Positions 1 through 43,183 of a stretch of 43,183 nucleotides of DNA are shown here, piece after piece. Every line of letters begins with the position of its first letter. Position 1 is the stretch's first letter. The position numbers and the translations under genes are program-made. Source of the stretch: Robiginitomaculum sp. (GTDB lineage: Bacteria; Pseudomonadota; Alphaproteobacteria; Caulobacterales; Maricaulaceae); contig JAESTZ010000046.1 of NCBI GenBank assembly GCA_016763315.1, positions 1-43,183 on the forward strand. Direction: 5' to 3'. The notes under the pieces were generated by a model that was not told the origin of the DNA, ran no database searches, and saw only the letters and a program-made list of their open reading frames with translations.

Positions 1-38
1 AATGTTGTCAGTGATAATAAATACGGTAAATCACTCAC
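1..38 (-). CDS. nuoM: NADH-quinone oxidoreductase subunit M, first codons only (partial)
   Basis: One base after the nuoL stop codon, a GTG on the minus strand opens a frame reading MSDLPYLLSLTT, which continues off the left edge. A purine-rich GGGAGGG formed by the last nuoL codons lies a few bases upstream and could serve as ribosome binding site. nuoM follows nuoL in nearly all alphaproteobacterial complex I operons, and NuoM proteins start with a similar short hydrophobic segment. The call rests on gene order plus 12 residues. It is plausible but cannot be confirmed within the window. Confidence 0.55.
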   Translation of the reverse strand, partial: MSDLPYLLSLTT

Positions 39-39
39 C

Positions 40-2091
40 CTAATGCCCTCCCAGACCGCGCATGAAACTCCATGTCACGAACCCGACTAATCCAATTAAC
101 ATAACAAATGCATAGTGATAAACGTAACCTGATTGCAGCTTTGCAGCTTTGCGCGAAATAACCGCCGTCAACGCCGCGAAACCATTTGGGCCAAGTCCAT
201 CGACTAGTTTTTGATCACCGGTTTTCCACAACAAATCGCCAAGTCTTTTAACATTCTTGACTAAAACCGCGTCATATAACTCATCAAAATACCACTTATT
301 ATACAAAAACGGATGCAAGAACCTTGATTGATTTGCCCATTTTTTCGCCCGTCCCGGGTGTAAAATATACAACCAATATGAAAAAGCAAAACCCAAAGCC
401 ATCGCAGTAAATGGTGACCATAACACCCACAATGGGATATCATGATGCCCGCCGCTATACTCGTCTTTTGCCTTATCATCAGTGGCATGTGTATCAGTCG
501 CAGCCGGTACATGATCCGCACTTTCTTTAACCGGATACCCAGCAAACACAGTGCCTTCAATCACCGTAGAGCTTTGCCAAAAATCAGCAGTATATTTACC
601 GATGAAATCCTTTTTGAACATCACACCGGCAAATAACGCACCTATCGCCAGTAAAGCCAGCGGCACCATCATTACTAATGGACTTTCTTTGGCGTGTTCA
701 AATGTATGAGCATCACCATTTGGCTTACCGTGGAAAGTCATGAAAATTACGCGCCAAGAGTAAAAACTGGTCATCAAAGCTGCAACAACCCCGACCCAAA
801 AAGCCAGGTGTCCAAAGCTACGCCCAGCATCACCCGCTAACCATGCTCCTTCGATCACCGCATCTTTCGAGAAGAAGCCGGCGAAACCAAATGATGTTCC
901 AGGTATCCCAAAGCCGGTTAGAGCCAGCGTACCTATCAACATGAATATCCAAGTAAATGGCATTTTGCGCCACAGACCACCCATTTTGCGCATGTCCTGT
1001 TCGTGGTGCATGCCAACAATTACCGAGCCAGCTCCAAGGAACAACAGCGCCTTGAAAAACGCATGGGTAAACAAGTGGAACATCGCCACATTATACATGC
1101 CAAGACCGGCAGCAAAAAACATGTAACCAAGCTGACTACAAGTAGAATAAGCCACTACTCGTTTAATGTCATTTTGCACCAGACCAATGGTAGCAGCAAA
1201 GAATGCAGTCAACGCCCCGATGATCGTAACTATTGCCGATGTAACAGGAGCAGCATCGAAAATTGGCGCACACCGTACCACCAAAAACACACCGGCTGTT
1301 ACCATAGTTGCCGCATGGATCAATGCCGAAACCGGAGTTGGGCCCTCCATCGCATCGGGTAACCAAACGTGTAAGAAGAACTGCGCCGATTTACCCATGG
1401 CACCGACAAATAATAATATAGCAATCAATTCAATGGCATTAAAATCAATACCTAGGAAATTATAAGCCCTGTCCGAATTGGCCGAGACAGCAGCAAAAAC
1501 CGTATCAAATGACAGAGATCCAAAGATTGCGAATATCGCCATAATACCAAGGGCAAAGCCAAAATCGCCAATCCGGTTGGTAACAAAAGCTTTAATCGCC
1601 GCAGCATTAGCCGTTGGTTTTTTATACCAAAATCCGATCAGCAAATATGATGAAAGTCCAACACCTTCCCAACCAAAGAAAACCTGCATGAAATTATCAG
1701 ATGTTACCAACATTAACATGAAGAAAGTAAACATCGACAAATAGGCAAAAAACCTCGCTTTATGCGGATCTTCGGCCATATAGCCCCATGAATATATATG
1801 CACCAAGCACGAGACAAATGTCACCACCACCAACATAACAGCGGTTAAAGTATCAATGCGCAAAGTCCAGTTCGCCTCGAACGAGCCGATAGCGAACCAC
1901 CTAGCAACCTCTACAGTCGTTTCATGCCCCAGATAAGCAACATCATAAAAGGCATAGAATGACAGGAGCGCGGAAATTACCAAAAAAACAGTACTGATTA
2001 ACTGCGCTCCGCGGTGCCCGACAAACCGTGGCAGCAAGCCAGCGATAAACGCCCCCAATAGCGGTAAGAATACAATGGCCAAATACATCAT
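40..2091 (-). CDS. nuoL: NADH-quinone oxidoreductase subunit L (proton-pumping antiporter-like subunit)
   Basis: This is the distal proton-pumping membrane subunit of complex I in the cytoplasmic membrane. The 683-residue protein is almost wholly hydrophobic. It has the Mrp-antiporter-like core (GWEGVGLSSYLLIGFWY near residue 140, then FLHVWLPDAMEGPTPVSALIHAATMV split around residues 240-265), which carries the conserved Lys/His of the proton path. A hydrophilic His/Asp/Lys-rich linker near residues 530-560 precedes the C-terminal helices, as expected for the long lateral-helix region of NuoL. Length matches the family (about 610-700). The start is ATG at 2091, with GGGGTGAG upstream just past the nuoK stop; a second ATG follows immediately. 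It is the last complete gene of the operon in this window. Confidence 0.97.
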   Translation of the reverse strand: MMYLAIVFLPLLGAFIAGLLPRFVGHRGAQLISTVFLVISALLSFYAFYDVAYLGHETTVEVARWFAIGSFEANWTLRIDTLTAVMLVVVTFVSCLVHIYSWGYMAEDPHKARFFAYLSMFTFFMLMLVTSDNFMQVFFGWEGVGLSSYLLIGFWYKKPTANAAAIKAFVTNRIGDFGFALGIMAIFAIFGSLSFDTVFAAVSANSDRAYNFLGIDFNAIELIAILLFVGAMGKSAQFFLHVWLPDAMEGPTPVSALIHAATMVTAGVFLVVRCAPIFDAAPVTSAIVTIIGALTAFFAATIGLVQNDIKRVVAYSTCSQLGYMFFAAGLGMYNVAMFHLFTHAFFKALLFLGAGSVIVGMHHEQDMRKMGGLWRKMPFTWIFMLIGTLALTGFGIPGTSFGFAGFFSKDAVIEGAWLAGDAGRSFGHLAFWVGVVAALMTSFYSWRVIFMTFHGKPNGDAHTFEHAKESPLVMMVPLALLAIGALFAGVMFKKDFIGKYTADFWQSSTVIEGTVFAGYPVKESADHVPAATDTHATDDKAKDEYSGGHHDIPLWVLWSPFTAMALGFAFSYWLYILHPGRAKKWANQSRFLHPFLYNKWYFDELYDAVLVKNVKRLGDLLWKTGDQKLVDGLGPNGFAALTAVISRKAAKLQSGYVYHYAFVMLIGLVGFVTWSFMRGLGGH

Positions 2092-2098
2092 TTTCGGC

Positions 2099-2410
2099 TC
2101 ACCCCTTCATCATGTTAATATGATCGACGCTGATATCACCGCGATTGCGGAAATAAACTACCAATATGGCCAGTCCAACCGCAGCCTCAGCCGCGGCAAC
2201 AGTCAAAATGAACAAGGCAAACACTTGTCCGGTCAAATCATTCAAATGCGCCGAGAAGGCAACAAAATTGATGTTTACCGATAACAGTATCAACTCAACC
2301 GACATCAGTACAATCACCACATTTTTTCGGTTAACAAAGATACCGAAAATACCGATGGTAAAAATAATAGCCGAAACAGCCAAGTAATGATGTATCCCAA
2401 TTTCCATCAT
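2099..2410 (-). CDS. nuoK: NADH-quinone oxidoreductase subunit K
   Basis: Small membrane subunit of complex I, 103 residues, homologous to the MrpC antiporter subunit and mitochondrial ND4L. Three hydrophobic helices are evident. Acidic residues conserved in the family sit within helices two ([19 protein letters not shown]) and three ([13 protein letters not shown]). These Glu residues belong to the proton-transfer chain along the membrane arm. The start codon overlaps the end of nuoJ by 4 nt, which indicates coupled translation. Size and sequence are ordinary for the family. Confidence 0.96.
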
Positions 2411-3024
2411 GATAATCCCTCACCCGGTTTAACATCGAGAACTTCTAGCCCGTCTTTTGGAGTACGAGCGACCTGATCAGAAACATTTTGTCGTTTCACG
2501 CCTTTTTTCCTACTCAAAGTCAGCATGATTGCGCCAATCATTGCCACCAGAAGAATAAGCCCTGCCGCTTCAAAGAAAAACGCAAAGTCAGTATATAACA
2601 CCAAGCCAAAGGCCTCGATATTACTAACCCCCTGCTCTATGGGTACTTGGGCGCTAAAGTTTTCCGGTAATCGAAACGTAGTTCCAAGAACTATCAACTC
2701 CACAGTCAATACAAACGCCAACAAACCGCCGAGCGGTAAATATTGGGCAAACCCCTGCTTGAGCTCGACAAAATCAACGTCCAACATCATCACCACAAAC
2801 AAGAATAATACCGCGACCGCTCCTACATAAACAATCACCAGTAACAATGCTAAAAACTCAGCGCCCAACATCACAAATAAAGCGGCCGCCGAAAAAAAAG
2901 TCATTATTAAAAACAATACCGAGCGCACCGGATTACGGGCAATCACCACCATCAAAGCACATATACAAGCCGTTGATGCAAATAGGTAAAATGCGATTGC
3001 AGGCAAGACAGTTCCAATTTCCAT
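2407..3024 (-). CDS. nuoJ: NADH-quinone oxidoreductase subunit J
   Basis: Membrane subunit of complex I (ND6 homologue), 205 residues. Several hydrophobic helices are visible, including the family-typical stretch [20 protein letters not shown] near residues 60-80, where a pi-bulge helix couples quinone chemistry to proton pumping. The polar C-terminal tail (after about residue 165) is cytoplasmic in the family. It lies between nuoI and nuoK and overlaps nuoK by 4 nt; the gap to nuoI is 17 nt. Length agrees with bacterial NuoJ proteins. Confidence 0.95.
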
Positions 3025-3041
3025 ATCAGTTCTCCGGCTCC

Positions 3042-3530
3042 CTAACGATAGGGTGCATCAAGCTCCAAATTCTTTGCAATTTCACGTTCCCAGCGATCAC
3101 CATTGGCCAATAAACGTTCCTTGTCATAGAATAATTCTTCTCTGGTTTCGGTGGCATATTCAAAATTAGGCCCCTCGACAATCGCATCAACCGGACAGGC
3201 TTCTTGGCAATATCCACAATAAATACACTTGGTCATATCGATATCATAACGGGTGGTACGCCGGGAGCCATCGTCACGAGGCTCAGACTCAATTGTAATT
3301 GCTTGTGCCGGACAAATGGCTTCACACAACTTACAAGCGATGCAGCGCTCTTCGCCATTGGCATAACGCCGCAAAACATGCTCGCCACGAAAACGTGGTG
3401 ATAAAGGCCCTTTCTCAAAAGGATAGTTCAATGTTGCCTTGGGACGGAAAAAATACTTCATCCCCAAGCCAAAAGCATGAATAAAGTCCAGTAGAAAAAA
3501 ACTACGAACAAATAATAAAACACGGCTCAT
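3042..3530 (-). CDS. nuoI: NADH-quinone oxidoreductase subunit I (two 4Fe-4S clusters)
   Basis: TYKY-type ferredoxin subunit that carries clusters N6a and N6b to NuoB in the peripheral arm. From the chosen start the protein has 162 residues with two classical 4Fe-4S motifs: Cys63-66-69 plus Cys73, and Cys102-105-108 plus Cys112. An N-terminal amphipathic/hydrophobic segment (residues 3-25) contacts the membrane arm. An upstream in-frame ATG at 3542 lies inside nuoH. The ATG at 3530 is preferred because it follows the nuoH stop by one base, has GGAGG immediately upstream, and gives the usual [11 protein letters not shown]-type N-terminus. Confidence 0.96.
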
Positions 3531-3531
3531 A

Positions 3532-4590
3532 TCAGCCTCCATTGATGACGAATGTCACCCATGCCCCAACCAAAGCAACGGCAATTAAAGTTATAGGTAA
3601 AAATATTTTCCAACCCAGCCGCATAAGCTGGTCATAACGGTATCGTGGCACAATTGCCTTAACCATGGAAAACATGAAAAATACACAGCAAATTTTGATC
3701 GCAAACCAAAGCACTGCTGGTACCCAAGTAAACGGCGCAAAATCAAACGGTGCATGCCAGCCGCCCAAGAACAAAAGAGTAATCAAGGCGCACATCAGCA
3801 CAATATTTAAGTACTCACCGATCATGAATAACAGATAAAACGTCGATGAATACTCGACTTGATAACCGGCAACCAATTCGGATTCTGCCTCCGGCAGATC
3901 AAATGGCGGCCGATTGGTTTCCGCCAAAGCTGAGATAAAGAAGATGATCATCATCGGGAACATAATCAATGTAATTGGTGATAATGCAAAACCATTCCAG
4001 TGCCAGAACCCACCGGCTTGTGCCTCGACGATAACGGTTAGATTTAGCGAACCACTCAGCAATAAAACCGTTATCAAAACCAAGCCGATAGTTACTTCAT
4101 AAGAGATCATTTGCGCCGTCGATCGCATGGCTCCCAAAAAAGCATATTTGGAATTAGAAGCCCAACCGCCAAGAATAACTCCATACACACCAAGCGACGA
4201 AATCGCCAGAATATACAAAACACCCAAGTTCAGATCAGTAATTACCCAACCCGGTGCCACCGGAATGGCCGCCCAAGTAATAAATGCCATCAACAACGTC
4301 AAAACCGGTGCTAACGCATAAATCGGCTTATCAACTCCGGCAGGTATTACAGCTTCTTTGAAAACAAATTTCAAGAAATCAGCAAACGATTGCAACAGCC
4401 CAAAAGCACCAACTACATTCGGCCCCTTTCGCATTTGTACCGCTGCCCATATTTTACGATCAGCCAACAGAAGAAACGCCAATGAAATCAGCAGCACCAC
4501 CACATAAGCCAAGATGATCAGGGTTTTAACAATGAACCAGCCAAGCGGGGTATTTGTATCAAAAAGCATGGTGAAAAACTCAGCCATCAT
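3532..4590 (-). CDS. nuoH: NADH-quinone oxidoreductase subunit H
   Basis: ND1 homologue, 352 residues, the membrane subunit that forms much of the quinone-binding cavity at the junction of the two arms. Family landmarks are visible: [22 protein letters not shown] near residues 40-65, split by the loop that faces the quinone tunnel, and [20 protein letters not shown] near 215-240, the acidic loop typical of ND1. About eight hydrophobic helices are apparent. GGAGTAAT precedes the ATG at 4590, two bases after the nuoG stop. Length is normal for alphaproteobacteria (about 340-350). Confidence 0.97.
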
Positions 4591-4591
4591 A

Positions 4592-6652
4592 TTACTCCGC
4601 CGCCTCTAATTGAGCCACTTGCGAGCTTGCACACTCTGCCATTACCGCACTGGCTCTGGCTATTGGGTTACTGAACCAGAATGATTTATCTGATGGAGCA
4701 AATATGGCCGCTTTCATTTTACCGGCCTTACCTAATTTTGCCGGATCAAAAACAGTTTTGCTTGGTTCTGGAAAACTTGCCCTTAAAGATTTCACGTCAT
4801 CATAAGGCAAAGTGCGCCCAACCACGTCTGACAATGCTCTGATAACTTTCCAATCTTCTTTGGCTTCACCCTTTGGCGAGACCGCTTGCCTTGTTTGCTG
4901 GCAACGTCCCTCGGTATTAGCAAAAGTTGCGTTTTTTTCCGTATAAGCAGCACCGGGGAACACCACATCTGCTCTATGAGCACCGGCATCACCATGACTG
5001 CCCTGATAAATCACAAACGCGTCGCCAGTGCGATCCATGTCCAGTTCATCAGCACCAAGCAAGAATAAAGTATCCAGCTCGCCACTTTGTGCTGCATCTA
5101 GCATTTGTCCGGTATCAAGGCCGTCTTTTAGCGGTAAAAAGCCCATATCCAAAGCACCAACCCGCGCTGCCGCACTGTGTAAAACATTAAAACCGTTCCA
5201 CTCGTCAGTTACCACATTCCACTTTTCCGCCAATTTTCCGGCAGCACGTAATATCTGCGCCCCATCAGCTCTAGTTAACGCGTCCATGCCAATAATGATC
5301 ATTGGCCTTTTGGCCTTGCGCATTGCACTCATAAACGGGTTTCTTTTGCCATCAAGCTCAAGTAAATCATCAGGTTTATTGCCAAGATGAGTATACGGGT
5401 AAGTTAAATCGGCAGCCGCGCCAACAAGACCGATCTCGGCATTGTTCTCCAACCATGCTTTACGAATACGGGCATTTAATATTGCCGCTTCATGACGCGG
5501 ATTAGTACCAATCAGTAAAACAGCATCAGCAGTGTCAATTGCGGCAATACCAGAGTTAAACAAATAACCCTCACGTCCCTGCTCACCGATCTTAGCGCCA
5601 TCTTGGCGACAATCCATTGACCGGACTCCCAATGCTTCCAGTAAGTCTTTTAACGCTTTAACGCTTTCCATGTCAGCCAAATCACCGGCAATCGCGCCAA
5701 TTCTACTTGGATCATTCTTTAGTTTCTTCCCGACTAGAGCCAAGGCCTCGTCCCAGCTGGCCTCTCGTAATTTGTCATTTTCACGAATAAACGGTTTATC
5801 CAGACGTTGACGCTTCAAGCCGTCCCAAACAAACCTAGTTTTATCAGAAATCCATTCTTCGTTTATATCTTCGTTCAAACGCGGCTGTATCCTCATGACC
5901 TCAGTGCCACGGGCATCAACACGAATAGCACAGCCAAGCGCATCCATAACATCAATGCTTTCGGTTTTACGCAATTCCCACGGCCTAGCATTAAACGCAT
6001 AAGGACGTGAAGTAAGCGCGCCTACGGGACACAAATCAATAACATTACCGGACAATTCCGAGGTTAGGTTGGCTTGTAAATATGTAGTAATTTCAGCATG
6101 TTCGCCACGACTTACAAGGCCAAGCTCTTCAACACCGGCGACTTCGGAGATAAAGCGAACACAACGAGTGCATTGAATACATCTGGTCATATTGGTTTTC
6201 ACCAATGGCCCCATGTTTTTCTCGGAAACTGCGCGTTTTATCTCGTCATATCTGGTTTCAGAACGGCCATAACCTATTGCCTGATCCTGTAAGTCACACT
6301 CACCACCTTGATCGCAAATCGGACAATCCAGAGGGTGATTGATAAGTAAAAACTCCATCACCCCTTCACGAGCCTTTTTGACCACCGGTGTATTGGTGCG
6401 AATATTGGCCGGACTGCCATCGCGATTTGGCCGCAGATCATTCAAGCTCATGGCGCAAGAGGCCATAGGCTTTGGCGCGCCCTGCCATTCGACCAGACAC
6501 ATGCGGCAATTTCCAGCTACTGACAAACGCTCATGATAGCAAAAACGCGGTATTTCCGCACCGGCTTCTTCACACGCCTGCATCACGGTATAATACCCCG
6601 GCATTTCATACTCGGTGCCGTCAATATTTACTTTACGCAGAACTTCAGTCAT
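4592..6652 (-). CDS. nuoG: NADH-quinone oxidoreductase subunit G (Fe-S subunit)
   Basis: Largest peripheral-arm subunit, 686 residues, relaying electrons from NuoF toward NuoI. The 2Fe-2S cluster ligands are Cys38, 49, 52 and 66. The His-ligated 4Fe-4S motif is His106, Cys110, 113 and 119. A second 4Fe-4S site is Cys158, 161, 164 and 208. The remainder is a molybdopterin-oxidoreductase-like domain that has lost catalytic function in this family. It overlaps the upstream 2-TM gene by 4 nt (ATGA type). The length is typical of the alphaproteobacterial/mitochondrial 75-kDa form rather than the longer E. coli protein. Confidence 0.97.
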
Positions 6653-6864
6653 CGAAATGTCTCGTCAATATTTTGTTTCTCAACTGGCCATTCAATCAAG
6701 GCCAATATCCAAAGTAGAACTAAATTCAATACCGGAACCAAAGACAGCAAAGAAAGCCAACCAGAAAACCCCATACGGGTAAGAATTTTCCAGATAGGAA
6801 AAACCACAACAAACAGATACAAAATAACCATGATCAGTGTCATCGACCCAATAGATCCGCCCAT
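6649..6864 (-). CDS. Small two-helix membrane protein embedded in the nuo operon
   Basis: Unrecognised 71-residue protein. It has one hydrophobic segment at about residues 6-25 and another at about 34-60, joined by a short basic turn (WKILTRMGFSGW) and followed by a polar tail. A strong GGAGAGAGAT precedes the ATG, and the stop overlaps the nuoG start by 4 nt. It is therefore translated with complex I and is not a chance open frame. The aromatic/Gly turn resembles small DUF805-like or signal-peptidase-like hypothetical membrane proteins of many bacteria; this is only a resemblance. Possible roles include complex I assembly or stability, but nothing in the sequence shows a catalytic site. Confidence 0.8.
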   Translation of the reverse strand: MGGSIGSMTLIMVILYLFVVVFPIWKILTRMGFSGWLSLLSLVPVLNLVLLWILALIEWPVEKQNIDETFR

Positions 6865-6873
6865 ATCTCTCTC

Positions 6874-8172
6874 CTACTCTGCTGCTACTGCGTGGATATT
6901 TTTACCCACGCGATAATTGTTAATTTTATCTTCGATCTCATGCCGAAAATGCCTGATAAGCCCCTGCACCGGCCATGCAGCAGCATCACCAAGCGCGCAA
7001 ATAGTATGACCTTCGATTTGCTGACTGACATTCAACAATAAATCGATTTCCGACATTTCTGCTTTGCCGGCGCACATGCGAGTTAATACCCGCCACATCC
7101 ATCCGGTTCCCTCTCGGCACGGCGTACATTGACCACAGCTTTCGTGTTTATAGAAATATGCCAAACGGGTTATTGCCTGCACCATATCGGTGCTTTGATC
7201 CATGACAATCACACCCGCAGTTCCAAGGCCGGATTTATGTTCAGCCAGAGCATCAAAATCCATCAGCACATTATCACAAATATCTCGTGGCAGGCACGGC
7301 ACCGACGATCCACCGGGGATCACAGCCTTTAGGTTTTCCCAGCCGCCGATAACACCGCCAGCATGGGTTTCAATAAGCTCTTTTAGCGGGATCGACATTG
7401 CTTCTTCAACGTTACATGGCTTATTCACATGACCAGAGATGCAATAAACCTTTGTACCGACATTGCCCGGTCTGCCAAAAGATGAAAACCAAGCGGCTCC
7501 ACAACGCAAAATAGTTCCCGTAACAGCAATGCTCTCGACATTATTTACCGTAGTCGGACAGCCATAAAGACCAGCATTGGCTGGAAATGGCGGCTTTAAT
7601 CTTGGTTGCCCCTTTTTGCCCTCAAGGCTTTCCAATAATGCGGTTTCTTCGCCGCAAATATAAGCACCGGCACCATGATGCACAAACACATCAAAATCCC
7701 AACCAGAACCACAAGCGTTTTTGCCGATCAATCCATCAGCATAGGCTTCGTCAATTGCGGCCTGTAAACGTACACGCTCGAACACATATTCACCACGCAG
7801 GTAAATATAACAAACATGAGCGCGCATGGCAAAAGCAGCAATCAAGCAGCCCTCAAGCAGTAAATGCGGATCATGACGCATCATGTCACGGTCTTTACAA
7901 GTTCCCGGTTCGCTCTCGTCGGCATTTACCACCAGATAATGTGGCCGATTGCCAACTTCTTTGGGCATGAATGACCATTTTAAGCCAGTTGGAGAACCAG
8001 CCCCACCACGACCACGTAAACCGGAAGCCTTGATTTGCTCAACGATCCAGTCCGGCCCGTAATTTAAGAAATCACCAGTTCCGTTCCATGCGCCACGCTT
8101 TTTCGCCGCCGGTAGCCGCCAGTCTTCACGACCATAAAGGTTGGTAAAAATGCGATCTTTATCAGCTAGCAT
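6874..8172 (-). CDS. nuoF: NADH-quinone oxidoreductase subunit F (NADH/FMN site)
   Basis: Flavoprotein that accepts hydride from NADH. The 432-residue chain has the glycine-rich nucleotide/FMN loop ([13 protein letters not shown], residues 54-66). It also has the FMN-pocket segment around [15 protein letters not shown] and the [10 protein letters not shown] 4Fe-4S motif near residues 350-360, whose fourth Cys lies in the later HTICALGD segment. These are the N3 cluster ligands. The start codon overlaps the nuoE stop by one base (TAATG), so the two are coupled. Length is normal (about 430). NuoE, NuoF and NuoG form the NADH dehydrogenase module. Confidence 0.98.
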
Positions 8173-8933
8173 TATTTAGCTCCCTTTTTAGTAGTAGCTT
8201 TGGGCTTAGTCGTAGTTTTCCTTGCAGCAACTTTTTTCGGCGCAGCTTTTTTCTTCGATGTTTTGGGCTTAGCTGGTGCGTTGGGAATGCCCTTTATCTT
8301 TTTAGCCTTTGATCCATCAAACAATGATTTATCAACCAAAGTCAGGCTTTCACCAATCGGAGCAGAAGTTTGTCGGTCAATTCTAGGCCCTGGCATTGCC
8401 GCTTTGCCGGACGCAAGCTCGTCAAGTAAAGAGTTCATTGAATTTTCGTCCAAATCTTCGTAATAGTAATCACCGGCAGCATTTGAAATTTGCACCATTG
8501 GCGCATTAACACAGGCTCCAAGGCACTCAACCTCGGCCCATGAAAACAAACCATCATCTGATATTGCACCGGCGGAACCAATCCGACTTTGGCAGATTTT
8601 AATCAAATCTCCAGAGCCACGCAACATACAAGGAGTTGTGCCGCACACTTGTATCAGGTGCTTGCCGACTGGTGCTAAGTTGAACATGGTGTAAAAAGTC
8701 GCAACTTCCAACACTCGTATATAGGCCATATCAAGACGATCACCAATTACCCGCATCGCCACTTCCGGCAGCCAGCCATCATTATCTTTTTGGGCTATCC
8801 ATAACATTGGAATAACAGCAGAGCGTTGTTTGCCCTTGGGGTATTTTTTTAACCAGTATTTGACCTGCTTTTCACCAGAGGCAGAAAATGCAAAACTTTC
8901 CGGTTGTTGTTTGGCAAGTTGACGCGAACCCAT
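8172..8933 (-). CDS. nuoE: NADH-quinone oxidoreductase subunit E (2Fe-2S, thioredoxin-like) with Lys/Ala-rich tail
   Basis: 24-kDa-type subunit of the NADH dehydrogenase module. From ATG 8933 the protein has 253 residues. The 2Fe-2S ligands are Cys97 and Cys102 (CGTTPC) and Cys137 and Cys141 (CLGAC), the usual Cx4C...Cx3C pattern. After about residue 165 comes a low-complexity Lys/Ala/Thr-rich tail that family members in alphaproteobacteria often carry; it is absent from E. coli NuoE. The frame is open upstream to 8996, but ATG 8933 shares one base with the stop of the preceding gene (TGATG) and begins just before conserved sequence, so it is preferred. Confidence 0.95.
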
Positions 8934-9202
8934 CAGGCGACTTCCTCTATTTCTATACCATGGTGACTTGCTGCGACTTTGAAACAACCAAGGCATAACA
9001 ACCTAATAAGGTCATTTTGTTGGCTCACCCATTGTTCATCACTCAATTTATTACATTTCTCACAAACAGCATCATACTCTTGGTTTTCGACCGACCAATA
9101 AAACCCAACCTCTTTGCCGGTTTTCATTGCCTTCACAATATGCTTGCAAACAGCGGTTTCCGGCTGCTTGCCATGAGTACCACATTCAAGATAATTAGTC
9201 AT
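8933..9202 (-). CDS. Cys-rich, probable zinc-binding protein embedded between nuoD and nuoE
   Basis: Unrecognised 89-residue soluble protein. Its cysteines are arranged as C7 with H10, C19 with H21, the pair C47/C50, and the pair C70/C73. The two CxxC pairs suggest a zinc ribbon or similar metal knuckle. The opening pattern (C, then HG, then VCKHIV) resembles small hypothetical proteins seen in many bacteria, from memory and without a search. Its stop shares a base with the nuoE start, so it is cotranslated with complex I. It could help metal-cluster assembly or be unrelated cargo. Function unknown. Confidence 0.75.
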   Translation of the reverse strand: MTNYLECGTHGKQPETAVCKHIVKAMKTGKEVGFYWSVENQEYDAVCEKCNKLSDEQWVSQQNDLIRLLCLGCFKVAASHHGIEIEEVA

Positions 9203-9236
9203 GAAACGCCCCGTATATTTAACGCCTGATGCATGA

Positions 9237-9818
9237 TCAATTCACTCTCTTGTCAGTTTCAGGGTTAACATTGGCCAATTGGATAATTTTAATCTTCTTA
9301 TCAAACTCGTTATCTGTAATTACACCTTCGTCACGCAGCCATTTGAATTTGCCAATTTCTTCATTGATGTCATTTTCAGAATTAATATCGCCATAAACCA
9401 TCAAGAACTGTTCACGACGATGATTGAATATTTCCTGCACAATCTTGTCATGATCATCGTTCTGTAGAACCAGAACATTGCCCTTTGCAGTTCTGAATAT
9501 TGTGTATTTGACTTGGGAATATTTGAATACTACCAAGCAAATAGCACCGAGCAATAACCACAAGCCATCGGCTATCGATAAACTGCCATCAGCCGCGCCT
9601 AAGCCTAATATAATCACTCCCAACAAACACCAGATAAATCCAACATTTCGTAGCCATAGGTTTTTGTCAGTAAATGTCGAGCGATCGTTAGGAACAGAGG
9701 TATAGGCAATTCGGAACTGCTCTTCGGTTTGGTTGTCTTTGTGATAATATTTAAAGCTCTCAGCACCAAAATCAAACTTGATGGTGTTAAAAAACTTCTT
9801 CTGGATAATTTCACTCAT
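9237..9818 (-). CDS. Two-helix membrane protein with SHOCT-like C-terminus, in nuo operon
   Basis: Unrecognised 193-residue protein. A polar N-terminal part of about 55 residues is followed by two hydrophobic helices (about 57-73 and 82-98) and a soluble domain. The last stretch, near residues 155-180 ([20 protein letters not shown]), has the short-C-terminal-domain (SHOCT) signature: an amphipathic helix, then 'L.d.GvIt..EF..kK'. Its ATG overlaps the end of nuoD by 4 nt, which argues for coupled expression. The central part has a PH-like feel ([15 protein letters not shown]), but I cannot assign a fold. Possible accessory or assembly factor; no function can be demonstrated. Confidence 0.78.
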
Positions 9819-10999
9819 CGATCAATCTCCCCGAACACCACATCCAGAGTTCCAATCAATGCCGAAACATCGGCCAACATGTGACCTTTTGACATGAAGT
9901 CCATAGCTTGCAAGTGAGCAAAACCCGGAGCCTTGATCTTACAACGATACGGTTTATTGCCGCCATCGGATACCAAAAACACCCCGAACTCACCCTTGGG
10001 AGCCTCAATAGCAACATAAATTTCACCCTTTGGCACATGAAAGCCTTCGGTGAACAATTTGAAATGATGGATCAGCGCTTCCATTGATTGTTTCATCTCG
10101 GCGCGTTTTGGTGGAGCAACCTTGCCACTAGTCTCCATGACCGGACCTTTTGGCATTTTGGCAATACACTGCTCGATAATATGAATTGACTGACGCATTT
10201 CTTCCATGCGAACCAAATATCGATCGTAACAATCTCCGTGTTTACCAATGGCAATTTCAAAGTCTAACTCGGAATAAACTTCATACGGTTCGGCTCTGCG
10301 AATATCCCATGCCATTCCCGAGCCTCGAACCATCACTCCGGAAAAACCCCAGTCCAGTGCGTCTTGTTCGCTTATTACACCAATATCGCAATTTCTTTGT
10401 TTGAAAATACGGTTGTTATCAAGCAAGCCCTCTATGTCTTTTAGTACAGCCGGAAAGGTTTTACACCACGCACCAATATCATCGAGTAGGTCTTGCGGAA
10501 GATCCTGATGTACACCGCCGGGTCGAAAATATGCTGCATGCAAACGCGCACCACAAGCACGTTCATAAAACACCATCAGTTTTTCGCGTTCTTCAAAACC
10601 CCAAAGTGGCGGAGTTAAAGCTCCGACATCCATCGCCTGTGTCGTAACATTAAGTAAATGACTTAATATCCGGCCAATTTCCGAATACAAAACCCGGATA
10701 TATTGCGCCCGGCGAGGAACTTCAATATCGGCCAACCGCTCAATCGCCAGACAAAACGCGTGCTCCTGATTCATCGGCGCAACATAATCGAGACGATCAA
10801 AATATGGCATCGCCTGTATATAGGTTTTATGCTCGATCAGCTTTTCTGTACCACGATGTAAAAGGCCAATATGCGGATCAACCCGCTCGACCACTTCACC
10901 ATCAAGATCCAGTATAAGTCGCAGAACTCCGTGCGCCGCCGGGTGTTGCGGGCCAAAATTGATAGTGAATTTACGTTTTTCAGTTTGTGGATCAGCCAT
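9815..10999 (-). CDS. nuoD: NADH-quinone oxidoreductase subunit D
   Basis: 49-kDa-type subunit that shapes the quinone headgroup site with NuoB. From ATG 10999 it has 394 residues, the usual length. Family landmarks include [18 protein letters not shown] near the N-terminus, where the His-containing loop contacts quinone; the HRGTEKLIE motif; and the C-terminal [14 protein letters not shown]. The frame stays open to 11035, but ATG 10999 has GGTGAGGCGG just upstream and gives the canonical MADPQ-type N-terminus. It overlaps nuoC by 8 nt. It descends from the large subunit of NiFe hydrogenases and has lost the Ni ligands. Confidence 0.97.
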
Positions 11000-11600
11000 T
11001 TTCCGCCTCACCTTTTGCCGCTTCTTCAGCTGCATATTTTGCGCCTTCCCACGGACTTAAATTATCAAAGGAGCGAAACTCCTGCGGCAGGGACACCGGT
11101 TCGTATATCACTCGTTTTTGTTGTTCGTCATAACGACACTCAACATGGCCGGACAATGGGAAATCCTTGCGTAACGGGTGGCCGGTAAAGCCATAATCAG
11201 TCAGCAGCCTTCGCAAGTCAGGGTGGCCACTAAAAACTATGCCGAACATGTCAAATGCCTCACGTTCATACCAATCAGCTGCCGGATAAACAGAAACCGC
11301 ACTGGGTACTACTTCGTCCTCATCAACCATGACTTTTAGGCGAATGCGGTGATTGCAATACATCGACAGAAAATGGTAAACCACCTCGAATCTGGCACTA
11401 CGTCCCGGGTAATCAACGCCGCAAATATCAACCAGGGTGCTAAAACGGCACTTAACATCATCACGCAAGAAGCCCAGCACTGTAAGCAACTGATCGCGGT
11501 GAATTTCTATTGCCAGCTCGCCATTGGTAATAGTTGAACCGATTAAAGCATCACCAATTTTTCCTGTCAGATATGTATCCATTTCTTGCAATTTACTCAT
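10992..11600 (-). CDS. nuoC: NADH-quinone oxidoreductase subunit C
   Basis: 30-kDa-type connecting-module subunit, 202 residues, with no cofactor. The conserved C-terminal half contains [28 protein letters not shown] and [12 protein letters not shown], the signature of the respiratory chain 30-kDa family. The start overlaps nuoB by 4 nt and the end overlaps nuoD by 8 nt. nuoC and nuoD are separate genes here, as in alphaproteobacteria, and are not fused as in E. coli. Confidence 0.96.
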
Positions 11601-12160
11601 CGGATAATATCCCCCTCACGGCGAATTTTTTTCTGTAACTGCAAAATACCATAGACCAGAGCCTCGGCAGTTGGTGGACAACCGGGAACATAAATGTCCA
11701 CCGGCAATATGCGATCACAACCTCGCACTACTGAATAGGAATAATGATAATAACCGCCGCCATTGGCACACGATCCCATAGAAATCACATAACGCGGATT
11801 TGGCATTTGGTCATACACTTTGCGTAAAGCCGGTGCCATCTTATTGGTCAAGGTTCCAGCAACTATCATAACATCCGATTGTCTGGGCGAGCCGCGCGGA
11901 GCAAACCCCAGGCGCTCGACATCATATCTTGGCATAGCCGCGTGCATCATCTCTACGGCGCAACAGGCCAAACCGAATGTCATCCACATTAACGAGCCGG
12001 TTCTTGCCCATGTTATCAATTCATCAGCACTGGCAATGACAAACCCCTTGTCCATCAAGGCATCATTAACTCCGTCAAAATACGGGTCGTGCTTTTTTGG
12101 GTCATAGGCCGGAGTTAAAGCAGTAGCTGCTTCAAAGGCTGATGGTTTATTATCACTCAT
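11597..12160 (-). CDS. nuoB: NADH-quinone oxidoreductase subunit B (N2 cluster)
   Basis: PSST-type subunit that holds the terminal 4Fe-4S cluster N2, which reduces quinone. From ATG 12160 the protein has 187 residues. The N2 ligands are the tandem Cys66-Cys67 ([10 protein letters not shown]), Cys131 (MGSCANGGG) and Cys161 ([11 protein letters not shown]). The frame is open upstream into nuoA as far as 12205. ATG 12160 is chosen because it lies four bases after the nuoA stop and yields the usual short N-terminus. Overlaps nuoC by 4 nt. Confidence 0.97.
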
Positions 12161-12164
12161 AGCT

Positions 12165-12545
12165 CTATTCCCACTCCAGCGCGCCGACTTTCCAAGCATA
12201 GACAAAACCTATGCCTAGTTCAGCCAGAAATATAATCATCGACCAAAATGCATAAGGCCCTACTTGCCCTAAGGTCACCGCCCATGGAAACAAAAACGCG
12301 ACTTCGAGATCAAAGATAATGAACAAGATTGCCACCAGATAGAATCTGGCATCGAACTTCATTCGAGAATCATCAAACGCATTAAAGCCGCACTCATAAG
12401 TAGACAGTTTTTCTGGATCCGGAGATTTTGGCGCCATGATCAACGGCATAGCCAAAAACGCAAAAGCAATAACCAATGCAATACCAGCAAAAATAAGTAC
12501 TGGCAGATAGTCGAGTAGCAAACCACTCATCGCCGCGCTCTCCAT
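12165..12545 (-). CDS. nuoA: NADH-quinone oxidoreductase subunit A, first gene of the operon
   Basis: ND3 homologue, 126 residues, with three hydrophobic helices. The loop [20 protein letters not shown] carries the conserved Cys of the ND3 loop near the quinone cavity, and [21 protein letters not shown] is the family signature helix with its conserved Asp/Glu. GGAGAGG lies seven bases before the ATG at 12545, making this the likely start; an internal ATG at 12530 is possible. No complex I gene lies upstream, so the operon promoter should be in the divergent region 12546-12829. Confidence 0.97.
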
Positions 12546-12829
12546 TACACAACCTCTCCATGATACACTGAACCATAATGGATCAGATAATATCTAACGG
12601 TTCAAACTATGGCGCGACTCACTATTGAATACGCCCCCACACTGCACAGGAAGCTAAAACCGTATTGGCAATATTGCAATCTCTGAATTAACGATTTTCA
12701 CGGAAATAATGCCGCAGGTAATTACAGTAAAATTTTATAGTAATCATAAATAAATCACTCCTTTGCCCAGATTTCGGCATGTTTCACACGCTTATTGATT
12801 TTGAGGGCAATCCAAAAGGAATTGATCAA
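12546..12829. promoter_or_regulatory. Divergent intergenic region between nuoA and the VWA gene
   Basis: This 284-base gene-free stretch must hold the nuo promoter (leftward) and probably that of the VWA gene (rightward). Visible structure includes an inverted repeat AGATA-A-TATCT at 12585-12595, about 40 bases before nuoA, and a perfect palindrome GCAATATTGC at 12668-12677. AAAGGAATTG lies just before the VWA ATG at 12830. No convincing sigma-70 -35/-10 pair or FNR box was found by eye. The palindromes could be regulator sites, but short AT-rich palindromes also arise by chance. Confidence 0.4.
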
Positions 12830-13957
12830 ATGAGATATCTGCAACAAACATCAGCTTTGGCCATTAGTATAGCTATAGCAACCATGGCAATAAGTGCTAC
12901 TGCCGAAGCCAAGTCAAAGTATGAAAAAGTAGAAGTCGCATTTGTCCTTGATACTACCGGTTCTATGTCTGGACTTATCGAAGGCGCGAAACAAAAAATC
13001 TGGTCAATTGCTAATGAGATTATCGATGTTGAAAGCTCCGGCCAAACCAAAGTCAGCTTTGCCTTGATCGGCTATCGTGATCGCGGTGATGCGTATGTAA
13101 CCAAGTCCTATGACATGACCGATGATATTCACGGGATTTATGGCAATTTGTTGCAGTTCAAAGCACAAGGTGGCGGTGACAGGCCTGAATCAGTCAATCA
13201 GGCTCTGTATGAAGCAGTTAATGACCTTAGCTGGAGTAATGATAACAAGACCTTGCGGATGGTATTCCTGGTCGGAGACGCTCCACCGCACATGGATTAT
13301 GATAATGACATTCAATACCCGCAGACCACGCGACTGGCCAATAATCGCGACATAATCATCAATACTGTACAGGCAGGACGCGACAGTGAAACTTCTCGCA
13401 TTTGGCGGACTATCGCCAAACTTGGTCAAGGTGATTATGTGGCAATACCGCAAGACGGTGGAATGCAGGTGATAAACTCGCCTTATGATCAGGACATCGA
13501 AGTATTGCAACAGCGGATCAGTAATTCCACTATGGGGTATGGCAATGCAGAAACTCGTAAAAGGTTTCGCTCCAAACGCGATACTGTGCTTGGCGCGTCA
13601 TCTTCTGTGGCCTCTGATATGGCCGAGTATCGACTAAAGGCCGGCAAGAGCAATCAGGTAATCACCGGTGTAAATGAATTGATTGAAGATTACGAGGACG
13701 GTAAAATCAAACTAGAAGAAATTGATGTTGATGATTTGCCAAATGAGTTAAAAAACTTAACCGCCGAGGAAAGACAGGCAAAAGTTGAAACTCTGGTCGC
13801 TGAACGAGTAACCTTAAATAAAAAACTGGAAACACTGGTCAAGCAGCGTGAGACTTTTGTTGAAACTAAAAGGAAGCAAATAGAAGCCGAAACGAAAGAT
13901 GATGCTTTTGATACTCAGATTCGCAAATCAATCGAGCGACAAATGAAGTCTGATTAA
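12830..13957 (+). CDS. Exported von Willebrand factor type A domain protein
   Basis: 375 residues from ATG 12830. A signal peptide covers about residues 1-27 (charged start, hydrophobic core, ATAEA before the mature chain). The VWA domain begins at residue 35 with VEVAFVLDTTGSMSG, which gives a metal-ion-dependent adhesion site of the form D41-x-T43-x-S45. A later LVGDAPPHMDYDND segment could supply the third loop. The C-terminal 120 residues are charged and helical (LNKKLETLVKQRETFVETKR), probably a coiled coil. The frame is open upstream to 12779, but AAAGGA and the signal peptide favour 12830. Likely periplasmic and protein-binding; partner unknown. It converges with pstB with only 12 bases between stops. 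Confidence 0.88.
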   Translation: MRYLQQTSALAISIAIATMAISATAEAKSKYEKVEVAFVLDTTGSMSGLIEGAKQKIWSIANEIIDVESSGQTKVSFALIGYRDRGDAYVTKSYDMTDDIHGIYGNLLQFKAQGGGDRPESVNQALYEAVNDLSWSNDNKTLRMVFLVGDAPPHMDYDNDIQYPQTTRLANNRDIIINTVQAGRDSETSRIWRTIAKLGQGDYVAIPQDGGMQVINSPYDQDIEVLQQRISNSTMGYGNAETRKRFRSKRDTVLGASSSVASDMAEYRLKAGKSNQVITGVNELIEDYEDGKIKLEEIDVDDLPNELKNLTAEERQAKVETLVAERVTLNKKLETLVKQRETFVETKRKQIEAETKDDAFDTQIRKSIERQMKSD

Positions 13958-13969
13958 ACCACGAATTCT

Positions 13970-14737
13970 TCAACCGAATTTACCGGCAATATAGTCTTGA
14001 GTGCGTTTTAATCGCGGATTGGAGAACATTTGCTTGGTTTCACCTGACTCTATAATCTTACCGAGGTGGAAAAATGCCGTGTAATCTGAGACTCTCGCCG
14101 CTTGCTGCATCGAATGGGTGATAATCACAATTGTGAATTTCTTCTTGAGATCATCAATCAATTCCTCAATGATTTTTGTGGCGATCGGGTCAAGTGCCGA
14201 ACATGGCTCGTCCATCAAAATTACTTCTGGCGTAACAGCAATAGCCCTAGCAATACACAAGCGCTGCTGCTGCCCGCCGGAAAGTGACGTTCCGGGGTCT
14301 TCTAACCGGTCTTTTACTTCTTCCCAAAGACCGGCACGATTCAGGGATTTTTTCACCAACTTATCAAGCTCTTCCCTGGAATTGGTCAGCCCGTGTATCT
14401 TCGGGCCATAAGCCACATTTTCGTAGATTGATTTGGGAAACGGATTTGGTTTTTGAAACACCATGCCAATTTTCTGCCGCAACAACACTACATCAACTTT
14501 TTTCTTATAAATATTAAACCCGTCAAGTTGCACAATGCCGTCAATTTTACAGCTATCAACCACATCATTCATTCGATTTAGACAGCGTAAGAAGGTTGAT
14601 TTACCACATCCGGAAGGGCCGATTAGCGCGGTTACTTTATTCTTGGCTATTTCCAGATTTACATCAAACAAAGCCTGTTTATCACCATAAGATACGTTCA
14701 AACCCTTGGCTTGCATTCTGATATCTTTATTTTTCAT
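13970..14737 (-). CDS. pstB: Phosphate ABC transporter ATP-binding protein
   Basis: ATPase of the high-affinity phosphate importer, 255 residues from ATG 14737. Walker [10 protein letters not shown] is near residue 40, with the Q-loop segment [21 protein letters not shown] that is diagnostic for PstB. The ABC signature LSGGQQQR, Walker B EVILMDEP, the D-loop SALDP and the switch His (ITHSMQQA) are all present. A GTG at 14749 is an alternative start, but GAGTGGA upstream fits ATG 14737. It is the last gene of the pst cluster; no phoU follows, since the next gene is convergent. Confidence 0.97.
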
Positions 14738-14773
14738 GAGATTTTCCACTCTTTGTGTAGCGGGAAAGTTTGC

Positions 14774-16084
14774 TTACCAGTCATATTGAAATTTCTTTCG
14801 AATGTAAGCCGCAGTTCCATTTACAATGCCGAGTATCAATAACAGTATTATGATACAAGCCGATGTCTTTTCTACAAAGCCCAATTCAGGACTATCAGCC
14901 CACAAATATATCTGAGTGGGCAATGATGTCGCCGGATCCAGTATGCCAGTTGGAACATCGGCGACAAAAGCCACCATGCCGATCATAAGGAGTGGCGCAG
15001 TTTCACCCAAAGCACGGGCGACACCTAATATTGTTCCGGTTAATATTCCCGGCAAGGCATAAGGAATTGTGTGGTGCAAAGTCACCTGAACCTTGGTCGC
15101 ACCCAAAGCGGTGGCAGCAAACCTGATCGACGGCGGAACAGCGGCCAATGCATTGCGCGAGGCAATAACAATGGTGGGTAAAACCAGCATAGCCAAAGCA
15201 AAACCACCCACCAATGAAGATGATCGTGGCATGCCGAAGAAATTCAAATAAATCGCCAGAGCCAGTAACCCGAAAATGATTGAAGGAACCGCCGCCAAAT
15301 TATTTATATTTACCTCTATCAGATCAGTTAGTTTGTTCTTTGGCGCAAACTCCTCAAGATAAACAGCTGCACCAATACCGATTGACATCGAGATAAGCAT
15401 GCAAACGACGATCGAGAATATCGATCCCATAATACTACCTAAAATTCCAGCTTGTTCTGGCTCTCTGCTATCGCCATTAGTAAAAAAGGCGGTGTTAAAC
15501 ACAGAACGTACAGAGTTGTTTGCCTGTAATTCCTCCAGCCATTTAATCTGCAAGTCTTTGATTTTACGCTTGCTTTCATCAACTTCATTGTTGGTTTTAC
15601 CCTTGACATACATATCGATTAGTGACGAAGCCGGCAGCCAAACCTGATCAGTCTCGCCAATGATTTGTGGATTATTGTCAACCAGTTTGCGAAGACTATT
15701 CACCCCGCCTTTGCTAACAAGCTTGTATAACATAAATCGTTGTTTACGTCCCTTGGCCTCGGGAAATTGTTGCTTTAACGAGTTTTGCAGTATTTTACGA
15801 TAATTACCTTTCTCAACCAGACTTTGATCAAATGTTACAACTATTCGTAACTGCGCCTGAGTAAACGCCGAATAACCATCAGCAATAATACTGGCAAAAA
15901 ATACCAGCAAGAAAATCATCGACGCGGCAATTGCACTAAACCCAAAAACACGGAACCTGCGCTCTCTGGCGTGCCTTCTGGCAAGATGCACTTGATTTTT
16001 CTTAGAACTACCAAGTTTGAATTTAAACGGATTTTTCTTCTTTTTGGCGCGTTTCATGGCAATTTTTGTGGTTCGCTTAATCAT
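14774..16084 (-). CDS. pstA: Phosphate ABC transporter permease, long alphaproteobacterial form
   Basis: Inner-membrane permease, 436 residues from ATG 16084, far longer than E. coli PstA (about 296). A very basic cytoplasmic N-terminus (residues 1-50) precedes the first helix. A non-permease region of about 140 residues (DUF3333-like, from memory) separates helix one from the binding-protein-dependent transport domain. That domain starts near GILGSIMGSIFSIVV and contains the EAA-type coupling loop AATALGATKVQVTLHHTIPYALPGI. The frame is open to 16126, but ATG 16084 overlaps the pstC end by 8 nt and is preferred. The long form is usual in alphaproteobacteria. Confidence 0.94.
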   Translation of the reverse strand: MIKRTTKIAMKRAKKKKNPFKFKLGSSKKNQVHLARRHARERRFRVFGFSAIAASMIFLLVFFASIIADGYSAFTQAQLRIVVTFDQSLVEKGNYRKILQNSLKQQFPEAKGRKQRFMLYKLVSKGGVNSLRKLVDNNPQIIGETDQVWLPASSLIDMYVKGKTNNEVDESKRKIKDLQIKWLEELQANNSVRSVFNTAFFTNGDSREPEQAGILGSIMGSIFSIVVCMLISMSIGIGAAVYLEEFAPKNKLTDLIEVNINNLAAVPSIIFGLLALAIYLNFFGMPRSSSLVGGFALAMLVLPTIVIASRNALAAVPPSIRFAATALGATKVQVTLHHTIPYALPGILTGTILGVARALGETAPLLMIGMVAFVADVPTGILDPATSLPTQIYLWADSPELGFVEKTSACIIILLLILGIVNGTAAYIRKKFQYDW

Positions 16085-16988
16085 ATTGCTCTCGGTATTT
16101 ACGACTGATAAACAGTGCCGCCACATTCAAAACAAGTGTAAAGAAGAACAGTGTTAACCCAAGAGCAAAAGCCGCTAAAGTTTTGGCACTGTCAAACTCC
16201 TGATCACCAACCAATAAAGTAACTATTTGCACAGTTACCGTAGTTACCGCCTCAAACGGATTGGCGGTTAATTTTGCCGCTAGGCCTGCAGCCATCACCA
16301 CAATCATAGTCTCGCCAATGCCTCTGGAGATTCCCAATAACATAGCGCTGATAATGCCCGGCAACGCCGCCGGAATCACCACCAGGCGCACAGTCTCGGA
16401 TCTAGTTGCCCCCATGCCGGTGGACGCGTCTTTCAAGGATTGTGGAACAGCGTTCATTGCATCATTCGAGAGCGACATAACATAAGGTATAATCATAATC
16501 CCCATGACAATTCCGGTGACCATTGCACTTTCCGAGGCAATCGAAAGCCCAAAGAAGTCCCCTACTCCACGCAAAAACGGTGAAAAAGTAATTACCGCAA
16601 AATATCCATAAACAACCGTTGGTACACCGGCCAGCATTTCCAAAATAGGCTTTATGGAATTAACTGTTTTTTTAGGTGCGTATTCACTTAAATATATAGC
16701 AGAAAACAATCCTACCGGCGCGGCAATGCACATGGCAATAAAAGTGATCAACACTGTACCCATAAACAGCGGTACCGCACCGAACGAGCCGGAACTGCCC
16801 GCCTGATCGGCTCGCATCGCAGTTTGCGGCGACCACTGGGTTCCGAACAGGAAGTCCCAAACCGGAACGATATTAAAAAACCTAACCGATTCAAATAAAA
16901 CAGAAAAAACAATCAACACAGTTATCAGCACAGAAAACGCTGCACACAAAAAGAAATAACCTTTAATTATTTTATCAAATCTGGCCAT
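16077..16988 (-). CDS. pstC: Phosphate ABC transporter permease
   Basis: Second permease of the phosphate importer, 303 residues, about the length of E. coli PstC. Six hydrophobic segments are visible. The coupling loop DASTGMGATRSETVRLVVIPAALPGI near residues 185-210 matches the transport inner-membrane component. The periplasmic loop WDFLFGTQWSPQ near residue 45 is typical of PstC. It ends inside the pstA start (8-nt overlap). In contrast to PstA here, PstC lacks a large N-terminal extension, although many alphaproteobacterial PstC proteins have one. Confidence 0.95.
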   Translation of the reverse strand: MARFDKIIKGYFFLCAAFSVLITVLIVFSVLFESVRFFNIVPVWDFLFGTQWSPQTAMRADQAGSSGSFGAVPLFMGTVLITFIAMCIAAPVGLFSAIYLSEYAPKKTVNSIKPILEMLAGVPTVVYGYFAVITFSPFLRGVGDFFGLSIASESAMVTGIVMGIMIIPYVMSLSNDAMNAVPQSLKDASTGMGATRSETVRLVVIPAALPGIISAMLLGISRGIGETMIVVMAAGLAAKLTANPFEAVTTVTVQIVTLLVGDQEFDSAKTLAAFALGLTLFFFTLVLNVAALFISRKYREQYD

Positions 16989-17044
16989 AATCTCAGCTTA
17001 TACACACCTCTTGCAGCCTCTGCCAACCAGTATTTGCAAGGCCG

Positions 17045-18061
17045 TTATTTAATCTTAGCAGCAGCTTCTCGGGTTTTATCTAAGTCATCTTCCGATAATG
17101 GTATTAGACCTTTTTCCACCAGATAGCCCTCTTCACCAATGGCGTTATCACTAACTAATTCTAGGGCAAATTCTTTCACACCTGGGATCAATCCGGAATG
17201 GGCATTTTTTACATAGACAAATAGCGGCCGCGATATTCCATAACTACCGCTGGAAATGTTTTCAAAAGATGGCTCGACACCCTCGATGACACTACCCTGT
17301 ACTGTTGCACCATTCTCATCAAGAAAACTAAACCCGAAAATACCAAGGGCTTGTTTGTTGGCGATTAATTTTTGTACAATCAAATTATCATTCTCGCCGA
17401 CCTCGATATACCGCCCGTCTTCACGAACCAAATGACAGTTTTTCGCTCGTTGTTTTTTATCGGGAATAGCTGCCAAAAACTCCGGTAAATCCTTACAGGA
17501 TGGCTCCAACACCAATTCAACAAACGCGTCACGAGTTCCAGAGGTTGGCGGCGGGCCGTAAACTTCAATTTTCTGATCCGGCAAAGACGGGTCGACTTCA
17601 TTCCATTTTTGGTAATAATTATCCACCAGCTCACCATTTAGCGGCACCTGTTTGGCCAAAGCCAGAAATATCTGGTTTTTAGTCAATTGAAATTTTTCCG
17701 CTGCAATTGAATTGGCTAGAACTATACCATCATACCCAATTTTAAGCTCGGCAATTTCGTTAATATCATTTTCAGCACAACGGTCAATTTCACTTTGTTT
17801 GATAGCTCTTGAGGCGTTGCTAAAGTCAGGGTATTTTTCACCAATGCCAGAACAAAATAACTTAAAGCCACCTCCGGTTCCTGTCGCTTCGATAATTGGC
17901 GTTTTGAATTTGCTGTAATTACCGAATTCTTCGGCAGCCACAGTTACGAATGGATACACGGTTGACGAACCGACGATCCTGATCTGCTCTCGGGCTTCTA
18001 CGGCACTGGCGCTTAATACAAAAGCAGAAGCGGCCAGGCAAAATGTGATTTGTTTTAACAT
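17045..18061 (-). CDS. pstS: Periplasmic phosphate-binding protein
   Basis: Substrate-binding protein of the phosphate importer, 338 residues from ATG 18061. A signal peptide spans about residues 1-23 (hydrophobic ITFCLAASAFVLSASA, then VEA). Phosphate-site loops are visible: RIVGSSTVYPF at the mature N-terminus, EATGTGGGFKLFCSG, SRAIKQSE, and PPTSGTRDAFVEL. These match the PstS family, whose Ser/Thr/Arg/Asp residues bind dehydrated phosphate. GAGAGA lies upstream of ATG 18061; the frame stays open to 18091. It is the first gene of the pst operon and divergent from an ArsR-type gene. Confidence 0.94.
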   Translation of the reverse strand: MLKQITFCLAASAFVLSASAVEAREQIRIVGSSTVYPFVTVAAEEFGNYSKFKTPIIEATGTGGGFKLFCSGIGEKYPDFSNASRAIKQSEIDRCAENDINEIAELKIGYDGIVLANSIAAEKFQLTKNQIFLALAKQVPLNGELVDNYYQKWNEVDPSLPDQKIEVYGPPPTSGTRDAFVELVLEPSCKDLPEFLAAIPDKKQRAKNCHLVREDGRYIEVGENDNLIVQKLIANKQALGIFGFSFLDENGATVQGSVIEGVEPSFENISSGSYGISRPLFVYVKNAHSGLIPGVKEFALELVSDNAIGEEGYLVEKGLIPLSEDDLDKTREAAAKIK

Positions 18062-18135
18062 TGCGATTCTCTCAAATAATACTAGGCACATTATATTTTG
18101 TAGATTGACAAAAACAACCTTATTTCTATAATTAT

Positions 18136-18153
18136 GATATTGTTATAAATATC
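18136..18153. promoter_or_regulatory. Inverted repeat between pstS and the ArsR-type gene, candidate operator
   Basis: GATATT and AATATC form perfect 6-base arms around a 6-base spacer in the 111-base divergent region, 20 bases before the regulator's ATG. ArsR-family repressors bind AT-rich imperfect inverted repeats overlapping their own promoters, so position and form fit autoregulation. The adjacent sequence also has two GCTTTCATT copies on the minus strand. I could not find a clear Pho box (two CTGTCAT-like repeats 11 bases apart). The low complexity of the region limits confidence. Confidence 0.4.
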
Positions 18154-18172
18154 GAAATGAAAGCATTGATCA

Positions 18173-18478
18173 ATGAAAGCCAGAACAGCAGTAATAGCCT
18201 TTGATTCTCTGTCACATAGCGGAAGGTTAAAAATATTTCGCAAACTGATTAAACGTGGAAAATCTGGACTCGGAGCCAGCGAATTATGCAAAATAATGAA
18301 CATACCGCCAGCGACCCTATCGTTTCACATGTCAAAATTGATCAACGGCGATTTGGTTACTTCAAGCAAAAAAGGCAAATTCATCACCTATCGAGCTAAC
18401 CCGAAACAAGTAACTAGAATCATCAACTTCTTGATGGACAAATGCTACCTTGAGGAGGAAAATAAAACTGCCGCGTAA
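18173..18478 (+). CDS. ArsR-family winged-helix transcriptional regulator
   Basis: 101-residue protein with the ArsR fold. The helix-turn-helix lies at about residues 35-62 (GASELCKIMNIPPATLSFHMSKL), followed by a wing (GDLVTSSKKGKFITYRANP). The family's metal-binding ELCVCDL motif is not present. Only one Cys lies in the recognition-side helix (ELCKIM) and another in the C-terminal helix (KCYLEEE), so a different ligand or redox sensing is possible. It is divergent from pstS, an arrangement that often marks regulation of the neighbour. It is followed by about 570 gene-free bases. Confidence 0.85.
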   Translation: MKARTAVIAFDSLSHSGRLKIFRKLIKRGKSGLGASELCKIMNIPPATLSFHMSKLINGDLVTSSKKGKFITYRANPKQVTRIINFLMDKCYLEEENKTAA

Positions 18479-18509
18479 AATTATACGGCAATCCCTGCCC
18501 CTACACGTT

Positions 18510-18533
18510 CGTCATGCAGGACATTACTCGACA
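18510..18533. repeat. Degenerate REP-like arm
   Basis: CGTCATGCAGGACATTACTC resembles one arm of the GTCATxCCGGACTTGATCCGG-type palindromic repeat. It aligns with the reverse complement of the right arm of the REP element at 40801-40826 (shared GTCC, then GCATGACG). The second arm is not obvious, so this may be a decayed half-element. It lies 32 bases after the ArsR-type gene. Confidence 0.45.
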
Positions 18534-18584
18534 CCCACCCCCTGTAATTTGCGCATGGTGAATGGTGGATAATTACAACTTTCC

Positions 18585-18610
18585 CTGAGTCCATGATCTG
18601 AGTCCATGAT
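18585..18610. repeat. Perfect tandem duplication of a 13-mer
   Basis: CTGAGTCCATGAT occurs twice head-to-tail. A small hairpin, CCTGA-GTG-TCAGG, follows at 18638-18650. The tandem lies between the degenerate REP arm and the larger dispersed repeat. It could be a slippage product or a paired binding site. Confidence 0.7.
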
Positions 18611-18663
18611 CGTTGATGTTTTGACTCCGGAGCAAGTCCTGAGTGTCAGGATTAACTATAGGT

Positions 18664-18990
18664 GAACAAGGGTTAAACTAAAAACCCTTGATAGCACTTA
18701 CTTGGCAATGCTTGGTAAAAATATAGCCTCCAGCAAGGGTTAACTGGCAAAGATTTAGCACTCATTGACACTTAAAGACCCTTGGGTAGCGAGGATAAGT
18801 TTCAAACATACCCGTTTTGTCCTCGTTTGCTATAATGGTGGTGCAGCAGGCTATAAACCACCTGTTTGCGACTATTTGACATTGTGAATACACGTTAAAC
18901 TCAACAAAACGTGGATTTTACTGGTGATTACGAAGAGCCATGTGTGAAAATAATATTGATTCTTGATGAGCTTTTTTAAGGCTAGTCCCA
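18664..18990 (-). repeat. Dispersed non-coding repeat, copy A
   Basis: Read on the minus strand, this stretch aligns over most of its length with 40270-40578 on the plus strand. Shared blocks, in the same order, include: a CCATGG block; TAATCACC; GAGTTTA; TTCACxATGTCAAA; ACCATTATAGCAA; TTATCCTCG; TGTCAATGAG; and ATCTTTGCCAxTTAACCCTTG. AACCCTTG (18741-18734, minus strand) and CAAGGGTT (18690-18683) are inverted copies that could pair across 43 bases. A second CAAGGGTT/AACCCTTG pair lies at 18667-18690 with an 8-base loop. No open frame of note lies inside. Origin unknown. Confidence 0.8.
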
Positions 18991-19046
18991 TGGGTTAAAA
19001 TGAAAAACAGAGATATTATTTTTTGTTTGCAGCAAATTTAAAAATT

Positions 19047-20351
19047 TTACTGTTTTATCGCACGATCAAGTAAGTGATCCGGTGTTTCGCGAGATTGCAA
19101 TTCCAAAACCTCGATTTCCAGTTCTAACTGAAAAGGTTTTTCCGGATCATCACTCTCGAACGCAGTACAATCAACCACGCCTTCGATGCGCTTTGCGGCT
19201 AATTGAGCAGATTGCTTGCTGCCTCCTGGCATTAATATGGTAAACACACTGGGATCTATTCTTGCCGCCATATCTTCGGCTCTAACCAGATGTTGCAACA
19301 TGCCGCCAAACTGTTTTCTTGCAGCTTCGACCTTTGCCTCGGCAGTACCAGAAGGCGGAACGGCGCGAATTACACACAATGACAATGGTCTATTTAACTT
19401 ATTGGCGACATCTGTAGCGCGCGCTAAATGTTTGGCAAAAAATTGCGCGGTAAATAATCCCGAGACACTATCAATTACTGCAGGACTTTTAATTGCTTCA
19501 AATTGCTGTTTGACTTGCTCACGACGACGGCGATCGCTGGCCAAATTCAATATCCGCTGACGAACCACCTCCGGCCCATGGCCAGAGCTAACTAGATCCG
19601 AGGCTCCTCTGGCATACGCCTCATCAACTTCATTAAAACTTGACGGATTAACTAACATAACAGCAGGGACATGAAACAAACGGGTATTCCGACGCATGGC
19701 CGAGGCAATGGTAAATGCCGGCTCCAGCTCTTTTAGGACATTAAGAACTATCACGTCAAAAGTCTTGTCATGTAGATAATCAAATGCAGTAAACGAAGTC
19801 AAAGCGGCCGTCACCTCAACCCCGGCTGTCTCTAGCGAGTTCTTTAGCGAGATAAATTGAGGTGCGGCACCACCGGTAAACAAAATTGATATTGGTAATT
19901 GGTCAAACGGACTATTTATATCCGTATCAGGTTTAAGGCCAAGTTCCTCAAGAGTTAACGTGCGTAATTGCACCTCCTCTTCCATCAATGCCAACCGCAA
20001 CACAGATTGAACCCTTGCTGCCAACTGTGCCGGATGTACTGGTGGGAACAAAACACTGGCCAACAAATCACTGGTTTCCAAAGCCACATTATCAGAAACG
20101 GCAATTATCGGCAGTGTTCTTTCAGGAATACTTGCCTTTAATGCTTTGCACAATTCTTCGATTTCAAGTGGATCACGACCAATAGCATCAATCAGAACCG
20201 CACCAACGTTAAAATCCTCGGCGGCTATAAGTGCAGTTTCATCCGATTCGGCCAATATTGTCGGCAAACCACGGTCTTCCAATCGCCCTGCGGCTTGGAA
20301 AACAGCTCCTTGTTCATCAGCGATTACCAAAACTTGAGCGGTGAAATTCAT
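19047..20351 (-). CDS. PopA-like protein: two receiver-like domains and a degenerate GGDEF domain
   Basis: 434 residues. A first receiver-like domain (about 5-120) has a possible phosphoacceptor Asp55 (AVLIDA). A second (about 154-270) has Asn204 where Asp is expected (DVIVLNVLKE), so it is probably not phosphorylated. The C-terminal GGDEF-type domain (about 285-434) has DPSVF at 366-370 in place of GGDEF, so cyclase activity is unlikely. The product-binding I-site RAED (357-360) is intact five residues upstream, as in PleD-type proteins. Together these imply a c-di-GMP effector. In Caulobacter, PopA has this plan and directs CtrA to the ClpXP machinery. Orthology is inferred, not shown. Confidence 0.82.
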   Translation of the reverse strand: MNFTAQVLVIADEQGAVFQAAGRLEDRGLPTILAESDETALIAAEDFNVGAVLIDAIGRDPLEIEELCKALKASIPERTLPIIAVSDNVALETSDLLASVLFPPVHPAQLAARVQSVLRLALMEEEVQLRTLTLEELGLKPDTDINSPFDQLPISILFTGGAAPQFISLKNSLETAGVEVTAALTSFTAFDYLHDKTFDVIVLNVLKELEPAFTIASAMRRNTRLFHVPAVMLVNPSSFNEVDEAYARGASDLVSSGHGPEVVRQRILNLASDRRRREQVKQQFEAIKSPAVIDSVSGLFTAQFFAKHLARATDVANKLNRPLSLCVIRAVPPSGTAEAKVEAARKQFGGMLQHLVRAEDMAARIDPSVFTILMPGGSKQSAQLAAKRIEGVVDCTAFESDDPEKPFQLELEIEVLELQSRETPDHLLDRAIKQ

Positions 20352-20454
20352 ATTAGATCCACAAATACTTCAAGAAAACAGACGACTCATACTTGTCCAA
20401 AGTAAAGATATGCACAACAAATAGACTGATTGAGATAAATGGAAAGTTATCAAA

Positions 20455-21555
20455 ATGCAAAATAACGCAGTTAGAACTCTTAAGGGTGTGAAGATAATTG
20501 AATTTTCCGCAATTGGCCCAATCCCCTTTTGCGCCATGTTGCTGGCAGATATGGGGGCTGATGTTATTCGAATCGACCGCCCTGGCACCCCAGATACTGG
20601 CTCTGCCGATATTCAAGGACGTGGCAAACGCTCTATTGCTCTGGATTTGAAAGACCCAGACGATAATCTTACCGCTAAGAAATTGATGCAATCGAGCGAC
20701 ATTGTAATGGAAGGCTTACGCCCCGGAGTTATGGAGCGATTGGGATTAGGGCCAGAAGAAGTTCTCAAAGCCAATCAGAAGTTAATCTATGGCCGCATGA
20801 CCGGTTGGGGGCAAGACGGGCCACTGGCAGAGCAAGCTGGTCACGACATCAACTATATCGCCATAACCGGCGCATTAGCGGCTATTGGTGTGGGCGATGC
20901 ACCTCCGCCGCCACCTTTGAACCTGTTGGGCGATTATGGCGGTGGGGCGTTATATCTGGCCATGGGACTATTGGCAGGTTTACACCATGCTCGCAGCACC
21001 GGACAGGGACAAGTGATCGATGCCGCCATTGTCGATGGTACGCTAAGCTTGATGACTCCGATCCATTGGCTAAAACAAAGTTCAATGTGGGTAAATGAGA
21101 GAAACAACAACTTACTCGACGGAGCGGCACACTTTTACGCGACATATGTTTGTGCTGATGGCAAATATATTGCGGTAGGAGCTATTGAGCCAAAATTTTA
21201 CGAGATTTTATGTGATAAACTGGAACTAGGCGATGATTTGCGGCAACAACAATACGCAAAAGAAAAATGGCCGATTTTCAAGTCTGTTTTGTCTGGAATT
21301 TTTGCCAACCAACCATTAGCGCACTGGATCAAACTATTTGAAGCGAGCGACGCGTGTGTTGCTCCGGTTGAGGACATGATATCGGCCGCCGAGCACCCGC
21401 ACATCAAAGCCAGAGACAGCATGCTAACCCTAGACGGCGTATTGCAGCCGGCTCCTGCCCCTAGGTTTTCTGCTACTGCCTCATATATTGGCTCGAAACC
21501 GCCTAGTATTGATGGTGATCGCAAGCAAATTTTGCACGACTGGGGAATTCACTAG
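20455..21555 (+). CDS. Alpha-methylacyl-CoA racemase (CoA-transferase family III fold)
   Basis: 366 residues of the CaiB/BaiF family. Catalytic residues line up with those known for mycobacterial alpha-methylacyl-CoA racemase: His130 (AGHDINY), Asp160 (LLGDYGGG) and Glu245 (GAIEPKFY). Each is offset by four from the literature positions 126, 156 and 241. This favours racemase over CoA transferase, which uses an Asp nucleophile. It interconverts 2R- and 2S-methylacyl-CoA so that branched acids can enter beta-oxidation. It is divergent from the PopA-like gene. GGAAAG precedes the ATG. No linked fatty-acid genes are present. Confidence 0.93.
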   Translation: MQNNAVRTLKGVKIIEFSAIGPIPFCAMLLADMGADVIRIDRPGTPDTGSADIQGRGKRSIALDLKDPDDNLTAKKLMQSSDIVMEGLRPGVMERLGLGPEEVLKANQKLIYGRMTGWGQDGPLAEQAGHDINYIAITGALAAIGVGDAPPPPPLNLLGDYGGGALYLAMGLLAGLHHARSTGQGQVIDAAIVDGTLSLMTPIHWLKQSSMWVNERNNNLLDGAAHFYATYVCADGKYIAVGAIEPKFYEILCDKLELGDDLRQQQYAKEKWPIFKSVLSGIFANQPLAHWIKLFEASDACVAPVEDMISAAEHPHIKARDSMLTLDGVLQPAPAPRFSATASYIGSKPPSIDGDRKQILHDWGIH

Positions 21556-21556
21556 A

Positions 21557-21610
21557 GCCTTTCCGAAAAAGTGTGAAGCGGTTTTTCGATAAGAAATGCG
21601 ACAAAACAAA
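21557..21610 (+). repeat. Alphaproteobacterial intergenic motif (GAAAAGTGTGAAGCGGTTTTTCG type)
   Basis: The stretch CCGAAAAAGTGTGAAGCGG, TTTTTCG, then AAATGCGACAAAACAAA closely resembles a short motif I recall as abundant between genes of Rhizobiales and related alphaproteobacteria. AAAAAGTG...GCGGTTTTT has partial inverted symmetry. It sits right after the racemase stop. It supports the alphaproteobacterial assignment. Recognition is from memory and could be verified by counting copies in the genome. Confidence 0.6.
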
Positions 21611-21611
21611 T

Positions 21612-21660
21612 ACTTAGAGTTAGTTTTCGGTTCAGAGTGAACCGGAAATTCACTCTAAGT
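21612..21660. terminator. Nested hairpin between convergent genes, probable two-way terminator
   Basis: Outer arms ACTTAGAGT (21612-21620) and ACTCTAAGT (21652-21660) enclose an inner hairpin CGGTTCA-GAG-TGAACCG (21628-21644) flanked by T and A runs. It lies between the convergent racemase and mfd genes, and the right arm includes the mfd stop codon. The structure is symmetrical, so it could stop transcription from both sides. It lacks a long U tract. Confidence 0.6.
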
Positions 21661-24600
21661 GGTTTCTGGCAATAAATCAGCGATCACCCGCACCCATTTA
21701 CCTGCACCGGCTAATCTTTGCTGCGGCTCTGGCCATACACCACGAATAAACAGTTTATGATCCGCACGCATCTTAAAACCATGTGGATTTTGTGAAATCA
21801 GTTCGATCAACGCCACCGGATCAGCAAAACTGGAGTTTCTAAATGTTATCAGCACCCCTTTAGGGCCAGCATCTACCTTTTCTATTCCAGCAATAAGACA
21901 ATCGGCCTTAATTTGCATCACACCTAGTAAATGCTTGACCTCATTAGGTAAAGTCCCAAACCTATCGATAAGTTCTGCGGCGAATTCTTCTCGATCAACC
22001 CGTTCTTCGAGGTTTGCTAATCGCCGATACAGTGACAAACGAACATCAAGATCAGAAACATAGGTATCCGGTATCAAAACAGAAGCGCCAGTACTGATTT
22101 GCGGAGAATATTGATCCGGAGCATCATCGCTAACCGACTTAAGCTCTGCTACGGCATCTTCAAGCATCAATTGATACAATTCGACCCCGACATCGCGGAT
22201 CTGCCCTGATTGCTCATCACCCAACAAATTACCGCCACCACGAATATCCAGATCATGACTGGCCAACTTGAACCCAGCTCCAAGATGATCTAACGAGCTT
22301 AACACCCGAAGACGTTGTTCGGCCAATTTAGTGATTTTGAAATTGTTCGGTGTCGCCAGATATGCATATGCCCTGACCTTTGATCGTCCAACCCGGCCGC
22401 GTAACTGATATAATTGCGCCAAACCAAACCGGTCAGCCCGAAAAACCACCAAAGTGTTAGCTGTCGGAATGTCTAAACCGGACTCGACAATAGTCGTTGA
22501 AACCAAAACATCAAACTTCCCGTCATAAAACGCAGTCATAATGTCATCCAACTCGCCGCCCGGCATCTGCCCATGCGCCACGACAAAGGTAACTTCTGGA
22601 ACATTTTCGCGTAAAAACTCCTCGATACCTTCTAGATCCGCAATTCTTGGAGCGACAAAGAAACTTTGACCGCCGCGATAACGCTCTCGCAACAACGCTT
22701 CTCGTATTGTTACCAGATCAAACGGTGAAACAAATGTGCGCACAGCCAATCTATCGACCGGAGGGGTAGCAATTAGCGAAAGCTCGCGAATACCGGTTAG
22801 CGCCATTTGCAAGGTTCGGGGTATCGGCGTTGCGGTTAGAGTCAGCACATGAACATTAGCTCTGAAATTCTTCAGCTTTTCCTTATGTTTAACTCCAAAA
22901 CGTTGTTCTTCATCAATAATCATCAAACCAAGGTTACGAAATTTGATATTATCCGAAAGCAAGGCATGGGTTCCGATCACAATGTCGACCTGCCCGTTTG
23001 CCATGTCCTTCTTGGTTTGCGCCGCCTGTTTTGCCGGAATCAAACGAGAAAGCTGACGCACCTTTACTGGCCAGTCTTTGAAGCGATCCTTAAATGTCGC
23101 AAAATGCTGTCGAACCAATAGGGTTGTTGGCGCAATGATTGCCACCTGCCGTCCACTTAATGCCGCAACAAAACAAGCTCGCAATGCTATTTCGGTTTTA
23201 CCAAAACCAACATCGCCACAAATCAACCTATCCATTGGCCGCCCTTTAGCCAGATCTTCCAGCACATCGGTAATGGCATTTAGCTGATCATCGGTTTCCA
23301 CATAAGGAAACCCGGCACAAAACTCTTCCCACGCGCCCTCCGGCGGGTTGATCTTATCGGCAGCTTTCAACTCACGAGCAGCGGCAATCTTGATCAGATC
23401 ACCAGCCATTTCCAACAAGTGTTTCTTGGCCTTGGCCTTGCGAGATTGCCAACCTGAACCACCCAAACGATCAAGCTTATGTTCAGCAGTATCTCCACCA
23501 TACCGGCTTAATAATTCAATGTTTTCTACTGGTAAAAACAAACGGTCTCCGCCGAAATATTCCAGTTCCAGACAATCATGAGGGGCATCTTGAACATCGA
23601 GCGTTTGCAAGCCCACATATCTGGCAATGCCATGATCAACATGAACCACTAAATCGTTAAGGTTCAAAGTTCCTGCTTCAGAAATGAAGTTCTTGGCTCG
23701 TCGCTTGCGTCTGCCTCTGGAAAGTCTATCGCCAAAAATATCCTGCTCGCACAAAAATACTTGGAAATCGGTCTCAAACCCTTTTTCCAAGGGCATTAAC
23801 AACATTTGCACCACAGATTTTGGAGCTTTAATTACCGACATATAGTTTGGCGCATCAGCAACAGCCTGCAATCCGTGATCAGCTAGAACTTGCGTTAATC
23901 TTTCTCTTGACCCTCGACTTTGACAAGCAATCAATATTTGCTTGCCAGCTTTACGGGATTGATCAATATATTCACAGACAGCATTAAATACATTGCTCTC
24001 ACGGCTTTGGCGTTCGATAGAAAAATTACGTCCCTCACGCCCCCTTACGTCAATTACCCTATCACCTTTAGGAAGCATGAACGGCGTTAATTTACGTAAC
24101 TCAAACCGGTTTAATTGCTGCTCCAGCTCTTCTTGTGATAGATACAACCGCGATGGTGGCAAAGCGCGGTATTTAGGCGCTGACATTTCACCTTTACCAG
24201 TAGGTGCATTGCTCCGGGCGGAGTAATAATCTTCAATCAGCTTAAATCGTTCATTCAAAGCCTCTGGCACTAAATGATCAAATGCCACTAACGGTTCCTT
24301 GCCCAGTAACTCAAATAATGTTGTCGTGCTGTCATAAAACAAAGGCATCCAGTGTTCGACACCTTGCGGCCTAGCGCCGGCACTTACGGCATCATAAATC
24401 GGATCACGGTCAATACTGGCGCCAAAAGATGCAACAAACCCTTGGCGAAAATTTGAGATGTATTCAGGAGCTAATAATACTTCATTTGGTGGAGTTAGCT
24501 CAACCGCATGCATAGAACCGGTTGAGCGCTGGCTGACCGGATCAAAACTACGAATGCCCTCAAGAATGTCACCAAAAAAATCTAGTCTCACCGGCTCAAC

Positions 24601-25140
24601 GCTTCCCGGCGCATAAATATCAACGACTCCACCGCGAATAGCGAAATCGCCTGGTTCCATAGCATTACCTACCCTTGCATAACCATTGGTTTGCAAGAAC
24701 TCCAGTAACTTATCTTGTGATATTTCTTGCCCCACTTTGGCAGAAAACCTTGATTGCCCCAGTAGTTTTATCGGCGGTATGCGCTGCAAAAGAGAGTTCA
24801 CAGTAGTTACAATTAGATACGGTTTCTCGTTTGCCTGATTAGATGCAAGCTCTGATAAGGATGCGGATCTTTTGGCTGCTATGCCTGCTGATGGCGATAC
24901 TCGATCAAAAGGCAAACAATCCCAACCCGGAATGAATATAGTTTCCAAATTTGGTGCGAAAAAACTAACGCATTCAATAAACCTTTCGGCTCTAATGTCG
25001 TCTCTAGCAACAAATAGTCCAAAGCCTCCTCGTTCAAGGACAGCCTCAGCAACAATTTGCGCGTCCAGTCCTTCCGGAGTTCCGCCAACTGACAGGTGTG
25101 CGCCTGTGGTTGCAAAGGTTTCAAGAATAGCACTGTCCAT
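21655..25140 (-). CDS. mfd: Transcription-repair coupling factor
   Basis: 1161-residue SF2 translocase that removes stalled RNA polymerase and recruits UvrA. UvrB-homology modules fill the N-terminal third. The RNA polymerase interaction domain follows (DLVVHVDHGIARYVGL near residue 500). The helicase motifs are present: GDVGFGKTEIALRA (motif I), IIDEEQRFGVKHKE (DExx box and next), LTATPIPRTLQMAL (motif III) and QLRGRVGRSK (motif VI). The C-terminal TRCF domain closes the protein. The frame extends to TTG 25149, but ATG 25140 starts one base after the sdhE stop and is preferred. Length is standard. Confidence 0.97.
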   Translation of the reverse strand: MDSAILETFATTGAHLSVGGTPEGLDAQIVAEAVLERGGFGLFVARDDIRAERFIECVSFFAPNLETIFIPGWDCLPFDRVSPSAGIAAKRSASLSELASNQANEKPYLIVTTVNSLLQRIPPIKLLGQSRFSAKVGQEISQDKLLEFLQTNGYARVGNAMEPGDFAIRGGVVDIYAPGSVEPVRLDFFGDILEGIRSFDPVSQRSTGSMHAVELTPPNEVLLAPEYISNFRQGFVASFGASIDRDPIYDAVSAGARPQGVEHWMPLFYDSTTTLFELLGKEPLVAFDHLVPEALNERFKLIEDYYSARSNAPTGKGEMSAPKYRALPPSRLYLSQEELEQQLNRFELRKLTPFMLPKGDRVIDVRGREGRNFSIERQSRESNVFNAVCEYIDQSRKAGKQILIACQSRGSRERLTQVLADHGLQAVADAPNYMSVIKAPKSVVQMLLMPLEKGFETDFQVFLCEQDIFGDRLSRGRRKRRAKNFISEAGTLNLNDLVVHVDHGIARYVGLQTLDVQDAPHDCLELEYFGGDRLFLPVENIELLSRYGGDTAEHKLDRLGGSGWQSRKAKAKKHLLEMAGDLIKIAAARELKAADKINPPEGAWEEFCAGFPYVETDDQLNAITDVLEDLAKGRPMDRLICGDVGFGKTEIALRACFVAALSGRQVAIIAPTTLLVRQHFATFKDRFKDWPVKVRQLSRLIPAKQAAQTKKDMANGQVDIVIGTHALLSDNIKFRNLGLMIIDEEQRFGVKHKEKLKNFRANVHVLTLTATPIPRTLQMALTGIRELSLIATPPVDRLAVRTFVSPFDLVTIREALLRERYRGGQSFFVAPRIADLEGIEEFLRENVPEVTFVVAHGQMPGGELDDIMTAFYDGKFDVLVSTTIVESGLDIPTANTLVVFRADRFGLAQLYQLRGRVGRSKVRAYAYLATPNNFKITKLAEQRLRVLSSLDHLGAGFKLASHDLDIRGGGNLLGDEQSGQIRDVGVELYQLMLEDAVAELKSVSDDAPDQYSPQISTGASVLIPDTYVSDLDVRLSLYRRLANLEERVDREEFAAELIDRFGTLPNEVKHLLGVMQIKADCLIAGIEKVDAGPKGVLITFRNSSFADPVALIELISQNPHGFKMRADHKLFIRGVWPEPQQRLAGAGKWVRVIADLLPETT

Positions 25141-25141
25141 T

Positions 25142-25420
25142 TTAGCCAATGCGTCCTAATTGAAGTTTGGCTGAGAGCATTGCAAAATTCTGCAACTCTT
25201 CCATCATCTTGTTCTTATGTTTCTCTGGAACCGGTGTTTTACCAATTAACCAATCATATACTTCAAGATCGTTTTCATCGAGCAATGCTTCGATCTGCGC
25301 CACACTTTGCTCATCAAGATCCGTAAGCAAGCGATCAACTACCGTCCCGAAGATCAGATCCAGTTCCCGCGTTCCACGCCTCCATGCCCGTAACTTTAGT
25401 CGTTTTTTTCGCTGTTCCAT
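25142..25420 (-). CDS. sdhE: FAD assembly factor SdhE
   Basis: 92-residue member of the SdhE/Sdh5 (DUF339) family, which helps attach FAD covalently to succinate dehydrogenase and fumarate reductase. The family's N-terminal RRGTRELDLIFGTVVD (RGxxE motif) is at residues 15-30. Acidic four-helix-bundle segments follow, with EVYDWLIGKTPVP near residue 55. It directly precedes mfd with a single base between stop and start, which implies coupling. sdhE next to mfd/recG is a familiar order in alphaproteobacteria, from memory. Confidence 0.95.
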   Translation of the reverse strand: MEQRKKRLKLRAWRRGTRELDLIFGTVVDRLLTDLDEQSVAQIEALLDENDLEVYDWLIGKTPVPEKHKNKMMEELQNFAMLSAKLQLGRIG

Positions 25421-25479
25421 TTGCAGATGCTATAAGCGCCATGCCCAAGAAGTAAACGGGAAAATTAACTCAAATCCGA

Positions 25480-28440
25480 TTAATCGACAAAAGTTCTAAC
25501 TGCTACGCTGGTTGCTCCACGAGGTGTCGCGCTTTCATCAAACCGCAAGAACAACCGGTTATTGGCCGCATCCAGCGTCACATTACCCTGTCCAGTAACA
25601 AAAACAGCCAGCAACACTACCTCGTCAGTTGCCAAAGTAAACGACACTTGCGAAGCAGGAGCAGCATCACAATTACCAAGCGCATCGGTTGTACAAATCA
25701 ACGCCTCAAGAGTTAACCCGGCACCCGCATCATCAACATAAGCAGTAATAGTTGCTGCAGGCCCGATGTTAACTGCGGATGCTGAGAAAAACCCAGTAGC
25801 AGTCTCTCCGGGAATATTGATAATCCCATCATTGGAAACGGTCGCGGCAATAGCTATCAAATCAGCAACAGCTACATTATCCGAAGAAACCGTGAACCGG
25901 TTTAGCCCCGGAACACTTGGCGCTGGCGATGTGTTTGTACAATCGAATACTAACCCAATTTGCGAACCCTGCATGACACGATTGGGGGTATATTCGAATA
26001 CGAAATTTTGGGTTGCACCGGCTATAACATCCACCGGCGCATTTGCAGTGCCCGTAAGTACATTTGCCGGAGTTGTAGTTTGAAACCCGAATGTTGCAGT
26101 CTCCCCAGCAGGTCTTGCAATAGAACAGCCGGTGGCAGTATTAGACCCACTATTTATCAAAGAAGCAAAAGCCGTTAATGCTGCGCCAATAATTCCAGAA
26201 CGAGCTGTTGGAAGAATTGATGACAATAAAGCCGGAGCCGTATTACTTCGCGCCCAGTTCAAGGTGATATTGCCAGTGCGTTTATTCCAGCCATCAACGG
26301 CTATGTAATATGGCATGCCACTTTGAGCAGTGAATGTTACTCTTGAAGCACCACCAGCTCCTACACCGTCATCATCAAAAGCGATAGTGGTTAAGCTCGC
26401 CATGGATCTACCACCATAGACACTCATAATCGTATCAAAATTACTGCCGGCGGTATCTATTACCACCTCACCACTTGCTACTGGCACCCACTTCCACCAC
26501 AGAGATTTACCACCATTAGTAACACCGCCATGTTTTGGTTCACCGGATTCTTCTGAGGCAAACTCATTAGCACCTGATGTGGAACCGTTTATGCCATTAA
26601 GCAGTTCTGAAGTGGCAAAGTTATCATTTGCTGGAGGAATAGAAACAGTAAATTCTATTGGACGCTTATACCCACCAATTCCCAATGTGGTATTTGAGAA
26701 AACTAATTCTCCAAGATTTGTACCGGCTGGTAGAGCATCCGCTTCAGAATTCAAGGAAACAGTGATTGTAACATCAGCACCGGCAGCCAGTGTGCCTGAG
26801 CTTGTGGAGACATCCATCCAGTTAACACTTGAGGAAGCGATCCAATCAAACGGAATTGCACTAGAATTCCTTAACACATAATCCATAGAGGATACTGTGG
26901 GAGTTCCCCCAGGCTCAATGGAGCTAACAAAACTAGTCTCTGGAGTCACCACCAGTGTTTCTTGCGCTCCAATGGCAACGGTTACGGTCATAGAATTTGA
27001 TGGTGTTGGAATCGAGCTTAAGCTCACCCCCGATGTTACTCCTGAATAGCGTAGGGTTGACGGGCTGGAAGTAGGGTCAAGAACTTGTCCGGCTGTATAA
27101 AAATCACCGGCATCTCCACTGCCACCACTTTCAATTTCCTCCAAACCATCGGCTTCCATAAGTCGTAGCAACTTTCGTGTAGTAAAGGAATTATTATACA
27201 AATAATCGAAGTTACCAACATTCAAAGTTGCATCAACGTGCCAAGCCAGTATCCCATCAGATGGCCAACCGGTATCATTTCCGGTTCTGTGACGGTTCTG
27301 AAAGATAAACATCTCAGAATAATGATTTGCACTAGCAAGACCCGGCCACAAAACGGCACAATCCTTAGTCGTTCCGGAATCCCTTAAGGTAATGTTCTGA
27401 CTACCAGAAGCAATAACAGTAGGCTCTAACCAGCCAAGAACCCATTTGGAGAAACAGCCATGATCACCCCAATTGCCATGCATTATATCCAAGCCACCGA
27501 CGCCACCTCTTGGCCCAACTGAATTGTCATAATCATAATAATCAGGTAACCCCAAAGCATGTCCGGTTTCATGGATCACCACTCTTGGGTGAAAAGTTCC
27601 GCCTACGGGACGGGATTCCCATTGCCACGAGTATTTACCCAAAGTTACACCATCAACTACAAATGCAGAATTGCTATAGCTGGTTTGATAGCCCCACCAA
27701 AAATTTCCCCAGCCATTATCCGGGCCAGACCAGATCACCAAAAAATAATCAATTCTGCCGTCATTATTATTGTCATACTGGCTAAAGTCATGACCGCCAG
27801 CATCAAAACTTTCGATAGCCTGCCTGATAAGAGCTTCTCTACCGGCAGTATTTTGCGGAATATCAGCTCGCGCCATTGCTGGTCGATACCAACCAAGCGT
27901 AGAACCGTTAGAAAGATCAAGTTGGCCATAACTGGCACGATCATAATAATTTGCCATGCTATCCTGAGAGAAATTGGCGGCAGTGCCTCCACCGAATAAA
28001 TTCACGTTAATTACACTAGCGTCATTTCTTGATTGTAGATCTGAAAAATCAATCAGTAATGCAAACACCCTGACGTCACCAGTTGTTGGCATACCGCGCC
28101 ACCTTGTAGGAACTGTCGATTGCGGAGCAGTAATATCAACCTGTTTCTTCGACATGCCGTTTTCAATATAAAACTCTCGAGCCGTGCCTAATATTGCTTT
28201 ATTGAACAAATGCGGATCGATCTTGTGGTTGCCCAGGTCGCGCATGAATTTTAGTTTGCGTTTAATTTCTGCTTGTTCGGCAATGATTTCTGGAGTCAAA
28301 TCTCCGGTCATCGCCATTACTTGCCGCATTCTTTGTGCTTCAGATTTGCTGGGCGGTTGAACTGCGAGTGCTGGAAGAGCATATAACAATCCCATAATTA
28401 AAACAAAAACAAACTTTACCACGTTAAAATTATTGTTCAC
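25480..28440 (-). CDS. Secreted M6-family metallopeptidase, multidomain
   Basis: 986 residues from GTG 28440, which has AGGGGTG eight bases upstream and puts a clean signal peptide at the N-terminus (KFVFVLIMGLLYALPALA). An upstream frame to 28512 is less likely. The peptidase domain carries HETGH at residues 290-294 within RVVIHETGHALGLPDYYDYD, the immune inhibitor A-like (M6) signature. It is followed by an Ig/BACON-like domain (about 495-610) and a PPC-like beta domain (SLWWKWVP...FDTIMSVYGG...PYYIAVDGW). A long C-terminal beta-rich domain (about 745-986) contains ILPTARSG and lacks an obvious anchor. Probably extracellular proteolysis of polymers or host proteins. Substrate unknown. Confidence 0.9.
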   Translation of the reverse strand: MNNNFNVVKFVFVLIMGLLYALPALAVQPPSKSEAQRMRQVMAMTGDLTPEIIAEQAEIKRKLKFMRDLGNHKIDPHLFNKAILGTAREFYIENGMSKKQVDITAPQSTVPTRWRGMPTTGDVRVFALLIDFSDLQSRNDASVINVNLFGGGTAANFSQDSMANYYDRASYGQLDLSNGSTLGWYRPAMARADIPQNTAGREALIRQAIESFDAGGHDFSQYDNNNDGRIDYFLVIWSGPDNGWGNFWWGYQTSYSNSAFVVDGVTLGKYSWQWESRPVGGTFHPRVVIHETGHALGLPDYYDYDNSVGPRGGVGGLDIMHGNWGDHGCFSKWVLGWLEPTVIASGSQNITLRDSGTTKDCAVLWPGLASANHYSEMFIFQNRHRTGNDTGWPSDGILAWHVDATLNVGNFDYLYNNSFTTRKLLRLMEADGLEEIESGGSGDAGDFYTAGQVLDPTSSPSTLRYSGVTSGVSLSSIPTPSNSMTVTVAIGAQETLVVTPETSFVSSIEPGGTPTVSSMDYVLRNSSAIPFDWIASSSVNWMDVSTSSGTLAAGADVTITVSLNSEADALPAGTNLGELVFSNTTLGIGGYKRPIEFTVSIPPANDNFATSELLNGINGSTSGANEFASEESGEPKHGGVTNGGKSLWWKWVPVASGEVVIDTAGSNFDTIMSVYGGRSMASLTTIAFDDDGVGAGGASRVTFTAQSGMPYYIAVDGWNKRTGNITLNWARSNTAPALLSSILPTARSGIIGAALTAFASLINSGSNTATGCSIARPAGETATFGFQTTTPANVLTGTANAPVDVIAGATQNFVFEYTPNRVMQGSQIGLVFDCTNTSPAPSVPGLNRFTVSSDNVAVADLIAIAATVSNDGIINIPGETATGFFSASAVNIGPAATITAYVDDAGAGLTLEALICTTDALGNCDAAPASQVSFTLATDEVVLLAVFVTGQGNVTLDAANNRLFLRFDESATPRGATSVAVRTFVD

Positions 28441-28599
28441 TTTGACACCCCTAAATAAATACGCCTGACACCTACCAAAATTATCCAGCACAAGGCAAGA
28501 GTTTGCGATCAAAATTATTGATTAATAAGAATGCAAGTTTAATTTATTTAATAAATTAAAGCACTTAAAGATGAATATCTGCTCAGGGTTTGAAAGTAA

Positions 28600-28639
28600 T
28601 TCAAAAATAAAGCCCGTGTGATTTAAAAACACACGGGCT
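28600..28639 (-). terminator. Rho-independent terminator after the FadL-type gene
   Basis: On the minus strand, AGCCCGTGTG (28639-28630) pairs perfectly with CACACGGGCT (28620-28611) around a 9-base AT loop. TTATTTTTG follows. A 10-bp GC-rich stem with a T-rich tail, 55 bases after the porin stop codon, fits an intrinsic terminator. It separates the porin from the peptidase gene downstream. Confidence 0.9.
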
Positions 28640-28693
28640 AGTAAAATGTAATATTTGCATCGCTAATAAACGACAAAAAAATTAAAAATCAAC

Positions 28694-29986
28694 TTAGAAA
28701 TTCCAAGTCCAACCGGCCGTCACCTCGATCTGATTCATTTTTAATTCAATTGTGCGTCCAGGATTTGGGCCAGCAGGGGTAACCTCAATCCCGCTTACCG
28801 AAGTGCTTGGAGCATACATTAACGCAAAATCAAAAGAATTTCCTTGATTGACTGCGTAAGAGAAACCACCAGTAATATGGCTCTTGGTTACACCGGGAGC
28901 TAAGATGTTTAAAGTTACATCATTAGGGCCAATTGGGTTATTATTACGGGCATATCCGCCGCGCCAAGTCCACTCGTCCCTGCGCCATTCAACGCCAAGC
29001 TTGTAAGATGTCACATTACTCCAACCAAAACCCGGGCCACCAAAGTTACCAAACAAATTCGGAATACGTGAAGAATTGCCAATCGCCGGAACACCGGAAT
29101 AGCTAACATGTCTAACATCAAACATTGCAGTTATGTCTTCGGATACGTCAAAGGCTACACCAACTTGCCAATTTGAAGGAACGTCAAACTTACCGCCCTC
29201 AGCAAACAAGCCACGATATTTGGTAAAACGATCCATTATAATTTTTGGCTGGTACGAAGCCCCAAAACGAAAACCGCTACCGCTATCAATTTCAATGCCA
29301 ACTTTAACACCGATGCCAGTTCCCCAATCGGAACCATTATTGGTCAAATTAGCCGGATCAACTGATACTCCACCGAATGCAGCCAGACCACGTGCTTCAA
29401 ATTTTTGCACGGCCAGAACCGGCGCAACACCAATGGAAAAGCCCTCCATTGGCTTATAAGCGAATGTAGGCTGGATAAACATTTGGTTCAAATCCACACC
29501 GGCTCCTGCGCCACAAAATACGCCAGTTGCAGCAGGAAATGGCCCTGTTCCACAAACCGGGTTTGCCTGATCACGAGCATAAGTGGTATTCATGCCACCA
29601 TTAGCAATCAGCACTATACCCCAAGCGAATTTATCATTAAATTGCCTTGAATAAGCCAACCCTGGAACTGGAAACCAGTTCTCACCGGATTTAATTACTC
29701 CTGTTGGAGTAAAACCAGGACCGGTACCGGTAAATTGTCTATTAGGATTAAACGCAGATAAAGATAATTGAAACTGGTTGCCGGCACGAAACAATCCTGC
29801 AGGGTTGATCCCTGCCCCAGCTGCATCACGGGTATCAGCAACACCGGCACCGGCTAATGCCTTTGATCTGGCACTGGTGCCGTTTTGAAAATATCCTTCA
29901 GTTGCAAATGCCGGAACACTTAATGCGCTCGCAGCTAGTAAACTGACAAATGTGGTACGTATTGTTCTTTTAAGCATCAAAGTCAT
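28694..29986 (-). CDS. FadL/OmpP1/TodX-family outer-membrane transport protein
   Basis: 430 residues with a signal peptide (LLAASALSVPAFA, cleaved near residue 28). The conserved FadL N-terminus begins right after it (TEGYFQNGTSARSKALAGAGVADTRDAAG split at residues 30-60), followed by NPAGLFRAGNQF and alternating beta strands. The chain ends in Trp-Asn-Phe (GWTWNF), the terminal aromatic signal for outer-membrane insertion. The family takes up long-chain fatty acids or hydrophobic aromatics. GGGGAGGG precedes ATG 29986. A strong terminator follows. It sits downstream of tusA and dsrE2-like genes with a 105-base gap and may be transcribed separately. Confidence 0.93.
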   Translation of the reverse strand: MTLMLKRTIRTTFVSLLAASALSVPAFATEGYFQNGTSARSKALAGAGVADTRDAAGAGINPAGLFRAGNQFQLSLSAFNPNRQFTGTGPGFTPTGVIKSGENWFPVPGLAYSRQFNDKFAWGIVLIANGGMNTTYARDQANPVCGTGPFPAATGVFCGAGAGVDLNQMFIQPTFAYKPMEGFSIGVAPVLAVQKFEARGLAAFGGVSVDPANLTNNGSDWGTGIGVKVGIEIDSGSGFRFGASYQPKIIMDRFTKYRGLFAEGGKFDVPSNWQVGVAFDVSEDITAMFDVRHVSYSGVPAIGNSSRIPNLFGNFGGPGFGWSNVTSYKLGVEWRRDEWTWRGGYARNNNPIGPNDVTLNILAPGVTKSHITGGFSYAVNQGNSFDFALMYAPSTSVSGIEVTPAGPNPGRTIELKMNQIEVTAGWTWNF

Positions 29987-30091
29987 ATTACCCTCCCCGG
30001 TAGTTAGCTTGATTAGATTAAAACTCGAAATTACTAGTTTCTTTTATGGATTCATTTAGGTGACCCAACTGAAATTTTTACGTCCGATTGT

Positions 30092-30319
30092 TCAGACAAC
30101 TCTTTTGATGAGAAATTTGTAGATACCACCCGCTTCTGAGTGTTCTAGAAGTTCATTGCCTGTAGTTCGGCAAAATGCTTGAAAATCAGCAATAGATCCT
30201 GGATCTGTTGAAAGGACTTCTAGCGTTTGCCCATCGCCCATTCCTTTTAGTGCTTTTTTCGCTTTTAAAATTGGCAAAGGACAATTCAAACCTTTTGCAT
30301 CAAGTGTTTCATCAGCCAT
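30092..30319 (-). CDS. TusA-family sulfur carrier protein
   Basis: 75 residues, the usual size of a sulfurtransferase TusA domain. The signature LDAKGLNCPLPILKAKKAL has the persulfide-carrying Cys13 in the CPxP motif. Family beta-alpha topology continues through STDPGSIADFQAFCR. Another Cys at residue 50 is common in this subgroup. It lies 37 bases after a DsrE2-like gene, a pairing known from sulfur-trafficking clusters, where TusA and DsrE pass sulfane sulfur. Whether the role is sulfur oxidation or tRNA/cofactor thiolation cannot be told from here. I did not see rhodanese or hdr genes. Confidence 0.92.
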   Translation of the reverse strand: MADETLDAKGLNCPLPILKAKKALKGMGDGQTLEVLSTDPGSIADFQAFCRTTGNELLEHSEAGGIYKFLIKRVV

Positions 30320-30356
30320 GTCTTTTTAACTCCCCTTAATTTCAGACTATTTCCAA

Positions 30357-30866
30357 TTACATGTATAGATTTATATCAGATTCAAGCGCACTTTCCATCC
30401 AAGTTGCAGCCCCACCAATTTCTATCTCATCAATCATATCTTTTTTGTCGAGTTCAAATAAATCAAGGGTCATCTGACAAGCGATCATGCGAACATCGGA
30501 CAGAACCGCTGCTTCACGTAACTCCTCAATACTTGCAACACCCTTTTTCTTGATCAAATTTTTCATCATAATTGACGCACCAGCCGTTACACCTGGCACC
30601 ATGCCCACAATGTTTGGCATTGACATGTGCATGCCACCCATTGGCATGGACATTGCCGGATTACCCAATGGGGTAACTTGTAAGTTCAATTTTTCTTTTA
30701 ACAGCTCTAGCCCGTAAAAAGTGAAAAACATTGTTACATCAACGTCCATAGCAGCAGCCGTCGTACCTAATATAAAAGGCGGATACGCCCAGTCCAACGA
30801 CCCCTTAGTGCAAATAATCGTCATTTTCTTGGCGTTACCAATAGTTTCCTCGGCCGTTTTTGGCAT
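30357..30866 (-). CDS. DsrE2-like (DsrE/F/H-family) sulfur-transfer protein
   Basis: 169 residues. The alpha/beta fold starts with KKMTIICTKGSLDWAYPPFILGTTAAAMD. A conserved Cys lies in MIACQMTLDLFELDK near residue 130, the usual sulfur-carrying position in DsrE2 proteins. A methionine-rich stretch (PAMSMPMGGMHMSMPNIVGM, about 69-89) resembles the hydrophobic insert of the family, which is sometimes membrane-associated. GGGAGA precedes the ATG. It lies just upstream of tusA, probably in one transcript. The 200 bases upstream hold no gene and should contain the promoter. Confidence 0.87.
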   Translation of the reverse strand: MPKTAEETIGNAKKMTIICTKGSLDWAYPPFILGTTAAAMDVDVTMFFTFYGLELLKEKLNLQVTPLGNPAMSMPMGGMHMSMPNIVGMVPGVTAGASIMMKNLIKKKGVASIEELREAAVLSDVRMIACQMTLDLFELDKKDMIDEIEIGGAATWMESALESDINLYM

Positions 30867-31067
30867 ATTAAGTATTCTCCCGATTGCGTCCGAATTTTTA
30901 CGGATATTATATTTATTTGCCGCAAAACCTTAATATAAGGAATTGCTTAATTAGCATTACTGCATGAAACATCACCCATCGGTCAAGACCAAACAGGAAA
31001 ATTGTTGATAAACAAGAGAGGTAACAGCCAAGTTAAGTGACAACACAAAATGGGTGAGTTTAATTAT

Positions 31068-32582
31068 TTAACGTACTTTGGAATCTAAATAACCACGCAA
31101 CTCAATAGCCCTACCGATTGTTGCGCCATTCGTACCCCAAACAATTGCCCGCTGAATTGCAGGGCGCACCATCTCAGTTTTTCCGCCCCGAATAAGGACG
31201 TCCACTAACATCAAATTACTATCTAAGAACCTGTTTCCACGATAATATTCCAAAGCGGTTTCCGCAGAAGCCAGTCCTTGGGCATTGGGCCGTTGATTAG
31301 TAAGGCCAAAGCTTTTCGCATAATAAAAGTGGGCACTAATATTGTCAGGATTAGCAATCATAGCTTTTTTCAAATACCTCCTAGCCTGACGCAACTCATT
31401 TTTACTTTCATTGGTGCTTTGTTCCTCATTTTTATAAACTAGGATCATGCCGGCCATATGATTGACCTTCGGGTCGTCCGGAGCTTGCAGTAAAGCCTTG
31501 TTTATATAGGCCGTAGCGGCATCAAAGTCATCTTTCCAAGTTGCCAGCTCCGCCAAACCAGCCAAAATATAGGGAGTTTCACCTAACCTTTTTGAAGCGG
31601 TTCGGTATTGATCAATCATTTTTTGTGTTGAAATTGCAGATCCTCGATAATATCGCATTGCTTCTGCTTTATGAAATGCAAATTCCCCTTTTGAGAGATA
31701 GCGGACCTTCAACGGTTTTACGATGGATAATTTAGTTGGCTCTATAGCGAAAGCTTTGTAATTATTTTTAACAAAATAATCTTTTAATTTTAATTGAAAA
31801 TCATCCATCGAAATTCCAAAAGCCGTTTCAAAAACATTGTCTGGACGTTGTTCAGAATTAAGTAAATCAATGTATTTACTCATATTTTTTGTATATTCAG
31901 GGTGTGACTGAATATAGTGCACAGCTAACCATGATTGTGCATAAAAGAAATCAACCGTACCTATTTTATTTCCTGTATTGGACCCCAAGACAAACGGGTA
32001 TTTATTAATTGCTCCAAATACCGTCTTTGCCGGGATCCATTTATTTAAGGCTAAAGGGTAGCCATGAGACTGTTCCGCCAACCCCATAACCATTTTACCT
32101 TTTTTATCAACTTTAAAGGTTGAAAGGTAATCAGCATGGCCTTCGCCATACCAGCGAGGGTAATACTGGTCGGTATAGGCCGCCACAAGGTGGTGCGTGT
32201 ACTCATGTATCGCAATTTTCCGCCCAGATTTTCCATGACCAAAGCCGCCTTTAGCGTTTAACATAAAAATAGGCCCTTCAATATTTGAAGTATAAACCCC
32301 TCCTATCCCGCTTAAGCCAGACATGTCTTTTAATTCTCTAGCACCCATTGCCGTATAGATTCGTACAGGTATTGGCTCTGGTAATGATCGAACACCATAT
32401 AAATCCATAATTGCAAACCGGTATTTTTCCATCTCGGTAAGTAAATGTTTGCCGGCAGAGGGGCTTATATCTCCAATTAAAATAAAATTTTCTGATTTTA
32501 TTTCTACCGGTTTTGCAACAACAGGTGTTACAGGCAATAACGATAATACAAGTCCTAAAACATATAATACAGAAAATCTCAT
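31068..32582 (-). CDS. Exported HExxH peptidase-like protein with TPR repeats
   Basis: 504 residues from ATG 32582, which has AAGAGGAATGT upstream; the frame is open to 32645. A signal peptide covers about residues 1-23. The zinc-peptidase core has HEYTHH (from residue 126) and, 17 residues later, RWYGEGHADYLS, whose Glu147 would be the third ligand. This is the gluzincin pattern of peptidase MA-like/DUF1570 proteins. The C-terminal half (about 320-490) contains tetratricopeptide-like helices (AYINKALLQAPDDPKVNHMAG and ARRYLKKAMIANPDNISAHF). Probably periplasmic or outer-membrane associated. Substrate unknown. Transcribed toward the dsrE2-like gene, with a 200-base gap. Confidence 0.85.
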   Translation of the reverse strand: MRFSVLYVLGLVLSLLPVTPVVAKPVEIKSENFILIGDISPSAGKHLLTEMEKYRFAIMDLYGVRSLPEPIPVRIYTAMGARELKDMSGLSGIGGVYTSNIEGPIFMLNAKGGFGHGKSGRKIAIHEYTHHLVAAYTDQYYPRWYGEGHADYLSTFKVDKKGKMVMGLAEQSHGYPLALNKWIPAKTVFGAINKYPFVLGSNTGNKIGTVDFFYAQSWLAVHYIQSHPEYTKNMSKYIDLLNSEQRPDNVFETAFGISMDDFQLKLKDYFVKNNYKAFAIEPTKLSIVKPLKVRYLSKGEFAFHKAEAMRYYRGSAISTQKMIDQYRTASKRLGETPYILAGLAELATWKDDFDAATAYINKALLQAPDDPKVNHMAGMILVYKNEEQSTNESKNELRQARRYLKKAMIANPDNISAHFYYAKSFGLTNQRPNAQGLASAETALEYYRGNRFLDSNLMLVDVLIRGGKTEMVRPAIQRAIVWGTNGATIGRAIELRGYLDSKVR

Positions 32583-32726
32583 ACATTCCTCTTGGCAAAT
32601 GGATATGCGCCAACAAGAAGTAACACATCCTATATGTTCAAACAACTATAATCAGGCAACCTATAGTCGATCAGAATGGTAGAGATCAAATTATTTGCAA
32701 CACTTGAGTGATTGCTTCATTATAGC

Positions 32727-33287
32727 ATGATGTCACAAGATACAAATTTACCGAAACAAAAGCCGCCTACAGTTAATGAAGCCGCACGGCTAATGTCCCG
32801 TACTGCCAGATCACCGATCAGAAGCATATCACGGCCAAGCCGTGCCATTAGAAATATATTAAAGCCTATGGGTAAAAAATTTGGCCCGGGGCTCAGTCAA
32901 CTCAAGCAAAACTGGCTACAGATTGTCGGCCCTCGCTTGGCAGATATATGCTCACCGCAAAAATTAACCGGTATCAAAGGTTCCCAAACTTTGACCCTAA
33001 TTGCCAAGGGTAGCTCAGCAATGTTGATTCAAGCACAATCAACACAATTGCTGGAAAAAATAAATCTGATCACCGGACGGGGCACAGTAAAGTCTATCCG
33101 TATCATTCAAGGTAAAATCAGGAACACCCCTCAAGCATCTTCCTCGCCACCTACATCACCAAAGATTAATTCGGGATTCACCCCAAAACAATTGACCGCA
33201 CTTGATGAACAGTTAAAAGATATAACAAATCCGAGCTTAAAAAAAGCACTTAAAGAATTGGGTCTTGGTGTTATCAAAAATTCCTAA
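32727..33287 (+). CDS. DUF721-family protein (DciA-like)
   Basis: 186 residues. A basic N-terminal half (RSPIRSISRPSRAIRNILKPMGKKF) precedes the DUF721 core LSQLKQNWLQIVGPRLADICSPQKL, then LTLIAKGSSAMLIQAQSTQLLEKIN. That is the family pattern of a KH-like fold. DciA loads the replicative helicase in bacteria without DnaC; alphaproteobacterial members carry a longer C-terminal extension, as here (GFTPKQLTALDEQL). Start choice is uncertain: two adjacent ATGs at 32727 and 32730 lack a strong ribosome site. It is followed by dsbA-like and smc genes, a conserved alphaproteobacterial order. mutY, often its upstream neighbour, is missing here. Confidence 0.85.
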   Translation: MMSQDTNLPKQKPPTVNEAARLMSRTARSPIRSISRPSRAIRNILKPMGKKFGPGLSQLKQNWLQIVGPRLADICSPQKLTGIKGSQTLTLIAKGSSAMLIQAQSTQLLEKINLITGRGTVKSIRIIQGKIRNTPQASSSPPTSPKINSGFTPKQLTALDEQLKDITNPSLKKALKELGLGVIKNS

Positions 33288-33349
33288 ATCATCATGATAA
33301 ACTTGCACCACCTCAAGAATCGCGAATGAATAAACCAATGGAGATACAA

Positions 33350-34000
33350 ATGAAAAGATTAACTAAACGTACTTTACTATCAATAGCCACTACTGCGATG
33401 ATTATCGGGCTTGCCTCCTGCGGCGGAGCTAATACTTCTAATGGCCGTTCGGCAATAGAGCGTGATGATGACCATGCTCTTGGAAACCCCGACGCGGCAG
33501 TTACCATTATCGAATACGCATCCCTGACTTGTCCGGCATGTGCGGCATTTCACCAAACTATTTATCCTGAGTTAAAAGCTAAATATATTGATACCGGAAA
33601 AGTGCGTTTTGTATTCAGACAATTCCCGACACCTCCGGCACGATTGGCTGTTGGCGGTGAAGCTTTGGCTCGTTGTGAAGGAAGTACAAAAACTTATTTT
33701 GAACTAGTTGACGTTTTATTTGAAAAACAAAGACTTTGGAGATCATCACAAAACCCGGGGCAAGCATTACGTGATATTGGAGCCACCGCCGGTATAACCG
33801 CCGAACAATTCGATGCCTGTTTGGCCGATACAGAAAATGTTACCCGAATTCAAGATGTAGTTAATCATGCGGTTGAAACATGGGGCATCAATTCCACACC
33901 TAGCTTTATCATCAATGGCGAGCATATAAAAAACATTAGAGGCATTGATGATTTTTCCAAAGTTATTGACCCTGTTCTGGCCAATGAGGAGAATAAATAA
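33350..34000 (+). CDS. DsbA-family thioredoxin-fold lipoprotein
   Basis: 216 residues from ATG 33350 (GGAGATACAA upstream); the frame also opens at 33326. A lipobox, GLASC with Cys24, suggests a lipid-anchored protein in the periplasm. The thioredoxin-fold domain has the active site Cys61-Pro-Ala-Cys64 (SLTCPACAAFH) and a cis-Pro loop (STPSFIINGEHI). The helical insertion contains the paired FRQFP and a Cys at the ALARCEG turn, typical of the DSBA-like thioredoxin_4 group. It probably oxidises or isomerises periplasmic disulfides. The stop is four bases before the smc start. Confidence 0.93.
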   Translation: MKRLTKRTLLSIATTAMIIGLASCGGANTSNGRSAIERDDDHALGNPDAAVTIIEYASLTCPACAAFHQTIYPELKAKYIDTGKVRFVFRQFPTPPARLAVGGEALARCEGSTKTYFELVDVLFEKQRLWRSSQNPGQALRDIGATAGITAEQFDACLADTENVTRIQDVVNHAVETWGINSTPSFIINGEHIKNIRGIDDFSKVIDPVLANEENK

Positions 34001-34003
34001 TAA

Positions 34004-37000
34004 GTGAAATTTACCTCGCTCAAACTTACGGGATTTAAATCTTTTGTTGAACCGTCAGAGTTTCTTATTGAGACCGGCGTAACCGGCATAGTTGGGCCTA
34101 ATGGTTGTGGTAAATCAAACTTACTCGAAGCTTTACGCTGGGTTATGGGCGCAAATTCGGCTAAAGCGATGCGCGCTGGCGCAATGGACGATGTAATTTT
34201 TTCTGGAACCGGTGTGCGACCTGCCCGCAACCACGCAACAGTTACATTAGTTATCGATAATTCTGAACGTTCAGCCCCTTCGCAATTTAATGATGCAGAT
34301 GTATTGGAAATATCCCGCCGCATTAATCGCGGAGCTGGATCCAGCTATCACATCAATGGTAAATCATGTCGCGCTAAAGACGTGCAATTACTGTTTGCCG
34401 ATGCCTCGACCGGTGCCAACTCACCAGCGTTGGTCAGGCAGGGACAGATCAATGAACTGATAACCGCAAAACCGCAAAACCGGCGGCGAGTTCTTGAAGA
34501 AGCTGCCGGCATATCAGGGCTTCATAGCAGACGGCATGAAGCGGAACTGCGACTTAGGGCTGCGGAAACCAACCTTTCCCGACTTGACGACATAGGCGAA
34601 GAGCTGGAACTACAACACCAGCAATTAAAGCGTCAGGTAAGAATAGCATCGAGATACCGTAACCTCGCCAGTGAAATCAGGGCTTTAGAAGCATTCTCCT
34701 TTTTGTTGCGGTGGACAGAAACAAAAACTTCAGTTGAAGAAACCAGAGTATATCTTGATGAACTGGAACAAAAATCTGGTGAATTAGCTAGCACCGCAGC
34801 TAGGGCGCTAATTGCTGCAGAAGCAGCCACTGATGGAATTGAGCAGTTACGCGAAGAACAAGCTATAGCCACAGCTTTGGTTGCCCGCCTTTCAGCCGCA
34901 CGTTCATCAGTCGAGCGTGACGAGCAAGAAGCCAAATCCCGACGATTTGAACTTGAGAATCGCTTACAGGAAATTACTCGTGATTTAACCCATCAAGCCG
35001 ACTTGGTTATTGATACAAACCAGACAATAGAAAAATTACAAACCGAACAACAACAGCTATCCAGGCTAATTGATAATACTGGCTCTGAACATCTTTTAAA
35101 GCTGGAAATGGAAGCCACAAGTGCCTTGCAAAACAGAGAGTTGCGAGAAATTGCTTTCGAAAAACTAATGTCCGATAACGCACAACGACAGGCTTTGATA
35201 AATAATGCCCAGAATATACTGTCCGCCGCGCAAACCCGTCACCAACGAATTGAATTTGAGTTAAATTCAGCCAAATCTGAAATTGACACACTTAGCCCTG
35301 ACCTTGAGACTCTTGCGGCATTGCGCTCCAGTGAAGAAGCCCAACAAGCAGCAGCACTAAAACTATCGAAACATCATAAAATCATTCACGAGCTTGAACA
35401 AAAATCGGTTAAGTCTGATGAAAAAACTACTGAGAGCAGACAGGAGTTCGATGCGAGCAGACGAATAAGAGATCAATTAAATGCTGAACAAGACGGATTG
35501 CAGCAAGCTATACAAGCACAAATAAAAAGTGATTTCACTCCCGTATCAGAGGAATTAAAAGTTACTTCTGGTTATGAACGCGCTCTAGCAGCTGCCTTAG
35601 GTGATGATCTGGATTACACTATGGATCAAAGCGCACCGGCTCACTGGTCTAGCAATGAACCAGACACGCAGCCTCTGCCTGAAACAGCCAAACCATTAAA
35701 TGATTTCGTGACTGCTCCGGCTGTATTAGCGCCCAGATTGTCACAAATCGGAGTGGTGAAATTCGATCGCGGCGAGGAATTATCAACAAAATTACTACCT
35801 GGGCAACGCTTAGTAAGCCGCGAAGGCCACTTATGGCGTTGGGATGGTTTGGTGATACGCCCTGAAGCACCTTCTGCGGCTGCTTTGCGACTAGAGCAAA
35901 AGAACCGCTTAGATGCTCTTGCGCCGCTTTTAGAGAACGCAGTTAATGATACAAATGTTAAGCGTGATTTGTGGTTGCAAGCCAAAGAAGTCAGAGCTAC
36001 TGAGTTAGAAGCCTTAAAAACCAGCCGCAAACAATTGCCGACACTGGAAAAAGAATCCAGAGACTGCGAAGCAGTTTTACAAGAGTTAAACCGTAGCGGC
36101 ATTGAACGTGAAGCTAGGTTTGCTACTTTGCAGCAAAAAATCAAACACTGGAGCAGCGAGTTAAAAATAGCTGCTGAAGAAGTCAAAACAGCCAATCAAC
36201 AGCAAGACATTGGTGACAATAACGATAACAGCACATCCGAATTGCAAAAAGCTCGAGAATTACTGAACTTGGCTCGTAAAGAGGCTGCCGAAGCAGAAGC
36301 GGTTTTGCGCTCCGTGCAAAGAGAAAACGAGACTCGCGCGTCTAGGGTATTAGAAATAAATAACGAAATAGAAAGTTGGACAAAACGTGCGAAAGAAGCA
36401 AACGAACGCAATAAGGCTCTAGCATTAAGAAAAGACGAAACTACAGAACTGTTACAGCAAGCAAAATCGGCACCAGATGAAATAAACCAGAGAAGAAAAG
36501 CAATTTTTCAGGAATGCGAAATCGCTGAAGACCGACAAATCAAAGCATCTGATGCCTTGGCCGAAGCTGATTCTCAGCTACGGGAGGCCAAGGAAGTTGT
36601 AAAAGTAGCTGATTCGGCAGCATCACAAGCCAGAGAAGCAAAAGCAGGTCTATTGGCCAAGCTTGAAAGCGCCCGTGAACGATTGAATGAAATCACCAAT
36701 ACTATTCGCCAGACCCTAGATTGCGAGCCAGAAGAATTATCTGCAAGTGAACAAAATTTACGTAAAATACCGAATGATACGCATGAGGCCGAAGCCCGTT
36801 TGCATAAGTTGAGACTTGAGCGTGATAATATTGGCGGCGTGAACTTACAGGCAGAAGAACAGGCTGCAGAATTAACAGCACGACTACAATCAATGGCAGA
36901 TGACCGCGATGAATTAACAACAGCAATTTCAAAATTACGCAAGGGCGTGGATAGCATAAATCAAGAAGGCAGAGTTCGCCTTCTTAATGCATTTGAAGTC

Positions 37001-37456
37001 ATAAACGACCACTTTAAGTCATTGTTTTTAACGCTATTTAATGGCGGAGAAGCTGAATTACGGCTGACTGAATCTGATGACCCACTAGAAGCCGGGCTTG
37101 ATATTTTCGCTTGTCCGCCCGGCAAGAAAATGGAGCATATGAGTTTGATGTCTGGTGGTGAGCAAGCCTTAACTGCAATGGCCTTGATCTTTGCGGTGTT
37201 TCTTACCAACCCGGCCCCGGTATGTGTCCTTGACGAAGTCGATGCACCTTGGGACGATGCCAATGTAGAGCGATTCTGCACCATGCTGGCGCAAATGCAC
37301 CAGAAGACCGACACCCGCTTCATCATCATCACCCATAACCCACTTACTATGTCGAGGGTTGATCGCCTTTATGGCGTAACCATGGCCGAACGTGGTGTTT
37401 CCCAACTTGTATCAGTTGACTTGCAACGAGCAGAAGACTTAATTGCTGCCGAATAG
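34004..37456 (+). CDS. smc: Chromosome segregation protein SMC
   Basis: 1150 residues with GTG start. Walker A GPNGCGKSN (31-39) and the following EALRWVMGAN are canonical. Two long coiled coils (about 160-500 and 650-960) flank a hinge region (about 500-640). The ABC signature MSGGEQALTAMAL lies near residue 1047, and Walker B VCVLDEVDAPWDD follows. The ATPase head acts with ScpA/ScpB to extrude DNA loops. AGGAG lies 13 bases before the GTG, a wide spacing; the dsbA stop is immediately upstream, so coupling is possible. The length is typical of alphaproteobacterial SMC. Confidence 0.97.
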   Translation: MKFTSLKLTGFKSFVEPSEFLIETGVTGIVGPNGCGKSNLLEALRWVMGANSAKAMRAGAMDDVIFSGTGVRPARNHATVTLVIDNSERSAPSQFNDADVLEISRRINRGAGSSYHINGKSCRAKDVQLLFADASTGANSPALVRQGQINELITAKPQNRRRVLEEAAGISGLHSRRHEAELRLRAAETNLSRLDDIGEELELQHQQLKRQVRIASRYRNLASEIRALEAFSFLLRWTETKTSVEETRVYLDELEQKSGELASTAARALIAAEAATDGIEQLREEQAIATALVARLSAARSSVERDEQEAKSRRFELENRLQEITRDLTHQADLVIDTNQTIEKLQTEQQQLSRLIDNTGSEHLLKLEMEATSALQNRELREIAFEKLMSDNAQRQALINNAQNILSAAQTRHQRIEFELNSAKSEIDTLSPDLETLAALRSSEEAQQAAALKLSKHHKIIHELEQKSVKSDEKTTESRQEFDASRRIRDQLNAEQDGLQQAIQAQIKSDFTPVSEELKVTSGYERALAAALGDDLDYTMDQSAPAHWSSNEPDTQPLPETAKPLNDFVTAPAVLAPRLSQIGVVKFDRGEELSTKLLPGQRLVSREGHLWRWDGLVIRPEAPSAAALRLEQKNRLDALAPLLENAVNDTNVKRDLWLQAKEVRATELEALKTSRKQLPTLEKESRDCEAVLQELNRSGIEREARFATLQQKIKHWSSELKIAAEEVKTANQQQDIGDNNDNSTSELQKARELLNLARKEAAEAEAVLRSVQRENETRASRVLEINNEIESWTKRAKEANERNKALALRKDETTELLQQAKSAPDEINQRRKAIFQECEIAEDRQIKASDALAEADSQLREAKEVVKVADSAASQAREAKAGLLAKLESARERLNEITNTIRQTLDCEPEELSASEQNLRKIPNDTHEAEARLHKLRLERDNIGGVNLQAEEQAAELTARLQSMADDRDELTTAISKLRKGVDSINQEGRVRLLNAFEVINDHFKSLFLTLFNGGEAELRLTESDDPLEAGLDIFACPPGKKMEHMSLMSGGEQALTAMALIFAVFLTNPAPVCVLDEVDAPWDDANVERFCTMLAQMHQKTDTRFIIITHNPLTMSRVDRLYGVTMAERGVSQLVSVDLQRAEDLIAAE

Positions 37457-37521
37457 CCTACATTTGTCAAAATGTATTATTTCTATTTATTTTCAACAAC
37501 TTAACCGTCAACCAAACTTGC

Positions 37522-37550
37522 TTGACTTGTACTATAACCACGGATAGATT
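37522..37550 (+). promoter_or_regulatory. Probable sigma-70 promoter of the Fo ATP synthase operon
   Basis: TTGACT at 37522-37527 and TAGATT at 37545-37550 are separated by exactly 17 bases, matching five of six -35 positions and four of six -10 positions. They sit in the 124-base gap after smc, 30 bases before the first possible atpI start. No terminator hairpin for smc is evident, so readthrough may add to expression. Confidence 0.7.
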
Positions 37551-37580
37551 GCGCGCGCCTGACAAGGATTTGACAGGTAG

Positions 37581-37955
37581 ATGATTATGGTTTCTGCGTT
37601 ATTATATTATAGTGTTGCAGCCAAAAATACTGAGGTGACCATTTCTAACGATCTGAAAGACTTTGAGGCGAAATTACGCGCGGCCAAGCAGGCGCGGCAG
37701 GAACGCAATCCTGAAAATTCGCCAAAAAATGCGCCTTCAGGCTTACGTCATGGAATGGAGTTTATCGGCGGGGTTTTAGCCGGGGCATTATTAGGCTGGT
37801 TTATTGACCGGTTATTTGATACTGCCCCCTTTGGTTTGATTGTCTTTATGTTATTAGGCTTTGCCAGCGGCTTGCTTTCAGCGATTCGTTCGGCGCAAAA
37901 GGCTGCTGATGATGCTGACGAGCAAGGGAATGACCCCAAGCCGCCAGCTGACTGA
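37581..37955 (+). CDS. atpI: ATP synthase protein I (AtpI)
   Basis: 124 residues if started at ATG 37581. The conserved alphaproteobacterial part is SNDLKDFEAKLRAAKQAR, two hydrophobic helices (FIGGVLAGALLGWFID and APFGLIVFMLLGFASG), and an acidic tail. AtpI helps assemble the c-ring. Start choice is uncertain: ATG 37587 has AGG at better spacing, and a GTG at 37635 would trim the protein to the conserved part. It heads an Fo-only operon. Confidence 0.88.
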   Translation: MIMVSALLYYSVAAKNTEVTISNDLKDFEAKLRAAKQARQERNPENSPKNAPSGLRHGMEFIGGVLAGALLGWFIDRLFDTAPFGLIVFMLLGFASGLLSAIRSAQKAADDADEQGNDPKPPAD

Positions 37956-37975
37956 TATTACTGGAGACGCCCGAA

Positions 37976-38734
37976 ATGGCACTCATTGCAATGGACCCGA
38001 TGGACCAGTTCAAGGTCAAAACCGTAGCCAGTATACAGGCCGGTCCGATTGACATTTCAATTACCAATGTGGTGGTCTCGATGTGGATTGCTGTTGGCAT
38101 TACTATTGTCCTGCTATTATTGGCCACCAGTAAAAAAGCAATCATTCCGGGACGCGGTCAATCTGTAGCCGAGATAACCTATGAATTCATTGCCGATATG
38201 ATCCGCTCAACGGCAGGATCTGATGGATTACGGTTTTTTCCTTTTGTCTTTACCTTGTTTATATTTGTTCTAGCCACAAACATGCTGGGCATGGTTCCTG
38301 GTTTCTTTACTGTAACCTCACAGGTCGCAGTTACCGCGGTTTTGGCTCTGAGCGTTTTCTTTTTGGTTATCTTCTACGGCTTTTACAAAAATGGCCTTAG
38401 ATTTTTTAAACTGTTTGTTCCGTCCGGTGTACCGGTAGTTATCCTTCCCTTTATTGTCATTATAGAACTGATGTCGTTCTTCTCACGCCCGCTTAGCCAT
38501 TCTTTGCGGTTGTTTGCCAACATGCTTGGCGGACACACAGTGTTAAAAGTGTTTGCCGGTTTTATAGTAACTATTGGCGGTATGGGCGGATTGGCTTCAC
38601 TTGGCGCAATCGGGCCTTTCGTGTTTACCATTGCTATTTTAGCATTAGAATTTCTAGTAGCATTTTTGCAGGCTTATGTTTTTGCTATCTTAACCTGCAT
38701 TTACCTGAACGACGCGTTGCACCCCGGACACTGA
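37976..38734 (+). CDS. atpB: ATP synthase Fo subunit a
   Basis: 252 residues. The proton channel subunit has about five to six hydrophobic helices. The essential Arg178 is in SLRLFANMLGGH, the universal signature facing the c-ring. Other conserved features include FVLATNMLGMVPG and the final helix LEFLVAFLQAYVFAILTCIYL. TGGAGA precedes the ATG. It works with AtpE to turn the proton gradient into rotation. Length matches alphaproteobacterial subunit a. Confidence 0.98.
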   Translation: MALIAMDPMDQFKVKTVASIQAGPIDISITNVVVSMWIAVGITIVLLLLATSKKAIIPGRGQSVAEITYEFIADMIRSTAGSDGLRFFPFVFTLFIFVLATNMLGMVPGFFTVTSQVAVTAVLALSVFFLVIFYGFYKNGLRFFKLFVPSGVPVVILPFIVIIELMSFFSRPLSHSLRLFANMLGGHTVLKVFAGFIVTIGGMGGLASLGAIGPFVFTIAILALEFLVAFLQAYVFAILTCIYLNDALHPGH

Positions 38735-38781
38735 TCCGAACAACGTAAAATTATCAATCAATTCTTTCAAAGGAGAACATT

Positions 38782-39006
38782 ATGGAAGTAGAAGCAGCAA
38801 AAATGATCGGTGCCGGACTGGCAACTTTAGGCATGGGTGGCGCAGCCATCGGCGTGGGTATCGTATTTGGTAATTTCCTTACCGGTGCATTGCGCAACCC
38901 GTCTGCAGCCAGCAAACAATTCGGCAATTTGATCTTTGGCTTTGCCATGGCAGAAGCTTTCGGGATTTTCTCGCTAGTTATCGCCTTTATGATTTTCTTT
39001 AGCTAG
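38782..39006 (+). CDS. atpE: ATP synthase Fo subunit c
   Basis: 74-residue hairpin proteolipid forming the rotor ring. Helix one has the Gly-rich [21 protein letters not shown]. The polar loop is [11 protein letters not shown]. Helix two carries the ion-binding Glu58 ([10 protein letters not shown]). The residues around the carboxylate are those of a proton-type ring; the Gln and Ser/Thr ligands of sodium-type rings are absent. AAAGGAGA lies upstream. Confidence 0.98.
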
Positions 39007-39058
39007 AAAACAACACAATATCTGTTGGCGAAAACCCTAACAATTAAGGAAAATCACA

Positions 39059-39610
39059 ATGATCTTTTTTATTGCGCCTAATGATGATTCAGGTGCTGAT
39101 ATAGCGTCTAAATCGACTGAAGCTGGGTTTTCACCATTTGATATGACCTATGCCTCGCCACATATTTTTTGGCTGGTAATATCATTCGGATTGTTGTTTT
39201 TTGTATTGTGGAAAGTTATTCTTCCGCGTCTGGCTTCAACCATTGAGGAACGCAATGACAAAATTGCAGACGACCTTGATCAGGCAACCCAGATGAAAGC
39301 GGATGCAGAAGCGGCGGGTCGCGCTTATGATACGGCCTTAGCCGATTCAAAGTCCAAAGCGCATGCAATAGCCGCTAGCGCTCGTGCTAAAATGGATGTG
39401 GAACTTTCTGCCGAAATTGAAGCGGCGGAAGCCGGCTTTGCCGAAAGAGCAACAACCTCCGAAATGCAAATCCGCGAAGCAACGGACAAAGCATTGAGCA
39501 GTGTTGAGGGTTTAGCGGTAAAGGCCACCAAAGACATTGTAAACAAACTTGGCGGTGTGGCACCATCTGATGCTGATATTCGCCAAGCTGTGAAATCGGC
39601 CTTGGCCTAG
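39059..39610 (+). CDS. atpG: ATP synthase Fo subunit b' (second b-type stator)
   Basis: 183 residues. An N-terminal polar region is followed by a single helix (IFWLVISFGLLFFVLWKVILPRL split at residues 37-60), then a long charged alpha-helical stalk (IEERNDKIADDLDQATQMKADAEAAG). This is the b' form, which pairs with b in phototrophs and alphaproteobacteria, unlike the b2 homodimer of E. coli. AAGGA precedes the ATG. The symbol atpG is used for b' in several alphaproteobacteria but conflicts with gamma elsewhere, so treat it with care. Confidence 0.92.
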   Translation: MIFFIAPNDDSGADIASKSTEAGFSPFDMTYASPHIFWLVISFGLLFFVLWKVILPRLASTIEERNDKIADDLDQATQMKADAEAAGRAYDTALADSKSKAHAIAASARAKMDVELSAEIEAAEAGFAERATTSEMQIREATDKALSSVEGLAVKATKDIVNKLGGVAPSDADIRQAVKSALA

Positions 39611-39619
39611 GAGACTATC

Positions 39620-40123
39620 ATGTATTTTGGTTGGCTGTTTGATTTTAGCAATCCCACTATGTGGGTTGCCCTTGCATTGTTGTCGTTTTTTGCAGTTATG
39701 CTGTATTTAAAACTTCCCAAAACGCTATCGAAATCTCTGGACGATCGCGCTGACAAAATCCGTGAAGAACTGAATCAAGCCAGGCTTTTGCGCGAACAAG
39801 CTCAAGAATTGTTGGCAAATTACACTCGCAAACAACGCGAAGCAGAACAAGAAGCAGAAAATATAATCAAGCAGGCTAAAAAAGAAGCAAAATTATATGC
39901 AGCTGACATGCGTACAAAGCTTGCCGAACAGCTAGAGCGACGCGCGGAGACCGCCAATCGTCGAATTGAACAAGCACAAGCACAAGCGGAAACTCTCGTG
40001 CGTAATCAGGCGATTGACCTAGCTGTAAAAGCTGCTGAAATTGCTTTGGAAACAGCCGTACCGAAAACGGCAAAAACCAAATTGATTGATAACAGCATCA
40101 AAGAAATGACCACTAAATTCTAA
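39620..40123 (+). CDS. atpF: ATP synthase Fo subunit b
   Basis: 167 residues. One N-terminal membrane helix (PTMWVALALLSFFAVMLYL) is followed by a conserved LPKTLSKSLDDRADKIREEL start of the stalk and a long coiled-coil rich in Ala/Glu/Lys/Gln. TAGGAGAC precedes the ATG, nine bases after the atpG stop. The b and b' proteins form the peripheral stator stalk that reaches the delta subunit of F1. It ends the operon, and F1 genes are not nearby, as is normal for alphaproteobacteria. Confidence 0.95.
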   Translation: MYFGWLFDFSNPTMWVALALLSFFAVMLYLKLPKTLSKSLDDRADKIREELNQARLLREQAQELLANYTRKQREAEQEAENIIKQAKKEAKLYAADMRTKLAEQLERRAETANRRIEQAQAQAETLVRNQAIDLAVKAAEIALETAVPKTAKTKLIDNSIKEMTTKF

Positions 40124-40269
40124 AGTTAATTCTAAAAACGTCTGATGAAAAACTAATAACCTCAATCATTTGACGCGAATTTATTGGGTTTACTCCCTCT
40201 GCCCTCACCTTACAAAGTAATACAACAGAGCCCCCTTAAAAAGGACTTTGCTGTTAACTGTCTATTTCC

Positions 40270-40578
40270 CCATGGATAACTCTAAAAACACCTTTCCTGA
40301 AAGTATTGCTTGTTGTGATAATCACCCGTAGCAAGCATAGCCATAACTCATGTTTCACTGAGTTTAGAACCTATTCACCATGTCAAAGAGCCACAAATTA
40401 ACCTGTTATAGCGATCTGCATGACCATTATAGCAAGTGGCTTGGTTGCGGGCATGGTTGAAGTTTATCCTCGGCTATTGATTGCTAATGAGTGTCAATGA
40501 GGGTGCAATCTTTGCCAATTAACCCTTGGCTCAGATAACTTTTTTGCCAATGATTGCTATTCAAGGGTTAACCTCAAG
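40270..40578 (+). repeat. Dispersed non-coding repeat, copy B
   Basis: This is the diverged partner of 18664-18990, in opposite orientation and 21.6 kb away. The longest shared block reads TGTCAATGAG, then ATCTTTGCCA and TTAACCCTTGG (about 40491-40529). AACCCTTG (40521-40528) and CAAGGGTT (40562-40569) could pair over 33 bases, mirroring the pair in copy A. The stretch from 40131 to 40270, between atpF and the repeat, shows nothing I can name. No coding frame with supporting sequence features was seen. Confidence 0.8.
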
Positions 40579-40590
40579 AGTCACGTGACC

Positions 40591-40669
40591 CCTGTTATGC
40601 ACCCTCCACTTTTGTCCTCCACCTTTATGGAGGAGGTGGCGGCGTAGCCGACGGAGGGGGTGCAACAGG
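40591..40669. repeat. Long imperfect palindrome, dispersed-repeat type
   Basis: CCTGTTATGCACCCTCC at the left pairs with GGAGGGGGTGCAACAGG at the right with one mismatch and small offsets. An inner hairpin forms from CCTCCACC and GGAGGAGG around TTTAT. The GGTGGCGGCGTAGCCGACGGAGGGGGTGC stretch, split here at its centre, looks like an intergenic repeat common in alphaproteobacteria, from memory. Its GC content is clearly higher than its surroundings. Confidence 0.65.
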
Positions 40670-40725
40670 CAAACCTCGTCACACAGGGCTTGGTTATGGT
40701 ACATCTTTGCTGCAACTCCACCATT

Positions 40726-40826
40726 GTCATACTCCGACTTGTTCGGGGTATCCACTTCGCGGTTTCTGGGTCACCGGAATAAATCGGACGATGACGGGCG
40801 TGACGGGATCAAGTCCGGCATGACGG
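40726..40826. repeat. REP-like palindromic element beside the Sel1 gene stop codon
   Basis: GTCATACTCCGACTTGTTCG at the left and the complementary right arm GATCAAGTCCGGCATGACGG (ending 40826) match the GTCATxCCGGACTTGATCCGG-type repeat frequent in alphaproteobacterial genomes. The space between holds TCACCGGAATAAATC and an extra GATGACGG. The right arm abuts the stop codon of the Sel1-repeat gene, so it may act as its terminator or stabilise the mRNA 3' end. Confidence 0.7.
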
Positions 40827-41663
40827 TTAGTCGCTGCTATTAAACTTCACACCAAGTTTTCTTAATTGTTTAATAGCCACCATATCACCTTGGGCGGCAG
40901 CTTTTTTATACCAATATACAGCTTTTTTCTTGGATCGTATTACACCCAAACCGTTTTCATATATGGAACCAAGACTAAATTGTGCCAAAATATGATTCTG
41001 ATCAGCAGCTTTTTGAAACCATTTTAAAGATTTTACATATGCTTTATCTACTCCCAGACCAGTCCCATACATGAAACCGAGGTTATATTGCGCCTCAGCA
41101 AGACCTTGATCAGCAGATATTTGATACCATTCGAAGGCCTTTTCATAAGATTGCTCAACGCCTTGATCTTTCGTATACATATTGCCAAGATTAAATTGCG
41201 CTTCTGCAACGCCTTGATTAGCAGATTTTTGATACCACTTAACAGCTGTCTCATAAGATTGCTCGACTCCTTCACCATATGCATACCTCACACCAAGCTT
41301 AAATTGCGCTTCTGCAACGCCTTGATCAGCAGCCTTTTGATACCACTTAACGGCATCTGCATAAGATTGCTCAATTCCTTGGCCATTCTCATACATCACG
41401 GCAAGATTATGTTGCGCAGTTGCATCTCCAGCCTCAGCAATAGGTAACCAAATCACAAATGCTTCGTTGAACTTTCCCTGATTAATAAGTTCAAAACCTT
41501 GATCCAAAGTGTTGCTATTTTCCAATTGTTGCTTAAGTTTTGTGCCTTGTGCCACTGATATAGAGGCAGTAGCAAATACCAGAAACAACGCCAAAAAACC
41601 TGACAAGAAAACAGCTAGCCAATAAGAATTTCCAACCTTGGCACTTCGAAAAAAACTCGACAT
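40827..41663 (-). CDS. Exported Sel1-repeat protein
   Basis: 278 residues. An N-terminal hydrophobic segment (SYWLAVFLSGFLALFLVFATASISVAQ, split at residues 13-39) looks like a long signal peptide or membrane anchor. About six Sel1-like repeats of 36 residues follow, each of the form AxAQxxLGxMYxxGxGVxQSYxxAxKWYQKAADQG. Such solenoids bind other proteins and often occur in periplasmic or regulatory scaffolds. Partner unknown. AGGA lies 11 bases before the ATG. The stop directly abuts a REP-like element. Repeats two to four are very alike at the DNA level. Confidence 0.9.
   Translation of the reverse strand: MSSFFRSAKVGNSYWLAVFLSGFLALFLVFATASISVAQGTKLKQQLENSNTLDQGFELINQGKFNEAFVIWLPIAEAGDATAQHNLAVMYENGQGIEQSYADAVKWYQKAADQGVAEAQFKLGVRYAYGEGVEQSYETAVKWYQKSANQGVAEAQFNLGNMYTKDQGVEQSYEKAFEWYQISADQGLAEAQYNLGFMYGTGLGVDKAYVKSLKWFQKAADQNHILAQFSLGSIYENGLGVIRSKKKAVYWYKKAAAQGDMVAIKQLRKLGVKFNSSD
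41191..41406 (-). repeat. Near-identical 108-bp tandem units inside the Sel1 gene
   Basis: Two adjacent 108-bp units, starting at TTAAATTGCG in 41191 and 41299 (plus-strand coordinates), match closely over about 80 bases, including CTTCTGCAACGCCTTGAT and TTTTGATACCACTTAAC. Each encodes one 36-residue Sel1 repeat. The similarity at silent positions suggests recent duplication or gene conversion, and the number of units may vary between strains. Confidence 0.75.
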
Positions 41664-41742
41664 TTATGCAATCCTGAAACGGTTTAAAAAATGAACTATT
41701 GGATATCATTTAAATCGACACACCAACAATTCGCATCAATGC

Positions 41743-42030
41743 CTAACTACGTTTTTTGCTAAATGGATTTAGCTCAGCTGCTTTTTGTTTGGCAGCGCGA
41801 AATTTTCGTGGAGCAGAGGGGTATTTAGCCACCAGTTTTTCAACGCCCCTTTTGGCGCGATCGGAATTATTGGTCAAAACCGCCACGCCGGTAAGGGTTA
41901 CTGCCCAACCAATCGGCACCGGTAATGGAATAAGCGGGATACCAACTACAATAAGACCAATGCCTCCGGCAGCTTTTAACCGGCGGCTGTTTTTATGAGA
42001 AAGTTTCTTTTTTTGGCGCTTCATCTGCAT
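41743..42030 (-). CDS. Small basic membrane protein
   Basis: 95 residues. A strongly basic N-terminus (KRQKKKLSHKNSRRLK) is followed by one long or two short hydrophobic segments with many Pro and Gly (GGIGLIVVGIPLIPLPVPIGW then AVTLTGVAVL). A basic C-terminal tail (KFRAAKQKAAELNPFSKKRS) follows. The Gly/Pro-rich hairpin recalls PGPGW-type small transmembrane proteins. No function can be inferred. It lies between the Sel1 gene and gcvPB on the same strand, 55 bases after the gcvPB stop. Confidence 0.7.
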   Translation of the reverse strand: MQMKRQKKKLSHKNSRRLKAAGGIGLIVVGIPLIPLPVPIGWAVTLTGVAVLTNNSDRAKRGVEKLVAKYPSAPRKFRAAKQKAAELNPFSKKRS

Positions 42031-42085
42031 ACTCTTGTTAACGCCCTCCCAAACTACTTACTCAAATACCCTAGAAAAAGGTTTA

Positions 42086-43183
42086 TTACAAGTCAGCTGC
42101 CCAACGTAGCACCGGCTTACGCGCCGCTAATGTTTCATCTAGTCTTCGCAAGGGAGCTTTCAGTGGTGCTTCGGTGAAGCGTTCCACTTCGCCGGATTTC
42201 GCACTTTTTGCCAATTCCAGCATGGTATCAGCGAATTCATCTAGACTTTGTAATGATTCAGTTTCCGTTGGTTCCACCAATAATGCTCCATGTACCACCA
42301 ATGGAAAATACATAGTCATTGGATGGTAGCCCTCATCGATCAATGCTTTGGCAAAATCCAGTGTTGTAACACCGGTATCGGCCAAAAAGCTGTCATCGAA
42401 TAAGGCTTCGTGCATGCAATGACCTTCAAATGCCGGGCTGAGGTAATTTTTTAATCGTGCCAGCAAATAATTGGCGTTTAATACGGCATCTTCGGAGACT
42501 TGCCGCAATCCGTCACCGCCATGGCTCATCATATAGGCCAATGCTCTGACAAACATACCCATTTGCCCATGAAATGCACACATACGACCAAACGAGTTTG
42601 GAGCCTGCTCATCATGCTCAATCATGTCTAGTTTACCGTCATCGTTTTTGCGAACAAATGGCAATGGAGCAAATTCAGATAACCTAGCTGATAAAACTGT
42701 TGGCCCGGCACCAGGCCCGCCGCCGCCATGCGGGGTGGAAAAAGTTTTATGCAAATTGATGTGCATGGCATCAACACCAAGATCACGGACTTTGCATTTG
42801 CCCATAATCGCGTTCAAATTGGCACCATCACAATAAAAATAGCCGCCATGTTGATGTACCAAATCAGCGATTTCCTTGATATCCGGCTCGAACAACCCGC
42901 AAGTATTAGGGTTGGTCAGCATAATCGCCGCAACATCAGAACCTAGTTTGCTACGAAACACTTCCATATCAACTTGGCCATTGGCATTAGCTGGTATTTC
43001 ATCAATATCAAAGCCGCAAGCCGCCGCCGTTGCCGGATTGGTGCCATGGGCGCTTTCAGGAACTAAAACTCTTTTGCGGGTTTGCAATTCGCCCTTGGCA
43101 GCAATAGCTGCTCGAATTGCCATCATGCCACACATCTCGCCATGCGCTCCGGCTTTGGGTGATAACGCCACACTGTCCATGCC
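42086..43183 (-). CDS. gcvPB: Glycine dehydrogenase (decarboxylating) subunit 2, N-terminus cut off
   Basis: Pyridoxal-phosphate subunit of the P-protein in the glycine cleavage system. The frame runs off the right edge, so about 365 residues remain of the usual 480-530. The PLP lysine lies in HINLHKTFSTPHGGGGPGAGP (split near residue 150), the signature of GcvP C-terminal halves. GMDSVALSPKAGAHGEMCGMM at the visible start also matches internal GcvPB sequence, so the codon ATG 43180 is not the real start. The protein is the C-terminal half of a split GcvP (gcvPA/gcvPB), so gcvPA should lie just beyond the window. Confidence 0.95.
   Translation of the reverse strand, partial: GMDSVALSPKAGAHGEMCGMMAIRAAIAAKGELQTRKRVLVPESAHGTNPATAAACGFDIDEIPANANGQVDMEVFRSKLGSDVAAIMLTNPNTCGLFEPDIKEIADLVHQHGGYFYCDGANLNAIMGKCKVRDLGVDAMHINLHKTFSTPHGGGGPGAGPTVLSARLSEFAPLPFVRKNDDGKLDMIEHDEQAPNSFGRMCAFHGQMGMFVRALAYMMSHGGDGLRQVSEDAVLNANYLLARLKNYLSPAFEGHCMHEALFDDSFLADTGVTTLDFAKALIDEGYHPMTMYFPLVVHGALLVEPTETESLQSLDEFADTMLELAKSAKSGEVERFTEAPLKAPLRRLDETLAARKPVLRWAADL

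Follow-up and report, generated by a model that had tools for sequence, protein, structure and literature searches.

Some 55 dispersed intergenic units with a conserved promoter and an rRNA-type boxA in a Robiginitomaculum genome

Interspersed mosaic elements such as BIME and RIME are repeats scattered between genes that vary block by block in a mosaic fashion. Multicopy trans-acting small RNAs of Alphaproteobacteria are likewise intergenic and non-coding, and to our knowledge occur in few copies each and carry no boxA. This signal is known chiefly from rRNA operons and phages; in rRNA operon leaders it accompanies a hairpin (boxB) in Nus-factor antitermination. It has also been described upstream of non-rRNA genes (suhB and others), at 0-7 per gammaproteobacterial genome and within 50 bp of the gene start, in a survey that left non-coding RNAs aside (PMC5725501). 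The genome of Robiginitomaculum sp. studied here contains about 55 units, located between unrelated genes, which resemble each of these systems in part. Like an rRNA leader, the units feature a promoter, a hairpin and GCT(C/G)TTTGACA about 40 nt past the -10 box, but they are dispersed and no rRNA follows. They share with the boxA sequences of the survey a location outside rRNA operons, with 30-41 exact matches per genome in four genomes against the 0-7 of that survey (PMC5725501). Like mosaic elements they are dispersed, intergenic and block-wise mosaic, but they are larger and have a conserved promoter, boxA and fixed spacing. With multicopy small RNAs they have in common that they are intergenic, non-coding and present in several copies, but they have no Rfam match. 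A limited literature search turned up no description of such a family.

The window analysed is the whole stretch of 43,183 nucleotides of contig JAESTZ010000046.1 (assembly GCA_016763315.1). According to a preliminary description, its two longest gene-free stretches hold diverged copies of one sequence in opposite orientation. The two gaps (568 and 703 bp) are indeed the longest in a map of ORFs of at least 100 aa, and their opposite-strand local alignment scores 92, far above the maximum of 36 in 1000 dinucleotide shuffles, the comparison suggested at the time; in the same orientation the score is only 22. No third copy was found in the window by a search with the family profile. The extents first given, 18664-18990 and 40270-40578, were right as to place and too narrow as to span (18641-19026 and 40236-40624). 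Conserved blocks listed then can now be assigned: TTCACxATGTCAAA is boxA, ACCATTATAGCAA the -10 region, TTATCCTCG the GGGGATAAG box, and ATCTTTGCCAxTTAACCCTTG part of the upstream array. Neither the promoter nor the rrn boxA had been recognised, and the two copies are part of a family of more than 50. Their features are as follows, in window positions, with the RNA sense of copy 1 on the + strand and that of copy 2 on the - strand.

18641..19026, +: copy 1, whole element (profile envelope, 270 bits)
18664..18785, +: copy 1, upstream region with AAGGGT/ACCCTT-type sites (position in family alignment; family-wide motif enrichment)
18791..18799, +: copy 1, GGGGATAAG box, here GAGGATAAG (core alignment; hand placement)
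18808..18813, +: copy 1, hexamer ATACCC, 17 bp before -10, putative role (family hexamer counts; hand placement)
18831..18836, +: copy 1, -10 box TATAAT, TG-extended (core alignment, family counts)
18843..18869, +: copy 1, hairpin 1, at the expected transcript start (alignment, RNAalifold, strand folds; hand placement)
18871..18881, +: copy 1, boxA ACTATTTGACA, one base off the GCTnTTTGACA form (core alignment; rrn comparison)
18897..18919, +: copy 1, hairpin 2 (alignment, strand folds; hand placement)
19019..19024, +: copy 1, T-run, expected 3' end, 148 nt past boxA as in the family (by eye)
40236..40624, -: copy 2, whole element (profile envelope, 303 bits)
40477..40624, -: copy 2, upstream region with AAGGGT/ACCCTT-type sites (position in family alignment; motif enrichment)
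40463..40471, -: copy 2, GGGGATAAG box, here GAGGATAAA (core alignment; hand placement)
40449..40454, -: copy 2, hexamer ATGCCC, 17 bp before -10, putative role (family counts; hand placement)
40426..40431, -: copy 2, -10 box TATAAT, TG-extended (core alignment, family counts)
40392..40419, -: copy 2, hairpin 1 (alignment, RNAalifold, strand folds; hand placement)
40380..40391, -: copy 2, boxA GCTCTTTGACAT (core alignment; exact boxA pattern match at 40372-40387)
40343..40366, -: copy 2, hairpin 2 (alignment, strand folds; hand placement)
40238..40242, -: copy 2, T-run, expected 3' end, 149 nt past boxA (by eye)

The expected RNA, measured by hand, is 182 nt long for both copies. The gene facing copy 1 encodes a GGDEF-domain protein (19047-20351), and the one facing copy 2 the ATP synthase B chain (39620-40123).

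Searches of the window's own genome (G000, 2.52 Mb in 122 contigs) with either copy returned at least 40 candidates each, nearly all of them real, and alignment of 44 copies defined a single element of about 385 bp, for which both window copies are full-length. A covariance model of the 137-nt core (R1), whose alignment took 44 of 52 G000 copies, gave 61 matches at E<=0.01 in G000 and 57 in G009, a same-genus genome that is 73% complete; strong matches, of at least 100 bits, numbered 51 and 54, respectively. Among 137 genomes of the family, R1 found matches in 7, all of them within the 18 of the genus. A sequence-only model built from 7 genomes (R2), run over 398 genomes of the order, had matches at E<=0.001 in 10, including 8 of the genus. 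Six genus genomes negative with R1 were positive with R2, with partial and weaker matches, and both models together place the family in 13/18 genomes of the genus. Judged by AtpB, the closest relatives with a name are Robiginitomaculum MAGs (86% and 83%), of the Maricaulales within the Alphaproteobacteria. As to R2 matches outside it, L352 resembles an rRNA leader by eye, and L351 (G216:C26:750-799, from another family of the order) is a boxA with the same GGCTCTTTGACATGGTGAATA ahead of what looks by eye like a CRISPR array. In G000, the starts of contigs C44, C63, C55 and C76 fall within copies that contain near-identical stretches; copies are therefore undercounted in the assembly or may be mis-joined. 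For unit counts, both boxes were required within one mismatch, which left out 3 of the 54 G000 copies; the resulting 51 units were joined by 49 of the 54 strong matches in G009 and by 20 copies each from G014 and G006 (at least 21 matches per genome), for a total of 140 units from four genomes.

These results agree with the earlier view of an unrecognised dispersed non-coding repeat, and the search of its own and related genomes with a profile, proposed along with it, extended the repeat to more than 50 copies in G000 and across most of the genus. No credible open frame had been seen, and no conserved one emerged among 97 in-register copies in six frames, no 30-codon window being open in more than 56% of them. 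Nor was a named family found: the window had no match in Rfam 15 at gathering level, and at E<=1 nothing matched over the element at loci L010, L305 and L135 of three genomes, the one match at the E=1 limit lying outside it. A close pattern of the element had 0 matches in IMG/VR.

In RNA sense, the element consists of an upstream array, the GGGGATAAG box, the -10 box, hairpin 1, boxA, hairpin 2, about 56 nt of variable sequence, TTATCC..GGGAAA and a T-run. The array occupies some 150-200 bp with repeated words of AAGGGTCA/TGACCCTT type, and the GGGGATAAG box stands between it and the promoter. The -10 hexamer is exactly TATAAT in 138/140 selected units and is preceded by TG in 136. The hexamer 17 bp upstream of it is ATGCCC in 53 of the 140, ATGCTC being commonest in G009, and hexamer counts over the 140 units did not find TTGACA at the -35 position. 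The boxA core TTTGA occurs in 139 of these units. The boxA itself is mostly GGCTnTTTGACATTGTGAATA in G000 and G009 and GCTCTTTGACAGGTAAATA in G014 and G006, and across 52 copies of 7 genomes the boxA block holds 10 of the 15 invariant columns. The partial constraint suspected earlier can be assigned to the promoter, boxA and hairpin blocks. An inverted repeat GCGGGGA..TCCCCGC before the -10 box was rejected as a consensus effect, RNAalifold giving the core without it.

Variants of this arrangement were noted by eye in five further genomes (G002, G003, G011, G013 and G017; L345-L365), in which the box before -10 is ACTTATCCCCG, the reverse complement of the G000 box, ATCCCC often stands 17 bp before -10, and TTATCCCCG recurs near the 3' end of the element. 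Four viral contigs of IMG/VR (L372, L374, L375 and L376, with L374 similar to L376) combine TATAATGG, a hairpin and GGCTCTTTGACA, which suggests, as judged by eye, that some phages may use the same promoter-hairpin-boxA leader.

Spacing within the unit is rigid. The distance from -10 to boxA is 40 nt in 98/100 units of G000 and G009, and that from boxA to the T-run has a median of 148 (quartiles 147-149) in the 95 of these units where the script found a T-run, with medians of 144 in G014 and 143 in G006. Hairpin 1 shows a strand bias in the two closest genomes: at its 7 predicted pairs, 44 copies contain 47 G-U cells against 9 A-C cells, the latter being G-U on the other strand, and the sense fold is the more stable in 44/51 units of G000 and 42/49 of G009 (hairpin 2: 40/51 and 35/49). 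The bias is weak for hairpin 1 in G014 (12/20) and G006 (14/20), and reversed there for hairpin 2 (7/20 and 6/20). RNAalifold, proposed earlier as a check, predicts nothing beyond these 7 pairs for the core alignment of 44 copies and no pair at all for the alignment across 7 genomes, and whole-RNA folds vary from copy to copy. Covariation by G-test (44 copies) was discarded as support for pairing: the most strongly linked columns are neighbours within alternative sequence blocks rather than base pairs, which speaks for mosaics over structure. The search for a terminator hairpin was negative in G000 and G009, where shuffled sequences fold as well as the 42 nt preceding the T-run (z -0.04 and -0.13), so that an intrinsic terminator is unsupported in these two genomes. 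The same segment folds little better than shuffles in G014 and G006 (z -0.53 and -0.71), and several copies there have a CTTATCC..GGATAAG stem before the T-run, as seen by eye.

The near-invariant promoter and boxA, the fixed spacing, the strand bias in two genomes and the mostly convergent ORFs on the 3' side argue that the copies are separately transcribed units, each of which would yield a non-coding RNA of about 180 nt, a reading we hold to be probable though well short of certain. It is weakened by the weak or reversed bias in G014 and G006, the unsupported terminator, a -35 hexamer other than TTGACA, the few RNAalifold pairs and the 36/136 copies with a same-direction gene next to them. 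Among the three candidates initially put forward, a structured RNA is the best supported, by the G-U bias of one strand in the two closest genomes and by the fixed spacing of promoter, boxA and T-run.

Copies keep their places between G000 and G009 to a large extent, and their content is another matter. Of the 54 G000 copies, 35 share at least 300 bp of flanking sequence (65-96% identity) with a G009 copy on its corresponding side, and two more do so in mirrored form; the figure of 35 refers to G000 copies and not to unique pairs, as some of them pair with two copies in G009 and some G009 copies are shared by two in G000. The flank-matched copy was also the best sequence match in only 3 of the 35. 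Over a 240-nt register, the 30 pairs of same-place copies have a median identity of 0.596 (mean 0.602), compared with a mean of 0.568 when copies of the two genomes are paired otherwise, and over the variable 56 nt a median of 0.384 (mean 0.427) compared with 0.375. About 20 G000 copies have a best match in G009 above 0.59, the 95% level for shuffled sequences; the others do not. Since flanks are shared and yet the content is hardly more alike than that of random pairs, the content was replaced, converted or fast-diverging. We read these kept slots as the probable outcome of exchange, replacement or conversion among copies, the alternative being fast divergence in place. Identity within genomes (0.561 in G000, 0.592 in G009) is about that between them (0.568), and the copies of one genome have therefore not been homogenised. 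Strict concerted evolution is not supported, since G000 copies are no more alike among themselves than copies of different genomes are, and G009 copies only slightly more. Linkage of variable columns is 0.33 between neighbours and declines to 0.20 at distances above 32 nt, against 0.17 after shuffling, and, by eye, the variable parts fall into classes that recur at different places in both genomes. Two places (L024/L178 and L029/L212) are identical between G000 and G009 over the 240-nt register, with flanks up to 95-96% alike; recent transfer between species is a possible explanation.

Other short repeats accompany the units. Short palindromes such as CGACTTGTTCGGGGTATCC and TCTCCCCGCTGGGGAGAAGG recur on their 5' side (window 40600-40810 and the right flanks of many copies), and the same is seen where the flanks of unrelated copies match over 45-125 bp. 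Several copies (L016, L021, L028, L036, L044, L045, L095 and L098) contain or adjoin another palindromic repeat of REP-like type, with AAAAGTGGGAACCGGTTTTG as its core and GCAATGCT/AGCATTGC as its ends; it resembles palindromic repeats of Rhizobiales, and in L045 it interrupts hairpin 1.

At longer evolutionary distance, places appear to turn over: 54 G000 copies compared with 40 sampled copies of G014 and G006 gave 3 same-side flank matches, 2 mirrored and 2 other. This scarcity of same-side matches would suit a MITE- or SINE-like element, non-autonomous and either mobile or selfish, with promoter and boxA serving its own spread, as would the more than 50 dispersed copies, the near-identical stretches seen by eye beside unlike ones in the alignment of some copies, and the argG gene, preceded by an element in G000 and by none in G009, G017, G003 and G011. 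The argG case is weak as an empty site because the G000 element there stands at a contig start; in G002, the gene upstream of this site looks by eye unlike that of the others. In the 37 full-length G000 copies, however, neither terminal inverted repeats (longest match 4.95 nt on average, 4.86 in shuffled sequences) nor target duplications (words of at least 7 in 3/37, 7.9% expected) were found. Moreover, constraint falls on the promoter and boxA rather than on the ends, and 35/54 G000 copies have same-side flanks in common with a G009 copy. We consider a mobile element quite unlikely, and the candidate proposed at the outset is not supported in its classical transposon form, although placements do differ between more distant species.

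Words of the upstream array are tied to the element. In 103 elements of G000 and G009, AAGGGTCA occurs 144 times against 2 in the flanks, and GGGGATAAG 72 times against 0. The binding array considered earlier is thus retained as the upstream part of the element. An array for a nucleoid or regulatory protein could also be the whole point of the repeat, in the style of an interspersed mosaic element in which promoter and boxA are of minor importance. Such a site acting at the level of DNA would leave unexplained why hairpin stability depends on the strand in G000 and G009 and why -10 and boxA are near-invariant at a fixed distance, and we regard it as very unlikely.

Neighbouring genes bear on a further proposal, that of a 5' leader controlling the downstream gene. 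The next 3' ORF (at least 100 aa) is convergent in 100/136 copies of four genomes, at median distances of 38-50 bp, which runs against a leader; it lies in the same direction in the other 36, at medians of 69-165 bp. In G002, G003, G011 and G013, one copy each precedes what is by eye apparently the same glutamine-synthetase-type gene. On the other hand, scanning 30 of 49 G000 neighbours (10 same-direction, 20 convergent) revealed no common function, though three are translation genes (LepA, methionyl-tRNA synthetase and a pseudouridine synthase). Control of a downstream gene is accordingly a highly improbable function for the family.

The boxA sequence agrees with rRNA leaders of relatives. 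A 22-nt boxA stretch of the element matches exactly at single places in two other genera: in L109 some 240 nt separate it from a 16S rRNA gene downstream, and L108 has the same leader on a contig that ends ahead of the rRNA. The exact boxA pattern has 31, 36, 41 and 30 matches in G000, G009, G014 and G006, whereas the remaining 133 genomes of the family have 0-5 apiece and the reversed control gives at most 1 per genome. As 16S and 23S rRNA were not found in the G000 assembly, leaders were compared from G009 and G014; these contain GGCTCTTTGACATCG behind a different promoter (TTGACA..TATACA), unlike the promoter and upstream array of the units, and continue differently after boxA. The ORFs next to the units are protein genes, with no rRNA gene downstream. 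An origin of the units by duplication and decay of the promoter and leader of an rRNA operon is scarcely credible, despite a boxA identical to that of other genera, given this different context of boxA in G009 and G014 and key sites that are not decaying.

Beyond what was observed directly (copy number, architecture, spacing, a strand bias in G000 and G009, and unlike content between common flanks), we infer transcription, binding of NusB-S10 to boxA, and a role. In the transcription unit we favour, the array of AAGGGTCA-like sites and the GGGGATAAG box precede the TG-extended -10 promoter. Transcripts would open with hairpin 1 and carry the rrn-type boxA some 27 nt past the expected 5' end, followed by the second hairpin and a stretch of fixed length and variable sequence; they would end at the T-run, mostly close to the stop codon of the convergent gene. 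The boxA would load the Nus complex on the unit's own polymerase; at such copy number, boxA RNAs could also titrate NusB-S10 from rRNA operons, under control of whichever protein reads the array. Granted such a unit, the likeliest role, put forward only tentatively, is that boxA is its working part in both these ways. About as likely would be a trans-acting small RNA that uses boxA only against Rho.

The boxA is the most constrained RNA block across the genus and the internal stretch is changeable at fixed length, which fits an RNA whose duty is to display boxA. This display may serve the unit's own elongation or NusB-S10 binding in trans, the latter being plausible because there are some 55 copies. 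It is tempting to speculate further that some 55 boxA decoy RNAs, switched together by one protein reading the AAGGGTCA array, soak up NusB-S10 and so set rRNA output, a proposal that we ourselves think rather unlikely.

We rate the family as a putative small-RNA-type unit that bears an antitermination signal of rRNA type and stands out by its copy number and its evolution. With 30-41 exact boxA sequences per genome in rigid units, action in trans on Nus factors and ribosome synthesis becomes directly testable, and kept positions with dissimilar content in sister species offer a natural system for exchange among short dispersed repeats. If true, the decoy battery would represent a novel mode of global control over ribosome synthesis, exerted by a gene family whose members stay in place as their sequences are reshuffled.
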